A DNA stretch of 64,000 nucleotides from Brevibacterium sp. ZH18 (lineage in GTDB: Bacteria; Actinomycetota; Actinomycetes; Actinomycetales; Brevibacteriaceae). Below, one piece after another: positions 1 through 64,000 of the stretch (position 1 is its first letter; every line of letters begins with the position of its first letter). The notes below the pieces were generated by a model. That model was not told the origin of the DNA and searched no databases. It saw only the letters and a program-made list of their open reading frames with translations. The translations under genes and the position numbers were made by a program. The DNA is taken from assembly GCF_022748595.1 (NCBI RefSeq), contig NZ_JALDSX010000006.1, positions 1-64,000 on the forward strand. The letters run 5' to 3'.

Positions 1-364
1 CCGCCTCGGCTCTTCTCTGCCTCACTGGGCGACAAGACGCCTGTTGTTACCCAAATGTAACCACGGCGTGTCGCCCGAGATTCTGCGGGTCGATCCCCGC
101 CAATCAAAAAAATCGCACAAGGTTCTTTGTGGGGAGGGTCACAACTGGATACAGTTCAACTTACGTTCAGTCGTTTGTGATGGTCCGTTGAGGAATCACG
201 CAAAGTCGCTGAATAACGGCACTTGACGAAAAGGAAATTTGATCGCAGATGATTCGTAAACCCCTCGAGATTCGCAAAGAGATCTATTCCCTCATCCCCG
301 GGCCGATGCGCCAGTCTGAGAATCATCACGGAAGTCCTCGCGTCACAGTCATTTAGGTCGCGGC
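1..364. other. Intergenic region before the first peptide-transport operon
   Basis: No convincing gene is visible here. The first 59 bases can be read on the plus strand as the tail of an upstream gene (ending ...PVVTQM-stop at 57-59), but this is too short to judge. The rest is more A/T-rich than the genes around it and probably holds the promoter of the operon starting at 365. A weak leaderless-type -10 (TTAGGT, 353-358) lies 6 nt before that ATG. Confidence 0.4.
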
Positions 365-1348
365 ATGGGCAAATACGTTCTCCGGCGGTTCGTCAACTAT
401 TTCATCCTGGCCTTTATCGCCACCGTCACCGCCTACATCACCTCCAGCGCCTTCATGGATCCGGCAGCCCGGTACCGGGGACAGAATCCGCCGCTCTCAG
501 AGGCTTCGATCAAGTCCATCCTCAATGGACACGGGACCAACCCAGATGTTCCGATCCTCGAGCGAACGTGGACCTGGCTGACGAAGATCTTCTTCCACGG
601 AGACTTCTCTACGACGGTCCACAACAACCCGGTCTTCCACGAGATCATGACCCGCGCAGGGGTCAGCCTCAAGCTTCTGCTCATCGGTTCCATCCTCGGG
701 GCTATCCTGGGCGTCGTCCTCGGTGTGTGGGGCGCAGTAAAGCAATACAAGGCCTCTGACCAAACCGTGACTTATGCGTCCTATCTGATCATTGCCACCC
801 CTACATTTGTCATTGGTGTGGTGCTGATGATCATCGCCACCGCTTTCAACGGCCTCATCGGCACAAGTCTCATTCGCTTCTCCGGTGAATATACGGCGGA
901 CATACCGCCGGGCTTCTTCCCCTGGCTCACCGACCAGCTCTCACATATGTTGTTGCCGACTTTGGCATTGGTAATGATGGGCGCTGCCACATATTCGCGT
1001 TATCAGCGTTCAGTGATGCTCGACGTGCTGGCGTCCGATTTCATTCGCACCGCGCGGTCGAAGGGGCGCACCCGCAAGACCGCCTTGGTCAAACACGGCG
1101 TTCGCGTGGCGCTTATCCCGATGTCGACCTACTTCGCCTACGCGTTCGGAACTCTCGTCGCGGGATCGGCGATGCTCGAAGTGGTGTTCTCCTGGCACGG
1201 CATGGGGGAGTTCACGATCAACTCGATCCTGCAATCCGATATCAATGCCGCCGCCGGGTCCGTCCTTTTCATCGCAGTGCTGACTTTGATCTCCTCGACC
1301 CTCTCGGAGATCCTCTACGCTGCCCTCGACCCGCGAGTGAGGATCTGA
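365..1348 (+). CDS. Peptide ABC transporter permease, OppB/DppB type
   Basis: A 327-aa inner-membrane permease of a dipeptide/oligopeptide importer. It has an N-terminal membrane anchor (about residues 8-30), a periplasmic stretch, then five more hydrophobic segments. The cytoplasmic coupling loop typical of this family is seen around residues 225-245 (DFIRTARSKGRTRKTALVKH). It is followed one base later by the OppC-type permease, then by the fused ATPase and the binding protein, so the operon encodes a complete importer. The substrate cannot be read from sequence: peptides are likely, but nickel or oligosaccharide systems share this fold. Confidence 0.93.
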   Translation: MGKYVLRRFVNYFILAFIATVTAYITSSAFMDPAARYRGQNPPLSEASIKSILNGHGTNPDVPILERTWTWLTKIFFHGDFSTTVHNNPVFHEIMTRAGVSLKLLLIGSILGAILGVVLGVWGAVKQYKASDQTVTYASYLIIATPTFVIGVVLMIIATAFNGLIGTSLIRFSGEYTADIPPGFFPWLTDQLSHMLLPTLALVMMGAATYSRYQRSVMLDVLASDFIRTARSKGRTRKTALVKHGVRVALIPMSTYFAYAFGTLVAGSAMLEVVFSWHGMGEFTINSILQSDINAAAGSVLFIAVLTLISSTLSEILYAALDPRVRI

Positions 1349-1349
1349 C

Positions 1350-2267
1350 ATGGCGACTGACCTCCCCATCTCCACGACGCCCGACACCGAGGTTGTGCCT
1401 CGTCGATCGAAGCCCACGTCGCGTCTGTCCCTGGTCTGGCGTCGGCTGCGCTCGACTCCGCGGTTCTGGGTCGGGGGCATCATGCTGGCGTTTTTCGTCC
1501 TCTTCGCACTCTTCGGCAACACGATCAACATCTATACGCCCACCGACCAAGACATCTACGCCCTCAACAAAGCACCCAGCGCACAGCACTGGTTCGGCAC
1601 GAACACCATCGGCCAGGACATCTACGCCCAAACTGTGGCGGGGCTGCAGAAGTCCCTGCTCATCGGCATCATCGCCGGGCCCGCTGCGAGTCTGCTGGCG
1701 GCGATCATCGGATCGACGGCGGGTTACTTCGGTGGTCGCGTCGAGGTGGTCATCGTGTGGTTCATCAACCTCCTGCTCGTGCTGCCCTCGTTCTTCATCC
1801 TCGTCCTCTTGGCTCCGATGCTGCGCCAGCTGTCGTGGATGGCGATCGTCGTCTTCCTCGCTCTGTTCGGGTGGATGATCATGGCGCAGGTCGTGCGGAA
1901 CCAGACGAAGGCCATCAAGGACCGTGACTTCGTCAAGGCGGCGCGGTACATGGGTGTGTCCACTCCACGGATACTGAGCCGGCACATCATTCCGAACGTC
2001 GCATCGATCCTCATCGTCGATGCCACCTTGGGTGTGGTCTCGGCGATACTGACCGAAACCTCGCTGAGCTACTTCAACCTCGGAATACAGAAGCCCGATG
2101 TCTCCATCGGCACACTTCTGGCTGAGGGGTCCGGGGCGGCTGTGACCCGTCCGTGGCTCTTCGTCTTTCCCGCAGGCGTCCTCGTGCTCATGCTCTTCGC
2201 CATCAGCCTGATGGCCGATGCACTCCGCGACGCCATCGATCCCACCTCAGGAGCCAACCGTGACTGA
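1350..2267 (+). CDS. Peptide ABC transporter permease, OppC/DppC type
   Basis: A 305-aa second permease of the same importer. It has an N-terminal OppC_N-type helix (about 38-58), then five membrane segments, and the EAA-like loop DRDFVKAARYMGVSTPRIL around residues 190-210 that contacts the ATPase. The ATG at 1350 follows the stop of the upstream permease by one base. Its own stop (2265-2267) overlaps the GTG start of the ATPase gene, indicating translational coupling. Confidence 0.93.
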   Translation: MATDLPISTTPDTEVVPRRSKPTSRLSLVWRRLRSTPRFWVGGIMLAFFVLFALFGNTINIYTPTDQDIYALNKAPSAQHWFGTNTIGQDIYAQTVAGLQKSLLIGIIAGPAASLLAAIIGSTAGYFGGRVEVVIVWFINLLLVLPSFFILVLLAPMLRQLSWMAIVVFLALFGWMIMAQVVRNQTKAIKDRDFVKAARYMGVSTPRILSRHIIPNVASILIVDATLGVVSAILTETSLSYFNLGIQKPDVSIGTLLAEGSGAAVTRPWLFVFPAGVLVLMLFAISLMADALRDAIDPTSGANRD

Positions 2268-4401
2268 GACTCTCAGCACCAACCAATCCAGCACCAACCA
2301 GTCCACCCCACCTGCACAGGCTCCGATCCTCGAAGTTCGGGACCTGACCGTCACGTTCCCGAACCCCAAAGGCGATGTGACGGCGGTTCGCGGCGTCAAC
2401 TACGAAGTGATGCCCGGCGAGTTCCTGGGCATCGTCGGCGAATCCGGTTCTGGCAAGTCCGTGTCGTCGATGGCCGTGATGGGTCTGCTGCCCTCGACGG
2501 CCCGGATCAACGGCTCGATCAGATACCGGGGTCGTTCTCTGCTGGACATGGATGATCATGAGATGTCGAAGCTGCGTGGTTCCGAGATCGCCATGGTGTT
2601 CCAGGACCCGCTGTCGGCACTGACCCCGGTCTACACGATCGGCGAGCAGATCTCAGAGGGTCTTCTCCTCCACGATCCGCAGCTGTCGAAGGACGCCGCA
2701 CACAGCAGGGCGATCGAGCTGCTGCGCGTCGTCGGCATTCCGGGACCCGAACGTCGGGTCAGGGCATACCCGCACGAGTTCTCCGGAGGTATGCGCCAAC
2801 GTGCCATGATTGCAATCGCGATCGCCAACGATCCGGACCTCATCATCGCCGATGAGCCCACTACTGCCCTCGACGTCACGATTCAGGCCCAGATCCTCGA
2901 CGTCCTGCAGAAGGCCCGTGAGATCACCGGAGCTGCGATTGTGCTCATCACGCACGACCTCGGCGTGGTGGCGGGCAACGCGGATCGCATCGCGGTCATG
3001 TATGCCGGTCGTCTCGTCGAGACCGGGCCCGTTGATCAGGTCTTCGCCCGCCCGCAGATGCCTTATACGACTGGGTTGCTGCGCTCGGTGCCGAACCTGG
3101 CGACAGCCGGAACTCAGCGACTTGTTCCCCTTGAAGGGAAACCGCCCTCGCTGTCGAACATGATCCCGGGGTGTCCTTTCGCACCTCGGTGCCCGATCGC
3201 CCTTGACATCTGCCATGAAGTCGAACCCGAACTGGTCTCCCATGGAACGCCGGATGTCGCCGCTGCCTGCCACCGGGCCGATGAGATCGCCTCGGGACAT
3301 CTGACCGCCGGCACGATCTTCCCTCGGCCCGAACCTGTCGAGAAGCGAGTGAAGAAGGAAGACGCCGACAGAGTCCTCGAGGTCACCGGACTGCAGAAGC
3401 ACTTCCCCCTGCTCAAGGGCGCCGTCTTCAAACGGCAGATCGGAACCGTGCGCGCAGTCGACGGCATCGATCTGGAGATCAGAGAGGGACAGACTCTCGG
3501 CCTGGTCGGGGAGTCGGGCTGCGGCAAGTCGACGACCATCGGCGAGGTTCTGGAGATGGTGGCGCCGCAGAAGGGCACGATCGTCATCAATGGGGTCGAC
3601 GTATCCGAGCTGTCGAAGCGGGACCGTCTGGCCATGCGCAAGGACGTTCAGGTTGTGTTCCAGGATCCGATGGCCGCGATCGACCCGCGGCTGCCGATCG
3701 GAGAGGTGATCGCAGAACCTCTGACGGTCCACAAAGTTCCAGCCAGGCAGCGCAATGACACTGTGGCCGAGATGCTCGAACTGGTGGGACTCGACGCGAG
3801 TATGGCCGATCGGTATCCGCACGAGTTCTCCGGCGGTCAACGCCAGCGCATCGGCATCGCCCGAGCGCTCGTGACCAACCCAAAGCTGCTCGTCCTCGAC
3901 GAACCGGTCTCCGCCCTCGACGTGTCCGTGCAGGCCGGTGTCATCAATCTGCTCGAGGACCTGCGTGATTCACTCGGACTGTCCTACCTCTTCGTCGCCC
4001 ACGACCTGGCAGTCGTGAGGCAGATCGCCGATCACGTTGCGGTGATGTACCTGGGCCGAATCGTCGAATTCGGCTCCTCCGAAGATCTCTACGACAATCC
4101 TCAGCACCCCTACACCAGGGCGCTGATGTCAGCGATCCCGGTACCCGATCCGAAGGTCGAACGCTCGCGTGAGCGAGTGCTCCTCTCCGGTGACCTCCCA
4201 AGCCCGACCGACGAGATCTCCGGGTGCAGCTTCCGCACCCGGTGCCCGCTCTTCTCACTGTTGCCCGAGAGCGACCAGAGCAGATGCACTCGGGACGATC
4301 CCCAGCCTCGGCAGGTGGAGGCGACCCTGGTGGCCTGCCATTTCTCCGAACGAATCAGCGAGCTCGAGCACTCGGGGCGACCGAGGCCGACACAGCACTG
4401 A
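2260..4401 (+). CDS. Fused peptide ABC transporter ATPase (OppD-OppF type)
   Basis: A 713-aa protein with two complete nucleotide-binding domains. Domain 1 has Walker A GESGSGKS, signature SGGMRQR and Walker B LIIADEP. Domain 2 has Walker A GESGCGKS, signature SGGQRQR and Walker B LLVLDEP. Each domain ends in the Cys-rich C-terminal motif of the Opp/Dpp ATPase family (CPFAPRCP and CSFRTRCP). An in-frame ATG exists at 2218, but it lies 50 bases inside the permease gene. The GTG at 2260 follows a good Shine-Dalgarno (CAGGAG) and overlaps the permease stop, so it is preferred. One polypeptide does the work of separate OppD and OppF. Confidence 0.93.
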   Translation: MTETLSTNQSSTNQSTPPAQAPILEVRDLTVTFPNPKGDVTAVRGVNYEVMPGEFLGIVGESGSGKSVSSMAVMGLLPSTARINGSIRYRGRSLLDMDDHEMSKLRGSEIAMVFQDPLSALTPVYTIGEQISEGLLLHDPQLSKDAAHSRAIELLRVVGIPGPERRVRAYPHEFSGGMRQRAMIAIAIANDPDLIIADEPTTALDVTIQAQILDVLQKAREITGAAIVLITHDLGVVAGNADRIAVMYAGRLVETGPVDQVFARPQMPYTTGLLRSVPNLATAGTQRLVPLEGKPPSLSNMIPGCPFAPRCPIALDICHEVEPELVSHGTPDVAAACHRADEIASGHLTAGTIFPRPEPVEKRVKKEDADRVLEVTGLQKHFPLLKGAVFKRQIGTVRAVDGIDLEIREGQTLGLVGESGCGKSTTIGEVLEMVAPQKGTIVINGVDVSELSKRDRLAMRKDVQVVFQDPMAAIDPRLPIGEVIAEPLTVHKVPARQRNDTVAEMLELVGLDASMADRYPHEFSGGQRQRIGIARALVTNPKLLVLDEPVSALDVSVQAGVINLLEDLRDSLGLSYLFVAHDLAVVRQIADHVAVMYLGRIVEFGSSEDLYDNPQHPYTRALMSAIPVPDPKVERSRERVLLSGDLPSPTDEISGCSFRTRCPLFSLLPESDQSRCTRDDPQPRQVEATLVACHFSERISELEHSGRPRPTQH

Positions 4402-4440
4402 CCCATCGATGACCACACAGTGAACAGGAAAGAGGAACTC

Positions 4441-6138
4441 ATGACAATAAGGAAAAAGGCGACAATGGTTGTCGCCGCAACCGCAGCCCTGGGGCTCGCC
4501 CTCTCCGGTTGCCAACAGGACAACAAGGACTCCGCGGGAGTCGACAGCGATAAGGCGAACGAAGAAATCGCGGGCCTGCCGACCATCGACTACCAGAAGG
4601 CCGGCTACGACGAGATCGCCGATGGGGGAACTCTCACCTATCCGATGACCGAGATCCCAGCCAGTCTCAACTATTATCACGCTGACGGCGCGCATGTGGA
4701 CAACAACAACCTCTACGGCACTTCGCTGGGAGGACCAATCCGCATCAAGGACGATGGCACCTGGGAAGTCGACAAGAACTACGCCGAGAGTGTGGAGATC
4801 ACCACTGAAGATCCACTCGTCATCAACGTCAAACTCAACAAGGACGCAGTCTGGGAGGACGGCACTCCGATCGATGTTGAGGATTACAAAGCCTTCTGGG
4901 AGACCCGAGACGGAAAGCACAAGGAATTCGAGGTCGCCTCGACCAAAGGCTACGAGGACATTAAGAGCATCGAGTCTGGTAAAGATAAATACGACGTCAA
5001 CGTGACGTTCAAGACCCCGAACATCGACTGGCCCAACTACATCGGCGCCATGGTCCCGAACGAGATCGCAGAAGACCCCAAGGTGTTCAACAAGGACTAC
5101 GTCAAGAAGGTCCTGCCCTCGAACGGACCGTTCAAAGCCAAGAAAGTCGACAACAAATCGGGCGTCATCACCATGGTCAAGAACGACAAATGGTGGGGTC
5201 AGGAACCCAAACTGGACAAGGTGATTTTCAAGGTCGTCTCCCAGGCGCAGCAGGCTCAGGCCTATGCGAACAAGGAGATCGACCTCGTCGATATCGGCAC
5301 GGACGGCGACTCCTATGAGACGGCCGGAAAGCGCAAAGACGGCGAGATCTACAAGTCACAAGGCATGCAGTGGACGCACGTGACCTTGAATGCTGAGAAG
5401 GGCGCCCTCAAGGAGCAGGAAGTCCGGGACGCGGTCGGTCACGCCATCAACCGCGAGGCCATCGCCCAGGCAGCCATCGGTCCCGTCGAAGCACCGGTGA
5501 CACTGGTCAACAACGTCACCTTCATGCCGGGCCAGGATGGTTACCAGGACAACACGGACGGCAGCCTCGACTTCGATCCGGAAGCCGCGAAGAAGATCCT
5601 CGACGACGCGGGCTGGAAGGCAGGCGATGACGGAGTGCGTGAGAAGGACGGCGAGAAGCTGACATTCAATATCGTCGTCCCCGCCGACACCGCCTCGAAT
5701 GCCCAGCGCGCGGAGCAGATCATGAAGGATCTCAACGAGATCGGCTTCAAGATCAAACTCGAGACCGTCCCGGTCGCCGCGTATTTCGCTGATCACGTGC
5801 TCAACGGCAACTTCGACATGGCCACATTCACCTGGGAGGGCACGGCATTCCCGATTTCGTCCGGGTCGAACCTGTTCTACCCGGCTGATTCCGAGCAGAA
5901 CCATTCGAAGATCTCCAGCGACGCGATCGGGGAGAAGTTCAAGGCCGCAACAAAGACCCTAGACCCAGCCGAGTCGAAGAAGCTGGCGAACGAGGGAGAT
6001 GCAGAAGTGCTCAAACTCAAGCCGCTCATCCCGTTCTACCCGACCCCGTACGTTTGGGGCGTCAAGTCCGACGTGATGAATCTCGGGCCGCGCCAGCTCG
6101 AGAGCCCGGATTGGACGACGATCGGGTTCAAGAAGTGA
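4441..6138 (+). CDS. Peptide ABC transporter substrate-binding lipoprotein (SBP family 5)
   Basis: A 565-aa extracytoplasmic solute-binding protein. The N-terminus is a lipoprotein signal (MTIRKKATMVVAATAALG) ending in lipobox LSGC, so the mature protein would be lipid-anchored at Cys24. The body matches the SBP_bac_5 architecture. The ATG at 4441 has a ribosome site (GGAAAGAGG) just upstream; a GTG at 4420 is in frame but lies upstream of that site. It is the last gene of the operon and is followed by a strong terminator. It has more Lys codons than its neighbours, as expected for an exported binding protein. Confidence 0.93.
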   Translation: MTIRKKATMVVAATAALGLALSGCQQDNKDSAGVDSDKANEEIAGLPTIDYQKAGYDEIADGGTLTYPMTEIPASLNYYHADGAHVDNNNLYGTSLGGPIRIKDDGTWEVDKNYAESVEITTEDPLVINVKLNKDAVWEDGTPIDVEDYKAFWETRDGKHKEFEVASTKGYEDIKSIESGKDKYDVNVTFKTPNIDWPNYIGAMVPNEIAEDPKVFNKDYVKKVLPSNGPFKAKKVDNKSGVITMVKNDKWWGQEPKLDKVIFKVVSQAQQAQAYANKEIDLVDIGTDGDSYETAGKRKDGEIYKSQGMQWTHVTLNAEKGALKEQEVRDAVGHAINREAIAQAAIGPVEAPVTLVNNVTFMPGQDGYQDNTDGSLDFDPEAAKKILDDAGWKAGDDGVREKDGEKLTFNIVVPADTASNAQRAEQIMKDLNEIGFKIKLETVPVAAYFADHVLNGNFDMATFTWEGTAFPISSGSNLFYPADSEQNHSKISSDAIGEKFKAATKTLDPAESKKLANEGDAEVLKLKPLIPFYPTPYVWGVKSDVMNLGPRQLESPDWTTIGFKK

Positions 6139-6164
6139 TGTGATCGTCACGATCCCCCTCAGTC

Positions 6165-6209
6165 GCCGGCCCCGTGGACTCACGTTCTCCCACGGGGCCG
6201 GCTCCTTTT
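6165..6209. terminator. Bidirectional terminator between converging genes
   Basis: A 13-bp perfect stem (GCCGGCCCCGTGG at 6165-6177 with its complement at 6190-6202) and a 12-nt loop, followed by a T-rich run (TCCTTTT). It separates the end of the binding-protein gene from the converging PH-domain gene and can serve both. Confidence 0.88.
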
Positions 6210-6218
6210 GCCCAAGCT

Positions 6219-6782
6219 CTACAGCCTGCTGACGATGTCGAGCAGAATGAGGACGAGACTGACGCCCACGACGCCGAGGTTCCACACCGTTGTGGTGGTG
6301 TCGGTTGAATCGGTCGCGGTGCTCGAATCCTGCTGGTGGTTCTCCCAGCGGCGGAGCAGATCGAAGGATGGGTGGTTGTCCACCGACTCCGGTCGTGTGC
6401 CACCGGTGAGGCCCGAGTCGACTTTGCGGCGGGGCATCCCGGGCGCGTTCCACGGCCGGTATGTGCGTGCAGTCCCGTTCGGTGCGATCGCCATGATGGA
6501 GACGACCGTGCTCAGCCTGATATCTGTGACATTGGAGAAGGGCACAGTGGTGGTGCGCAGGATCTCGCGGATCACGACTTGCTCGGATCCGACGATCACG
6601 GCCGGTCGCCACAGGAGGATGAAGACGAGCCATCCCGCCAGTGCCAGCGGTGGGAGGAACGTTCCGACGGTGTCCCAGGAGCCGCGCACGATCGCGTCGA
6701 TCAGGAGCAGTGCGAGGAATGCCCAGACGATGATGGTGATGATGGGGCCGCTGCGTTGTCTGAGAATGATCGGTGCGCTCAC
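6219..6782 (-). CDS. Membrane protein with bacterial PH-like domain
   Basis: A 187-aa protein with two N-terminal membrane helices (about 13-32 and 38-58), a short PH-like beta region (about 60-125, with VVIREILRTTTVPFSNVTDI) and a C-terminal helix (about 165-185). The layout fits small actinobacterial bPH-domain membrane proteins whose role is unknown. The GTG start lies 6 nt after a TAGGCT -10 box, so the mRNA is probably leaderless. Confidence 0.75.
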   Translation of the reverse strand: MSAPIILRQRSGPIITIIVWAFLALLLIDAIVRGSWDTVGTFLPPLALAGWLVFILLWRPAVIVGSEQVVIREILRTTTVPFSNVTDIRLSTVVSIMAIAPNGTARTYRPWNAPGMPRRKVDSGLTGGTRPESVDNHPSFDLLRRWENHQQDSSTATDSTDTTTTVWNLGVVGVSLVLILLDIVSRL

Positions 6783-6788
6783 CGGCCC

Positions 6789-6794
6789 AGCCTA
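6789..6794 (-). promoter_or_regulatory. -10 box of a leaderless promoter (PH-domain gene)
   Basis: TAGGCT on the minus strand, separated by exactly 6 nt from the GTG at 6782; no Shine-Dalgarno is present. Confidence 0.6.
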
Positions 6795-6857
6795 TCGGCT
6801 ATACGATAAAAGACAGGGATCATTCCCGATTCCCGCTACCTCCGAGGAAGGATAGCC

Positions 6858-7799
6858 ATGCGAATCATCGTGCTCGACGACTACCAGAACGTGGCGGCAG
6901 GCTACGCGAACTGGGAGGCGCTGGGGGCTGAGATCGAATTCGTCTCCCGCCCGATCCGTGACACCGAGGATCTCGTGGCGACTGTGGCCGGCGCCGAGGT
7001 TGTCGTCGCCATGCGTGAGCGCACCCTTTTCTCTGCCGACCGTTTGTCACGCCTGCGTGATCTGAAGCTGCTGGTGACCACCGGCCGGGTCAACGCCTCC
7101 ATCGATCTGGACGCCGCCCGAGCGCGGGGGATCACGGTCTGCGGAACCGAGTCGACCACCTCGGCGACCCCGGAGCTGACCTGGGGGCTCATCCTCTCCG
7201 TCCTGCGCAGCATCCCGTCCGAGGATGCCGGCATGCGGGTCGGCGGTTGGCAGTCCACCGTAGGTGGTGACCTCTTCGGCCACCGACTCGGGATCATCGG
7301 TCTGGGCCGTTTGGGCACGCAGGTGGCCAGGGTCGGGGCCGCCTTCGGGATGGACGTCGTGGCTTGGAGCCAGAACCTCGATGAGGCGCGGGCCGCCGAT
7401 GTCGGGGCACATGCGGTGAGCAAGGAGGAGCTCTTCGCCACCTCCGACGTGCTGAGCCTGCACTACAAGCTCAGCGAGCGCAGCCGCGGACTCGTCTCTG
7501 CCGGTGACCTGGCGCGGATGAAGCCGACGAGCATCTTCATCAATACTTCGCGAACAGGCCTCGTCGACATGGAAGCGTTGCAGGATGCATTGGCGGAAGG
7601 TCGGATTCGCGGCGCGGGAATCGACGTGTATGACACCGAACCGCTGCCAGTCGACCACCCTCTGCGCAGCACTCCGAGGACCGTGCTGACCCCGCACCTG
7701 GGCTACGTCACGGACGACACGTATCGGATCTTCTTCACCCAGGTCGTCGAAGACATCGCCGCGTGGATGGCGGGGGAGCCGGTTCGCACCCTGAAGTGA
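6858..7799 (+). CDS. D-isomer-specific 2-hydroxyacid dehydrogenase family protein
   Basis: A 313-aa NAD(P)-dependent oxidoreductase. The Rossmann motif GLGRLGTQVARVGAAFG (about 147-163) binds the cofactor. The family catalytic set is present: Arg in NTSRTGLVD (about 231), Glu in DTEPLP and His in LTPHLG near the C-terminus. It lacks the ACT domain of SerA. The substrate is not evident; hydroxypyruvate/glyoxylate-type acids are typical. A good ribosome site (GAGGAAGGA) precedes the ATG, and a TACGAT -10 box lies about 50 bases upstream. Confidence 0.85.
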   Translation: MRIIVLDDYQNVAAGYANWEALGAEIEFVSRPIRDTEDLVATVAGAEVVVAMRERTLFSADRLSRLRDLKLLVTTGRVNASIDLDAARARGITVCGTESTTSATPELTWGLILSVLRSIPSEDAGMRVGGWQSTVGGDLFGHRLGIIGLGRLGTQVARVGAAFGMDVVAWSQNLDEARAADVGAHAVSKEELFATSDVLSLHYKLSERSRGLVSAGDLARMKPTSIFINTSRTGLVDMEALQDALAEGRIRGAGIDVYDTEPLPVDHPLRSTPRTVLTPHLGYVTDDTYRIFFTQVVEDIAAWMAGEPVRTLK

Positions 7800-7850
7800 C
7801 GCGCAGGAAGACAGAACTGCGTCAGCTGAATAACCACTCATGCGAGAGCC

Positions 7851-7886
7851 GCTGACGACGAAGCCGCCGCTGACGACGAAGCCGCC
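7851..7886. repeat. Two tandem copies of an 18-bp unit
   Basis: GCTGACGACGAAGCCGCC occurs at 7851-7868 and again at 7869-7886, perfectly repeated. The second copy runs into the left arm of the terminator stem. Confidence 0.9.
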
Positions 7887-7913
7887 GGAGAGAAGATTCT
7901 CTCCGGCGGCTTC
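7878..7913. terminator. Strong terminator between converging genes
   Basis: A 16-bp perfect stem (GAAGCCGCCGGAGAGA at 7878-7893, complement at 7898-7913) with a 4-nt loop. It lies between the dehydrogenase and the converging aldo/keto reductase. Confidence 0.82.
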
Positions 7914-7962
7914 TCAGTCTCTTGAGCGATGAAGTCTCACATCGCTGAAGAATCTGTCAGGC

Positions 7963-8862
<900 letters not shown>

Positions 8863-9020
8863 CTACAACGCGGCGACCACAGAGTTGTATTCCCAGTTGC
8901 CAGGTGCGGTCCTCAGACAAGAAGCCCGAGCAACCTATCAACATGAGCGCTGGTCAAGGATCCGGACCGGGCGTGACGAGACTGCCACAGCAGGAATGCC
9001 TCGGGTGAGTGAAACACGGT

Positions 9021-9026
9021 TAGATT
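9021..9026 (+). promoter_or_regulatory. -10 box of a leaderless promoter (lipoprotein gene)
   Basis: TAGATT followed by 6 nt and then the ATG at 9033; no Shine-Dalgarno is present. Confidence 0.65.
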
Positions 9027-9032
9027 GGGACG

Positions 9033-10004
9033 ATGCGCACCACACCTTCTGCACACAGAATCACTCTGGTCGCGATCACCCTCGCAGCGTTGATCATCGG
9101 ACTGTCAGGGTGCATCGGTCGGGCAGACCTCAGCGACCGTGCAGACGAGATCGAGGCTGCGCTCTCCGCACTGCCCGGAGTCGAAAAGATCAGTGGCGAA
9201 TATCAGAACGGCTTCGATTCAGGCCGGCGGCTTGTCTACAGGGTAGATATGGCACCTGGAGCGACCGACGGCGACCTGGTCAACGTGGCAGAGACTCTCA
9301 ACAGTGAAGCCGGGGACGACTTCGTCAACTTTGAGCGAGATCTGACGTTGAGGTTGCCCCACATTTCTGTCGCACTCAACGGCAAACCAGACATCGGCCA
9401 GCTGAGGCAGCAATTGCCGCGACTGAGGAGCCTGACGTCAGCGCTGAGCGCAGAGACGCTGAGCTGGGAGGCCAACAACGACAATGATCTCGACGATTCG
9501 CTGACGATCCGGGATAGCGATGGGGACGCTTTCACCGTGCTGTCCGCTGTCAGAGATGTGTTCGGGTCGCAACAGATGCGAGTCAATTATGGAAACTCCG
9601 GGACCTCGGCATGGGAGGTGGAGTTTCCCTATTCTCTGCAGGCACAGAACACACTGGCTGCCGCGCTTCATTCGGGCACCAGGGAGATGAACAAGATCGA
9701 GATCGATGATGACCATGTGACCTTTGCCTCCGCGCGTCTCACCACCGAGGCGAATGCCACGACGAAGCTCACGACGCTCATCGATCAGATCAATGGCGGC
9801 ACGTCAGAGCCATGGAGATTTACCTGGTTGGCGGAGCAGCCCGGCGGACGTCAGAACAATAAGACGCCGGGAGGAACGGTGAGCGTTGGTGCCTGCACCT
9901 ATGACATGAAGAGCAACAGTGAACGGGAACCGGCACGCTTCCTGACGTCGAATGCGCTGAAGATTCAGGACACATTGCGCGCGAAATACGATACCTGCCC
10001 CTAG
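9033..10004 (+). CDS. Predicted lipoprotein of unknown function
   Basis: A 323-aa exported protein. The signal peptide (MRTTPSAHRITLVAITLAAL) ends in lipobox LSGC, giving lipidation at Cys27. The rest is soluble and repeats a pattern of roughly 90 residues (ALSALPGVEKISGEY, LRSLTSALSAETLSWE, TTKLTTLIDQINGG), suggesting duplicated small alpha/beta modules. I do not recognise the family. Transcription looks leaderless. It stands alone, converging with apt. Confidence 0.75.
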   Translation: MRTTPSAHRITLVAITLAALIIGLSGCIGRADLSDRADEIEAALSALPGVEKISGEYQNGFDSGRRLVYRVDMAPGATDGDLVNVAETLNSEAGDDFVNFERDLTLRLPHISVALNGKPDIGQLRQQLPRLRSLTSALSAETLSWEANNDNDLDDSLTIRDSDGDAFTVLSAVRDVFGSQQMRVNYGNSGTSAWEVEFPYSLQAQNTLAAALHSGTREMNKIEIDDDHVTFASARLTTEANATTKLTTLIDQINGGTSEPWRFTWLAEQPGGRQNNKTPGGTVSVGACTYDMKSNSEREPARFLTSNALKIQDTLRAKYDTCP

Positions 10005-10091
10005 CCGACGCTTCCTGGCCAGTGATGTGTTTCAGCCTGGCAGAGTGCAGGGCAGCTGAAGTTTCGTCATTGCCGATTCAGCTGCTGAGGA

Positions 10092-10610
10092 TCAATCTGC
10101 GAAGACGGTGTGCACATCCCCGGTCAGCGACCGACCGCTGAGAGCTGTGAGCTCGAGAACGACTGCCGAGCCGACCACTTCTGCGCCGAGCTCCTTCACG
10201 AGAGCCTGCGCAGCAGATAGGGTGCCGCCCGTGGCCAGGATGTCGTCGACGAGGAGGACGCGCTCGCCCTCTTTGAGCACATCGGGGCCTTCGATCGTTG
10301 CTGTCCCGTATTCGAGTGAGTACGACACTGCTGCTGCCGGGCGGGGGAGTTTGCCTGCTTTGCGGATCGGCAGAATGCCCACACCGGTCATCGCCGCGAT
10401 CGTTCCGGCGAAGAGGAAGCCGCGAGCCTCCAGGCCGCCGACGATATCGAACTGTCCCTCAAAGGGCGCGATGAGCGCCTCGGTGACGGCACGCAGCGCG
10501 GGACCGTCAGCAATCAGTGGTGAGATATCGCGAAAGTTCACTCCCGGCTGGGGGTAGTCGGGAATCGAAGTGATCAGGGTCTGTGCGCGTTCAAGATCGG
10601 TATTCGTCAC
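10092..10610 (-). CDS. apt: Adenine phosphoribosyltransferase
   Basis: A 172-aa cytosolic purine-salvage enzyme (adenine + PRPP to AMP). The PRPP-binding motif VLLVDDILATGGT (about residues 119-131) is intact, and the N-terminal DYPQPGVNFRDISPL and GLEARGFLFAG are characteristic of Apt. Length is normal. The GTG at 10610 lies 6 nt after a TATCGT -10 box, so the transcript is probably leaderless. Confidence 0.95.
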   Translation of the reverse strand: MTNTDLERAQTLITSIPDYPQPGVNFRDISPLIADGPALRAVTEALIAPFEGQFDIVGGLEARGFLFAGTIAAMTGVGILPIRKAGKLPRPAAAVSYSLEYGTATIEGPDVLKEGERVLLVDDILATGGTLSAAQALVKELGAEVVGSAVVLELTALSGRSLTGDVHTVFAD

Positions 10611-10616
10611 GGGTCA

Positions 10617-10622
10617 ACGATA
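10617..10622 (-). promoter_or_regulatory. -10 box of a leaderless promoter (apt)
   Basis: TATCGT on the minus strand, 6 nt before the GTG start. Confidence 0.6.
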
Positions 10623-10752
10623 CTCGGTGGGCAGGTCACCACGGCGAGTGCATCATCCACGATTGGAGTCGGACGTGTTGAGGGCTGTTCACGTGGGCAC
10701 TGCGACGATGGCGTCACCGTCTCGGGGCACGGGCTCTACCGGGGCACGGGCT

Positions 10753-11109
10753 CTACCGGGACACTGCGTCAGCCGATTGCTCAGCTGTTGCCTCCAACTT
10801 TGCCCGATACCTTCTGCGCCGGAGAACCCAACCGATCGTCCCGCCGATCAATGCGCCGACGAATATTGAGACTGCGGTGCCATCAGAATTGGAAAAATCG
10901 ACGTGCCACGACCACATCAGCAGAGGATGCCCAAAAGTTGCATCGAATGCGATGAGACCAGAGATCGCCACGATGATCAGAACATCGAGAACGAGGCCCA
11001 GCACTGAAGTCTCCTTGCGGGCGACGTCAGACTGCCAATAGAGATCGACCCCGCGTTTGCGGGCATAGCGCCTCGCCACCGCGCCGGGAAGCACTACCAC
11101 CAGTGCCAC
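10753..11109 (-). CDS. Small hypothetical membrane protein
   Basis: A 118-aa protein with an N-terminal hydrophobic stretch, a central helix (VLGLVLDVLIIVAISGLIAF) and a Gly-rich third helix (AVSIFVGALIGGTIGWVL), then a basic and charged tail. Start is GTG with GGAGG about 10 nt upstream. I do not recognise the family. It stands between apt and the ABC exporter on the same strand. Confidence 0.55.
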   Translation of the reverse strand: MALVVVLPGAVARRYARKRGVDLYWQSDVARKETSVLGLVLDVLIIVAISGLIAFDATFGHPLLMWSWHVDFSNSDGTAVSIFVGALIGGTIGWVLRRRRYRAKLEATAEQSADAVSR

Positions 11110-11226
11110 GGCAATTGCGGTCCTCCCTACGGGCTACAGCGGCGCTCAAATGGCAACTTGTGTTGTCCCGGGACTAGGGAGATCGAACTCTTGAAGTCAA
11201 GACTGAGGCCCGCGACCGCAGCCGTC

Positions 11227-13077
11227 CTACGCCAGCGAGTCCCGCCACGCCTTGTGGAGTTGGGCGAACTTGCCTGCCCCAGAGATCAGCTCATCCGGTG
11301 TGCCGTCCTCGATGATGCGCCCGGCATCCATGACGAGGACACGGTCGGCGATCTCCACAGTCGACAGCCGGTGGGCAATGATGATCGCGGTCCGGCCTTC
11401 GAGGACTGTCGCCAGCGCCTTCTGCACCAGCCGTTCGGAGGGAATGTCGAGGTGGGCGGTCGCCTCGTCGAGGACGACGATGTCCGGGTTCGCCAAGAAC
11501 ACGCGGGCGAAGGACACGAGCTGGCGCTGTCCCGAACTCAGTCGACCGCCGCGCTTCTTGACATCCGTCTCGTAGCCGTCGGGCAGATTGCGGATATAGG
11601 GATCCAGGCCGACGGCCGTGGCCGCGGCGAGTACCTCGTCATCACCGGCATCGGGATTGCCGATCCTGATGTTGTCCGCAATCGTGCCCGCGAACAGGAA
11701 CGACTCCTGGGTGACCATGACCACGCTCTGACGCAGCTGAGCATCGTCAAGATCACGCAGATCCACCTCGTCGATGGTGATCCGACCTTCGCTGGGATCG
11801 TAGAACCGCGTGACCAGCTTGACCAGGGTCGACTTGCCCGCCCCGGTGGCGCCGACGAGCGCCACGATCTCTCCTGCGGGGATGCGCAGGTCGAACCGGG
11901 GGAGGACATCGGGGCCGTCGCCGTAGGAGAAGCGGACATGGTTGAGGTCGATCGAGCGCCCGCTGGGTGCTTGAGCCGATCCCTCCGCCGAGGCGTGCGC
12001 TGACTGGCCGGAGGCATGCGCGGGCAGGGTCTTCGGTGCGTCCGGGGGAACCACCTCGGGGTCGGTGTCGAGGACTGCCGCGATCTTCTCCAGCGCCGCC
12101 GAGGCGGACTGATAGAGGTTGAACGCCTGCACGAGTTCGTCGAGCGGGCCGTAGAACCGGCGCAGATAGAGGATGAACGCAGCCAGGACGCCGATCTGCG
12201 TCCAGCCCTCGATGACGAGCCAGGCGCCGACGACGATGATCACGGTCTGCGTGACGTTGCCGACCAGCCGGGTCCAGCCGGCGAAGCGCGCGACTCCGCG
12301 CAGCGCGTCGGTATTCGCGTCCCGGTACTGGGTGTCCTCGGTGCGCAGAGTGTTCCGTCGGTCGGGCTGCCTGCGGTAGGCCTGGACGGCGCGAATGCCG
12401 CCCATGGTCTCGACGAAGTGGACGATGACTTTCGCGATCGAGGTCCGCGTGCGCCGGTAGGCATTGCGCTGGGAGGTGTGCGCGGCCTTCGTAATGAAGA
12501 ACAGAGGAATGAACCCGGCGAAGACGATGAGCGCCAGTGGCACGTCGAGGACGACGAGGGTCACGGCGATGAAGACCATCTGCAGCAGCGCCAGCGCCGT
12601 GTCGAAGAGCGAATACGACAGGAACTGCTGGACCGACTCCATGTCCGAGGTCTGCCGCGACACCAGCCGACCGGATGTCGACTTCTCGTGATAGCTGAGG
12701 TCGAGCCATTGGATGTGGGTGAATACTCGGGCCCGCAGCGCATAGATGATCTTCTGCGCCGTGATGCCCACGAGCCTCGTCGAGGTGAAGGCGAACACCG
12801 CCGATGCCACCGCTGATGCGATGAACAGCACCACCGCCCGCAGCAGCGGCCCGGTGTCGCCGGCGACCGCGCGTGGGACCCCGTTGTCGAGGGCATCGGC
12901 AATGAAGATCGGGCCGATGACCAGCGCGGCCGCGGTGAGGATGACGATGACGAGCAGGAAGATCGACATGGCCATGTGCGGCCTGACTAAGGAGAACAGG
13001 AGCGATCGAGCTTTTTTGGCGATGTCGTCGGGCAGCTGTTCGACCTCGTCGTCGCGATCGAGACGTGGGATGCTCAT
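11227..13077 (-). CDS. ABC exporter half-transporter, partner B
   Basis: A 616-aa half-transporter: six-helix ABC_membrane domain (about 40-330) fused to an ATPase domain (about 370-610). Walker A is GATGAGKST, Walker B is IVVLDEATAH with the catalytic Glu present, and the H-loop AHRLS is intact. The signature is LSSGQRQ rather than the canonical LSGGQ. An Ala/Ser-rich linker (about 352-372) joins the halves. It overlaps the upstream half-transporter by four bases (ATGA) and surely forms a heterodimer with it. Lipid, peptide or drug export are all possible. Confidence 0.92.
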   Translation of the reverse strand: MSIPRLDRDDEVEQLPDDIAKKARSLLFSLVRPHMAMSIFLLVIVILTAAALVIGPIFIADALDNGVPRAVAGDTGPLLRAVVLFIASAVASAVFAFTSTRLVGITAQKIIYALRARVFTHIQWLDLSYHEKSTSGRLVSRQTSDMESVQQFLSYSLFDTALALLQMVFIAVTLVVLDVPLALIVFAGFIPLFFITKAAHTSQRNAYRRTRTSIAKVIVHFVETMGGIRAVQAYRRQPDRRNTLRTEDTQYRDANTDALRGVARFAGWTRLVGNVTQTVIIVVGAWLVIEGWTQIGVLAAFILYLRRFYGPLDELVQAFNLYQSASAALEKIAAVLDTDPEVVPPDAPKTLPAHASGQSAHASAEGSAQAPSGRSIDLNHVRFSYGDGPDVLPRFDLRIPAGEIVALVGATGAGKSTLVKLVTRFYDPSEGRITIDEVDLRDLDDAQLRQSVVMVTQESFLFAGTIADNIRIGNPDAGDDEVLAAATAVGLDPYIRNLPDGYETDVKKRGGRLSSGQRQLVSFARVFLANPDIVVLDEATAHLDIPSERLVQKALATVLEGRTAIIIAHRLSTVEIADRVLVMDAGRIIEDGTPDELISGAGKFAQLHKAWRDSLA

Positions 13078-14855
13078 TCCTCTCCTCCTCTCGTTGTCGT
13101 TGCGCTGCCCACGGTGGCGCTCGCCCCCATGAGTTCGCGGTAGAGCGCCGAGGTCTCAAGCAGCTCGTCATGCGTGCCGCGGGCTGCGATGCGGCCCTCA
13201 TCGAGGACGGCGACGACATCAGCCAGTGCCGCAGTCGACGGTCGGTGGGCGATGATCAGGGTCGTCGAATCCGGCAGGATCTCCCGCAGCGCCCGCTGCA
13301 CCCGATCCTCGGTGTCGACGTCGACTGCCGAGAGCGGATCATCGAGGACGAGGATGCGGGGTTCGCCGATGACGGCCCGGGCCAGGGCGAGACGTTGGCG
13401 CTGCCCACCGGAGAGCGACAGCCCCTGTTCGCCCACCTCGGTGTCCAGGCCCTCAGGCAGGCGGGAGACGAAGTCCTTTGCCGCGGCGATGTCGAGAGCA
13501 GCCCAGATCGCCTCGTCGTCGACGCCGGGGGAGCCCATGCCCACGTTCTCGGCCACCGAGGCGGAGAAGAGGATCGGGTCCTCAAAGGAGACGGACACGA
13601 GGTGGCGCAGCTCGTTGACGGGCAGGTCGCGGATGTCGGTGCCGTCGATGCGCACGGTCCCGCCCGTGACGTCTTGGAGTCGGGGGACGAGCGATGCCAG
13701 AGTCGTCTTGCCAGATCCGGTCGTTCCCACGAGCGCCAGAGTCTGACCCGGTTCGATGCGCAGGTCCAGACCGCTCAGCGTCTCCTGCTCTGTGTCCGCG
13801 AAGTGGAAGGAGACGTCGTCGAAGACGAGCTCACCGCGATACCGACCGACGTCAGGGTCGTCAGCGATCCCACCACTGGCATCGGTGATGTCCTGCCGAA
13901 TGTCGATGACCTCCCAATAGCGGGCCGCCGCAGTCAGCGACATGAGCGCATCGGCGAGGAGGAATCCGAGCATCTCGATGGGCATGCGCAACACCATCGA
14001 GATCGTCACGCCGGCGACGACCGTGCCGATCGTCGTCCATCCCTGCACCACACCCCAGGTGCCGACTGCGACGATTGCCGCCTGCGCGAGAGTCGGTAGG
14101 AAGATGAGGAAGCTCCAGAACCACGAATCGAGCTTGGCTTTGCGGACCTCGAGTCCTTTGAACTTCGCCGACAGGAGGGAGAAGCGCTTCGCGGCCCAGG
14201 GGGAGCGGCCGAATGACTTGAGGATGCGGATGCCCTGGATCGACTCCTCGACCTCGGTTGTGATCTCACCGACCGTGTCCTGCGACAGCCGGGAGACCAG
14301 CCGGTAGTTCTTCTCGAAGATCGCCACGGATGCGATCGTCGGTACCGCCATCACGAGCATGATGAGCCCGAAGATCGGCTGGAGGACAGTGAGCATGATC
14401 GTGCCGACGACGATGACGATCGGAGTGACCATGAGGAAGGGGAGTCCGAACGCGAAGAAGCGCCGCAGCTGGGACAGGTCGTTGGTCGCGCGTGAGAGGA
14501 GCTGCCCCGACTCCCAGGAATCGTGGACGGCCACGGAGGTGTACTGCAGACGATCGAAGAGACGTGCGCGCCACACGATCTCCCAGTTCGACACCACAGG
14601 GGCAACGATCATCCGCCGCGCCCACATCGCGACCGCCTCGGCGATGCCGATGACGAGGACCCCGATGACCGGCCACCACAGGCCCGGCAGGTCGCGGTGG
14701 GCAATCGGTCCGTCGATGATGTAGCCGGTGATCAACGGCACAACGAGTTGGATCCCGTTGGCCATGAGAGTGAGGACGAGTACAAGGATGTACACGCCGA
14801 TACGGGAGCGGAGATCGGGCCAGAATCGAAGAAGGGGACGCACGAATATCAACAT
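13074..14855 (-). CDS. ABC exporter half-transporter, partner A (degenerate catalytic site)
   Basis: A 593-aa half-transporter with six membrane helices, then an ATPase domain with Walker A GTTGSGKTT and canonical signature LSGGQRQ. Walker B reads ILVLDDP: the catalytic Glu is replaced by Asp. Partner B has the non-canonical signature, so both changes fall in the same composite ATP site, the hallmark of heterodimeric exporters with one degenerate site. The start at 14855 (MLIFVRPLLRF) is chosen from family length; no clear Shine-Dalgarno is visible. A GTG at 14945 would add 30 residues. Confidence 0.9.
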   Translation of the reverse strand: MLIFVRPLLRFWPDLRSRIGVYILVLVLTLMANGIQLVVPLITGYIIDGPIAHRDLPGLWWPVIGVLVIGIAEAVAMWARRMIVAPVVSNWEIVWRARLFDRLQYTSVAVHDSWESGQLLSRATNDLSQLRRFFAFGLPFLMVTPIVIVVGTIMLTVLQPIFGLIMLVMAVPTIASVAIFEKNYRLVSRLSQDTVGEITTEVEESIQGIRILKSFGRSPWAAKRFSLLSAKFKGLEVRKAKLDSWFWSFLIFLPTLAQAAIVAVGTWGVVQGWTTIGTVVAGVTISMVLRMPIEMLGFLLADALMSLTAAARYWEVIDIRQDITDASGGIADDPDVGRYRGELVFDDVSFHFADTEQETLSGLDLRIEPGQTLALVGTTGSGKTTLASLVPRLQDVTGGTVRIDGTDIRDLPVNELRHLVSVSFEDPILFSASVAENVGMGSPGVDDEAIWAALDIAAAKDFVSRLPEGLDTEVGEQGLSLSGGQRQRLALARAVIGEPRILVLDDPLSAVDVDTEDRVQRALREILPDSTTLIIAHRPSTAALADVVAVLDEGRIAARGTHDELLETSALYRELMGASATVGSATTTRGGEE

Positions 14856-15055
14856 TAGTCGTGTGGTGTGAGCTATTCCACGGTTACGGCAAACCAGCTT
14901 CCCTTTTCTCTGACTGCTGAAAATGACAGGCACCGCTGTATGCACAGGAGCACAGTCGACAACTCGTCATGTCGGCTGCCGCACAGAGGTCTCACCGCTG
15001 GTCCCAGCCAGCGAACCACCCAAGTCCCAAACTTCGAGACGATCTATTGCACCGT

Positions 15056-15085
15056 TTGACACCCCTGTGACGCGAGGTGAACTAT
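15056..15085 (+). promoter_or_regulatory. Promoter of the ilvBNC leader
   Basis: A -35 TTGACA at 15056-15061, an 18-bp spacer and a -10 AACTAT at 15080-15085. The leader-peptide ATG follows 6 nt later, so the leader peptide itself is probably leaderless. Confidence 0.65.
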
Positions 15086-15091
15086 TGAGGC

Positions 15092-15142
15092 ATGACTCAC
15101 CTTCTTGTCGTCGTTATTACCCAGCGCGCGGATCTTCCGTAG
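15092..15142 (+). CDS. ilv leader peptide
   Basis: A 16-codon reading frame, MTHLLVVVITQRADLP, ending in TAG. It carries Leu-Leu-Val-Val-Val-Ile in a row, the three amino acids whose supply this operon serves. Such peptides sense charged tRNA(Leu/Val/Ile) by ribosome stalling. The layout resembles the short Val-rich leader reported upstream of ilvB in Corynebacterium glutamicum (from memory). It has no role beyond regulation. Confidence 0.88.
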   Translation: MTHLLVVVITQRADLP

Positions 15143-15196
15143 CCTGTCAACACGACATGTTCCGCGCGCCCCTACCGAAACCGGAGGGGCTTTTTT
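15124..15196 (+). promoter_or_regulatory. Transcription attenuator of ilvBNC
   Basis: The 3' part of the leader-peptide frame (GCGCGCGGA, 15124-15132) is perfectly complementary to 15161-15169. The latter overlaps the first bases of a terminator hairpin at 15168-15190 (GCCCCT...AGGGGC) followed by six Ts (15191-15196). A ribosome stalled on Leu/Val/Ile codons would leave 15124-15132 free to form the 9-bp antiterminator. A ribosome reaching the TAG would cover it and let the terminator form. Confidence 0.82.
15168..15196 (+). terminator. Rho-independent terminator of the ilv attenuator
   Basis: Stem GCCCCT/AGGGGC plus an inner CCG/CGG, with one bulged A and an A-rich loop, then TTTTTT. It lies 42 nt upstream of the ilvB start, inside the leader. 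Confidence 0.85.
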
Positions 15197-15237
15197 AATG
15201 CGGAGACGAAGAAGGATCACTAGGAAGGAATTGAACG

Positions 15238-17175
15238 ATGGCAGCCACGCCCTCGGCCCAGTCAGCGGCCACCGGTACCGCGCCCAGCGCAGCTCCGGTC
15301 ACCGCGACCCCGTCCAGCATTCGACGCAATTCGACCCCTGAGGTCCTCACCGGCGCGCAGGCGATCGTTCGCAGCCTCGAGCTCCTTGAGGTCGAGACGG
15401 TCTTCGGCCTTCCCGGCGGCACCATTCTTCCGACCTACGATCCGCTGTTCGAGACCGACAAGATCCGCCATATCCTCGTTCGGCACGAGCAGGGCGCAGG
15501 CCACGCGGCCGAAGGCTACGCGGTCGCCTCGGGCAAGCTGGGCGTGTGCATCGCGACCTCCGGGCCGGGTGCCACGAACCTCATCACGGCGCTCGCCGAC
15601 GCGCATATGGACTCAGTGCCGGTGCTCGCGATCACCGGGCAGCAGAGCTCGAAGCTGCTGGGCACCGACGCCTTCCAAGAGGCTGACATCGTCGGCATGA
15701 CGATGCCGGTGACCAAGCACAGCTTCCTCGTGACCAAGCCCGAGGACATCCCGGAGGCGATCCTCAACGCTCATCACATTGCGACGACAGGGCGTCCCGG
15801 ACCGGTGCTCGTCGACGTCACGAAGGACGCGCAGACGGGTACGGCTCCGTTCGTGTGGCCCGAGGAGCCTCAGCTGCTGGGCTACCGCCCCATCCTCAAG
15901 CCCCATGCCAAACAGATCCGTGAGGCGGCTCGACTCATCTCCGAGGCGCAGCGCCCGGTGTTCTACATCGGCGGCGGTGTCATCCGCTCGCAGGCGGAGA
16001 AGGAACTGCTCAAACTCGCCGAGGCGACCAACATTCCCGTGGCCACGACCCTGATGGCGCGGGGTGCGTTCCCCGACTCGAATCCGCTGCACCTCGGGAT
16101 GCCGGGAATGCACGGCAGTGTGCCCGCGGTGACCGCATTCCAGAAGTCCGACCTCCTCATCGCGATCGGTGCCCGCTTCGACGATCGGGTGACGGGCAAC
16201 CTCGATTCGTTCGCCCCGAACGCGCAGGTCATCCACGCCGACATCGACCCGGCGGAGATCGGGAAGAACCGTGAGGTCGAGGTCGCCATCGTCGGCGACG
16301 CCCGAGAAGTCCTCGCCGAGATGCTCACCGAGTTGCGCAACAAGTTCCCCAAGGCTCTCGAGCGTCAGCGCGAACCCTGGTGGCGCTACCTCAACCGGTT
16401 GAAGACGACGTATCCGCTGGGCTACGACAAACATGGCGAGCTCTGCGATCCGCAGTACGTGATCTCCCGCATCTCAGCGTTGACCGGCCCCGAGGCGGTT
16501 TACGCCTCTGGTGTGGGACAGCACCAGATGTGGGCCGCGCAGTTCCTCGAGTTCGAACGCCCCAAGTCGTGGCTGAACTCGGGCGGACTGGGCACCATGG
16601 GCTATTCGGTGCCTGCGGCCATGGGCGCAAAGGTCGCCGAGCCCGACCGTGTGGTCTGGGCGATCGACGGTGACGGCTGCTTCCAGATGACCAATCAGGA
16701 GCTCGCCACGTGCGCGCTCAACGACATTCCGATCAAGGTCGCGATCATCAACAACTCGTCCTTGGGCATGGTCCGCCAGTGGCAGACCCTGTTCTACGAC
16801 GGCCGGTACTCCAACACCGACCTCAACACGGGACACGAGACGATCCGGATCCCGGACTTCGTCAAGCTCGCTGAGGCGTACGGCTGCCTCGCACTGCGGG
16901 TAGACAGCAATGAAGACGTCGATGCGGCGATCAAGACCGCGCTCGAGACCAATGACCGCCCTGTTGTCCTCGACTTCACGGTCCCGCCTGACGCGATGGT
17001 GTGGCCGATGGTCGCCGCCGGCGTCTCCAACGACGAGATCGAATACGCCCGAGGCATCCGCCCGGAGTTCGACGGTGAGGGCGATGAGCAGGCCGAAGGC
17101 CGGATCGCCGAAGCAGGAACGGAAGAAGACGGCACGGTTCGCTCCGTGGCTCAGATCGAAGGAGGCCTGGAATGA
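15238..17175 (+). CDS. ilvB: Acetolactate synthase, large (catalytic) subunit
   Basis: A 645-aa ThDP/FAD enzyme condensing pyruvate with pyruvate or 2-oxobutyrate, the first common step of Val/Leu/Ile synthesis. N-terminal [13 protein letters not shown] and [14 protein letters not shown] hold the catalytic Glu. The middle FAD-binding domain follows, then the ThDP motif starting [15 protein letters not shown] and ending INNSSLGM. There is an Ala/Ser/Pro-rich leader of about 35 residues and an acidic C-terminal extension. The ribosome site is AGGAAGG. The stop overlaps the start of ilvN by four bases. Confidence 0.97.
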
Positions 17176-17684
17176 ACAGCCGGCACACACTCTCAGTCCT
17201 GGTCGAGAACAAGCCGGGCGTGCTGACCCGCTTCACCGGCCTCATCGCCCGCCGTGGCTTCAACATCCACAGCCTCGCCGTCGGTGTGACCGAGCATGAT
17301 GAGCTGTCGCGCATCACGGTCGTCGTCGACGTCGAGGACGTGCCGCTCGAGCAGGTGACCAAGCAGTTGAACAAGCTCGTCAACGTCATCAAGATCGTCG
17401 AGCTCGAGCCTGCTTCCTCGGTGCGCCGGGCTCACATCATCTACAAGGTCAAGGCCAACGCTGCGACCCGGCCGCAGGTCGCAGCCGCGGTGGAGATGTT
17501 CCGCGGCAAGATCGTTGACGTCTCACCCGACTCTGTCTGCATCGAAGTGACCGGTGAGCTGGGCAAGGTCGAGGCTCTGCGGGACGTGCTCGAGCCTTTC
17601 GGGATCAAGGAAATCGTCCAGTCGGGAACCGTGGCCATCGGCCGCGGCTCGAAGTCGATCACCGACAGGGCCCTGCGGAGCTGA
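17172..17684 (+). CDS. ilvN: Acetolactate synthase, small (regulatory) subunit
   Basis: A 170-aa regulatory subunit. The N-terminal ACT domain ([19 protein letters not shown], residues 4-22) is expected to bind the feedback inhibitor valine, and the C-terminal ALS_ss_C domain (from about 85) contacts IlvB. ATGA overlap with ilvB indicates coupled translation and a fixed ratio of the two subunits. Confidence 0.96.
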
Positions 17685-17710
17685 AGGGCTCTGCGGAGCT
17701 GGCGTCCTCA

Positions 17711-17729
17711 CGTTCCACTTCGTGGAACG
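17711..17729 (+). other. Hairpin between ilvN and ilvC
   Basis: An 8-bp perfect stem (CGTTCCAC/GTGGAACG) with a 3-nt loop, without a T-run. It may be a weak terminator or an mRNA-processing point that lets ilvC be expressed at a different level from ilvBN. Confidence 0.45.
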
Positions 17730-17809
17730 CCTTCCATCTCAATAAATGAACACCAGTACCGAACTGTGAAACAATGGGGGAGTACCCCACACCTTTTGAA
17801 GGAGCATGA

Positions 17810-18844
<1,035 letters not shown>

Positions 18845-18875
18845 TCAGTCTCTGATCAATCTCTGAGCAGAGAAA

Positions 18876-18911
18876 GGAGCCCCGGAAGCCAGTCGGCTTC
18901 CGGGGCTCCTT
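18876..18911. terminator. Terminator after ilvC
   Basis: A 15-bp perfect stem (GGAGCCCCGGAAGCC at 18876-18890, complement at 18895-18909) with a 4-nt AGTC loop and a short T pair. It also sits downstream of the converging ABC ATPase gene. Confidence 0.85.
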
Positions 18912-18957
18912 CGTGTAGGTGCGGCCGTGAGGCGGTCTCAGGTGGTGCGCTTGAGCC

Positions 18958-20706
18958 TCATGCGGCGAGTCTGGCGGCGCGGCGTGCTGCCTGGATCTCC
19001 GGGTCGGGCACTGGTGCAGAGTCGATGAGCTCCCGCGTGTAGGCCTGGCTAGGATGCGCGAGCACCTGAGAACTTGGTCCCTGCTCGACGATCGCCCCGT
19101 GCTGCAGAACGACGACGGTCGAGGCGAGCTGCTCGATGACTGCGAGATCGTGGCTGATGAACAGGCACGCGAACTCGTGGACCTCATGGAGCTCGGCCAA
19201 GAGACGGAGAACTCCCCGCTGAACGGAGACGTCCAGGGCTGACGTGGGCTCATCGGCGATGAGCAGCTTCGGGTCCAGCGCAAGAGCTCGGGCGATCGCG
19301 ACGCGCTGACGCTGTCCGCCCGAGAGCTCATGCGGATACCGCTGTGCGAAGTTCTCAGGCAGGCGCACATCGCCGAGGAGCGCCTTTACCCGAGCTTCGA
19401 TGTCGCGACGTCCGCGATCGGTGTGCACGCGCATCGGCTCGGCGATCTGTGCACCGACTGACCGGCGCGGGTTGAGCGATCCGCGCGGGTCCTGGAACAC
19501 GACGCCGATCTCCGAGCGCAGTCTCCGCTGCGCTCGCGTCGGGCGTGTGCTCACGAGACCACCGTCGACGAATGCCTGGCCGGATGTCAGTCGCTGGCCT
19601 CCGGTGAGGACGTTGGCGATCGTCGACTTGCCCGAACCGGATTCGCCGACCAGACCTGTGATCGACCCGGCAGGGATGGCGAGATCGACCGAATCCATCG
19701 CAGTGACCTGCCGTCCCGAGCTGCGATGAACGACGGTGGCGGCCCTGAGTTCTGCGGCCAGAGCGGCGGGCACGGCAGCAGGTGACGATGAAGCTCCCGC
19801 CGAGCCATTCGACTGCTGCTCAGTCGAGCGCGGACGATCGGCCACCTCGGCGGATGAGGCCTCGACGACCGCATTCAGCCGGGGGACCGCGTCGAGGAGC
19901 TCACGCGTGTACTCGGACTTCGGATGATGGAAGATGTCGCGGACCGTGCCGGTCTCGACGATGCGTCCTGACTTCATCACCGCCACCCGGTCCGCGATAT
20001 CGGCGACCACGCCCATGTCATGGGTGATGAGGAGCACCGCCTGTCCCTCATCGGTGGCCTGCTGTCGGAGCAGATCGAGGATCCCCGTCTGAACGGTGAC
20101 GTCGAGAGCCGTCGTCGGCTCGTCGGCGAAGAGCACCTCGGGGGAGTTGATGGTCGCCAGTGCGATCATCGCCCGCTGCAGCTGCCCGCCGGAGAGCTCG
20201 TGCGGGTAGGCCCGCATGATCTGGTCTGGATTGTCCAGGCCCGACTTGAGCAGCTGCCGCCGCACTTGCGAGCCGATCGAACCGTCGGCGGAGGCGCTAT
20301 GGGCACGGACCGCCTCGGCGATCTGGTGCCCGACGCGGAACATGGGATTGAACGCTCCCATCGGCTCCTGGAAGACGACGCCGATGCGTGCACCGCGAAC
20401 CCGGCGCAGTGCCTTCGCCTCGAGACCGACGAGCTCCATGCTCGGATCCGCGTCTGCTCCGGCGAGATCCTCATCTGCTCCGGCGAGATGCGCGGAACCG
20501 GTCAGGCGCACGGACCCGGTCTGACCGGCAGAGCCGGCCAGACCGAGTGCCGCCAGTGCGGTCACCGACTTGCCCGAGCCCGACTCACCGACGAGGGCGA
20601 GGATCGAACCCGGCACGAGTTCGAGGGACACGCCCTCGGTGATGATCCGGGACCCGAAGGAGACCGAGTGATCCGAGAATTCGAGTGCTGCAGCAGTGTT
20701 CGCCAT
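18958..20706 (-). CDS. Fused peptide ABC transporter ATPase (second system)
   Basis: A 582-aa protein with two nucleotide-binding domains: GESGSGKSVT, SGGQLQRAM and LFADEP, then GESGSGKSTI, SGGQRQRVA and LLIADEP. Unlike the ATPase of the first system it lacks the Cys-rich motifs after each domain. Domain 1 carries a low-complexity insert (AHLAGADEDLAGADADPS, around residue 70-85) encoded by a duplicated 21-bp unit (20453-20494), probably a recent expansion. It is the last gene of a four-gene operon: permease, permease, binding protein, ATPase. Confidence 0.9.
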   Translation of the reverse strand: MANTAAALEFSDHSVSFGSRIITEGVSLELVPGSILALVGESGSGKSVTALAALGLAGSAGQTGSVRLTGSAHLAGADEDLAGADADPSMELVGLEAKALRRVRGARIGVVFQEPMGAFNPMFRVGHQIAEAVRAHSASADGSIGSQVRRQLLKSGLDNPDQIMRAYPHELSGGQLQRAMIALATINSPEVLFADEPTTALDVTVQTGILDLLRQQATDEGQAVLLITHDMGVVADIADRVAVMKSGRIVETGTVRDIFHHPKSEYTRELLDAVPRLNAVVEASSAEVADRPRSTEQQSNGSAGASSSPAAVPAALAAELRAATVVHRSSGRQVTAMDSVDLAIPAGSITGLVGESGSGKSTIANVLTGGQRLTSGQAFVDGGLVSTRPTRAQRRLRSEIGVVFQDPRGSLNPRRSVGAQIAEPMRVHTDRGRRDIEARVKALLGDVRLPENFAQRYPHELSGGQRQRVAIARALALDPKLLIADEPTSALDVSVQRGVLRLLAELHEVHEFACLFISHDLAVIEQLASTVVVLQHGAIVEQGPSSQVLAHPSQAYTRELIDSAPVPDPEIQAARRAARLAA

Positions 20707-20709
20707 GGC

Positions 20710-22386
20710 TCAGCCCTTCAGCGAGGCCTTGAAGTAGACCGGGTAGGCGGGGAAGTCACCGATGATGAAATTCTCCACATTCGATCCGTGCAGGAAGGAA
20801 TTCTTGTTATAGGTCAACGGCACCACCGGTGCATCTTCCATAATCCGCTTGTCGGCCTCGGCCCAGATCTTCTGTGCCTCTTCCGGTTTGACGGTTTCGG
20901 TCGCCTTCTTGATGAGCGCGTCGACCTCGTCGTTGGAGTAGCGGGAGATGTTGTAGTTGCCGTTGCCGATCTGCGAGGAGTCGAAGAGCGGCTGGATGTT
21001 GCCGTTGGCCGACGGGAAGTCCGGCTGCCACGAACTCAGAGCCAGATCGTAGTCGCCCTTGGCATCTGTGGCGTCAGCGGAGAACGTGTTCGTGTCCACG
21101 GACTTGATCGTCACCTTGACGTCGATGCGGGCCAGAGCCTCCTGGATCGCCTCGGCCTGCGCGACCGAAGTGGCATCGTTCTTCACCAGCAGCTTGAGCG
21201 TGCCCAGCTTGGCGCCCGACTCCTTGAGCAGGGACTTGGCCTTGTCGACGTCACCACTGGGATCGGCCTTATACAGGTTGAAGTCCTGATGTCCGGGAAT
21301 TCCCGGAGTGATGAGCGTCGAAGCGTAATCGCCGGTGATCTCCCCACCGCCGGCGATGCGGTAGGTGTCCTTATTGACCGCATAGTTGATGGCCTGACGA
21401 ACCTTCGTGTCGTCGAGGCCCTTGTGTTCGTTGTTCATCGCGAGATAGGACAGGGCGCCCGGGCCCGAGGTGACCAGGCGAGACTTCGCGCTCGGGTCGT
21501 TCTGCACCTGAGCCAGCTGAGAGGCCGGGACGAAGCTTGCGGAGAATCCGTTCTTCGCATCGCCGGAGTCGGAGATGAGTGCCTGGGCAGTCACCGAGGC
21601 ATCCTGACCGAGCTTGAACACGACCTCATCGGGGCCTGCGGTGCGTACCGGGTCAGTCTTCTCGTCCCAATACTTGTTGCGTGTCAGCACGGCTTCGGAG
21701 CCGGACTTGTTGGACTTGACCTGGTACGGACCCGACGAAACCGGGTCGAGACCGTACTTGCCCGGATCGTCCTTGTCTTTGGGGACGGGGGAGAAGGCGG
21801 GCATCGAGGCGATCCAGGGGAAGTCGCCGAAGGCTGAGTTGAGATGGAAGACGATGGTCTTGTCATCGGGAGTCTCGACGGACTTCAGCTCGTCGCCCTT
21901 GAACGGACCTTTGTAGTCCGCGCCGCCCTTGAGCAGGGTCTTGTGGTAGCTCAGGCCGCCGGAAAGCTCAGTGGAGAAGGACCGTTCGATGCCGTATTTG
22001 ATGTCCGCCGAGGTGATTGCCGAGCCGTCCTCATACTTGAGGCCGTTCTTGAGAGTGAATGTCCAGGTCTTGCCGTCATCGCTGATCTGGCCGGTGTCGG
22101 TGGCGAGGTCGGGAACGACCTTGCCCTCTTCCCCTGGCTTGATGTCCCACGTCGTCAGGCGACGATGGACGTAGGCCAGCGACGTGATCGCCAGACCCTG
22201 GCTCTTGCCCGGGTCGAAGTCGATGTCGGAGTCCTCGGAGAAGATGTTGAGGGTGCCGCCCTTGTGGGTCTCGCCCAGAGTGTTGGTGCTCTTGTCACCG
22301 TCGTTGTTGAGCTCCGGGTTGGCATTGCAACCGGTGAGGATGAGTCCCAAGGACAGTGTTGCCGCGATCAGTGCTGATCGTCTCAT
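20710..22386 (-). CDS. Peptide ABC transporter substrate-binding lipoprotein (second system)
   Basis: A 558-aa SBP family 5 protein. The signal peptide ends in lipobox LTGC (Cys20). The family signature region around residues 80-110 (YVHRRLTTWDIKPGEEGKV) and the C-terminal NISRYSNDEVDALI are typical. The ribosome site GAAAGG precedes the ATG. Three bases separate its stop from the ATPase start. Substrate unknown; peptides are likely. Confidence 0.93.
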   Translation of the reverse strand: MRRSALIAATLSLGLILTGCNANPELNNDGDKSTNTLGETHKGGTLNIFSEDSDIDFDPGKSQGLAITSLAYVHRRLTTWDIKPGEEGKVVPDLATDTGQISDDGKTWTFTLKNGLKYEDGSAITSADIKYGIERSFSTELSGGLSYHKTLLKGGADYKGPFKGDELKSVETPDDKTIVFHLNSAFGDFPWIASMPAFSPVPKDKDDPGKYGLDPVSSGPYQVKSNKSGSEAVLTRNKYWDEKTDPVRTAGPDEVVFKLGQDASVTAQALISDSGDAKNGFSASFVPASQLAQVQNDPSAKSRLVTSGPGALSYLAMNNEHKGLDDTKVRQAINYAVNKDTYRIAGGGEITGDYASTLITPGIPGHQDFNLYKADPSGDVDKAKSLLKESGAKLGTLKLLVKNDATSVAQAEAIQEALARIDVKVTIKSVDTNTFSADATDAKGDYDLALSSWQPDFPSANGNIQPLFDSSQIGNGNYNISRYSNDEVDALIKKATETVKPEEAQKIWAEADKRIMEDAPVVPLTYNKNSFLHGSNVENFIIGDFPAYPVYFKASLKG

Positions 22387-22528
22387 GGTGTGCCTTTCTC
22401 AAGCGTTCGAACCGGGGGCTGTGATGGTGGCCCGAAGGTTCGCTGTGTTCGTGTCTGTCGTGATGGTCCGATGTTGGTGTGGCTGCGCCGGTCGGCGCGT
22501 GCGCCCGTCGCGCGCGTGGAGGTGTGGG

Positions 22529-23527
22529 TCAGCGGCGGGCCCCGATTCGCGGGTCGAGGACCGAATAGCTGAGGTCTGCCAAGAGGTTCGCGATGATCAC
22601 GATGGCTGCGGCGAAGAGAGTGACGCCGACGATGACCTGGATGTCGAGATTCGACACGGCCTCAAGCAGCAGCGTGCCGACACCGCCGAGGCCGAAGACC
22701 TTCTCCGTGATGACCGCACCGCCGAGCAGCCCGCCGATGTCGATCGCGAACAGCGTCGTCAAAGGCAGCACGAGGTTGCGCAGTCCGTGCTTGCCGATGA
22801 CGATCGGTTCGCTCAATCCTTTGGCTCGGGCTGTGCGGATGTAGTCCTGGCTCATCACCTCGAGCATCTGCCCGCGGGTGAGCCGCGCATAGATCGCTCC
22901 GTTGGCGATGGCCAGGACGATCCAGGGGAGGATCAGATGGAAGGCCCACATCGCAGGGTTTTCGGTCAACGGCACGTATCCGCCGATGGGCAGGACATTG
23001 AGGGTGAACCCGAAGAGCAGGATGCCGAGGAGACCCAGCAGGTAGGTCGGCGCCGAGATTCCCGTGATGGCAGCACCCATGACCACACTGTCGGTGGCCG
23101 TCCCGCGTTTGAGGGCGGCGATGAGACCCGAGACGATTCCGCCGATGGCCCACAGGACTGCCGCTCCAAGAGTCAGCGAGATGGTTACCGGCAGACGGCT
23201 GAGGATGAGGGTCGTGACCGAGTCGCGGAGACGGAACGAGTACCCGAAGCACGGGGCGTCGCAGTGGATGGCTGCAGCACCGCTGCCGAAGTCGCGGCCG
23301 ACGACGATTCCGCCGAGGAAGTCGAAGAGCTGCTTCCACCACGCCTGGTCGACGCCGAGGTACCGTTCGACCTCAGCGAGGCGGTCGGGTGAGCACGGCT
23401 TTCCACATGAGTACTGTGCGGGGTTGCTGGGCATGAGGTAGAAGATCGCGAAGCATGCGGCGGCGACGATGAAGAGCACGATGAGTGCCCCGAGCAGGCG
23501 GTAGGCGATGAACTTGGTGCGATTCAC
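22529..23527 (-). CDS. Peptide ABC transporter permease, OppB/DppB type (second system)
   Basis: A 332-aa permease with six membrane segments and the coupling loop around MSQDYIRTARAKGLSEPIV (residues about 225-243). An external loop (about 40-90) carries paired Cys residues (SCGKPC, DAPCFGY) that could form a disulfide outside the cell. The GTG start overlaps the stop of the upstream permease (GTGA). A 142-nt gap separates it from the binding-protein gene. Confidence 0.92.
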   Translation of the reverse strand: MNRTKFIAYRLLGALIVLFIVAAACFAIFYLMPSNPAQYSCGKPCSPDRLAEVERYLGVDQAWWKQLFDFLGGIVVGRDFGSGAAAIHCDAPCFGYSFRLRDSVTTLILSRLPVTISLTLGAAVLWAIGGIVSGLIAALKRGTATDSVVMGAAITGISAPTYLLGLLGILLFGFTLNVLPIGGYVPLTENPAMWAFHLILPWIVLAIANGAIYARLTRGQMLEVMSQDYIRTARAKGLSEPIVIGKHGLRNLVLPLTTLFAIDIGGLLGGAVITEKVFGLGGVGTLLLEAVSNLDIQVIVGVTLFAAAIVIIANLLADLSYSVLDPRIGARR

Positions 23528-24504
23528 GGCTGTCCTCCTGCGCTCATCGGGTCGGCTGCTGCCGCGCTCTCGCTGCGGGCCTCAGCGGGGTCGAGCGCAT
23601 CGCGGAGACCGTCGCCGAACATATTGAATCCCAGCGTCACGAGGAACAACGCCATGCCGGGGAAGATCAGGTACATCGGGTCGACTTGGACCCAGGAGAT
23701 CGCATCTGAGATCGACCGACCCCACGACGGGGTGGGCGGATTGACACCGACCCCGAGGAAGGACAGGGCCGCCTCGGCGCCGATCTTGCCGGGAATCGAC
23801 ACTGTGGTGAAGACAATGATCGTGGCCAGGATGTTCGGGAAGATCTCGCGGACGATGATGCGCACGCTTCCGGTTCCCTGTGCCGCTGCTGCACGGACGA
23901 ACCCGCGCTCTTTGAGCGAGAGTGTCTCGCTGCGCACGACGCGGGCGATCGAGGGCCACCCGAAGAAGCCGATGACGAGGATCAGGAGGAGTGTGCGGGG
24001 GACGCTCGCCGGAACAGTCGCAGACAGGGCGATTGCGAAGATGAGGAACGGGAAGCCGAAGATCACATCGGTCAGGCGGGACAGCAGACGATCTGCGAAG
24101 CCTCCGTAGAACCCGGCGACAAGGCCCACAATCACGCCGACGACGATCGACACGACAGTGGCGGCAAGACCGATCAGCAGGGACACCTGGGCGCCGTACG
24201 AGACGATCGCAAACAGGTCGCGACCAGTTCGCGGCTCGACACCGAACCAGTGCTGGGCGCTGATTCCCCCGAGAGGCCCGGCCGGTGCGGTGTCGGGCCC
24301 AAGCAGATCCGGGTTGTAGGCGAACGGACTGTTGCCGGTGAGTGCAGAGAAGACCGGAGCCAGAAGTGCGAGAAGGATGAAGACGACGACCAGGACGAGC
24401 CCGGTCATGGCTGCGCGCGAGCGCCGGAGCCGAGTCCAGACGCTGTCTCTGCGAGTGCGTTCTGCTGGAGCTCGTTCGGCAGGTCCTTGTGAGACTGCTG
24501 GCAT
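23524..24504 (-). CDS. Peptide ABC transporter permease, OppC/DppC type (second system)
   Basis: A 326-aa permease: basic N-terminus (about 1-35), first helix (about 38-58), then five helices with the coupling loop LKERGFVRAAAAQGTGSVRII. An ATG at 24510 touches the AAGG ribosome site directly; the ATG at 24504 has a proper 6-nt spacing (AAGGATGGCG-ATG) and is preferred. It is the first gene of the operon. Confidence 0.92.
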   Translation of the reverse strand: MPAVSQGPAERAPAERTRRDSVWTRLRRSRAAMTGLVLVVVFILLALLAPVFSALTGNSPFAYNPDLLGPDTAPAGPLGGISAQHWFGVEPRTGRDLFAIVSYGAQVSLLIGLAATVVSIVVGVIVGLVAGFYGGFADRLLSRLTDVIFGFPFLIFAIALSATVPASVPRTLLLILVIGFFGWPSIARVVRSETLSLKERGFVRAAAAQGTGSVRIIVREIFPNILATIIVFTTVSIPGKIGAEAALSFLGVGVNPPTPSWGRSISDAISWVQVDPMYLIFPGMALFLVTLGFNMFGDGLRDALDPAEARSESAAAADPMSAGGQP

Positions 24505-24816
24505 CGCCATCCTTCGATTCTGTTCAACTGATCCGGCGCAGTGTGGTTGCAGTCAGGGTCGCTGAACTGCTCAACAATTATTGCTCCTGAACTCTTCCTG
24601 AGCAAAGTTGAAAATTTCTTTGGCAGCGAGGCTCGGTTGAGAAGACGGCGATCATTCTTTCGAATGAGAGCAGAATTACAGGTCGAGATCGAGAATGTGC
24701 TCAACCAAGGACGCCGGGATGCCGATCGGCGGTTGACGAGCCTCGCTCCTGTGGAATTCGTGGAACTTCCCTCTTTCCCCTCGTGACCGGGTGCAATGTG
24801 CGTGAGGTGAATTACT
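24505..24816. other. Divergent intergenic region with dyad symmetry
   Basis: No gene is visible. The region separates the minus-strand transporter operon from the plus-strand acetyltransferase. It is A/T-richer than average and contains an inverted repeat TTGCTC-N13-GAGCAA (24580s to 24605) overlapping the predicted operon promoter, a possible operator. Confidence 0.45.
24577..24605 (-). promoter_or_regulatory. Promoter of the second peptide-transport operon
   Basis: On the minus strand: TTGCTC (24605-24600), a 17-bp spacer and AATAAT (24582-24577). This would start transcription near 24570, leaving a leader of roughly 65 nt before the permease. Confidence 0.5.
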
Positions 24817-26118
24817 GTGGAGAACGTGACGAACTACAGATTCGAGAACTTCAAGCCCGCATTCGACGAGACGACCGGCGCGCCCGATGAGCGCACCCAG
24901 GGGTACTTCGCGTCGACGAGCGTCGGATTCCACGATGCCCGTTCGACAGACGACGCACTGAAGAACCGAGTGGAGCGTGCCATCGCCGATGGCCGGAACC
25001 TCACCGCCGTCTACGCCGACCAGGAGTACGAGCTCGCACTCGACTCCGCTGTGCCGGTTGCGACGTTCGCCTGGTTCGAGAAGCTCGTCAACGTCGGCGG
25101 CGGTCGACTGGTGCCCGGGCACCTGATCACGTGGGTGACAGTCCGACCGACTCATCGTAGGCGCGGACTGCTGCGGTCGATGATGACGACCGACCTCGCC
25201 GAGGCGAAGGCCGACGGATACCCGTTCGCGGCACTGACCGCTACCGAAGGTGGAATCTACTCCCGCTTCGGCTTCGGGGTCGCCACCTGGGCGCACTCGA
25301 TCGAGGTCGACACCTCACCCGGATTCAAGATGGTCCATGAGCCCGACCGTCGCGTCGAGATGTGCCTGCCCAGCGAGCTGCGCGAACTGGCACCGAAGAT
25401 CTACGGCCAGTTCATGCGGACCTCTCCCGGTGCGATGGAGCGCCAGCAGACCTATATCGAGCGGGCCACCGGAGCACTCAACACGGACACAGGGGAGGCG
25501 GATCGCGGTGTCCGCGCAGCCCTGCACTTCGACGAGTCCGGCGAGCCCGACGGCTACGTCTCCTACAAGTTCGCGGGCTGGTCGAAGAACCCGCCGACGA
25601 TCGAACTCATCGACTTCGTCGCCGTCACCGACGCGGCGTACTCATCGCTGTGGTCGTTCCTCGCCGCCATCGACCTCTCGTCGCGAGTCACCTTCGGCGA
25701 ATCCGCCGAAGACTCGCCGCTGCCGTGGCTGCTCACCGACTCCCGCCGGGTGCGGACGGTATCCACGGAAGACAACATCTGGATCCGGATTCTCGATGTC
25801 AAAAAGGCTCTCGAGGCCAGGCCCTGGTACGTGCCGGGCACGCTCGTCCTCGAGATCGATGACTCCCTTGATCTGGCCGGAGGCCGTTACACCATCACCT
25901 CCGACGGTGAGAACGCTGTTGTCGAAACCGCCTCGAATTCGGCTCAGGCCGATCTCAGCCTCGGCATCGCGGAACTCGGCTCCCTCTACTTCGGCGGGGC
26001 CGATCCGGTGATCCTGGCCCGAGCAGGTCGCATCGACGAAAACGTGCCGGGCGCCGCCGTGCGCGCCAGCTCGATGTTCAACCTGGGCCGCATGCCGTAC
26101 TCGCCCAACGGGTTCTGA
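24817..26118 (+). CDS. Eis-like GNAT N-acetyltransferase
   Basis: A 433-aa protein with the three-part Eis layout. The N-terminal GNAT domain has acetyl-CoA motif VTVRPTHRRRGLLRSMM (about 108-124) and the TATEGGIYSRFGFG motif. A second GNAT-like region and a C-terminal SCP2-like domain (from about 340) follow. It ends in Phe, matching Eis enzymes where the C-terminal carboxylate is catalytic. Eis proteins acetylate amines, including aminoglycosides; the natural substrate here is unknown. GTG start with GAGGTGA 6 nt upstream. Confidence 0.88.
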   Translation: MENVTNYRFENFKPAFDETTGAPDERTQGYFASTSVGFHDARSTDDALKNRVERAIADGRNLTAVYADQEYELALDSAVPVATFAWFEKLVNVGGGRLVPGHLITWVTVRPTHRRRGLLRSMMTTDLAEAKADGYPFAALTATEGGIYSRFGFGVATWAHSIEVDTSPGFKMVHEPDRRVEMCLPSELRELAPKIYGQFMRTSPGAMERQQTYIERATGALNTDTGEADRGVRAALHFDESGEPDGYVSYKFAGWSKNPPTIELIDFVAVTDAAYSSLWSFLAAIDLSSRVTFGESAEDSPLPWLLTDSRRVRTVSTEDNIWIRILDVKKALEARPWYVPGTLVLEIDDSLDLAGGRYTITSDGENAVVETASNSAQADLSLGIAELGSLYFGGADPVILARAGRIDENVPGAAVRASSMFNLGRMPYSPNGF

Positions 26119-26130
26119 GGCTGATGCCTG

Positions 26131-26160
26131 AAGTGAGCCGAGACTCACTTCCCAGATTTT
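26131..26160 (+). terminator. Probable terminator after the Eis-like gene
   Basis: A 7-bp stem (AAGTGAG/CTCACTT) with a 6-nt loop, then CCCAGATTTT. Modest strength. Confidence 0.5.
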
Positions 26161-26197
26161 GAGACTTTGTGAAGGCATTCACGAAGTCTCATAAGAT
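26161..26197 (+). promoter_or_regulatory. serA promoter with long inverted repeat
   Basis: A 30-bp inverted repeat, GAGACTTTGTGAA (26161-26173) and TTCACGAAGTCTC (26178-26190), has one G-T mismatch and a 4-nt centre. It sits where the -35 and spacer of serA should be, and is followed at once by a TAAGAT -10 box (26192-26197). With no T-run it looks more like an operator than a terminator. Confidence 0.55.
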
Positions 26198-26229
26198 GGA
26201 CGCGTCCCGGACGCAACAGGAGGAAATCA

Positions 26230-27822
26230 GTGCCCAAGCCCATCGTGCTCATCGCCGAAAAACTGTCACCGGCTACCATCGATGCCCTCGGAGGAGACTT
26301 CGAGGTCCGTCACACCGAAGGCGCTGACCGCTCCCAGCTTCTGGATGCCATCGTCGACGCCGATGCGATCCTCGTTCGCTCGGCGACCCAGGTCGATGCC
26401 GAAGCTATTTCTGCGGCCAAGAACCTCAAGGTCATTGCCCGCGCCGGAGTCGGACTCGACAATGTCGATGTCCCGGCTGCCACCTCGGCGGGTGTCATGG
26501 TCGTCAATGCGCCGACCTCGAACATCATCTCCGCAGCCGAGCTGACCATGGCCCACATCCTCGGGTCGGCCCGCTACTTCGGTGCAGGTAACACCTCGCT
26601 CAAGGCGGGGGAGTGGAAGCGCTCGAAGTACACGGGCGTCGAACTCTACGAGAAGACTCTGGGCATCGTCGGCCTCGGTCGCATCGGCGGACTCGTCGCC
26701 GAGCGCGCGAAGGCCTTCGGCATGCGCCTGGTCGGCTACGATCCCTACATCACCCAGGCGCGCGCGGCGCAGATGGGCGTCGAGGTCGTCGATCTGCCAG
26801 GACTGCTGGCTGTGTCCGACTTCGTCACCGTCCACATGCCCAAGACGCCTGAGACGGTCGGCATGATCAGCACCGAGGAATTCAAAGCCGCGAAGCCCGG
26901 TGCCCGCTTCATCAACGTCGCCCGCGGCGGAATCATCGACGAGGAGGCCCTCGCCGAGGCGATCTCCGCAGGTGAGGTCGGAGGCGCAGGCATCGACGTG
27001 TGGAGCACAGAACCGCCGGAGCACTCGGCACTCATGGATCTCGACGCCGTCAACGTCACGCCCCACCTCGGCGCCTCGACCGCCGAAGCACAGGAGAAGG
27101 CCGGTGTGGCCGTCGCGAAGTCGGTCCGCAAGGCTCTCGCCGGCGAGCTCGTCCCCGACGCGGTCAACGTGGCCGGTGGAGCAATCCACGAGGACGTGCG
27201 CCCGGGCATCCCGCTGGCCGAACGACTGGGACGCGTCGTCAATTCGCTCGCGAACGCCTCGGTCACCCATTTCAAGGTCGAGGTCAACGGTGAGATCGCG
27301 GACAAGGACGTCTCCGTCCTCAAGCTCTCCGCGCTCAAGGGCCTTTTCAAGGATGTCGTGTCCGACCAGGTCTCCTACGTCAACGCCCCGCTGCTGGCGG
27401 AGGAGCGCGGAATCGGCGTCGAGCTCGTCACCGATCCGTACTGCGAGTCGTTCCGCAACATCACTCGTTTGACGGCGACGACGAGCGAAGGGCAGCGGAT
27501 CTCGGTCTCCGGCACGGTCACGGGCCCCAAGCTCGTGCAGAAGCTCACCGAGGTCAACGGCTTCGAACTCGAGATCGAGCTGACCGACAACCTGCTCATC
27601 TTCCGCTACGAGGACCGTCCGGGAATCATCGGTCAGCTGGGCCAGGCGCTCGGCGCGAATGAGATCAACATCGCCGGCATGCAGGTCTCGCCGTCGGCGA
27701 CCGACAACGATGCGCTCTCGGTTCTGGCTGTCGATTCGGCAGTGTCCGACGAGGTCGTCAAGGCCGTCGCCGGAGCCGTCAACGCTTCGGCCTTCAGCGC
27801 CGTGTCACTGAGCGAGGACTGA
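26230..27822 (+). CDS. serA: D-3-phosphoglycerate dehydrogenase
   Basis: A 530-aa enzyme oxidising 3-phosphoglycerate to 3-phosphohydroxypyruvate, the first committed step of serine synthesis. The NAD motif GLGRIGGLVAERAKAFG sits at about 146-162. The catalytic Arg (NVARGGIID), Glu (STEPPE) and His (VTPHLGAST) are present. An intervening ASB domain and a C-terminal ACT domain (RYEDRPGIIGQLGQALG, about 458-474) follow, as in the long actinobacterial form that is serine-inhibited. GTG start with an AGGAGG site. Confidence 0.97.
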   Translation: MPKPIVLIAEKLSPATIDALGGDFEVRHTEGADRSQLLDAIVDADAILVRSATQVDAEAISAAKNLKVIARAGVGLDNVDVPAATSAGVMVVNAPTSNIISAAELTMAHILGSARYFGAGNTSLKAGEWKRSKYTGVELYEKTLGIVGLGRIGGLVAERAKAFGMRLVGYDPYITQARAAQMGVEVVDLPGLLAVSDFVTVHMPKTPETVGMISTEEFKAAKPGARFINVARGGIIDEEALAEAISAGEVGGAGIDVWSTEPPEHSALMDLDAVNVTPHLGASTAEAQEKAGVAVAKSVRKALAGELVPDAVNVAGGAIHEDVRPGIPLAERLGRVVNSLANASVTHFKVEVNGEIADKDVSVLKLSALKGLFKDVVSDQVSYVNAPLLAEERGIGVELVTDPYCESFRNITRLTATTSEGQRISVSGTVTGPKLVQKLTEVNGFELEIELTDNLLIFRYEDRPGIIGQLGQALGANEINIAGMQVSPSATDNDALSVLAVDSAVSDEVVKAVAGAVNASAFSAVSLSED

Positions 27823-27845
27823 CAGCAGCTGCTTCGCAGATCGGA

Positions 27846-27882
27846 GACCCGTTCACCTCTCGAGATGAGGTGAGCGGGTCTT
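27846..27882. terminator. Bidirectional terminator, serA / PAP2 gene
   Basis: Stem GACCCG-TCACCTC paired with GAGGTGA-CGGGTC across a TCGAGAT loop (27846-27880). It overlaps the last codons of the converging PAP2 gene, an economical arrangement. Confidence 0.7.
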
Positions 27883-28659
27883 CATCGTCACTGCTGTCCA
27901 CAGCTCGTCGGCCAGGACCGCCGCCGAGATGCCGATGAGGGCGCCGGCGATCGTGTCAGAAAGCCAGTGCACCTGCAGGCCGGTGCGCGACCACATCATC
28001 GTCAGGATCCACACGAGAGCGACGATCATCGACCAATGGAAGCGCAGCCTCGGCGGCTCCAGCGGTGGGGTGATCGCGGCGGGCAAGGGCTCGGCATGCG
28101 TGCCATCGGCTGAAATCGTCGGCGGTGCGGCGGCCAAGGGTGCTGCCGGCGACGCAGATGAGCTCGGGTCCATGCGCCCGGCCATCGTCGCCTGCTCCAG
28201 ACGCATCATGTGCGATCGGGAGGCGATGAAGGCCAGGCCCATGGCCAGTGCGGCTGCGCCCATGGAGTGGCCGGAGGGATAGGAGTATCCCAGGGAGTCG
28301 AAGAGCTGATGACTCGGTCGAGCGCGGATGACCAGCGCCTTGAGAAGTTCGGACAGGCAGATCCCGACAAGCATGGCGGTGACAAGGAAACCGGCGGCAC
28401 GGAATCGCCGGAGCAGCACGAATGCCGCCGCCAGAACCCCCGTGCAGATGGCGGCCCCTGCGCCTCCGCCCACCTCGGCGAGGACGACCGCGATCCAGTA
28501 GGGGACGGAGTCAGGGGTGAGGCCGACGAGGTTCAGCCAGTCTTGATCGAGAGTGGTGGGCCCATGAACGTCCATCCGCAGCCACATCCCGAAGGCGGCC
28601 ACGAGAAGGATCGCAGGAACGGTCGCCCAGAGGAGCCATGCAGGCTGACGAACCGACAT
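27853..28659 (-). CDS. PAP2-family membrane phosphatase
   Basis: A 268-aa polytopic protein with the three phosphatase motifs: KALVIRARP, YPSGHS and SRTGLQVHWLSD. These hold the catalytic His pair of the phosphatidic acid phosphatase type 2 superfamily. Substrates are usually lipid phosphates such as undecaprenyl pyrophosphate or phosphatidate, handled at the outer membrane face. A long Ala/Pro-rich cytoplasmic loop (about 165-195) interrupts the helices. It follows the lyase gene by nine bases, so the two are co-transcribed. Confidence 0.9.
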   Translation of the reverse strand: MSVRQPAWLLWATVPAILLVAAFGMWLRMDVHGPTTLDQDWLNLVGLTPDSVPYWIAVVLAEVGGGAGAAICTGVLAAAFVLLRRFRAAGFLVTAMLVGICLSELLKALVIRARPSHQLFDSLGYSYPSGHSMGAAALAMGLAFIASRSHMMRLEQATMAGRMDPSSSASPAAPLAAAPPTISADGTHAEPLPAAITPPLEPPRLRFHWSMIVALVWILTMMWSRTGLQVHWLSDTIAGALIGISAAVLADELWTAVTMKTRSPHLER

Positions 28660-28668
28660 TGCTGCGGC

Positions 28669-29559
28669 TCAGGCGTTCCAGAGGCCGTAGGTGTCGGCGA
28701 GGGATGCGATCTTCTTCGCTCGCGCCAGACGCGGCAGGTAGGAGCCGTCGGTGATCTCGGATCCGCCCTCGGCGGCCTCGAGCATCTGGCGTGCCCAATC
28801 TCGCTCGTCCTCGCTGGGACTCATCGAATGGTTGAGCGCATTGACCTGGTCGACGTTGAGGACGAGCTTGCCGGTCATACCCATCATGTGGGTGATCTCA
28901 GCGTCCTTGCGGACCTGGTCGTCGCTGGCCTCGGCACCGGAGGGGCCGTCGATTGCGCCGGGCAGACCGCCCATGCGCGAGGCGATGGTGAGGCGGGAGC
29001 GGGCATAGGCCAGGGCCATCGGATCTCCGGAGAAGCCGGTGTCCTTGCGGAAGTCATTGGTGCCGAACGCGAGACGGAAGGTTCCCGGCGCCTCGGCGAT
29101 CTTGGTGGCGTTCTCGACTCCGTGGGCGGATTCGAGCAGCGCGATGACCGGCAGGCCGGCCTTGGCCCGCATGGCGGTGTACGAGACCTGCTCGGGACGT
29201 TCGGTCTCCGGCAGCATCACTCCGCGCAGGCCGGGGAGCATGGCGATGGCGGCAAGGTCGTCGTCCCAGAACTCTGAGTCCATCTTGTTGATGCGGACCC
29301 AGGCCGACATGCCGCCTTCGAGTGCGCGAACGACATTGTCGCGGGCGCCGAGCTTCTTGTCGTCAGCGACTGAGGCCTCGAGGTCGAAGATGACGGAATC
29401 CGCTTCCGAGGCCTGAGCTGGAGCGAAGATCTCCTCCTTGGCGGCGTTGACCAGCAGCCACGAACGGGAGAGCTTGGCGGGGAGGGAGGCGGCTCGGCGA
29501 TTACGGATCGTATCTGTCAATGATCGACTTTCTTTCGGGGTTCGGAGTGTTGATCCCAT
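28669..29559 (-). CDS. HpcH/HpaI-family CoA-ester lyase (CitE-like)
   Basis: A 296-aa TIM-barrel protein related to citrate lyase beta subunit and (3S)-malyl-CoA lyases. It shows the metal-binding region SVIFDLEASVADDKK and the conserved MLPETERPEQV, LESAHGVENA and LAFGTNDFRKDTG. No CitF or CitD partners are nearby, so a stand-alone CoA-ester lyase or thioesterase role is likelier than citrate cleavage. The ATG at 29559 has GAAGGG 6 nt upstream; a TTG at 29520 (LTDTIRNR) is an alternative. Confidence 0.82.
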   Translation of the reverse strand: MGSTLRTPKESRSLTDTIRNRRAASLPAKLSRSWLLVNAAKEEIFAPAQASEADSVIFDLEASVADDKKLGARDNVVRALEGGMSAWVRINKMDSEFWDDDLAAIAMLPGLRGVMLPETERPEQVSYTAMRAKAGLPVIALLESAHGVENATKIAEAPGTFRLAFGTNDFRKDTGFSGDPMALAYARSRLTIASRMGGLPGAIDGPSGAEASDDQVRKDAEITHMMGMTGKLVLNVDQVNALNHSMSPSEDERDWARQMLEAAEGGSEITDGSYLPRLARAKKIASLADTYGLWNA

Positions 29560-29697
29560 TTTCGCCCTTCGCGCCCGGAATTTGTACCCGGGGACGAAGA
29601 TTGAGACGTGAGGTTGTGCACAGCGGCACCCGGCGTCCGGACCACGCTCAAGTCGTCCGAATAGTAGGACGGCCTAGTTGAATGGTGAGATGAGTTC

Positions 29698-29703
29698 TAC
29701 CCT
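29698..29703 (+). promoter_or_regulatory. -10 box of a leaderless promoter (leuB)
   Basis: TACCCT followed by 6 nt (GTGACC) and then ATG at 29710. Confidence 0.62.
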
Positions 29704-29709
29704 GTGACC

Positions 29710-30747
29710 ATGAAGTTTTCAATTGCGGTCATGCCCGGAGACGGAATCGGCAACGAGGTCGTCCCCGAAGGTCTCAAGGTTCTCAAGCGCGCCATCGAGG
29801 TGTCAGGGGAGCCTGTCGAACTCGAGCTCACGGACTATGAAGTCGGCGCGAAGCGCTGGCATGAGACAGGTGAGACGCTCACCGACGATGAGCTGGAATC
29901 GCTGCGTTCGCACGATGCCATCTTCTTCGGTGCCTGCGGCGACCCGAGTGTGCCCTCGGGTGTCCTCGAGCGCGGTGTGATCCTCAAGATGCGTTTCGGC
30001 CTGAGCCACGCAGTCAACCTGCGTCCCTCGAAGCTCTTCGCCGGAGTCACCAGCCCGCTGGCCAATCCTGGAGAGATCGACTTCGTCGTCGTCCGCGAAG
30101 GCACTGAAGGCTCCTACACCGGGATGGGCGGCTCCGTCCGCACCGATACGCCCCACGAAGTTGCGACCGAGGTCTCGATCAACACCTGGTACGGCGTGGA
30201 GCGCGCGGTCCGGGATGCGTTCGAGCGTGCACAGGCCAGGAATAAGAAGCTCACCTACGTCCATAAGCACAACGTCATGGTCCACGCGGGCCACCTGTGG
30301 CGTCGCGTCGTCGAGAAGGTCGGCGCCGAGTATCCAGAGGTGACATTCAACTACGAGCACACGGACGCGTGCACGATCTACATGGTCACCGACCCGGGCC
30401 GCTATGACGTCATCGTCACCGACAACCTCTTCGGTGACATCCTCACCGATCTGGCTGCGGCTGTCACCGGCGGCATCGGTCTGGCCGCCTCGGGCAACCT
30501 CAACGTCGAAGGCACGGGGCCGAGCCTGTTCGAGCCGATCCACGGATCAGCCCCGGACATCGCCGGTCAGCAGATCGCCGATCCGACTGCGTCGATCCTC
30601 TCCGGCGCGCTGATGGCCTCCCATCTCGGACTCGATGTCGTGGCGAAGTCGATCGAGACTGCGGTCGAGGCAGACCTGGCCGACCGTGACGGAACCAAGC
30701 GTTCCACCGCCGAGGTGGGGGACGCGATCGCGGCTCGCCTGGGCTGA
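29710..30747 (+). CDS. leuB: 3-isopropylmalate dehydrogenase
   Basis: A 345-aa NAD-dependent decarboxylating dehydrogenase of leucine synthesis. It has the N-terminal [13 protein letters not shown], the substrate-binding [19 protein letters not shown], the YTGMGG motif, catalytic Lys and Asp in KHNVM and [16 protein letters not shown], and the NAD site [13 protein letters not shown]. The ATG at 29710 is preferred over the GTG at 29704 because the -10 box places the transcript start on it. leuA, leuC and leuD are not in the window. Confidence 0.95.
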
Positions 30748-30851
30748 GTCGATCTGCAGAGGCCGAGGTCGGGCACGACCACCTCGGCGGAATCATGGTT
30801 CACTCCCCGTTCGGCAGGGCAGGAATCTCGCCTTGTTCGAGCGGACAGGGA

Positions 30852-30884
30852 CATCACCCCGGTGCGACGTGCGCCGGGGTGATG
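30852..30884 (+). terminator. Hairpin after leuB
   Basis: An 11-bp perfect stem (CATCACCCCGG/CCGGGGTGATG) with an 11-nt loop and no T-run. It is placed between leuB and the ilvE promoter, so a weak or factor-assisted terminator is the likeliest role. Confidence 0.5.
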
Positions 30885-30887
30885 GAC

Positions 30888-30893
30888 TACCCT
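30888..30893 (+). promoter_or_regulatory. -10 box of ilvE
   Basis: TACCCT, identical to the leuB box. It would start transcription near 30900, about 30 nt before the ilvE ATG, which has its own ribosome site (AAAAGAG). Confidence 0.5.
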
Positions 30894-30930
30894 GACAGTG
30901 TTACTCATCACAAATGAGAAAAGAGTTCTG

Positions 30931-32022
30931 ATGACTAAGTTTGCCGTTCTCAAGAATGTCCAGCCGCAACCCGAGCTGGTGCGAGAGAACATCAAGAAGG
31001 ACCCCGGGTTCGGGCTCTACTTCACCGACCACATGGCCCACGTCAGGTACACCCTCGACGATGGTTGGCACGCTCACGAGGTGAAGCCGTACGGCCCGCT
31101 CGTGCTCGATCCTGCTGCTGCAGTGTTCCATTACGCGCAGGAGATCTTCGAGGGCATGAAGGTCTACCGCCATGCAGACGGCTCCGTGTGGACCTTCCGT
31201 CCCGAGCGCAACGCCGCGCGCATCAACAAGTCCGCCGAGCGTCTTGCACTGCCGCAGATCTCGGAAGAAGACTTCATCGAGTCGATCAAGTCTCTGGTCG
31301 CACTCGATCAGCAGTGGGTCCCCGCGCCGGAATCCGAAGCCGATGAGTCGAGCCTGTACCTGCGGCCGTTCATGATCGCCACAGAGCGATTCCTGGGCGT
31401 GCGGTCCAGCCATGAGGTCGACTACTACGTCATCGCCAGCCCCGCCGGCCCGTACTTCTCCGGCGGCATCAAGCCCGTCTCGATCTGGCTGTCGCAGAAC
31501 TTCAACCGCGCTGGTGCCGGCGGCACCGGCTTCGCCAAGTGCGGCGGCAACTATGCAGGCTCGTTGGCAGCGCAGAACGAAGCTGCAGCCCAGGGCTGCC
31601 AGCAGGTGCTGTTCACTGATGCCGCAGAGAACAAATACATCGATGAACTCGGCGGCATGAACCTCATGCTCGTGACCAAGGACGGCCAGCTGCTCACTCC
31701 GCAGCTTGGTGATTCCATCCTCGATGGCGTCACTCGCCGGTCCCTGCTTGAGCTCGCACCGCAGCTGGGCCTCGAGCCGGTAGAACGCAAGATCACCGTC
31801 GAGGAATGGCGCGAGGGTGCTGCCAACGGCGACATCGTCGAGGCCTTCGCCTGCGGCACTGCTGCAGTCGTGACTCCGATCGGCCGTGTCGTCAGCCCCG
31901 ACTTCACGATCGATCACGGTGAAGAGCCGGGAGAGAAGACCATGGAGTTCCGCAAGACTCTGCTCGACATCCAGTACGGTCGCGCCGAGGACAAGAACAA
32001 CTGGATGGTTCGTCTGGCCTGA
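30931..32022 (+). CDS. ilvE: Branched-chain amino acid aminotransferase
   Basis: A 363-aa PLP enzyme of fold type IV, the last step of Val/Leu/Ile synthesis. The PLP lysine is expected in GTGFAKCGGNYAGSLAAQ (about residue 203-204). EIFEGMKVYRHADG near 80-93 and ACGTAAVVTPIGRV near 318-331 are family motifs. A GTG at 30898 is in frame but coincides with the predicted transcript start; the ATG at 30931 gives the usual family length. Confidence 0.95.
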   Translation: MTKFAVLKNVQPQPELVRENIKKDPGFGLYFTDHMAHVRYTLDDGWHAHEVKPYGPLVLDPAAAVFHYAQEIFEGMKVYRHADGSVWTFRPERNAARINKSAERLALPQISEEDFIESIKSLVALDQQWVPAPESEADESSLYLRPFMIATERFLGVRSSHEVDYYVIASPAGPYFSGGIKPVSIWLSQNFNRAGAGGTGFAKCGGNYAGSLAAQNEAAAQGCQQVLFTDAAENKYIDELGGMNLMLVTKDGQLLTPQLGDSILDGVTRRSLLELAPQLGLEPVERKITVEEWREGAANGDIVEAFACGTAAVVTPIGRVVSPDFTIDHGEEPGEKTMEFRKTLLDIQYGRAEDKNNWMVRLA

Positions 32023-32101
32023 TTCGCGGCTCTGCCGTTGTACGGCGCGGCTGCTGTGCACGGCCCGTTGCCGTGAAGCGGCATCTCGATCACGTCATCG
32101 G

Positions 32102-32150
32102 CCGGTGTCCGTCGCTCTCCTCTCAGGAGGCGACGGGCACCGGTCTTCTT
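32102..32150 (+). terminator. Terminator after ilvE
   Basis: A 14-bp stem with one wobble (CCGGTGTCCGTCGC at 32102-32115, GCGACGGGCACCGG at 32130-32143) followed by TCTTCTT. Confidence 0.75.
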
Positions 32151-32200
32151 GTATGTCGTACGGGTCCTCGCGGTTTTACTCAGTTGTGCGTTAAATGTTG

Positions 32201-32206
32201 TAGTGT
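32201..32206 (+). promoter_or_regulatory. -10 box of a leaderless promoter (MFS gene)
   Basis: TAGTGT, 6 nt before the GTG at 32213; no Shine-Dalgarno. Confidence 0.6.
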
Positions 32207-32212
32207 GACCAC

Positions 32213-33607
32213 GTGCCTACAACCACCTCGGCGTCCGTGCCGACCGCCTCCGACGTCATCGCCAATCTCCCGTGGAAGTGGGGGACTCAGGGCGCCATCT
32301 TCATCATCGGCGGACTGGGCTTCATGTTCGATGCCTGGGACGTGGCGCTCAACGGTTTCCTTATTCCGCTGCTCAGCGATTACTGGGATCTGAGCGTCGG
32401 ACAAGCCGCCTGGATCGCCACGGCAAACCTCATCGGGATGGCGCTCGGCGCGTTCATCTGGGGCGGTATCGCCGACGTCATCGGACGCAAGAAGGCCTTC
32501 ACTCTCACACTCCTGTTCTTTGCGATCTTCACCGTCGCCGGAGCCTTCTCTCCAGCATTCGGATGGTTCATCCTCTTCCGCTTCCTGGCCGGATTCGGGC
32601 TGGGTGGCTGCATCCCCGTCGACTACGCGCTCGTCGGCGAGTTCACTCCCAGCAAATACCGAGGACGAGTCCTGACCGCGATGGACGGGTGGTGGCCCAT
32701 CGGTGCGTCGCTGTGCGCATTCGTCTCCGCAGCGCTGCTGGGTGTCGGGGATTGGCGCCTCATCATGCTCGTGATGATTGTTCCGGCGCTGCTGACAGTT
32801 GCAGTGCGCTTCGGAATCCCTGAATCTCCTCTCTTCCTCGCCTCGGTGGGACGTTACGACGAGGCCGACGCCGTCATCGAGAAGCTCGTCAAGCGCACCG
32901 GCGCCGAGGTGACCACGTGGACTCATGAAGAGCGTGGTCACGACGAGCGCGGTTCGGTTCCCGCCTCCGTGAGCAAGCAGCTCCGAGCCGGCAGTGGGCA
33001 GCTAGTGCAGCTGTGGCAATACTCGGCAAAGACGACGCTCGTCTCATGGGTGCTCTTCGTGTCCGTCCTCCTTGTCTACTACGCGGCACTGACATGGCTG
33101 CCCGGCATCCTCAAGAAGCAGGGGATGGCGGACCAGACGGCGTTCATGGTCACGGGGTCGATGACGGCGGTGGGCATCCTCGGTGTGATCGTGTCCGCCA
33201 TGATCGTCGAACGCTTCGGACGCAAATGGGTGCTGGGAGTCACCTCGGTGCTGTCAGCAGTTCTGCTCGTCGGCACCGCTGTCTTCATCGAAGCGTCGGG
33301 TGCAGAGCTGACGTTCGCGGCGAAAGCCAGCATCATCGGCTTCGGATTCGTCGTGCAGATCGCCATTCCCACCCTCTACACGTATGTCTCTGAGCTGTAC
33401 CCGACACGTCTGCGGGGCTCCGGCTTCGGATGGGCGTCAGCTGCCTCCAGGGTGGCGACCGGTGTGGCCCCGCTCGTGTTCGGTGCGTTCATGTGGCCAG
33501 TGCTCGGGCTGACTCTGACGTTCGCCCTCACCGGACTGCTGGTCGTCGTCGCCGTGATTCTGATGGGATTCCTCGCGAGAGAGACGGCTGGCGAGAAGCT
33601 GAGCTGA
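32213..33607 (+). CDS. MFS transporter, sugar/metabolite-H+ symporter type
   Basis: A 464-aa transporter with twelve predicted helices. The signature loop between helices 2 and 3 reads GGIADVIGRKKAF, and the matching one in the second half is MIVERFGRKWVLG. The PESPLFL-like motif (IPESPLFLASVGR) after helix 6 is typical of the sugar porter/SV2-like group. Many relatives move aromatic acids or sugars; the substrate is not evident here. A charged linker (about 235-258) joins the halves. Confidence 0.9.
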   Translation: MPTTTSASVPTASDVIANLPWKWGTQGAIFIIGGLGFMFDAWDVALNGFLIPLLSDYWDLSVGQAAWIATANLIGMALGAFIWGGIADVIGRKKAFTLTLLFFAIFTVAGAFSPAFGWFILFRFLAGFGLGGCIPVDYALVGEFTPSKYRGRVLTAMDGWWPIGASLCAFVSAALLGVGDWRLIMLVMIVPALLTVAVRFGIPESPLFLASVGRYDEADAVIEKLVKRTGAEVTTWTHEERGHDERGSVPASVSKQLRAGSGQLVQLWQYSAKTTLVSWVLFVSVLLVYYAALTWLPGILKKQGMADQTAFMVTGSMTAVGILGVIVSAMIVERFGRKWVLGVTSVLSAVLLVGTAVFIEASGAELTFAAKASIIGFGFVVQIAIPTLYTYVSELYPTRLRGSGFGWASAASRVATGVAPLVFGAFMWPVLGLTLTFALTGLLVVVAVILMGFLARETAGEKLS

Positions 33608-33738
33608 CCGAAGAGTGTTTCTCTGGAGTCTGTGCGCTTCCTAAGCCGAACTCCCACCGGCTTTTCCACTTTGCACTCGGATATGTGCCACTGACCTGGA
33701 CTGATATAGCTCAAGAGAGTCGTGTCAGTGCCTCAGGA

Positions 33739-33744
33739 TAGTGT
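33739..33744 (+). promoter_or_regulatory. -10 box of a leaderless promoter (DUF222/HNH gene)
   Basis: TAGTGT, 7 nt before the ATG at 33752. Confidence 0.6.
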
Positions 33745-33751
33745 CTGGGGT

Positions 33752-35404
33752 ATGGAAGCAGAGACGGTTTCAGCTACGGTCGCCGAGTTCACTCGGTGGC
33801 GCGAAGAGCTGTCCTCACTCCCTCCAGCTCAGACTGAAGAAGAAGCCATCGACCGGATCCGCGCGCTGGAGGAGCTGACTTCCGCAGCGTCGGCCGCACA
33901 GGCGCGAGAAACGCTGACTTTCGATATGCACCGCCGCAATCGTGAGGCCGAAGAAGGTGTGCCGAGTCGAAAGCAAGGGCAGGGCATCGGTGCCGAGATC
34001 GGCCTGGCACGGAAGGTCTCACGTGCTAGAGGAAGCAAGCTTCTCGGGTTTTCACGCACACTGCTCATGGACCTGCCCCGCACGTTCGCTTCCTTGAAGG
34101 ACGGAGCCATTTCCGAGGAGAAGGCTCGCGTCGTGGCAAAGGAGACCGAGTGGCTGCCAAGGGAAAAGCGTCAAGAGGTCGACGACAGAATGTCCGATCG
34201 TCTTGCCGAGGTGGGCGTTGGTCGGCTCGGCAACGAAGTTCGTGCACTCGCTCAGCAGCTTGATCAGAAAGCTGCAGTCGAGCACCTGGACAGGTGCAAA
34301 GAAGAACGCGCCGTCAGCGTGCGACCGGCACCAGGCAATATGGCCTATCTGACGGCGCTTCTGCCCATGCCGCAGGCAGTCGCTGTGTATTCGAATCTGT
34401 CGAAGTCAGCGCAGTCGTTGATCGGGACTGGCCAAGCCGAGGGCCGTACTCAAAACCAGATTATGGCTGATCTGCTGGTCGAACGTGCCACCGGACAGGA
34501 GGGTGCGGAGGCGATCCCGACCGAGATCCACCTGGTGATGAACGAGGACAGTCTCATTGCCCCTGGTGACACTCCCGCATGGTTCCCCGGGTTCGGGCCG
34601 ATCCCGGCGCAGTCAGCGCGCGATTTTGTAGCAGTCAACGATGCCGAGGTCTTTCTTCGCCGATTGTATTCTCGTCCCACAGACGGTCAGCTGGTCCGCA
34701 TGGATTCGAAGCGGAGAGAGTTCAGCGGCCTGCTGCGGAGAATGGTCATCATCCGCGATGATGTCTGCCGATCTCCGTGGTGCGATGCGAAGATCAAACA
34801 TGCTGACCATGTGCAGTCCTTCGCCTCAGGCGGAACGACCGACTGGGAGAATGCCTCAGGTCTGTGTGCTGCCTGCAATTTCGCGAAGGAACTTCCTGGC
34901 TGGCGTCACGAAGCGACGGCAGAGACGCTGACGGTCAAGACTCCGACTGGGCACAGTTATGAGACCAGGACCAAACCGATCGCCCAACCTTCCTCGTCTT
35001 CGACCCAGGCAGGAGAAGTCTGCTCGAATTCGACCGGACCTCCAAGTGAGGAGTCCTCTGCCGAACGCGATTCCGATGTTGTTACGACTAGTTCGACCGG
35101 CTCGATAGATCCACCCATTTCGACAGCCAGTGATCCGCCTGTGTCCGACGGCGAGCACGATTCTGTATCTAATGGCGAGCACGATTCTGTGTCCAACGTC
35201 GTGCACGATTCAGTGTCCGACGGCGAGCAAGATTCTGACTTCATACACGTGACGATTCCACCGGTCTTCAGACGAAAGTCCTTGACGAGCGCGGATGTCG
35301 AAATGCCGATCGCCGTCGATGTGTGGACGGCTGGGATCGAGGCACCGAGTACGGTCGAGAAATGTTTGGAGCACAGACTCCGCGCGTTGTCCCGACGGTC
35401 CTGA
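33752..35404 (+). CDS. DUF222 / HNH endonuclease domain protein
   Basis: A 550-aa member of the actinobacterial 13E12-like family. The N-terminal DUF222 region covers about 1-310. An HNH nuclease-like motif follows (CRSPWCDAKIKHADHV and CAACNF, about 340-390) with paired Cys for zinc. The C-terminal 150 residues are low-complexity, Ser/Asp/Glu-rich, and include four copies of a 9-residue repeat like VSDGEHDS. Such genes are multi-copy in many actinobacteria and their role is unsettled. A GTG at 33722 is in frame but upstream of the -10 box. Confidence 0.88.
   Translation: MEAETVSATVAEFTRWREELSSLPPAQTEEEAIDRIRALEELTSAASAAQARETLTFDMHRRNREAEEGVPSRKQGQGIGAEIGLARKVSRARGSKLLGFSRTLLMDLPRTFASLKDGAISEEKARVVAKETEWLPREKRQEVDDRMSDRLAEVGVGRLGNEVRALAQQLDQKAAVEHLDRCKEERAVSVRPAPGNMAYLTALLPMPQAVAVYSNLSKSAQSLIGTGQAEGRTQNQIMADLLVERATGQEGAEAIPTEIHLVMNEDSLIAPGDTPAWFPGFGPIPAQSARDFVAVNDAEVFLRRLYSRPTDGQLVRMDSKRREFSGLLRRMVIIRDDVCRSPWCDAKIKHADHVQSFASGGTTDWENASGLCAACNFAKELPGWRHEATAETLTVKTPTGHSYETRTKPIAQPSSSSTQAGEVCSNSTGPPSEESSAERDSDVVTTSSTGSIDPPISTASDPPVSDGEHDSVSNGEHDSVSNVVHDSVSDGEQDSDFIHVTIPPVFRRKSLTSADVEMPIAVDVWTAGIEAPSTVEKCLEHRLRALSRRS
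35141..35237 (+). repeat. 27-bp tandem repeats in the DUF222/HNH gene
   Basis: About 3.6 copies of a 27-bp unit coding for VSDGEHDS-type nonapeptides. They are diverged at third positions, so the array is not brand new. Confidence 0.85.
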
Positions 35405-35521
35405 GCCGGCCCCTCGAGCGTGAGCTGATTGCCTAACGTCGAGCACGCCCTTTGCAGTGGACTCTTCGCAGGAGGCGAGGAAAGTTCTCCTTTCGTTCAA
35501 TCTCTCGACTGCCGATGTCGT

Positions 35522-35527
35522 TATGGT
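35522..35527 (+). promoter_or_regulatory. -10 box of a leaderless promoter (GNAT gene)
   Basis: TATGGT, 6 nt before the ATG at 35534. Confidence 0.55.
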
Positions 35528-35533
35528 TGACAT

Positions 35534-36184
35534 ATGAACGCTGATTCCGAGCATGGGGTCCTCAGCTCGCCGATTTCCGGGCCCGCTGTCGAGCTCGTGT
35601 GGGGTGTCCCGGGCGGGGTGGGACGAAGCTGGGAACCAGTGGGTTCGGCGTCTGGACTGCCAGGTGTGCTGCCTCCGCCGGCTGAAGTCGAAGCACTCTA
35701 TGCCGCTGCCGCGGCCGAGCCACCGCTGAACGAGGACCCGAAACACGCTTCTCTGTTCGCCGACGTGTACGATGCTTCGGTCCGGAAGGGGCAGGTGCTG
35801 ATTGCGCAGTCGAAATCGGACGGTCGTCTGAGGTCAATCGCCTACGGTCATTTCTGGTCCTGGGCAGAGCAGGACTATTCCTGGGCCCATGAACTTCACG
35901 CGTCTTTGGGCGATGCCGCTCCGACGCTCGAGTGGAGCTTCGCGCTCAACCTCCTGGCTCGTGACCCGACCATGAGGGCGACCGGCATCGGACGCACGAC
36001 ATTGGAAGCCTGGCTGGGCGCAATCGTCGGCTACGGCAGTTGGCTCCAAACCAATGACATCGACAGCCCTGCCCGTCGCCTGTACACGAGCCTCGGCTAC
36101 TACGAGCTCGGGCACGGACCCGAGGCGCCCAACGGAGAACCGGGCCTGGTGATGTACCGGCCCCCGAGCGCAATCGCGGTGTGA
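35534..36184 (+). CDS. GNAT-family N-acetyltransferase
   Basis: A 216-aa protein. The acetyl-CoA loop is seen in MRATGIGRTTLEAWLG (about 149-164) and the C-terminal ARRLYTSLGYYELG is a typical GNAT strand-helix. The first 60 residues are Gly/Pro-rich and unlike the core domain. Substrate unknown. Confidence 0.8.
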   Translation: MNADSEHGVLSSPISGPAVELVWGVPGGVGRSWEPVGSASGLPGVLPPPAEVEALYAAAAAEPPLNEDPKHASLFADVYDASVRKGQVLIAQSKSDGRLRSIAYGHFWSWAEQDYSWAHELHASLGDAAPTLEWSFALNLLARDPTMRATGIGRTTLEAWLGAIVGYGSWLQTNDIDSPARRLYTSLGYYELGHGPEAPNGEPGLVMYRPPSAIAV

Positions 36185-36243
36185 AACAGATCTGCGAGGA
36201 GTATCGGGCAGCGTCCAGGCATTCTCGAGTCAGTGCAGATCAC

Positions 36244-36249
36244 TAGGAT
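36244..36249 (+). promoter_or_regulatory. -10 box of a leaderless promoter (S9 peptidase gene)
   Basis: TAGGAT, 6 nt before the ATG at 36256; no Shine-Dalgarno. Confidence 0.65.
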
Positions 36250-36255
36250 GGTGGC

Positions 36256-38520
36256 ATGCGCAGAGAAGCTCCGACGAACTCCACGAAGATCGACACCACG
36301 CTCCACGATGAGAACCTATGGCTCGAAGACATCCATGGCGGCGAACAGATCGCCTGGGTCGAAGCGCAGAACGCCAAGACCCTCGACCGCTTCCACGATG
36401 ACCTGTTCGATTCGATTGCGCTGGACATCCGTACGGCCTTGGACTCCGACGACAGAATTCCGATGGCAGCCAAACGCGGCGAGCACTATTACAACTACTG
36501 GCGCGACAAGTCGAACCCCAAAGGCATCTGGCGGCGCACGACGTGGGACAGCTACGTCACCGAATCACCGGAGTGGGAAGTCCTACTCGACCTCGATGAG
36601 CTCGCCGCCGCCGAGGGAACCCCCTGGGTCTGGGCCGGAGCCGCGGTGCGCCGCTCCGACAATGCTCGCGCTCTGGTCTCGCTGTCGCCTGATGGGGGAG
36701 ACGCGCAGCGGATCCGCGAGTTCGATCTGGTGACCAAGACGTTCGTCGCTGACGGATTCGACCTTCCTGTTGCGAAGACACGCTTTGCCTGGCTCGATGA
36801 CGAGACGATCATCGTCGCCACCGATACAGGCGAGGACTCATTGACAACCTCGTCCTACTCGCGGCAGGCACGGCTGCTCACACGCGGAACCGCCATCGCC
36901 GATGCCCCGATCGTCGCCGAGGTTCCCCGCGATCACGTCGCGATCTTCGTCGGCAGTGAAGTCGGGTCCCCGGAAGCTGGTTCCACCGACCGGGTCTTTG
37001 CCATCGACGCGTTCGACTTCTTCAACACGAGGCTGAGTTTCCTCGACCTCGACGACATCCGGGGAGACGATGGCACGATCCCCACCGTCGCCTCGGCGTG
37101 GGACAGTGCATGGACTGCAGTCGATGTGCCGACCGATGTCGAGGTCGGGTTCGAACGGAACTTCGTCCTCTTCCGGCCGCAGTCTGAATGGCATCACGGT
37201 GAAGTCGCTGTGCCTGCGGGCGGACTCGCCGTGTCCTCAGCCGCTGAGGTGAAGCGTGGCATCACAGAGCCGACGGTCATCTTCGCCCCGGATGCCCGCA
37301 CTGCCTTGCAGTCTTGGACTTGGACACGCGACTTCCTCATCCTCGAGCTGCTCGCCGATGTGCAGTCTGAACTGCTGGTGCTCGATCCCGCCGACGGCTT
37401 TTCGGCTACACCGCTGCCGGGAGTGCCAGCCAACCACATGGTTGGTCTTGGCGCCGTCGACAAATACGACGATGCGACCGCCAACGACTATTGGATGGTC
37501 ACCACTGGGTTCCTGACTCCGTCGACGCTGTCGTACGGCCGGCTTGAGGGAAGGAACACCGCTGGCGACAACGACGGCTCCGACGGCGGGCGCGCGTCCA
37601 CCCGGACGGCGGAAGTCATCAAATCAGCACCTGCATTGTTCCCGGGCGAAGGCTTGACCGTCGAGCAGCACTTTGCCACCAGCGATGATGGTACTCAGAT
37701 CCCGTATTTCCAGATCGCCGACAGCGACTTGGTACTCGACGGACGCAACCCCACGCTCCTCGACGGCTACGGGGGCTTCGAAGTCAGCCGGACTCCCGGC
37801 TATTCGCCTGTCGTCGGAATCGGCTGGTTGGGGCGCGAGACCACCGGCGCTGGGGCCTCGGGAGCGGGGGCCATCGGCTCCGAGACAAGCGGCCCAGTTC
37901 CAGCCGGCCGCAGCGGAGTCTATGTTCTGGCCAACATCAGAGGCGGCGGCGAATATGGGCCCGAATGGCACACTTCGGCGATGCGAGAGAACCGGATGCG
38001 CGCGTACGAAGATTTTTCGGCAGTTGCTCGAGACCTGATTGAGCGCCGAGTCACCAGTCCGAAGACGCTGGCGTGCGCGGGCGGGTCGAACGGTGGTCTG
38101 CTGGTGGGCAACATGCTCACCCAGTACCCCGAGCTCTTCGGCGCGATCTCATGTGGAGTGCCGCTTCTGGATATGCGCCGCTATACCAAGCTCAGCGCAG
38201 GGTATTCGTGGAAGGCCGAATACGGCGACCCTGATGTGGCCGAGGACTGGGAGTTCATCAGGAAATTCTCTCCCTATCACCTCGTGGAAGAGCGGGCCGA
38301 CTATCCGCCGGTGCTGTTCTGGACCGCGACGTCGGACGACAGGGTCGGACCCGTCCAAGCGAGGAAGATGGCTGCTCGGATGCAGTCGACGGGCCATGAG
38401 AACGTGTGGTTCTTCGAAGACACGGAAGGCGGACACTCCGCCGCGTCGGACAACAAGCAGGCCGCGTTCACCCGCGCGTTGAGCTATCGATTCCTCTGGA
38501 ACTCGCTGACAGGGGAGTGA
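36256..38520 (+). CDS. Prolyl oligopeptidase family serine peptidase (S9A)
   Basis: A 754-aa cytosolic peptidase. The N-terminal beta-propeller (about 50-450) gates the active site. The C-terminal alpha/beta hydrolase has nucleophile Ser in ACAGGSNGGLLVGNM, Asp in TATSDDRVGP and His in EGGHSAASDN, so the triad is complete. A Gly/Ala/Ser-rich insert (GAGASGAGAIGSETSG, about 535-550) sits early in the hydrolase domain. Likely cleaves short peptides after proline. Confidence 0.92.
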   Translation: MRREAPTNSTKIDTTLHDENLWLEDIHGGEQIAWVEAQNAKTLDRFHDDLFDSIALDIRTALDSDDRIPMAAKRGEHYYNYWRDKSNPKGIWRRTTWDSYVTESPEWEVLLDLDELAAAEGTPWVWAGAAVRRSDNARALVSLSPDGGDAQRIREFDLVTKTFVADGFDLPVAKTRFAWLDDETIIVATDTGEDSLTTSSYSRQARLLTRGTAIADAPIVAEVPRDHVAIFVGSEVGSPEAGSTDRVFAIDAFDFFNTRLSFLDLDDIRGDDGTIPTVASAWDSAWTAVDVPTDVEVGFERNFVLFRPQSEWHHGEVAVPAGGLAVSSAAEVKRGITEPTVIFAPDARTALQSWTWTRDFLILELLADVQSELLVLDPADGFSATPLPGVPANHMVGLGAVDKYDDATANDYWMVTTGFLTPSTLSYGRLEGRNTAGDNDGSDGGRASTRTAEVIKSAPALFPGEGLTVEQHFATSDDGTQIPYFQIADSDLVLDGRNPTLLDGYGGFEVSRTPGYSPVVGIGWLGRETTGAGASGAGAIGSETSGPVPAGRSGVYVLANIRGGGEYGPEWHTSAMRENRMRAYEDFSAVARDLIERRVTSPKTLACAGGSNGGLLVGNMLTQYPELFGAISCGVPLLDMRRYTKLSAGYSWKAEYGDPDVAEDWEFIRKFSPYHLVEERADYPPVLFWTATSDDRVGPVQARKMAARMQSTGHENVWFFEDTEGGHSAASDNKQAAFTRALSYRFLWNSLTGE

Positions 38521-38553
38521 GCAAGTTCATAGCTTCTGCGTGGAGCCCGAGAG

Positions 38554-38559
38554 TAGGTT
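38554..38559 (+). promoter_or_regulatory. -10 box of a leaderless promoter (lipoate ligase gene)
   Basis: TAGGTT, 7 nt before the ATG at 38567. Confidence 0.6.
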
Positions 38560-38566
38560 TGGAAGC

Positions 38567-39655
38567 ATGACAAACGAGAATCAGGAACCCCAGCGCTTTC
38601 ACGCCGAATACAAGGTCATCGGCGGGAAACTCGTGGTCGCCGATGTGGAGACCGACGGGAAGACCATCACCGAGGTCAAGATCTCCGGCGACTTCTTCCT
38701 CGAGCCCGAGGAGGCGTACTTCGACCTTGCTCCAGCTCTCGTAGGCGCAAGCGTCACCGCCGACAATGCGGCTCTGCGCAACAGGCTGGACGAGGTGCTG
38801 GCCGGATACGGTTCAGAACTGGCGATGCACGGCTTCTCCACGTCGGACATCGCCACCGTCGTTCGCCGAGCACTGGGTTCGGCTGCGAACTTCACCGACT
38901 TCGACTGGCAGGTCATTCGCGGCGAGGTGCTTCCGACGCAGGTCAATGTCGCTCTCGACCAGGTGCTCCTCGAGGAGGTAGCAGCCGGACGGCGGAAGCC
39001 GACGCTGCGGTTCTGGGAGTGGGAGGACACCGCGACGGTCATCGGAGCGTTCCAGTCGTACGTCAATGAACTGCGCCCTGAGGGCGTGGAGAAGTACGGC
39101 GTGCAGGTCGTCCGGCGCATCTCCGGCGGTGGAGCAATGTTCATGGAAGGCGGGAACTGCATCACCTACTCGATGTTCGTTCCGCCTGCACTGGTCGCCG
39201 GTCTCGACTATGAGGAGTCCTACGTCTTCCTCGACCAATGGGTGCTGGCAGCACTGAAGAGCCTCGGTGTCGAAGCCTTCTACAAGCCCATCAACGACAT
39301 CTCCTCGACCGGCGGCAAGATCGGCGGTGCGGCACAGAAGCGTCTGCGCGACGGTACTCTGCTTCACCACGCGACGATGAGCTACGACATCGACGCCGAC
39401 AAGATGGTCGAAGTTCTGCGCATCGGCGAGGCGAAGATCTCCGACAAGGGAGTCTCCAGTGCCAAGAAGCGCGTCGACCCCCTGCGCAGCCAGACCGGCG
39501 AAGCCCGCAAGGACATCATCGACGTCATGGCCGACACGTTCGCCGACCGCTACGGCGCGAGCTTCGACACCTTCACCGCCGATGAGATGGAGAAGGCACA
39601 CAGCCTCGTCGCCGAGAAGTTCGGAACCGAGAAGTGGACACACCGAGTGCCATGA
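38567..39655 (+). CDS. Lipoate-protein ligase family protein with N-terminal accessory domain
   Basis: A 362-aa protein. The C-terminal 250 residues are an LplA-like catalytic domain with the lipoate-AMP motif VVRRISGGGAMFMEGG and the conserved Lys in SSTGGKIGGAAQKRL. The first 100 residues (FHAEYKVIGGKLVVADV..., ISGDFFLEPEE) resemble the small accessory domain that lies at the C-terminus of E. coli LplA, so the order appears reversed. It would attach lipoate to E2/GcvH-type proteins. An upstream ATG at 38540 precedes the -10 box. ATGA overlap with the next gene. Confidence 0.85.
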   Translation: MTNENQEPQRFHAEYKVIGGKLVVADVETDGKTITEVKISGDFFLEPEEAYFDLAPALVGASVTADNAALRNRLDEVLAGYGSELAMHGFSTSDIATVVRRALGSAANFTDFDWQVIRGEVLPTQVNVALDQVLLEEVAAGRRKPTLRFWEWEDTATVIGAFQSYVNELRPEGVEKYGVQVVRRISGGGAMFMEGGNCITYSMFVPPALVAGLDYEESYVFLDQWVLAALKSLGVEAFYKPINDISSTGGKIGGAAQKRLRDGTLLHHATMSYDIDADKMVEVLRIGEAKISDKGVSSAKKRVDPLRSQTGEARKDIIDVMADTFADRYGASFDTFTADEMEKAHSLVAEKFGTEKWTHRVP

Positions 39656-40142
39656 GTATGCCCCGAGATGATCGCGCCCGGTGGTGGGAAGCCCAAGCTT
39701 GGGCGCTCTCTGCCGAAGCAGATCGCCGCCGGCGACGTCAGGGAACCGCGGTCATCATCGTCTCTGCGGCGTTCGTGCTGATTTCAGTGTTCTGCTTGTT
39801 CGTCGGGGCGCTCGTACTCATCGGACTGGTTGGCCTGATGTTCTTCGGCGGATGCCTTCTGGCTGGGATTCTGATGCGCGGAGACCCGGATTCGCAGACC
39901 ACGCTTGTGCTCTCGCTGTGCGTCTCACTGCTCCTGGGCCTCGGCTGTGCGCTGCTATTCACCTTCACTCTCCTGTCAGCGCAGACGTACGGGCTGCGCG
40001 GTGCACAGCTCGCGCCGCTTGCCGTCTCTGCAATCGGGATCGTCTTCTTCGGAATCGGCGGGGTCGTGGCTTTGGTCTGGAGACGCCGGCAGCGCCGCGC
40101 GCGATTGCAGTATGAGCGAGCTCCTCGGCGGACAGAGCGATC

Positions 40143-40146
<4 letters not shown>
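39652..40146 (+). CDS. Four-helix hypothetical membrane protein
   Basis: A 164-aa protein with a basic, Trp-containing N-terminus (RARWWEAQAW) and four hydrophobic helices (about 32-55, 58-72, 84-108, 120-142), then a very basic tail. I do not recognise the family. It overlaps the genes on both sides by four bases, so the three form one translationally coupled operon. Confidence 0.75.
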
Positions 40147-41033
<887 letters not shown>

Positions 41034-41252
41034 AGTTTGAAAGCCCCGACCGGCACTCCAGGGAAATCGCGGGTCGTGGTGGCGATGGCCGCAATCGTGG
41101 GCGTCTGCTTCAGCCACCTCGGGCATATTAGGGTCCCGTTCCGAACCTGTCTGACCGAATAACGACGGGCCGGTTGGGCAGTAGCGGATCGAATGTAGGA
41201 TTGGGAATCAAACTCCAGTACCGACAGAACTGCACCCTGCACGAGGAGAACC

Positions 41253-42038
41253 ATGCGCCAGGTCGAACCATCCGTAGAACTGCTCGCTAAGCCCAGCATC
41301 GACTGGGAATCGATGAGGACATACCTCGACGAGGTGGGCGGATCTACCTGGGCAGAGCGCGTCGAAGACGCAGAATCCCCGGACGCCGAAGATCTGGTCG
41401 AGTTCTCCGGTCGCATGTGCTATCGCTCGTGGGAGCCGGGACTGAATCCGAACGTGTCCCGCGTGCGCACCGACTCGGCTTCGTACCTTGGAAACGTCAT
41501 CAAGTCCCAGCACGGTTCAGTCCTCGAACACGCGAACTTCACGTTCGTTCTCCACAATGTCTCGCGAGTGCTCACCCACGAACTCATCCGCCACCGCGCA
41601 GGCTCGGCTTTCTCTCAGGAGTCCCTGCGCTACGTGCGCCTGGCCGACATTCCGTTCTGGTTCCCCGAGTGGGCTCGTGAGGATTCAGAGCTCATGGAGC
41701 GCTCACTCAAGGTCCTCGACACCCTCGAAGAGCACCAGAAGTGGATGGCCGAGCACTTCGAACTCGACGAGGAGGGCACCAAGTTCTCCCACAAGAAGCA
41801 CATGACCTCTTTCATGCGCCGCTTCGCACCCGAGGGCCTGGCCACCGGCATCGTGTACACCGCGAACCTGCGCTCCCTGCGCCACGTCATCGAGATGCGT
41901 ACCGCGAAGGGTGCCGAGGAAGAGATCCGTCTCGTGTTCAACAAGATCGGCGAGGCCATGCGTGAGGAAGCTCCGGCAATCTTCGCCGACTACGAAGTCG
42001 TCGACGGGGAATGGATCCCCGGGACGCGGAAGGCCTGA
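41253..42038 (+). CDS. thyX: FAD-dependent thymidylate synthase
   Basis: A 261-aa flavoprotein converting dUMP to dTMP with methylene-THF. The ThyX motif is plain: HELIRHRAGSAFSQESLRY (about 105-123, RHRxxS core), with YTANLRSLRHVIEMRTA near the C-terminus holding substrate-binding Arg and His. Ribosome site GAGGAG, and a TAGGAT -10 box about 55 bases upstream of the start, so this one has a normal leader. Confidence 0.97.
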   Translation: MRQVEPSVELLAKPSIDWESMRTYLDEVGGSTWAERVEDAESPDAEDLVEFSGRMCYRSWEPGLNPNVSRVRTDSASYLGNVIKSQHGSVLEHANFTFVLHNVSRVLTHELIRHRAGSAFSQESLRYVRLADIPFWFPEWAREDSELMERSLKVLDTLEEHQKWMAEHFELDEEGTKFSHKKHMTSFMRRFAPEGLATGIVYTANLRSLRHVIEMRTAKGAEEEIRLVFNKIGEAMREEAPAIFADYEVVDGEWIPGTRKA

Positions 42039-42047
42039 CCGCAGACC

Positions 42048-42101
42048 GCGCAGTCACAACGCACGGCGCAGTCACAACCAGCCGCGCAGCCGCAACACAC
42101 C
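42048..42101 (+). repeat. Three 18-bp tandem copies after thyX
   Basis: GCGCAGTCACAACGCACG, GCGCAGTCACAACCAGCC and GCGCAGCCGCAACACACC lie head to tail starting 10 nt after the thyX stop. Confidence 0.88.
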
Positions 42102-42140
42102 ACACACTCAGAACGCACCGCTCACGCAGAGAGGCATGAC

Positions 42141-42719
42141 ATGGCAGACATCTACAACGCCGAGCTGACCCCCGGAAAGCTCGACGTCATCTCCGAATGG
42201 CTGACCAAGCAGGATTGGGCGGCCGGGACCGACGTGGCACCGGAGGCTCTGACGAAGCTCAGCGCGTATCGTTTCGACGATCCCGCTGGAGAGGTCGGGA
42301 TCGAAATCCACATCGTGGGTGCCGGTGACCGTGTCTTCCAGGTGCCTGTGACGTATCGCGGCGCCCCGCTGGCAGGTGCCGACAAGCATCTGATCGCGAC
42401 GATGGATCATTCCGTCCTCGGCAAGCGCTGGGTCTACGCCGGGATGGGCGACCCTCTATTCCAGCAGCGACTCGATCACACGATCGCCACCGCTGGAACA
42501 TCGGCGCAGCAGCATCGCGTCGACGATGAGGGCAACAGGATCGAAGAGATCACCGATGTGGCACATGTGTGGGGCACGGGCCCCTTGGCTGGTGCCGAAG
42601 ATGTTCAGATGCTGTTTGAGCTCACCCTCGACTCGCCCGCCGAGAAGTCCGACGCGGGACTGCTGCTGGGCCGCTGGACCGGCCAGGAGGCTCCGATCGT
42701 TCTCGCCGTGATGGTGTGA
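42141..42719 (+). CDS. Maltokinase N-cap-like domain protein
   Basis: A 192-aa protein resembling the stand-alone Mak_N_cap-like (CG0192-related) actinobacterial proteins. It has the N-terminal LTPGKLDVISEWLTKQDW, the beta-rich core VTYRGAPLAGAD, HSVLGKRWVYAG and a cap ending near ARTWG-type VAHVWGTG. The maltokinase catalytic domain is absent. Function unknown; binding of a sugar or phosphosugar is only a guess. Ribosome site GAGAGG. Confidence 0.78.
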   Translation: MADIYNAELTPGKLDVISEWLTKQDWAAGTDVAPEALTKLSAYRFDDPAGEVGIEIHIVGAGDRVFQVPVTYRGAPLAGADKHLIATMDHSVLGKRWVYAGMGDPLFQQRLDHTIATAGTSAQQHRVDDEGNRIEEITDVAHVWGTGPLAGAEDVQMLFELTLDSPAEKSDAGLLLGRWTGQEAPIVLAVMV

Positions 42720-42761
42720 CGGGCTGTGATGGTGTGACTGTCCGTATTGGTGTGACGGTCT
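42708..42761 (+). repeat. Three 18-bp tandem copies across a stop codon
   Basis: GTGATGGTGTGACGGGCT, GTGATGGTGTGACTGTCC and GTATTGGTGTGACGGTCT. The first copy contains the stop of the Mak-cap gene, and the last ends one base before the HIT gene's ATG. Confidence 0.88.
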
Positions 42762-42762
42762 G

Positions 42763-43197
42763 ATGAGTCAGGATTGCCTGTTCTGCGGGATCATCGCAGG
42801 TGATGTGCCAGGCGCGAAGGTCGCAGAAACCGAGACGACCTTCGCGTTCATGGACATCCAACCGGGTTCGGACGGGCATCTGCTCGTCGTTCCGAAGCGC
42901 CACAGCACTGATCTGCGTGACATTCCACCAGAGGATCTTGCCGACGTCGCCATTGAATCGAAGCGCATCGCCACACATGCCTTCGAAGCGTGGGGAGCCG
43001 AAGGAGTGAACCTGCTCAACTGCTGCGGCGAAGCCGCATGGCAGTCGGTTTTCCACTTCCACATGCACGTCATTCCGCGCTACCGGGACAAAAGCAGGGA
43101 CCGTCTCCGGCTGCCGTTCGAACCCGGGGTCCGCGGTGATGCCGCCCTCATTGAAGATCTCGCGGCGTCGATGCGTTCGGCGTTGGACGCGGGCTGA
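42763..43197 (+). CDS. HIT-family hydrolase
   Basis: A 144-aa nucleotide hydrolase/transferase. The histidine triad is intact in VFHFHMHVIPRY (about 94-105). The N-terminal CLFCGIIAG has the paired Cys of zinc-binding HIT proteins. Likely acts on AMP-linked substrates (AMP-NH2, Ap4A). The only ribosome site visible is weak and lies in the 18-bp repeats. Confidence 0.92.
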   Translation: MSQDCLFCGIIAGDVPGAKVAETETTFAFMDIQPGSDGHLLVVPKRHSTDLRDIPPEDLADVAIESKRIATHAFEAWGAEGVNLLNCCGEAAWQSVFHFHMHVIPRYRDKSRDRLRLPFEPGVRGDAALIEDLAASMRSALDAG

Positions 43198-43242
43198 CCC
43201 AGCGAACTACAGGTCGACCCAGCGACGTTTTGAGCCGACAGA

Positions 43243-44295
43243 TCACCGGCTCATGTCGATGATCGTCATCCCCGATCCGGTGTTCGAGCCCAGTGCCTCC
43301 ATCGCGGCGGGAGCGTCCTCGAGACCGATGACATTCGTGACCAGATCCTGCGGGCGGAGCTTGCCCTGAACCACCAGCTCGACCATCTCCGGATACTCGG
43401 CCGCGGCCATCCCATGGGAGCCGAGCATGCTGAGCTCGAGACCGATGACACGGCCCATGTCGACGACCGGCGGTGCAGCCAGAAGGCCGATCTGCACGTG
43501 GCGACCCAGCGGCGCCAGCGAAGCGACAGCGGCAGCGATCGTCTCTTCGCGACCGAGCGCGTCCACAGTCACTGCCACACCGTCGGGACTCTGATCCGAG
43601 AACTGCGCGACCACCTCGGCGGCGGTGGCCTCAGGACTGAGGCCGGACACGTTGACCGTTCGCGCGGCACCGTGTTCGCGCGCCTTGGCGAGGGCTGCGT
43701 CGTTGACGTCGATCGCGACGACCTCGGCACCGATGGCGCGGGCGATCATGATCGCCGACAGCCCGACTCCGCCGCATCCGAACACAGCGACGGTCTCACC
43801 CGCGCGCAGTTCGGCTCGGACCCGAAGGCCGTGGAACGCGGTGGCGAATCGACATCCGAGACCGACCATCGCCGAGGCGGGAAGGTCGTCCGGGACCGCG
43901 ACGAGGTTGGCATCGGCGTGGTGGATGACCACCTGATCGGCCCATGATCCGAAGTGGGTGAAGCCGGGCTGGGTCTGCTCCGGGCAGACCTGAGCATTGC
44001 CGCTGAGGCACCACCGGCATTGGCCGCAGCCGCAGACGAAGGGCACGGTCACCCGCTGACCGACGCGGAACTTCGTGACACCGGCCCCCGCCGAGGCGAT
44101 CCGACCCACCAGCTCATGCCCGGGAACGTGGGGCAAGGTGATCGTTGGATCGTGGCCAGCCCAGGCATGGTGGTCACTGCGGCAGACTCCGGTGGCTTCG
44201 ACGTCGATGACCACGCCGGACTCGGGAGCCGTTGGATCGGTGATGTCCCGCAACTGGGGGAGGGCAGAGAATTCGTCATAGATGATTGCGCGCAC
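43243..44295 (-). CDS. Zinc-dependent alcohol dehydrogenase
   Basis: A 350-aa medium-chain dehydrogenase. The catalytic zinc ligands are at CRSDHHAW and GHELVG. The structural zinc lobe is CGCGQCRWCLSGNAQVC. The NAD site is VFGCGGVGLSAIMIA (about 172-186). All ligands are present, so it should be active. The GTG start lies 6 nt after a TACACT -10 box. Confidence 0.92.
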   Translation of the reverse strand: MRAIIYDEFSALPQLRDITDPTAPESGVVIDVEATGVCRSDHHAWAGHDPTITLPHVPGHELVGRIASAGAGVTKFRVGQRVTVPFVCGCGQCRWCLSGNAQVCPEQTQPGFTHFGSWADQVVIHHADANLVAVPDDLPASAMVGLGCRFATAFHGLRVRAELRAGETVAVFGCGGVGLSAIMIARAIGAEVVAIDVNDAALAKAREHGAARTVNVSGLSPEATAAEVVAQFSDQSPDGVAVTVDALGREETIAAAVASLAPLGRHVQIGLLAAPPVVDMGRVIGLELSMLGSHGMAAAEYPEMVELVVQGKLRPQDLVTNVIGLEDAPAAMEALGSNTGSGMTIIDMSR

Positions 44296-44301
44296 GGTGT
44301 C

Positions 44302-44307
44302 AGTGTA
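44302..44307 (-). promoter_or_regulatory. -10 box of a leaderless promoter (alcohol dehydrogenase)
   Basis: TACACT on the minus strand, 6 nt before the GTG start at 44295. Confidence 0.6.
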
Positions 44308-44414
44308 AATGCAGTCTCATTCTCTATTCGGCACCGTCTCACTGGGTGTTTGCATCTCACAGTGCTGCACGGTTGTGCCGACCTTGGGCGGTCTGCTGAG
44401 GTGCCTGTACTGCG

Positions 44415-45356
44415 CTAGCGAGGGTGAACTCCGACGCTCGACAGAGCATCGAGCAGGCGTCGGCGAATGTCCTGCGCTCGGCGCGAGAACGACTCCTGCC
44501 GCCGCATGTACTCGGCCTTGCCCTCGGCGGTCTCGATGGCGACGACCCCGTAACCCCAGCCTCGCAGGTCGTAGGGAGAGGCCTCCATGTCGAGAGTCCG
44601 GATGTCGAGAGCGAGATCGAAGCTGTCGACGACGAGGTCTGAGGGCGCGATCGGGCCGACCTTCATCGCCCATTTGTAAAGGTCCATGCCCGCGTGCAGG
44701 CAGCCGGGCTGCTCATTGGAGACCATGCCCTCCCGCGTCGGCTGGAGGGTATTGAGCGGACGAGCCGGCTCGGTGAAGAACCGGAATGCGTCGTGGTGCG
44801 AGCATTGGATTCGGTGGCGTTCGACGACTGCGTCGGTCTGTTCGGGACTCAAGCGCAGCGGCACCTGCTGGTGGCGGCGCTGCTCGTCGGTGAGCTGGTA
44901 GACCATCGCCCACTCGTGGATGCCGAAGCAGCCGAAGTTGGCCTCCCGATGGAGAGTGGACTGCAGCAGTGAGGCGATGAACTTGGCGCCGTCGCCGCGA
45001 TCATGGCGCCAGGACTCGACGTCCACCTCGGCGACGTTCTCAGCCTCGTCGAGGCGGTACCAGCGCCGGTCGAAATAGGCGGTGTCGGCTTCGGTGCCCA
45101 GCTCGAGACGAACTCCCGGGCCGGGATTCCATTTGGCCAGCTGTCCGACTTTGAACGGATAGTAGGTGAAGAGGAAGTCCTCGACCGGGTGCTTCTCACC
45201 CTTCATCCGCCGCGCGATGTGAGCATCGGTGCGGGCAGCGATCCGTGCCTCGTGCGCATCCCGCTGTTCGTGCCAGGCGTCCACAGGAAGGCAATCAGCA
45301 CCGAGGCGAGAGCTGGGGCCGGTCTCGGCAGCGGTCATTGAGGCGGTGGAAGTCAC
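44415..45356 (-). CDS. Conserved actinobacterial protein (often labelled 3-methyladenine DNA glycosylase)
   Basis: A 313-aa protein. The stretch HPVEDFLFTYYPFKVGQLAKW with downstream FGCFGIHEWAMVY and GCLHAGMDLYKW is a family conserved in actinobacteria. It is commonly labelled 3-methyladenine DNA glycosylase (from memory), but I see no helix-hairpin-helix or other proven glycosylase motif. The GTG at 45356 overlaps the hrpB stop (GTGA), which fixes the start. The long upstream open frame is not used. Confidence 0.75.
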   Translation of the reverse strand: MTSTASMTAAETGPSSRLGADCLPVDAWHEQRDAHEARIAARTDAHIARRMKGEKHPVEDFLFTYYPFKVGQLAKWNPGPGVRLELGTEADTAYFDRRWYRLDEAENVAEVDVESWRHDRGDGAKFIASLLQSTLHREANFGCFGIHEWAMVYQLTDEQRRHQQVPLRLSPEQTDAVVERHRIQCSHHDAFRFFTEPARPLNTLQPTREGMVSNEQPGCLHAGMDLYKWAMKVGPIAPSDLVVDSFDLALDIRTLDMEASPYDLRGWGYGVVAIETAEGKAEYMRRQESFSRRAQDIRRRLLDALSSVGVHPR

Positions 45357-48295
45357 CTCTTCATTGTCCCAGACCGCTTGGTGCCGCGCATCGCGGGCGC
45401 GGTCAGCGGATCCTCGGGCCAGGGATGCTTCGGGTAGCGTCCTCGATTCTCGGCTCTGACCTGGGAGTACGCATTGGCCCAGAATGAGGCGAGGTCGCTC
45501 GTGACGGCCAAAGGCCTGCGAGCGGGGGAGAGGAGGTGGACGACCACGGGGACCCTGCCCTCGCACACGGCAGGCACGCTCTGCCAGCCGAAGCACTCTT
45601 GCAGCTTCACCGCGAGAACGGGGCCCTGCATCTCGGCGGCACGAGTTTTGTCCGGGACTGGGCGATCCGTCTTCGAACTGTCCGCCTCCGAACTAGTCGT
45701 CTCCGAATTACACGTCTCCGACTGATCCATTTCCGAACTATCCGTCTCCAAACTGTCCGTCTCCAGGAGATCGGGATCGGGGTAGTCGAGGCGGATGCGC
45801 GAGCCGCTGGGCACCTCGATGCTGGCCGGCACCAATTCGTCGAGGCGACCGGCCTGGGGCCACGGCAGGAGAGTCCGCAGTGCAGAGACAAGATCGACTT
45901 TGCCGGGATCCGAACCCTTCGCGATCCGGTCCAGTGCCGCCGGGCACCAGTCGGTCAGCGACTGCGACAGTCGGCTCCACCGCACGTCGGGCCACGGTGA
46001 GCCGAAGACTGCGTGGAGAAGTCCCAGCCGCGCTCGCAGCTCTTCGAAGCTTTCGCTGGGGCGCAGCACCTCGCGGGCACCACGCTCACGTACCGACGCT
46101 GCGATCGCCGACCGAGCCAGCTCCACGCTGGCCCTGATCGGGGTGGCGGAGAGCTCGATGCCGCCGAGGCGGCTCCGGCGCACCGCACGCACCTTCCCTT
46201 GGTCGAACGTCGCGGTCTCCTCGGTGGCCAGAAGACCTGCTCCGGCGAGTTCCGCGGTGTCCTCCTCGATCGCGACCGCCGCACGGATCACGCCGCGGCC
46301 CCCGGCCAGTCCGACTTCGGAGATCGCCAGCCACGGGCTTCCCTGCAGGGAGGAGTCGCGCGGCAGAGAGGCGGCAGTCCCCGATGCCAAGAGGTACTCG
46401 GAGGCAGATGAACTGCGCAGACGAGCGATCTGCAGCGGGTAGGACAGTGCGACGACGAGGCCGAGATCGTCGGGGCTGAGAGAAGAGCGCTGCCCGGAGC
46501 GACCAGAACCGGAGAATTCAGCGGCCAGTCCCGCGAATCGTCTGACGTCCTGGGTGAAGCGTCGGTCGTTGCTGCGGCGCAGATTCCGCAGGGTCGCGAC
46601 CAGATCCGCACCCGGGGCGCGCTGGTCGGACTCGATGACGGCGATGGCCTCGGCTGCGGCCCCCGGGGATAGCATGGCCGCACCGTCGAAGAGTCCACGT
46701 GCCGACCACACGGAAGCCGGGATCCGCGCGATCGCCCGGCCCAAATCGGTGACTGTGATCTGCTCCGGCCCACGGCCGCCACCGCCACCGGTACCGCCAC
46801 CGCCACCTTCACCGCCACTGGTACCGAGTTCGACCGCCGGATCCGGCACTTCAACCGCGCCGAGGGCCACGAGGTTGTCGAGTGCCAGCTGCTTCGGCCC
46901 CTCCGGCATGGGATCGGGCAGCAGTCCCGGGTCCCCGCCCCAGACCGCGAGCGCGAGGACGGCGGACGTAAGATCCGAGGTCGCGACCTCCGCGGCGGTG
47001 TGCTCGGGCAGGCTTGCCCAATCCGCTTCGGACAGGCAGCGATAGACCGTGCCCGGCCCCAACCTGGACGCGCGGCCCGCCCGCTGAGTTCCCGATGCTT
47101 TGGATTCGCGCGTGGTGACCAGGCCGGACATGCGTCGGCGGGTGTCGAGACGGGGTCCCCTTGAGAGCCCGGAATCGATGACGATGCGCACACCGGGCAC
47201 CGTCAGCGCAGACTCCGCCACCGAGGTTGAGACGATCACTCGGCGCTCGCCGGACACGTGCGGACGCAGGATCGCATCCTGCTCCTTCGCCGGAGTGCGA
47301 CCGGTGAGAGTGTGCACCTCAGCCCCACCCGACCCGCTGCCAGGCAGCAGGCGGGTGATGCGTGCAGCCACCTCGTCGACCTCCCGCGCACCGGGCGCGA
47401 ACACGAGCACGTCTCCGCTCGCCTGCCGGTCGAGTGCTTCGACCGTGGTCCGAGCCATATGGTCGAGGAAGTCCCAGGTCACCCCGCGGGCGTCGAGCGA
47501 CCGTTTCTGCGGTGGGGCCCACCGGACGTCGAGCGGATGCACCTCGGCGGCGATGGACAGCTGCGTCGCCTCAGCACCGGGCCCAGCGCCCAGTCGCCTC
47601 GCCCAGATCGCAGCGTCAAGGGTCGCGGACATGACGACGAGGCTGAGATCGTCACGCAGATCGATGAGTTCGCGGCACAACGCGAAGGTCAGATCGGTGT
47701 CGAGCTGACGCTCGTGCACCTCGTCGAGGATGACCGCCGAGACTCCGTCCAGTTCGGGATCGCGCAGCAGTCGGTTGAGCAGCACACCGGTGGTCACGAA
47801 TTCGACGCGTGTGGCTGCCGAAGTCCGGGATTCGCCCTTCACTGTGAAGCCGACAACCTCGCCGAGGCGGGTCCCAGTCAGTCCTGCCAGTCGCCTGGCC
47901 GCGGCGCGGGCTGCCATCCGCCGGGGCTGGGTGACGATGACCCGGCCGAGGTGAGATGCCCGAGACGTCGGCGAATCGGTCCTGCGGCTGTCCTGTCCCC
48001 GGCCATCCTGTCCCCGGCGGGCGAGGGCACCGGCGATGTGCTCGGCGATGTGCTCGGCGATGAGCGGAGGAACGATTGTGGTCTTGCCCGTTCCGGGTGG
48101 GGCTTCGACGACGATGCGGGGAAATGCGCCCACAGCCGCCTCGGCGAGGTCATCGATGAGGGCTGCCGCAGGCAGACCTGCGGCGATCGCGTCCAAATCG
48201 AACGTGCGCGCAGCAGTCAACGTGCGCGCAGCAGTCGCGGTGGGATGGGTCGAACCAGCTGGCTGCGGCGCGGATGGGGAATGCGAATCGGGCAT
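45353..48295 (-). CDS. hrpB: ATP-dependent helicase HrpB
   Basis: A 980-aa DEAH-type RNA helicase-like protein. Walker A is EAPPGTGKTT (about 61-70). The Walker B box is DEVH in VILDEVHERQ, followed by SAT (VVMSATLDA). The second RecA domain has STSVAESALTVPGVRIVIDSG. An HA2 region and the HrpB C-terminal domain follow. There are two low-complexity inserts: a Gly-rich run (about 497-517) and a pentapeptide-repeat region near residues 850-880. Cellular role unclear. Confidence 0.92.
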   Translation of the reverse strand: MPDSHSPSAPQPAGSTHPTATAARTLTAARTFDLDAIAAGLPAAALIDDLAEAAVGAFPRIVVEAPPGTGKTTIVPPLIAEHIAEHIAGALARRGQDGRGQDSRRTDSPTSRASHLGRVIVTQPRRMAARAAARRLAGLTGTRLGEVVGFTVKGESRTSAATRVEFVTTGVLLNRLLRDPELDGVSAVILDEVHERQLDTDLTFALCRELIDLRDDLSLVVMSATLDAAIWARRLGAGPGAEATQLSIAAEVHPLDVRWAPPQKRSLDARGVTWDFLDHMARTTVEALDRQASGDVLVFAPGAREVDEVAARITRLLPGSGSGGAEVHTLTGRTPAKEQDAILRPHVSGERRVIVSTSVAESALTVPGVRIVIDSGLSRGPRLDTRRRMSGLVTTRESKASGTQRAGRASRLGPGTVYRCLSEADWASLPEHTAAEVATSDLTSAVLALAVWGGDPGLLPDPMPEGPKQLALDNLVALGAVEVPDPAVELGTSGGEGGGGGTGGGGGRGPEQITVTDLGRAIARIPASVWSARGLFDGAAMLSPGAAAEAIAVIESDQRAPGADLVATLRNLRRSNDRRFTQDVRRFAGLAAEFSGSGRSGQRSSLSPDDLGLVVALSYPLQIARLRSSSASEYLLASGTAASLPRDSSLQGSPWLAISEVGLAGGRGVIRAAVAIEEDTAELAGAGLLATEETATFDQGKVRAVRRSRLGGIELSATPIRASVELARSAIAASVRERGAREVLRPSESFEELRARLGLLHAVFGSPWPDVRWSRLSQSLTDWCPAALDRIAKGSDPGKVDLVSALRTLLPWPQAGRLDELVPASIEVPSGSRIRLDYPDPDLLETDSLETDSSEMDQSETCNSETTSSEADSSKTDRPVPDKTRAAEMQGPVLAVKLQECFGWQSVPAVCEGRVPVVVHLLSPARRPLAVTSDLASFWANAYSQVRAENRGRYPKHPWPEDPLTAPAMRGTKRSGTMKR
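45672..45761 (-). repeat. Six 15-bp tandem repeats inside hrpB
   Basis: Units such as TCCGAACTATCCGTC (plus-strand reading) encode ETDS-like pentapeptides (LETDSLETDSSEMDQSETCN...) near the C-terminal domain. Always in frame. Confidence 0.85.
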
Positions 48296-48355
48296 GCTCC
48301 CAGTGTCTCAGCCGCAGCTCGGAATGCCCGCGTGCCAGGCGCGCATTGCACTGAC

Positions 48356-48361
48356 TAGACT
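48356..48361 (+). promoter_or_regulatory. -10 box of a leaderless promoter (FAH gene)
   Basis: TAGACT, 7 nt before the ATG at 48369. Confidence 0.6.
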
Positions 48362-48368
48362 GGGCCAC

Positions 48369-49175
48369 ATGCGTATTGCGAGATTTGTGCACCAGGATGA
48401 GCCCAAATACGGCGTCGTCGAAGGCGAAGCTCCGCAGATCGAGAACGGCACATGGGACACTTCGGGTCTCAGCCTCGCCGTTCTCGACCAGGATCCCTTC
48501 TTCGCTCCGGCCCAATCGACGGGGGAGCGGCTGAAGTTCGACGACGTTCGCCTCGTCAGTCCGATCCTGCCGCGGTCCAAGGTCATCGGCGTCGGCCGCA
48601 ACTTCGCCGACCACGCGGCCGAACTCGGCAACGAAGTTCCCGTCAGCCCGCTGACCTTCTTCAAGCCCAACACTTCGGTCATCGGTCCCGGCGATCCGAT
48701 CCGCCTGCCCTCCATCAGCGAATACGTCTCCTACGAGGCGGAGCTCGCCGTCGTCATCGGGCGCGTGGCCAAGGGCGTCAAGGCCGAGAACGCCTACGAC
48801 CACGTCCTCGGCTACACCGCCGGCAACGACGTGACCATGCGCGACATCCAGAAGGCCGACAAGCAGTGGTCGCGGGCCAAGGGCTTCGACACTTCCTGCC
48901 CACTGGGTCCCTGGATCGAAACCGAGATGGACGTCGACAGTCTGGGCATCCGCTCGTGGGTCGACGGAGATCTCAAGCAGGACGGCAACACTGAGGACTT
49001 CATCTTCGACATCCCGACTCTCATCGAACACCTCAGCGAGACCATCACGCTGCTGCCTGGCGACGTCATCCTCACCGGCACCCCAGCGGGTGTCGGCCAG
49101 ATCGTGGCCGGCAACCGGGTCGACATCGCCATCGACGGACTCGGCGTGCTGTCGAACCCCGTCATGGACGCCTGA
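48369..49175 (+). CDS. Fumarylacetoacetate hydrolase family protein
   Basis: A 268-aa protein with the FAH fold: GVGRNFADHAAELGNEVP, FFKPNTSVIGPGD and the metal-binding YEAELAVVIGR, then NDVTMRDIQKADKQW and ILTGTPAGVG. Members hydrolyse or decarboxylate oxo-acids (acylpyruvase, oxaloacetate decarboxylase). The open frame extends 333 bases upstream into hrpB, but the -10 box and family length fix the start at 48369. gltX follows closely. Confidence 0.9.
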   Translation: MRIARFVHQDEPKYGVVEGEAPQIENGTWDTSGLSLAVLDQDPFFAPAQSTGERLKFDDVRLVSPILPRSKVIGVGRNFADHAAELGNEVPVSPLTFFKPNTSVIGPGDPIRLPSISEYVSYEAELAVVIGRVAKGVKAENAYDHVLGYTAGNDVTMRDIQKADKQWSRAKGFDTSCPLGPWIETEMDVDSLGIRSWVDGDLKQDGNTEDFIFDIPTLIEHLSETITLLPGDVILTGTPAGVGQIVAGNRVDIAIDGLGVLSNPVMDA

Positions 49176-49220
49176 GCCACCGCACGACATTCAGCACCAC
49201 CTAACGACATAAGGACTACC

Positions 49221-50687
49221 GTGAGCGTCAAAGTTCGTTTCTGCCCATCACCCACCGGCACCCCGCACGTCGGAATGGTCCGCACCGCCCTGTTCAACTG
49301 GGCGTATGCGAAGCACACCGGCGGAAAGTTCGTCTTCCGCATCGAGGACACCGACGCGGCTCGCGACTCCGAGGAGAGCTTCGGTCAGGTCGTCGAAGCC
49401 ATGAAGTGGCTCGGCCTCGACTGGGACGAGGGCATCGACGTGGGCGGACCCGACGGGCCCTACCGCCAGTCCGAGCGCGGCGAGATCTACCAGGGCGTCA
49501 TCGAGAAGCTCAAGGCTGCCGGCCACATCTACGAGTCCTACTCGACGAACGAAGAGGTCGAAGCCCGCCACAAAGCTGCAGGCCGCGACCCGAAACTCGG
49601 CTACGACGGCTACGACCGCGACCTGACCCCTGAGCAGATCGCCGGTTTCAAGGCTGAGGGCCGCGAACCCGTATGGCGTGTGCGCATGCCCGCCGAGGAC
49701 GTCACCTTCACCGACCTCGTGCGCGGGGAGATTACCTTCCGCCCCGGCACCATCCCTGACTACGTCGTCGTCCGCGCGAACGGGCAGCCGCTGTACACCC
49801 TGGTCAACCCCGTCGACGACGCACTCATGGGCATCACCCATGTGCTGCGCGGCGAGGACCTGCTGTCGTCGACCCCGCGCCAGGTCGTGCTCTACGAAGC
49901 ACTCAAGGACATCGGCATCGCCGAGGCGACCCCCGAGTTCGGTCACCTGCCCTACGTCATGGGTGACGGCAACAAGAAGCTGTCCAAGCGCGATCCGCAG
50001 TCGAACCTGTTCCTCCACCGCGACAACGGCTTCATCCCCGAAGGCATGATCAATTACCTCGGCCTGCTCGGCTGGTCGATCGGCCCCGACCGTGACGTGT
50101 TCAGCGTCAAGGAGTTCGTCGAGGCCTTCGACATCCACGACGTCCTGCCCAACCCGGCCCGCTTCGACGTGAAGAAGGCCACGGCCATCAACGCCGACCA
50201 CATCCGCCTCCTCGAGGCCGATGACTTCCGCGACCGTCTGGTGCCCTATCTCCAGGCCGCCGAGGTGCTTCCCGAGAAGCCATCGGATGCTCAGCTGGAG
50301 ATCCTCAACCAGGCCGCACCCCTCGTCCAGACGCGGATGAACCTCCTCGCTGAGGCTCCTGATCTGCTCGCGTTCCTGTTCACGCCCGATTCCGAGCTGA
50401 CCATGGCAGAGGACGGGCTGAAGACGCTCAGGGATTCGGCTCCCGAGGTGCTGGCTGCCTCGATCGAGGTCCTCGAAGGAGTCGAGGACTGGACGACCGA
50501 TACGCTGCATTCTGTGCTCCAGGCGAAGCTCGTCGATGACATGGAGATCAAGCCGCGACTGGCCTTTGGTCCGTTGCGCGTGGCCGTGTCCGGACGCAAG
50601 GTCTCACCGCCGCTGTTCGAGTCCATGGAGATCCTCGGGAAGGAATCCTCACTCACGCGTCTGCGTGCGCTGGCGGCCTCACTGTGA
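49221..50687 (+). CDS. gltX: Glutamyl-tRNA synthetase (class I)
   Basis: A 488-aa aminoacyl-tRNA synthetase. The HIGH motif appears as [12 protein letters not shown] (about 8-19) and KMSKS as [13 protein letters not shown] (about 254-266). GTG start with AAGGA 5 nt upstream. Its substrate tRNA-Glu lies 1.6 kb downstream. Whether it is discriminating or also charges tRNA-Gln (the GatCAB route) cannot be told. Confidence 0.96.
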
Positions 50688-52054
50688 CAAGTCCGAAGCA
50701 GTCGGCGGGCGGGAACCAATGGTCGGGTCTGAGGCAGCAGAGCTGGAGGCGTGGGGGACTGCACTTCAGAGATGTGACCCTCGACGTTCCCTTCGACCAT
50801 TTCGGTGGGGGACAGGCGAAGTCTGCAGCTGCCTCGTTGGCGGCACCGCTGAGTGCCAAGCCCAAGGGCGGCCCCGCCAGCATTGAGGTCTTCGCGCGGA
50901 TCGCCGCCACCGAGGCGGACAGTCAGAAGCCGTACCTCGTCTTCCTCCAGGGCGGACCCGGGGTGGAAGCACCCCGACCGACGACCCCCGTGGGCGGGTC
51001 CACGTGGCTGGCCCGTGCACTCGAAGAGTTCCAGGTCGTCATGTTCGACCAGCGCGGCACCGGGAAGTCGAGTCCCATCGGCTCCGTCGAGGGTCGGATC
51101 ACCGGCCTCGACGCAGTCGGAGACGATCCCGCGGACATCGCCGAGGCGCTCAGTCACTATCGAGCCGACTCGATCGTCGAGGACGCTGAGATCCTGCGTG
51201 AGGCACTCGGTGTGGACACCTGGTCGCTGCTGGGTCAGTCGTTCGGCGGCTTCACCGCTCTGCGCTATGTCTCCGCACACTCGAAATCGCTCGATGAGGT
51301 CTACTTCACCGGCGGTCTGCCGGCGGTCGACACCGATCCGGTCACCGTGTACGCGAGAACCTGGGAGGGGATGAAGCGCAAGTCGGAGCAGTACTACCGT
51401 GCCTTCCCCGGCGACCGTGCCAAGCTCGCAAACCTCATCGACCTCGCCGAGGCTGAGGGCGGCGTTACGCTGCCCGGTGGGGCGCGTGCGACAGCCGAGC
51501 GCATCCGACTGCTCGGGCACTTCCTTGGGGCCTCCGACGGTCCCGAGAAGCTGCACTATCTTCTCGACCAGGACCCCGCCTCGGCGGCATTCCGGCATGA
51601 TCTGGCGGCGGCTCTGCCGTTCTCCGGACGCAACCCGCTCTACGCGATCGTGCATGAATCCTGCTGGGCCGACGGCACTGTCACCGATTGGGCTGCCAGG
51701 CGGGCGATGCCCGACGAGGTGCGGGCCGACCCGACACTGTTGGCCGGTGAGCACGCCGGACCGGAGTCTATGTCCGAGGACCCTGAACTGATGCCCTTCG
51801 CCGAGGTGGCTCAACTGGTGGCACAGCACGAATGGCCCCAGCTCTACGATGTTGATGCCCTGCGGGCGTCGACGGTGCGCGGCGCGGCAGCGGTGTACTT
51901 CGAGGATGCGTATGTCCCACCCGAGTTCTCGCTGGCCACGGCCGACCTCCTCGGCGGGGTCAAGCCGTGGGTGACGAATGAGTACGAGCACAACGGACTT
52001 CGCGCCGACGGATACCGGGTGCTCGACCGTCTCATCTCCCTGGCTCGAGGTTGA
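50684..52054 (+). CDS. Alpha/beta hydrolase, proline iminopeptidase-like (S33)
   Basis: A 456-aa hydrolase. The oxyanion motif [11 protein letters not shown] (about 88-98) and the nucleophile elbow [13 protein letters not shown] (about 184-196) place it in the S33 prolyl aminopeptidase group; the C-terminal His is in [13 protein letters not shown]. It would release N-terminal proline or related residues from peptides. The GTG overlaps the gltX stop (GTGA). Confidence 0.88.
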
Positions 52055-52134
52055 ATTCGCCCCGGGTGGGGCTGTGTTCGCCGCTGCAGGGGCTGAGTGT
52101 TAAGAAGGTCACACCGAAAATGAGCCCCTCTGAT

Positions 52135-52164
52135 TTGGAGTCGGGCGGGGGGTTTGTGTAGAGT
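52135..52164 (+). promoter_or_regulatory. Predicted tRNA promoter
   Basis: TTGGAG (52135-52140), an 18-bp spacer and TAGAGT (52159-52164), about 50 nt before tRNA-Gln. Confidence 0.5.
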
Positions 52165-52214
52165 TATATCTCGTTGCTCAGGGTAATTCCTCCGGGGATT
52201 GGCTTGAAAAACAT

Positions 52215-52286
52215 TGGGGTATGGTGTAATTGGCAGCACGAGTGTTTCTGGTACATTTAGTCTAGGTTCAAGTCCTGGTACCCCAG
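52215..52286 (+). tRNA. tRNA-Gln (anticodon CUG)
   Basis: 72 nt. Acceptor stem TGGGGTA pairs with TACCCCA (52279-52285); discriminator G. Anticodon arm AGTGT-TTCTGGT-ACATT, loop bases 34-36 are CTG. T-arm GTTCAAGTC. CCA is not encoded. Confidence 0.93.
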
Positions 52287-52326
52287 CGAACAGCATCGGG
52301 TCTATGACTCTGAGCTGTTTATATTG

Positions 52327-52399
52327 GCCCCCGTCGTCTAGTGGCCTAGGACGCTGCCCTCTCAAGGCGGAAACGGCAGTTCGAACCTGCTCGGGGGTA
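52327..52399 (+). tRNA. tRNA-Glu (anticodon CUC)
   Basis: 73 nt. Acceptor GCCCCCG pairs with CGGGGGT (52392-52398, first pair G-U); discriminator A. Anticodon arm CTGCC-CTCTCAA-GGCGG, anticodon CTC. T-loop TTCGAAC. CCA not encoded. It lies 40 nt after tRNA-Gln, and the accessory island starts directly after it. Confidence 0.93.
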
Positions 52400-52439
52400 C
52401 GGTTGAGTCCCGCATCGAGGAATCGGTGTGGGGCTCGCT

Positions 52440-53135
52440 CTAATTCACAGGGGTTTTTCGCAGGCTTTGGGTTATAGGGGTTATAGGCCAAAATGTGTGT
52501 ATAGGTAGGGCATATCCCATCGAGCACTCCTGCCTCTTTCGCCGTGATTCGCCACCCCACGCCTTCTGAAGCCCGTTGCCCTCCTCGATGCTGAATGACG
52601 ACGAATACATCAGTGACGTTGTTTCCCGACGACCAGTCTCTGGCCCCTCGATGACGCGGTCGGGTTTCTTCTCCCACGCAGCGGCTGTGACGAATGGCCA
52701 GCGATCCTTGGTCGCCTGGGTCTGCCGGTAGAGCGGCCAGTCGACTCCCCGGCAGGCATGATCGATGGGCAGAGCCCTGTGGTGGCGGAGGAAGTCCTTG
52801 ATTATCTTGTTCGGGTCTCCTTCTAGCGCATTCGCCGTCCACGAGATGTCGTAACGGTCCAGGCCGAGTGTCAGCTAGGCAAGGAGCTAACCGTCACGGA
52901 TGAGCCCGGCGTGGAGTTTATGGTCCCGACGGGTACGCAGACGTGTACCAGCAGTGTTGATCTGGTCTGACGTATGGATCGCCCCCGGTTTGCTATCCAA
53001 CTTCCGGAAATTCACCGCCCGCCACGTGTCGAGGCGGCGTTCCCTTTCGCGGCTTTCGAGCTGAGCGCGTTCGGTCAGGATCGCGGCGCCCAGCGCAACT
53101 AGCACGATGAAGGCCGAAGTGACCGCAATGAAGTC
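52440..53135 (-). pseudogene. Decayed reading frame(s) of phage/mobile origin, broken by TAG codons
   Basis: One minus-strand frame reads from 53135 to 52440 through TAG codons at 52889-52887 and 52877-52875, with another TAG just upstream (53138-53136). The first part has a membrane helix (FIAVTSAFIVLVALGAAIL) then a charged coil (ESRERERRLDTWRAVNF). The last 144 codons (LDRYDISWTANALEGDPNK..., RVIEGPETG) lack a good start. I do not recognise either part. Protein-like composition over about 230 codons suggests real genes now broken, either one or two. Confidence 0.5.
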
Positions 53136-53189
53136 CTAGGTTTCCACGAACTCATCCAAGCAAGAACTCGGTAGCCATAAGGAGAACGC

Positions 53190-53459
53190 ATGAGTTGGGA
53201 CGACAAAGCAGCAGCGAAAGCCTACGAACTCGGCTCAAGTGAGAAACAAAGCAGATGGTTCTAGGAAAGCGCAACACAGCAACGATCAACCCTGGAAACG
53301 CCGGAATCAGTGGAACGAGCAGCTGAGGTGATTTGGGATCGCAACCACGGGCCCGCAGAGAAGCCCGTCACGTGGGAAATGCCGCCCGAAGAGATCCGTG
53401 AACTGTGGCGCGACGATGCACGCGCCGTGATTGCCGCACTTAACCGCAAAAAGAGGTGA
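53190..53459 (+). pseudogene. Small phage-like gene interrupted by an in-frame TAG
   Basis: A good ribosome site (AAGGAGAAC) and ATG start a frame MSWDDKAAAKAYELGSSEKQ that stops at TAG (53262-53264, codon 25). It then continues in the same frame for 64 more sense codons (ETPESVERAAEVIWDRNHG, EIRELWRDDARAVIAAL) to TGA. The second half has the Trp/Arg-rich look of small phage proteins. The TGA overlaps the GTG of the next gene, so the full 90-codon unit was once a working gene. Confidence 0.6.
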
Positions 53460-53689
53460 CTAGGAACGACGACATCACCCGCATCTACGGGCCAGGCGCG
53501 AACCGCAACTGGTGGGGCGTCGCGCGCTGGCGTTGGCTGCTCAGTAGCGGCCAATACGTGCGGTCAGGAGAACAGTGCAGCGCACGTGCCGTGATGCCGC
53601 TGGGGCTTCGTGTCGTCGGGGAGGCTGGGCCGGGAGTAGTCGACTTCAACCGCAAGCGCCCGGGGAATAGACTGCGGGAGAAGGGCTGA
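53456..53689 (+). CDS. Small hypothetical protein, phage-like
   Basis: 77 aa, GTG start overlapping the previous stop (GTGA), as in packed phage gene clusters. It has an aromatic, basic core (NRNWWGVARWRWLLSSGQY). No family recognised. Confidence 0.5.
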   Translation: MTRNDDITRIYGPGANRNWWGVARWRWLLSSGQYVRSGEQCSARAVMPLGLRVVGEAGPGVVDFNRKRPGNRLREKG

Positions 53690-53903
53690 TCAGGCTCGAA
53701 GCCCGGCAGCGCATCATCATTTCTGTTACACAACTGCGATAGTTACCACAATTTGAGTGCAAGTAGCCGCCACTCTTCGTCGCGTCCTAGCGGATCGAGC
53801 AGTCAACCCAGAAAGATTGCGCTTTTGCAACATCTGACATTGCCGGAAAGATCGGTTGCAGAGACGAAAGACTATCGATAGCGTGACTGGCGTCATATCC
53901 CCT
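53690..53903. other. Intergenic region before the secreted-protein gene
   Basis: No gene seen. Clearly more A/T-rich than the chromosome around it. It presumably carries the promoter of the secreted-protein gene; I could not fix a convincing -35/-10 pair. Confidence 0.35.
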
Positions 53904-53940
53904 AAAGAAGGTGACAGGTCAAAAAGAAGGTGACAGGTCA
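53904..53940 (+). repeat. Duplicated 18-bp ribosome-binding segment
   Basis: AAAGAAGGTGACAGGTCA occurs at 53904-53921 and 53923-53940. Each copy carries a Shine-Dalgarno (GAAGGTGA). The second is correctly placed for the ATG at 53941. Confidence 0.9.
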
Positions 53941-54492
53941 ATGAGGATCCTTAAAGCAACGAACGTTGGTGTCGCTGCCGCACTAGCACTCTCTCTCACC
54001 CTCGGCGCGGGCGGTGCGGCCTCAGCAACGCCAACAGACTCGGGCGCAAACAACTCCGTGAGCATTGATACTAAACCGACGAGTCATCAAGAGTTCTACG
54101 ACGAACTCAAGGCATCAGACCTCCCCTCGAAGGACGTCAAAATCGACGGCCAAGCCGCGACTGAGTTCGACCTCGGTGAAGGCATTTCGATTACAGTCCC
54201 GAAGCCACAGTCCGGGCTATCGCCTCAACTGAGTGGCAAGATGAACAGCAAGGGCGAGCCGATAATTTACTTCAATCAGTCGGATCAGAAGAAGATCAAG
54301 AAGGTCGGTAAAGCCGCTTTCTCAGCACTCGGCGTCTTCCTGAAAGGGAAGCTCCTCACGAAATTCCTTGGTACGACCGCGCTTAGCTCTATCGCGTCGT
54401 TCCTCGAGGACGATGGAATTTGCAAAGGTGGAAAGACACTTAGAGTCACAGGTACCGCCGACGGAGCGCTGAAGGAGATCAAATGCGTGTAA
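53941..54492 (+). CDS. Secreted cationic protein, bacteriocin-like candidate
   Basis: 183 aa. A Sec signal peptide (residues 1-29, cleavage after AAS-A) precedes a mature protein of about 154 aa. Its first half is acidic/neutral. The second half holds a Lys-rich amphipathic stretch (KKIKKVGKAAFSALGVFLKG, about residues 119-138), then LLTKFLGTTALSSIASFL and two Cys near the C-terminus. The next gene overlaps it and encodes a two-helix membrane protein, the usual layout of a secreted antimicrobial with immunity. I do not recognise the family. An upstream GTG at 53911 lies in the repeat and is not used. Confidence 0.7.
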   Translation: MRILKATNVGVAAALALSLTLGAGGAASATPTDSGANNSVSIDTKPTSHQEFYDELKASDLPSKDVKIDGQAATEFDLGEGISITVPKPQSGLSPQLSGKMNSKGEPIIYFNQSDQKKIKKVGKAAFSALGVFLKGKLLTKFLGTTALSSIASFLEDDGICKGGKTLRVTGTADGALKEIKCV

Positions 54493-54737
54493 GTGACGAA
54501 CTGACCGCGGATCCGACTGTGTCAGAAATCAAGGCACGGCGAGTCAAATGGTTCCTCATAAACTCCGGAATCGTGGCCCTCGCAGCTGCGGTGCTATGGG
54601 CGCTTGGCGGGGCTGGGACACAATTCGTGTTGCCTCTCCCGTTGCTCCTACTGATCGTCGGAGTCTTGGTGTTCGCTGTCTGGGAAACCGTCGCTTACTA
54701 CCTGGATAAGCGCAAACATCTAGGCAACACTTCATAG
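54483..54737 (+). CDS. Two-helix membrane protein, immunity-like
   Basis: 84 aa. A charged N-terminus (DELTADPTVSEIKARRVKW) is followed by two hydrophobic helices (FLINSGIVALAAAVLWALG and FVLPLPLLLLIVGVLVFAVW) and a basic tail. The ATG overlaps the end of the secreted-protein gene by 10 bases, so the two are translated together. Small membrane proteins coupled this way often protect the producer from its own bacteriocin. The role is inferred from context only. Confidence 0.65.
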   Translation: MRVSDELTADPTVSEIKARRVKWFLINSGIVALAAAVLWALGGAGTQFVLPLPLLLLIVGVLVFAVWETVAYYLDKRKHLGNTS

Positions 54738-54883
54738 GACGGCTGGGGCGAACGCATAATTCAGCTAGCCCTCGCAGTAGGGGGCCGTGCAGTGCCCGAT
54801 CGTAGAAGCATGGGGATTCCGATTCAACAGATCGAGATCCCTTCTTCTATGCGGCCTCAGAGTCACCATGCATTGCAGTTCTT

Positions 54884-55135
54884 CTACCGCCCCTGCTGTC
54901 GCTCAAACGCGAACTGTTCCGCACGTACCTGACTGACCCGCTCTACAACATCCGGGCTACACCTGTAAGCGGCATCCGTGTCGACCAACCCCTCCAGTAC
55001 GACGGCGTACTTCTCTGGTGGAAGGTCGATGCGTCGGCACAACGCGTCACGGGCTGCAGAGGTGTGCGCAGTCTTCTCCAGGTCGAGGATCATCCGATCA
55101 TGCTCGGAGGGTTCGTTCACGGTGCCAGGGACCAT
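54884..55135 (-). CDS. DUF3263-like protein
   Basis: 83 aa. The pattern SEHDRMILDLEKTAHTSAAR, then DLPPEKYAVVLEGLVDTDAA and VVERVSQVRAEQ resembles DUF3263, a helical domain found in actinobacteria and their phages. It is on the opposite strand to the secreted-protein genes. The start is unsure: ATG at 55135 or GTG at 55120. Confidence 0.55.
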   Translation of the reverse strand: MVPGTVNEPSEHDRMILDLEKTAHTSAARDALCRRIDLPPEKYAVVLEGLVDTDAAYRCSPDVVERVSQVRAEQFAFERQQGR

Positions 55136-55265
55136 ACGGGCCAGTGTGGCGTGGGGGACTGAGTTTCATGCTTTCGTGCGATGTGGAGCTGACTCGTGAC
55201 TCAGTAGTCTCAAAGCCTCTCCTCACGATGAGCGATATTTTGATATGAGAATTAAGGGCTTGACG

Positions 55266-55604
55266 ATGAAACTACTGAGCTCCAAGGCCAGGGCGCTGTG
55301 CGCAGTTCCTCTTGCCTGCGCCATCGCGCTCACTGGAGTGGGTCCCGCGTCCGCGATTGATGATCAATCAGTGCAATCGGCGCCAGTTTCCCCGACAGAA
55401 CTAGCCGAGGAGCGACCTGATGATGCGGTCGTCTGCACCGAGGGCCAGGCTTTAGTCAAAGTTCTTGATTCCGAGAACTTAAAGATCGAGTCCACCGTAC
55501 CGCAAGCCGCGGGTCGCGACATTGATTGCAACCGCGACGCACCCGCCAAGACTCCGTATTGCTTCCGGGTGGGAATTCCTAGAGTCAAGGCGGTGCTGAG
55601 CTAG
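55266..55604 (+). CDS. Small secreted protein with three mature Cys
   Basis: 112-113 aa. The signal peptide (MKLLSSKARALCAVPLACAI, cleavage near GPASA, about residue 30) precedes an acidic, Pro-containing stretch and a C-terminal part with three Cys (VVCTEG, DIDCNR, PYCFR). The ATG at 55266 has AAGGG 8 nt upstream. No family recognised. It sits in the same A/T-rich island as the other secreted protein. Confidence 0.62.
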   Translation: MKLLSSKARALCAVPLACAIALTGVGPASAIDDQSVQSAPVSPTELAEERPDDAVVCTEGQALVKVLDSENLKIESTVPQAAGRDIDCNRDAPAKTPYCFRVGIPRVKAVLS

Positions 55605-55905
55605 ACAGATCTGTCAACGATTGCGCCATACCGGTAGGCAGATTTGTTGAGCTGCGTATACTGCATAGGCACTCGATGCTGCTACAACAGCACTCACCTA
55701 TTGCTTGACGGATGAGCAAGTCCTCAAGAACTCCAAATTGAGACCTTCTGATGCTTGGGTGTGCGGACCCTCTCCTGCTGATCAGCGGCTTCCTATGTTG
55801 CAGTGTGTTCCACGTCTGTGCGCTGGTTCATACCAGTGCCCTCAATCTTTGCCTCATCCGAGGGGAGCAAGGCTGGTTTATATCCCGCAACGCTGGCTGT
55901 CCGCG
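55605..55905. other. Intergenic region at the right edge of the island
   Basis: No convincing gene, tRNA or clear terminator. Composition shifts back from A/T-rich to the chromosomal norm. I looked for a second copy of the tRNA 3' ends (possible attachment site) and found none. Confidence 0.35.
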
Positions 55906-56883
55906 TCAGCGGTTGATGGAGTCCGCAATCCTCTTCGTGTTCTCGGCGGTCTTGACGCTCGACACAATGAGCTCGAGAGCCAGGCGGACGAAGATCACCC
56001 ACAGTGCGGGTACGATCCACCCGAAGATGATCGCCAGGATCAGCGGCCACGGGCTGAAGCTCGGTCCGCCTACCATGTAACTGTTGGCGGCACCCGCAGC
56101 GGCGCCTGCGGCAATGCTGGCGACGATGGTGGCCAGCCAGGACAGGCCTGCCACGACGATGACGATGATGTAGATGAAACCGGCCCAGCGAATCGCAATG
56201 AAATTGTCGAACCGGAAGTCAAACAGCGATTTGAAGAAGCCGCTGCCCTGGTGTGTGCCGGGCTGAGGAGCACCTGCGTGCTGGCCCGGCTGACCGTAGT
56301 GTCCCTGCTGGCCCGGCTGACCGTAGTGTCCCTGCTGGTTGTAGGCCGCGGGCTGGCCGTAACCGGTCTGGGGGTTCTGTGAACCGGCGTAACCGGCCTG
56401 GGGGTTCTGTGAACCGGCGTAGGCGGCCTGAGGATTCTGTGAACCGGCGAAGTCGCCCTGCGGATACTGCGAGTATGCCTGGTTCTGGTCGTACTGACCG
56501 GACTGATGGTTCTGCGCGTATCCCTGCTGGCTGCCCTGATCATATTGTGCAGTCTGTTCAGGCTGGCTGAACTGGGCACCCTGCCCGTATTGGGCGGATC
56601 CGGCATACGACTGGTCGGAGTCGAATCGGCGTGTATCGCCTTGGCCTTGATCGCCCTGCCCGGAAGCTCCAAGCCCTGAATCGCCCAACCCCGAATCGCC
56701 CAGCCCCGACTGGTCCTGAGCCTGCGGCGAATCTGGGTGAATGTGCTCATCGGGGGCATCGAAGTCGGGGGAGACGTGCTGTTCCTCGGCGGCGAGATGA
56801 TCGCCTGAGATGCCCTGATCGGGAGTGGTGTTCTGGTTGTTCTCTGCGTCCGAATCGAAATTCGGGTTCTGTGGTGTCGACAT
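55906..56883 (-). CDS. DUF4282-type membrane protein with Gln/Gly/Tyr repeats
   Basis: A 325-aa protein. The first 205 residues are disordered: acidic start, a GLGDS repeat block, then Gln/Gly/Tyr/Pro-rich repeats including three YAGSQNPQ-type decapeptides and two QQGHYGQPG nonapeptides. The C-terminal 115 residues are a DUF4282 domain (FFKSLFDFRFDNFIAIRWAG) with two helices and the conserved VSSVKTAENTK end. The ATG at 56883 has GGAGG 6 nt upstream; an ATG at 56889 is too close to it. Function unknown, likely at the cell envelope. Confidence 0.85.
   Translation of the reverse strand: MSTPQNPNFDSDAENNQNTTPDQGISGDHLAAEEQHVSPDFDAPDEHIHPDSPQAQDQSGLGDSGLGDSGLGASGQGDQGQGDTRRFDSDQSYAGSAQYGQGAQFSQPEQTAQYDQGSQQGYAQNHQSGQYDQNQAYSQYPQGDFAGSQNPQAAYAGSQNPQAGYAGSQNPQTGYGQPAAYNQQGHYGQPGQQGHYGQPGQHAGAPQPGTHQGSGFFKSLFDFRFDNFIAIRWAGFIYIIVIVVAGLSWLATIVASIAAGAAAGAANSYMVGGPSFSPWPLILAIIFGWIVPALWVIFVRLALELIVSSVKTAENTKRIADSINR
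56281..56334 (-). repeat. Two 27-bp tandem copies in the DUF4282 gene
   Basis: CTGGCCCGGCTGACCGTAGT-based units at 56281-56307 and 56308-56334, identical, coding for the QQGHYGQPG nonapeptides. Confidence 0.9.
56371..56460 (-). repeat. Three 30-bp tandem copies in the DUF4282 gene
   Basis: Units at 56371-56400, 56401-56430 and 56431-56460 code for YAGSQNPQAG-type decapeptides. The first two differ at few bases. Confidence 0.9.
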
Positions 56884-56992
56884 ATCCATCCTCCATGCGA
56901 ATTGAGAACCAGTAGTCGCAACCTATCAGGGCAAACAGTGCTGTCGCTGAGCACTCACAGTCGGACGTAACAGTCGGACTTCATGGTCGGAC

Positions 56993-57042
56993 GTCATGGT
57001 CGGCAGTGGTTGAGTTCGTCATGGTCGGCAGTGGTTGAGTTC
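56993..57042. repeat. Two 25-bp tandem copies downstream of galM
   Basis: A perfect 25-bp unit beginning GTCATGGTCGGCAGTGGTTG at 56993-57017 and 57018-57042. Shorter related fragments (GTCGGAC..., CATGGTCGG) precede it from about 56960. Confidence 0.92.
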
Positions 57043-57049
57043 AGACGGA

Positions 57050-57976
57050 TCAGTGCAGGCCGATGGTCCATTCGACGCTGAGCTCGTCGTGCGGATCGAT
57101 GACGTCAAAGTCCGCGCCAGTGGCGAAGGCATTCGGCGCACATGTCATCGGTTCGATGGCGATGGCGCGACGTCGACGCTCCCCGGGGAGTTCGTCTCCG
57201 GTGCAGACTTGCCATGTTCGGAAGTGCTCGTCCATGCCAACCTGGATGGTTCGTCCGTCCGCCCCCTTCAGCCGTGCCCGAGACCAGCCGTCCGCGCCGC
57301 GCTGTGGAGATCCGAACGCATCGTCGAGGACAGTTGACGCGACCGTCCGCAGTGAACGGAAGTCCTTGCACACGATGCACGGAGTTTCGTCGTGCTCATG
57401 GTCAGTGGGAATGAGGGAGCCGGTGTCGAAGGTCTTCTCTTCGACAGGGATCAGCCGCTCGTCGGTCTCGAACCAGGTTTCGGCAGGCAGGCTCAGCTGT
57501 GACTGGTCGATCTCTGCAGAGCCCGGATGGAACCAGGGGTGGAATCCGAAACCGAATGGAACGGAGTGTGACCCGGGGTTCTGCGCCCGTGCGCGGACTA
57601 TGATTCCGTCGTCGCTGAGACTGTACTTCGCGTCGAGAATCAGTTCGAAGGGATACCCCTCAGAACTGGGGATGGTCGTGTTCAGTGAAACGGAGGAATC
57701 GTCGCTCGCGGTGACTTGCCAGTCAGTCTGTGCCACCAGGCCGTGCAGAGCAGTGTTCCGAGCAGGTTCGGTGATGGGCAGCTGATGTCGGTGCCCGTTG
57801 AACTCGAAGCGGCCATCGGCGATTCGGTTGGGCCACGGTGCCAACACGGCTCCGTCGAAGGCGTTCATGGAGACGACTACGGGGCGATCACCGACCGTGT
57901 ATTCCATGAGTGCCGCCCCGGTGGGGGAGACGACCGCTGTGTCCTCGCCGAGGGTGAGTCGGATGTTGGCGGCCAT
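57050..57976 (-). CDS. galM: Aldose 1-epimerase (mutarotase) family protein
   Basis: A 308-aa protein interconverting alpha and beta hexose anomers before phosphorylation. It has the family substrate/active-site stretches APWPNRIADGRFEFNG, ALHGLVAQTDW and PFGFGFHPWFHPG with the catalytic His. A C-terminal Glu region (IAIEPMTCAPNAF) completes the site. It is divergent from galT-galK and shares their promoter region with the proposed operator, supporting a galactose role. Ribosome site AGGAG. Confidence 0.9.
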   Translation of the reverse strand: MAANIRLTLGEDTAVVSPTGAALMEYTVGDRPVVVSMNAFDGAVLAPWPNRIADGRFEFNGHRHQLPITEPARNTALHGLVAQTDWQVTASDDSSVSLNTTIPSSEGYPFELILDAKYSLSDDGIIVRARAQNPGSHSVPFGFGFHPWFHPGSAEIDQSQLSLPAETWFETDERLIPVEEKTFDTGSLIPTDHEHDETPCIVCKDFRSLRTVASTVLDDAFGSPQRGADGWSRARLKGADGRTIQVGMDEHFRTWQVCTGDELPGERRRRAIAIEPMTCAPNAFATGADFDVIDPHDELSVEWTIGLH

Positions 57977-58066
57977 GCTGCTCCTGCGGGATCGGTGTGC
58001 GGTGAATCCGCCTCAGCAGAATTCTACGCGCAACCTGTGACCAAAACCCATCTGATGTTAGCATTA

Positions 58067-58082
58067 TGATCGAAAATGATCG
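58067..58082. promoter_or_regulatory. Proposed DeoR operator in the galM/galT promoter region
   Basis: TGATCGAAAATGATCG: two TGATCG hexamers in direct repeat, ten bases apart. It overlaps a TATGAT -10 candidate (58065-58070) for galT. The matching site TGATCGTTTATGATCG lies in front of the symporter gene at 62810. Confidence 0.62.
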
Positions 58083-58096
58083 TTTTTGGAGGTTTG

Positions 58097-58156
58097 ATGA
58101 GTCGGTGTCGTTGCCCTCGATTCCACAGCCGCGCCGCCGCGATTGCGGACGCGTGA
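58097..58156 (+). CDS. Upstream ORF coupled to galT
   Basis: A 19-codon frame, MSRCRCPRFHSRAAAIADA, with an excellent ribosome site (TGGAGG) 4-9 nt upstream. Its TGA (58154-58156) overlaps the galT ATG in a TGATG junction. galT has no ribosome site of its own, so translation of this small frame probably delivers ribosomes to it. The peptide need not have a function. Confidence 0.55.
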   Translation: MSRCRCPRFHSRAAAIADA

Positions 58157-59292
58157 TGAGCACACGGATCCAGCGGAGAGTGCTCGCCGACGGCAGGGAG
58201 ATCCTGTTCTTCCAGGACGCGGATTCGCCCGTGCAGACGATCGCCGAGGATCCTCGACCCGCTGAGCAGCGTCCTGTCGGTGGGCAGCTGCGCTTCGACC
58301 TGCTCACCGGCGAGTGGGTGGCTGTGGCCACGCACCGTCAGTCGCGGACGCATCTGCCCGCTGCCGCCGAATGCCCGCTGTGCCCCTCGACGCCGGAGCG
58401 ACCCACCGAGGTCCCCGCGGAGGACTACGAGGTCGTCGTCTTCGAGAATCGATTCCCATCGCTGGGACCGAAGCAGGGTTCGGTGCCCGCCGATCCAGGG
58501 CCTGCCTTCGCCGAGGCGGCCGCTGAGTCCGCACTGACGGCGCCGGCACATGGGCGTTGCGAAGTCGTCGTCTTCTCCTCCGAACACAATGGCTCCTTCG
58601 CTGATCTCGACACGCGTCGGGCACGTACGGTCATCGATGCCTGGGCGAACAGAACTGCGGAGTTGTCTGAACTTCCTGGCATCGAACAGGTCTTCGTGTT
58701 CGAGAATCGCGGTGAGGAGATCGGCGTGACGATGAATCACCCCCATGGCCAGATCTATGCTTACCCCTATGTCACTCCGCACACCATGGTCACCTCGGCT
58801 CGTGCGGTGGCGCACCGACGTGAGACGGGCAGGCCATTGATGGGCGACATCCTCTCCTTCGAACGCACCTCAGGCGAGCGGATGGTCCTCGAATCAGCAC
58901 ACTTCTCCGCCTTCGTGCCCTATGCCGCGCGGTGGCCGATCGAAGTCCACATCGTCCCACATCGGCAGGTGCTCGGCATCGATGAGCTTGACGAGGCCGA
59001 ACGCGACGACCTGGCCCGCATCTACCCGGAAGTGCTGCGACGAATCGACGGGCTCTACCCGAGTCCCACTCCCTACATCGCCGCCTGGCACCAGGCACCG
59101 GTGAACTGTGCGGACCGATCGGCCGAATGGATGCACCTGGAGATCACCAGTCCCAGGCGCGCCGAAGACAAACTGAAGTTCCTCGCCGGATCAGAAGCGG
59201 CCATGGGGGCCTTCGTCGGTGACGTCTCCGCCGAGGAGACGGCTGCGCGTCTGCGCGCAGTGTCGACAGTGCACGAAGACGGTGCCCGATGA
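58156..59292 (+). CDS. galT: Galactose-1-phosphate uridylyltransferase
   Basis: A 378-aa enzyme exchanging Gal-1-P with UDP-glucose (Leloir pathway). The catalytic motif NHPHGQIYAYPYV (about 193-205) has the nucleophilic His. Zinc-binding Cys pairs are seen in AECPLCPS, with HIT-like HIVPHRQ and WHQAPVN further on. The ATG at 58156 is preferred because the frame then begins MSTRIQRRVLADGRE as expected; an ATG at 58066 lies inside the operator with no ribosome site. It overlaps galK by four bases. Confidence 0.94.
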   Translation: MSTRIQRRVLADGREILFFQDADSPVQTIAEDPRPAEQRPVGGQLRFDLLTGEWVAVATHRQSRTHLPAAAECPLCPSTPERPTEVPAEDYEVVVFENRFPSLGPKQGSVPADPGPAFAEAAAESALTAPAHGRCEVVVFSSEHNGSFADLDTRRARTVIDAWANRTAELSELPGIEQVFVFENRGEEIGVTMNHPHGQIYAYPYVTPHTMVTSARAVAHRRETGRPLMGDILSFERTSGERMVLESAHFSAFVPYAARWPIEVHIVPHRQVLGIDELDEAERDDLARIYPEVLRRIDGLYPSPTPYIAAWHQAPVNCADRSAEWMHLEITSPRRAEDKLKFLAGSEAAMGAFVGDVSAEETAARLRAVSTVHEDGAR

Positions 59293-60578
59293 GCGCGGCT
59301 CCCGCGCCGACGGGTCAGAGCCTGAACCGTGAGTTCGAGGCGCTCTTCGGATACGTGCCGTTGGGTTGCTTCCGAGCTCCCGGACGCGTCAATCTCATCG
59401 GTGAACACACCGACTACAACAACGGGTTGGTCCTGCCTATCGCCATCGACAGGGCCGTCCACGTGGCCATCGGCCGCCGTCCCCAGGGATGCTCGAACGG
59501 ACACGAGAACCATTTGGACGGACACGAGAACCACACGGGTGGACACGAGAGCTCCACGGGCGGAACCGCGGCACCACCTCGGTGCGAGGAGAGCATCAGG
59601 ATCGTCTCCGATCACCGGGATGCCTCGGGTGAGCGCCTTGCCGGCCAGTTCACGGCTGAGGAACTTGTGCCCGGCACCCTCCGAGGATGGCTCAGTCATC
59701 CTGCCGGTGTCGTCGACGAGATCGCCAGGACAACAGGCACGGTACTCGGCGGCATCGACCTCTATGTCGAATCGACTGTGCCCGTGGGTGCCGGACTCTC
59801 GTCCTCCCACGCGCTCGAAGTCGCGGTTCTCATCGCCCTTGACGAGGTTTTCGGCCTCGGCCTCGACGACCGTGAGAAGGTGCTGCTCACCCAGCGCGCC
59901 GAGAACGACTTCGTCGGTGCTCCCACAGGGATCGTCGATCAGGCCGCCTCAATCATGACCGAGGCCGGACACGCGCTCTTCCTCGACTGCCGAGATCTCT
60001 CGACTCGACAGATCCCTTTCGATCTCGAGGCTGAGGCTCTTAAGCTGCTCGTCATCGACACCCGAGTGTCCCACTCTCACAGTGAGAGCGGGTATGGAGA
60101 CCGGCGGCGCAGCTGTGAGGAGGCCGCCGGAGTGCTGGGTGCTGAGAGTCTGCGCGAGCTTGATGACGCCGTCGACCTCGGAGGCCTCACGCTGGTGCAG
60201 AGGAAGCGGGTGCGGCACGTCTTCAGCGAGAATGCCCGGGTCCGGGCCACCGTCGAGCTCCTGGAGCGACACGACGAGAAGAGCAACCGAATCCGCGAGA
60301 TCGGAGGGCTCCTGCTTGCCTCCCACGATTCCCTCGCCGGTGACTACGAGGTCTCGTGCGAGGAACTCGACGTTGCCGTCGCAGCGGCGATGTCGGCAGG
60401 AGCGATCGGGGCTCGGATGATCGGCGGCGGTTTCGGAGGATCGGCTATCGCGCTCGTCGACGCTGCGAATCTCGACAAGGTCGGCGACTCGGTCCGCGCC
60501 GCATTCGCCGAACACGGATACCGCGCGCCCGATATCTTCGATGTCAGTGCCGGGGACGGTGCCGGCAGAATCGAGTGA
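59289..60578 (+). CDS. galK: Galactokinase with a repeat insert
   Basis: A 429-aa GHMP kinase phosphorylating galactose at C1. The signature GRVNLIGEHTDYNNGLVLP (about 28-46), the ATP loop VPVGAGLSSSHALEVA and GGGFGGSAIALVD are intact. Longer than typical galactokinases (about 390) because of an insert near residues 68-97, rich in Gly/His/Glu/Asn and made of three 7-residue repeats (GHENHLD, GHENHTG, GHESSTG). ATGA overlap with galT. Confidence 0.94.
   Translation: MSAAPAPTGQSLNREFEALFGYVPLGCFRAPGRVNLIGEHTDYNNGLVLPIAIDRAVHVAIGRRPQGCSNGHENHLDGHENHTGGHESSTGGTAAPPRCEESIRIVSDHRDASGERLAGQFTAEELVPGTLRGWLSHPAGVVDEIARTTGTVLGGIDLYVESTVPVGAGLSSSHALEVAVLIALDEVFGLGLDDREKVLLTQRAENDFVGAPTGIVDQAASIMTEAGHALFLDCRDLSTRQIPFDLEAEALKLLVIDTRVSHSHSESGYGDRRRSCEEAAGVLGAESLRELDDAVDLGGLTLVQRKRVRHVFSENARVRATVELLERHDEKSNRIREIGGLLLASHDSLAGDYEVSCEELDVAVAAAMSAGAIGARMIGGGFGGSAIALVDAANLDKVGDSVRAAFAEHGYRAPDIFDVSAGDGAGRIE
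59499..59561 (+). repeat. Three 21-bp tandem copies inside galK
   Basis: Units starting GGACACGAGA at 59499, 59520 and 59541 encode GHENHLD, GHENHTG and GHESSTG. They fall in a loop before the first kinase core strand. Confidence 0.9.
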
Positions 60579-60638
60579 CGGCGGTACGCACCGCCGGGAC
60601 GGTGCCGGCAGAATAGAGTGACGGTGGAACGCGCCGCC
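60553..60638 (+). repeat. 43-bp tandem duplication across the galK stop codon
   Basis: Copy 1 is 60553-60595 and copy 2 is 60596-60638, with five differences. Copy 1 contains the galK stop TGA. Each copy holds a small GGCGG...CCGCC hairpin, so the pair may also act as a weak terminator. Confidence 0.88.
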
Positions 60639-60672
60639 GTGTCTGACACAGGAGCCCTGGAAAGTAGATGCC

Positions 60673-60978
60673 CTAGTCGCGGGTCTCGCTGGTTCCGCCG
60701 GGTCCCTCGCCCATCTCATGACCCTCGCCCGTCTCATTGTCGATGATGTGGATCGGGCGCAGCCAGGCCCAGACGAGGAAGATGATCGCGGCGAGGACAA
60801 GACCGATTCCGGTCCAGAGGTTGGCATCGATTCCTCCAGTCTGCTCCGCCTCATCGGCGCTGTAGCCGACAAGACCGACGATCACGAGGATGATCCCGAA
60901 GATCCCCAGCAGCACTCCGATGACGTTGCGGATGTCGAATGCACCCGCAGTCTTGGTCAATTCGTTCGATTTGCTCAT
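60673..60978 (-). CDS. Small two-helix membrane protein next to the symporter
   Basis: 101 aa. Two helices (VIGVLLGIFGIILVIVGLVG and LWTGIGLVLAAIIFLVWAWL) and an acidic C-terminal tail with a conserved-looking RPIHIID. It starts about 18 bases after the symporter stop on the same strand, so it may be a symporter accessory subunit. No family recognised with confidence. Confidence 0.65.
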   Translation of the reverse strand: MSKSNELTKTAGAFDIRNVIGVLLGIFGIILVIVGLVGYSADEAEQTGGIDANLWTGIGLVLAAIIFLVWAWLRPIHIIDNETGEGHEMGEGPGGTSETRD

Positions 60979-60995
60979 TGTTCTCACTTGCTCTC

Positions 60996-62701
60996 TTACC
61001 CGAAGGTCACGTTGAGGATGATGACGAGGATCAGGGCGAGACCGGCGATGGGCACCGGGCGCTTCCAGATCGGTGGCTTCGTTTCGTTCGGGTCTTCGAA
61101 GTCGGCCTTAGGCGTCTCCGAATAGACAAGTCCTCGTAGTTCGTGGTCGGGTTTCGGTGCGGTCCTGAAGGTGACGATCACCGAGAGAATGATGTCGACG
61201 ATGAAGGCCGTGCTGGCGGCGAGGAACGCCGCGCCCTGCCCGGGCAGATCGAAGACCCCGATCTCGCTGAGGACGAAGACTGCGACGGCCGAAAGGGTGC
61301 CGCCAGCCAAGCCGGCCCAGCCCGCAGTCGGGCTCATGCGCTTCCAGAACATGCCGAGGATGAACGTGGCGAACAGCGGTGCATTGAAGAAGCCGAACAG
61401 CGTCTGCAGGTAGTCCGTGAGGTTGGAGAAGTTGCCGGCGATGAGGGCGGTGAAGATCGCAACTACACAGGCGCCGATAGTCGCGTAGCGTCCGACCTTG
61501 AGGTAGTAGCTGTCCTCGCGGTCCTTGACCACGTACTGCTGCCACAGGTCATAGCTGAAGACCGTGTTGAAGGCGGAGATGTTGGCGGCCATTCCGGCCA
61601 TGAACGCGGCGAACAGGCCGGCGATTGCGATGCCGAGGAGTCCGTTGGGCAGTACCTCACGCATGAGCAGCAGGAGTGCATCGTTGTAGGTCACGCCCGT
61701 CTGCGCCTGGGCGGCAGCTTCGCCCGCGGAGTTCGAGATTTGTTTGAACTGCGTCATCTGAGTCACAAGGACCGCAGAGATCATGCCGGGGATGATCACG
61801 ATGAATGGGATGAGCATTTTCGGGAAGGCGCCGAGGATCGGAGTCAGGCGTGCAGCGTTGATGCTCTTGGACGCCATGGCCCGTTGGACCTCGACGAAGT
61901 TCGTCGTCCAATAGCCGAAGGAGAGCACGAAGCCGAGTCCGAAGACGATTCCGACCACTGAGAGGACAGGGTTGGAGAACCCGGAGAGCTGTTCGCCTGG
62001 CCAGCTGCTCAGCTGCTCAGCTGCTCGGCGCCGAGCATTCCGTCGTTGCTCACTTTCTCCACCAGCCCGTCCCAGCCGCCTACGCGGTTGAGGCCGATGA
62101 TCGTCAGCGGAAGCAGGGCTGCGACGATGACGAAGAACTGAAGCACCTCGTTGTAGATCGCGGCAGTGAGCCCGCCGAGCGTGATGTAGGACAGGACGAT
62201 AGCCGCAGCAGCGACCAGGGCGACCCAGAGCGGCCAGCCGAGGAGGCGATTGACGATCGTACCGAGGAGGAAGAGGTTGACGCCGGCGATGAGGATCTGC
62301 GCCACGGCGAATGACAGCGCATTGACGAGGTGGGCACCAGTGCCGAAGCGCCGTCGCATGAACTCCGGAACCGACCGGACCTTCGAGCCGTAGTAGAAGG
62401 GCATCATGACGACGCCGAGGAAGAGCATTGCCGGAACGGCGCCGATCCAGAAATAGTGCATCGTCGGCATACCGTATTGGGCGCCAGTGGCCGACATGCC
62501 CATGATCTCCACGGCACCGAGGTTCGCCGAGACGAAGGCCAGGGCCGTCACCCAGGCCGGAAGGCTGCGGCCGGAGAGGAGGAACTCGATGCTCGAGGAG
62601 ATGCCGCGCTTGGCGAACCAGCCGATTCCGAGGACGAAAATGAAGTAGATCGCGATGAGCAGATAGTCGATCCACTGCGCGTCCAGACGGATGTCTTCCA
62701 C
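60996..62701 (-). pseudogene. SSS-family sodium:solute (galactose?) symporter, frameshifted by an 8-bp repeat
   Basis: The N-terminal 230 codons (MEDIRLDAQWIDYLLIAIYF, with GRSLPAWVTALAFVSANLGA) run to a stop at 62009. The remaining eleven-helix-type sequence (FSNPVLSVVGIVFGLGFVLS... to the end) continues in another frame to 60996. The break is at three tandem GAGCAGCT units. Deleting one unit joins the two frames without loss (AEQLSSWPGEQLSGF) and gives 565 aa, a normal length for SSS transporters such as vSGLT. Its place between galK and the DeoR gene suggests galactose or glucose as substrate. As read, no full-length protein is made. Confidence 0.85.
62003..62026. repeat. Three tandem copies of an 8-bp unit causing the frameshift
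   Basis: AGCTGCTC three times on the plus strand (GAGCAGCT on the coding strand). Eight is not a multiple of three, so each gain or loss changes frame: two copies in frame, three copies out of frame. Confidence 0.95.
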
Positions 62702-62809
62702 GGTTCCTCCAACGTCTTCGGTGAACGGCTCCTTGTGATGAAAGCCACCTCAAACGGACACTCTAGAGGACGATTCGGCTGATCGCCGGTGAACGAACCT
62801 GAAAAGTTT

Positions 62810-62825
62810 TGATCGTTTATGATCG
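62810..62825. promoter_or_regulatory. Proposed DeoR operator in front of the symporter gene
   Basis: TGATCGTTTATGATCG, matching the galT/galM site at 13 of 16 positions with both TGATCG hexamers identical. It lies 109 bases upstream of the symporter ATG. Confidence 0.6.
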
Positions 62826-62946
62826 ATCCTCGAGGGATCTCTGTGATCGTGCGGGCACAGGGCGCGACACGCCGACGGCACGTGGATTTGTGTGACACTC
62901 GATCGTCATTGGATCGTAAGCAGAATTCGTTCAGGGCCGAGCGGAG

Positions 62947-62994
62947 GACCGTGCGGAGGGCCGAACGTAGGGCCGTGCGGAGGGCCGAACGTAG
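62947..62994. repeat. Two 24-bp tandem copies after the DeoR gene
   Basis: GACCGTGCGGAGGGCCGAAC-type units at 62947-62970 and 62971-62994 differ by one base. Partial copies flank them (from about 62935 and up to 63003). Confidence 0.9.
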
Positions 62995-63004
62995 GGCCCG
63001 ACGT

Positions 63005-63769
63005 TCAGGCTGAGATGACCTCGACGTCGACCCCGGCCGTGCGCAGTGCCGTCAGCTCGGACTCGTCGCTGGCCGAATCGGTGATGAGGTGATGGATCTC
63101 GTCGGTGGGCACCGTGAGCACGGAGGAGCGCAGTCCGACCTTCGTGTGGTCGACGAGCGCCATGACCCGCTCAGCGCCGGCGGCCATCGCTCGGTCTGTG
63201 TCGGCCACAGGGAAAGCGGGAGTGGAGAGGCCGAAGTCCGCAGCCAGTCCATTGCCTGAGAGGAAGACGGTGTCCGCTCTCAGTCCGAGGAGCTGGGAGA
63301 CGGTGCTGCCGCCGACGAACGCGCGGATCGAATGCCGCAGGATCCCTCCGACGACGATGACTTCGATGTCGGGGGAGGAGACCATCGCCTCGGCGACGAG
63401 GAGGGAGTTGGTGACGACCCTCAGCCCCGATCGCCCCGCGAGCTCCTTGGCCAGAAGCTCCGTCGTGGTGCCCGGGCCGAGGGCGACGACATCGCCGTTG
63501 CGCACGTGCTTGGCGGCCGCGCGCGCAATCGCTGATTTCTCCGGCAGCGCCTGTTCGAGCTTCTCGGCATAGCTTGACTCGCGGGCGCTCGAATATGCCA
63601 CGGCACCGCCGTGGGTGCGGGTCAGCCGCCCCTCGTCGGCAAGCTGGTCGAGGTCGCGGCGAATCGTGACTGCGGACGTGTCCAGCAGCTCTGAGAGCGC
63701 GGAGATGGAGACTGCGCCGTCGCGTTCGATCGTCTCGACGATCACATTGCGTCTCTGTGCAGCGATCAT
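63005..63769 (-). CDS. DeoR/GlpR-family transcriptional repressor
   Basis: A 254-aa regulator. The N-terminal winged helix (RRNVIVETIERDGAVSISAL, then TSAVTIRRDLDQLADEGRL, about 6-47) is the DeoR DNA-binding domain. The C-terminal sugar-phosphate-sensing domain has the conserved GPGTTTELLAKEL and VDHTKVGL motifs. It most likely represses the neighbouring galactose genes until a sugar phosphate binds. The ATG lies 6 nt after a TAGGAT -10 box. Confidence 0.9.
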   Translation of the reverse strand: MIAAQRRNVIVETIERDGAVSISALSELLDTSAVTIRRDLDQLADEGRLTRTHGGAVAYSSARESSYAEKLEQALPEKSAIARAAAKHVRNGDVVALGPGTTTELLAKELAGRSGLRVVTNSLLVAEAMVSSPDIEVIVVGGILRHSIRAFVGGSTVSQLLGLRADTVFLSGNGLAADFGLSTPAFPVADTDRAMAAGAERVMALVDHTKVGLRSSVLTVPTDEIHHLITDSASDESELTALRTAGVDVEVISA

Positions 63770-63775
63770 GGAGTC

Positions 63776-63781
63776 ATCCTA
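63776..63781 (-). promoter_or_regulatory. -10 box of a leaderless promoter (DeoR gene)
   Basis: TAGGAT on the minus strand, 6 nt before the ATG at 63769. Confidence 0.62.
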
Positions 63782-63827
63782 CGCAGGTGAACGGAGAAGT
63801 CGGACGAGAAAAGGCGATGTGCACGCC

Positions 63828-64000
63828 TCAGCCCCGGATGAGCGCCTCGGTCAGAGTGCGGGCGGCGTCGATGACCGACTTCGCATGCAGCCGACCCGGC
63901 TGGCGGGTGAGACGGTCAACAGGGCCGGAAATCGACACAGCGGCCACGACGCGATTGCTCGGCCCGCGGACGGGGGCCGACACCGAGGCGACACCGCGTT
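63828..64000 (-). CDS. IclR-family transcriptional regulator, C-terminal fragment
   Basis: The last 57 codons of a gene running off the window (stop TGA at 63828-63830). RGVASVSAPVRGPSNRVVAA, VSISGPVDRL and KSVIDAARTLTEALIRG match the end of the IclR effector-binding domain. The start and DNA-binding domain lie beyond 64000. Confidence 0.8.
   Translation of the reverse strand, partial: RGVASVSAPVRGPSNRVVAAVSISGPVDRLTRQPGRLHAKSVIDAARTLTEALIRG

Follow-up and report, generated by a model that had tools for sequence, protein, structure and literature searches.

A tandem 8-bp duplication breaks the reading frame of a likely galactose symporter gene in Brevibacterium sp. ZH18

We found that a gene for an SSS symporter of Brevibacterium sp. 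ZH18 (positions 60996-62701, minus strand) is split by the duplication of an 8-bp unit, which now stands three times in tandem inside the gene. The window, that is, the whole stretch of 64,000 nucleotides analysed here, makes up the first part of a 125,866-bp contig belonging to a draft genome of 126 contigs with a completeness of 99.98. A sequence-only reading of this DNA had already proposed that the duplication splits a sugar symporter, and our comparison with related genomes confirms it. The reading that we favour, with a probability of about 70%, is that the gene is a recent loss-of-function allele, or young pseudogene, of a galactose symporter, which arose through a slippage duplication and is carried here and probably by one more genotype. 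The features of the locus are collected in Table 1.

Table 1. Features of the symporter gene and its neighbourhood in the window
Feature	Positions	Strand	Remarks
Symporter, 5' part	62012..62701	-	230 codons, end within the repeat; PF00474 match; 93-98% amino acid identity to 29 orthologues
Premature TGA stop	62009..62011	-	Inside the repeat, directly after residue 230
Tandem repeat	62002..62026	-	Period 8, 3.1 perfect copies; 8 bp less in 29/29 full-length orthologues
Symporter, 3' part	60996..62003	-	Shifted frame open for 335 codons plus stop; two changes at near-invariant positions, L361F and M426T
Small predicted membrane protein, 104 aa	60673..60987	-	Follows the symporter at a distance of 8 bp; DUF2207_C matched weakly, below cut-off; neighbour in 7/7 named Brevibacterium loci
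DeoR-family regulator	63005..63769	-	Upstream of the symporter; neighbour in 6/7 named Brevibacterium loci
galK (galactokinase)	59289..60578	+	Open, 429 aa
galT (galactose-1-phosphate uridylyltransferase)	58066..59292	+	Open, 408 aa
Aldose 1-epimerase (galM-like)	57050..57976	-	Profile match

The three units were recovered at the place and on the strand given by the sequence-only reading, and the two partial frames that it described around the extra unit are also real, with a stop inside the repeat and the remainder open in another frame as far as position 60996. It had further claimed that removing 8 bp yields a full 565-aa frame, a state that we found in the orthologues themselves. The orthologue search covered 57 genomes of the genus, own genome included, of which 54 gave some match. 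Apart from the gene under study, we identified 29 full-length orthologues and a partial one (G014); the other matches listed were distant family members. All 29 full-length orthologues are shorter by exactly 8 bp at the site and have an open frame of 565 aa, relative to which the frame of the ZH18 gene is broken, as in a pseudogene. The closest named loci, seven records from B. sandarakinum, B. aurantiacum and other Brevibacterium with 93-98% identity to the N-terminal part, agree on the 8 bp less and seem to lie in the same genomes as the 29. Three records from other genera (L010-L012) gave no DNA alignment across the repeat site. Moreover, the clade adjoining the ZH18 gene in the gene tree (support 84) has ten members, all with 8 bp less, and six of them carry a perfect double unit. 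Both symporter parts match PF00474 above the cut-off in a profile search, which places the gene in the SSS family by descent; each part alone scores below the curated cut-off of TIGR00813. The complete reading frame of a working symporter is absent, since the frame is broken after residue 230.

The shorter stretch codes for the peptide EQLSSW in 26 of the 29 orthologues, for EQLSTW in one and for EQLNSW in two. At the DNA level, 12 orthologues have a perfect 17-bp double unit and 17 an imperfect one. The repeat thus seems to be incidental to the coding of a conserved peptide of the EQLSSW type, because its two-unit form encodes that peptide and is so often imperfect. In the 3.82-Mb genome of ZH18, the 16-bp double unit has its sole site in the symporter tract, as two overlapping matches. 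The tract is also the one perfect repeat of the window with at least three units and a period of at least 7; four syntenic relatives (292 kb together) have 2, 0, 0 and 0 such repeats, none of period 8. Across 327 kb of the own genome, it is the only octamer present three times, next to one 7-mer (L157:8271-8294) and one 9-mer (L130:9347-9376, counted from the trimmed start) in three units each.

The surroundings of the gene point to galactose as the likely substrate, because the symporter (partial in G014) and galT co-occur in the same 31 of 57 genomes, other gal genes are neighbours, and, among solved structures, SGLT1, vSGLT and SGLT2 are the closest in sequence. In 30 of these 31 genomes galK is present as well. 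The gene order is whole in four of the seven named loci and holds up to galT within the stretch in two, and the stretch of the seventh (L009) contains just the symporter and the small membrane gene. Like the vSGLT and SGLT1 sodium-sugar symporters (PDB 2xq2, 3dh4, 7sl8), the window gene belongs to this family, in which they are its nearest solved relatives; unlike them, it is truncated, and its substrate is deduced from context. A comparison of 23 Brevibacterium genomes reports the four Leloir enzymes in 12 genomes, which fall into two phylogenetic groups, and counts 7.3 SSS genes in the average genome (PMC5719810). The own genome has five other SSF loci, so that galactose might enter by another route. 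Two further repeats lie at galK: a 21-bp imperfect repeat of 3.2 copies (59498-59564) in a length-variable linker, which is longest here among 28 aligned sequences, and a 43-bp unit present twice with 90% matches (60553-60639) across the end of the gene and its stop codon.

The favoured course of events can be outlined as follows. A two-unit 8-bp stretch occurs naturally in the galactose symporter gene of the lineage, and replication slippage would have added the third unit. The frame shift would then end translation after residue 230 and leave no working symporter, so that poor entry of galactose would be expected even with open galT, galK and epimerase genes. The allele would have persisted since and, it seems, begins to gather substitutions that selection normally removes. 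In agreement with the sequence-only reading, the lesion looks recent, both symporter parts being open. The gene resembles young pseudogenes formed by short tandem duplication in its single frame-breaking duplication, its open full-length orthologues and its hints of relaxed constraint. It differs from the usual young pseudogene in that there is only one break and that the duplication could in principle slip back, which makes a reversal by slippage possible; the restored gene may no longer be fully functional.

The sequence-only reading had also stated that the gene has no other defect. This is correct as far as the open frames of both parts go; the downstream part, however, carries two substitutions at near-invariant positions. 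In a tree of 30 Brevibacterium symporter sequences, we counted the private changes of the ZH18 gene at columns where the other 29 agree. The other branches lead one to expect 1.45 such changes in the downstream half, which has 6 (Poisson P 0.004), and the upstream half has none against 0.58 expected (both halves, P 0.017). We then used a wider alignment of 103 sequences, made of the 30 Brevibacterium rows and 73 wider homologues, in which 265 columns reach a conservation of 95% or more. The ZH18 sequence deviates at 2 of these 265 columns, L361F and M426T, against 0.07 expected (P 0.0025), with residues found in none of the other aligned sequences. By comparison, 28 of the 29 orthologues have no deviation at these columns and one (L112) deviates at its last residue. 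With a 90% threshold (305 columns), the ZH18 sequence has four deviations, against a single one in each of four orthologues. The remaining four private changes fall at variable or shared positions: V460A occurs in 8, V463A in 1 and T478I in 2 of the 73 wider homologues, and P538 is variable. The galK gene of ZH18 lacks private changes (413 columns, 28 sequences, the copies of G048 and of G043, whose galK is whole, being left out), but it is a weak control, as 12 of the 27 others have none either.

Altogether, these changes hint at relaxed constraint and an early decay of the symporter gene. The events are few, the halves were split after the fact, and the excess appears in one half only, whereas a dead gene should decay in both. 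If the excess is read as neutral decay, a crude figure of about 3% of the terminal branch since the break is obtained. The unusual substitutions may also predate the break.

Among the alternatives to a young pseudogene, we examined whether the extra unit is an assembly or sequencing error, so that the true genome would have two units. The draft state of the assembly, with its 126 contigs, speaks for such an error. On the other hand, the 25-bp tract fits inside usual sequencing reads. In addition, we scanned the window for frameshifts against the four syntenic relatives, using query frames of at least 120 aa and requiring 60% identity and 70 bits for each piece; places were shown only when backed by two genomes or by more than 75% identity. 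In the parts of the window that have a counterpart in the relatives' stretches, to which the scan applies, the symporter break is the only place shown, and it is backed by all four relatives. The same scan also picked up a place in G021 with the support of all four others and, across the relatives, several with the support of one or two. A protein record of 230 aa (P0001) ends at the same residue as the N-terminal part in the window. Its only difference is L145H (residues 1-5 compared by eye), at a position where all 73 wider homologues have L. The record lies on two contigs, the longest of 3027 bp, and thus not on the 125,866-bp contig of the window. It is known as a protein only, and mutation of the next Trp codon to a stop could possibly give the same end. 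No full-length protein nearly identical to the C-terminal part was found among the best 120 matches listed (best 92%), which carries little weight as these records are clustered at 90% identity. Finally, the unusual substitutions would be unexpected in a working gene. We therefore regard an error, which the sequence-only reading had kept as an alternative, as unlikely.

Even less likely, in our view, is that the tract is a phase-variable contingency locus, which would gain or lose a unit often, so that populations mix ON and OFF cells for galactose uptake. This was the proposal of the sequence-only reading, and several features speak for it: the octamer is a perfect tandem repeat in a coding region, its length is not a multiple of three, and both parts are open. 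The repeat number also sets the reading frame here, as three units break it and the 29 orthologues with 8 bp less are open. Together with the position of the tandem repeat in a coding region, this is what the tract shares with the contingency loci with simple sequence repeats (SSR) of H. influenzae, as described in a survey whose deliberately permissive SSR threshold is reached by three octamer units (PMC2651432). Unlike those loci, the window tract has three units only, is not conserved, and is known from one assembly. The tract is neither long nor kept in orthologues: all 29 of the full-length ones show the shorter, in-frame version, and only 12 of them have a perfect double unit. For these reasons we conclude that it is not kept as a switch. 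Moreover, the repeat unit encodes conserved residues, and the two near-invariant substitutions lie in the half that would be silent. The ON/OFF proposal is thus not upheld by the short tract, its imperfect counterparts and the unusual substitutions gathered.

The sequence-only reading had called such a switch unusual in an actinobacterium, which goes too far. In Mycobacterium tuberculosis, phase variation by tandem repeats and homopolymers is reported, with copy-number variation of promoter tandem repeats at 10^-2 to 10^-3 per chromosome (PMC12817950). The glpK homopolymer frameshifts and promoter tandem-repeat variants of that account share with our case the actinobacterial host, the carbon-source genes and the change in repeat length. 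They differ in being homopolymers or promoter repeats with reported variants (PMC12817950), whereas the Brevibacterium repeat is a coding octamer from one assembly. A frameshift survey bases its phase-variation class on characteristic repeats together with some cluster genes earlier linked to phase variation (PMC3711429). As for our own searches, none of the literature found had Brevibacterium phase variation, under either term, in title or abstract; a search on 8-bp tandem duplication returned nothing on the subject, and one on Brevibacterium with frameshift, galactose or cheese returned only an Arthrobacter paper. It is equally doubtful that a non-pathogenic actinobacterium would hedge against the presence or absence of galactose with a mixture of two- and three-unit cells, P0001 being a second sampling of the OFF state. 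The case also cautions that not every coding repeat is a switch.

It is very improbable that the split gene still works, through re-initiation after the stop or through separately made halves that assemble into a transporter: the break lies 12 residues past the end of the vSGLT alignment, probably in a loop, and the downstream frame has a CTG overlapping the stop as well as later GTG codons at 61958 and 61928, but the first ATG of that frame after the stop comes only at 61877, none of the 29 full-length orthologues has such an arrangement, and the unusual substitutions lie in the downstream half. Programmed -1 frameshifting was set aside, as positions 61990-62140 contain no slippery heptamer. 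A scan of viral contigs for the N-terminal part of the symporter found no relative.

Returning to the young pseudogene, we observed two other, independently damaged gal loci among the 31 gal-bearing Brevibacterium genomes. In G014 (L129:4336-4623, G014:C35), the symporter is truncated at about residue 96, and the small membrane gene and galK are missing from the stretch; a search of the G014 genome did not find galK. Its galT keeps its residues to about 400 of 408, and the frame runs on toward the symporter remnant. In the single-contig genome G048 (L187, G048:C1:2508542-2509773), galK lies in two frames, split near residue 210, which could possibly be a sequencing error. These loci do not come from a systematic count, and seven galT matches contain stop codons, possibly in an extension before the real start. 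Together with the ZH18 gene, the two loci suggest that galactose use has become dispensable more than once in this cheese-associated genus, and this matters for the choice of cheese-ripening strains. The symporter gene of ZH18 offers a clean example of a possible first step in the loss of a sugar-uptake gene, with one short duplication, open pathway genes and perhaps the first unusual substitutions.

Other repeats and segments of the window are also of note. The region from the DeoR gene to the symporter start contains an array of a 12/24-bp unit (62933-62998; 24-bp unit, 2.8 copies, 92% matches). Alignments of the DNA with the four relatives break off at about 62818-62828, and those with three of them start again at 63007-63017. 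Perfect tandem duplications of at least 10 bp number eight in the 64-kb window versus 5, 1, 1 and 1 in the 70-80 kb stretches of the four relatives, and perhaps the lineage has a tendency to short tandem duplication. Two segments, 18847-24800 and 52463-55905, are without alignments longer than 250 bp in the relatives' stretches, except for one short match of 72%. Lastly, an array of the hexamer CGACCG, with 12.8 copies and 94% matches, occupies positions 40865-40941.
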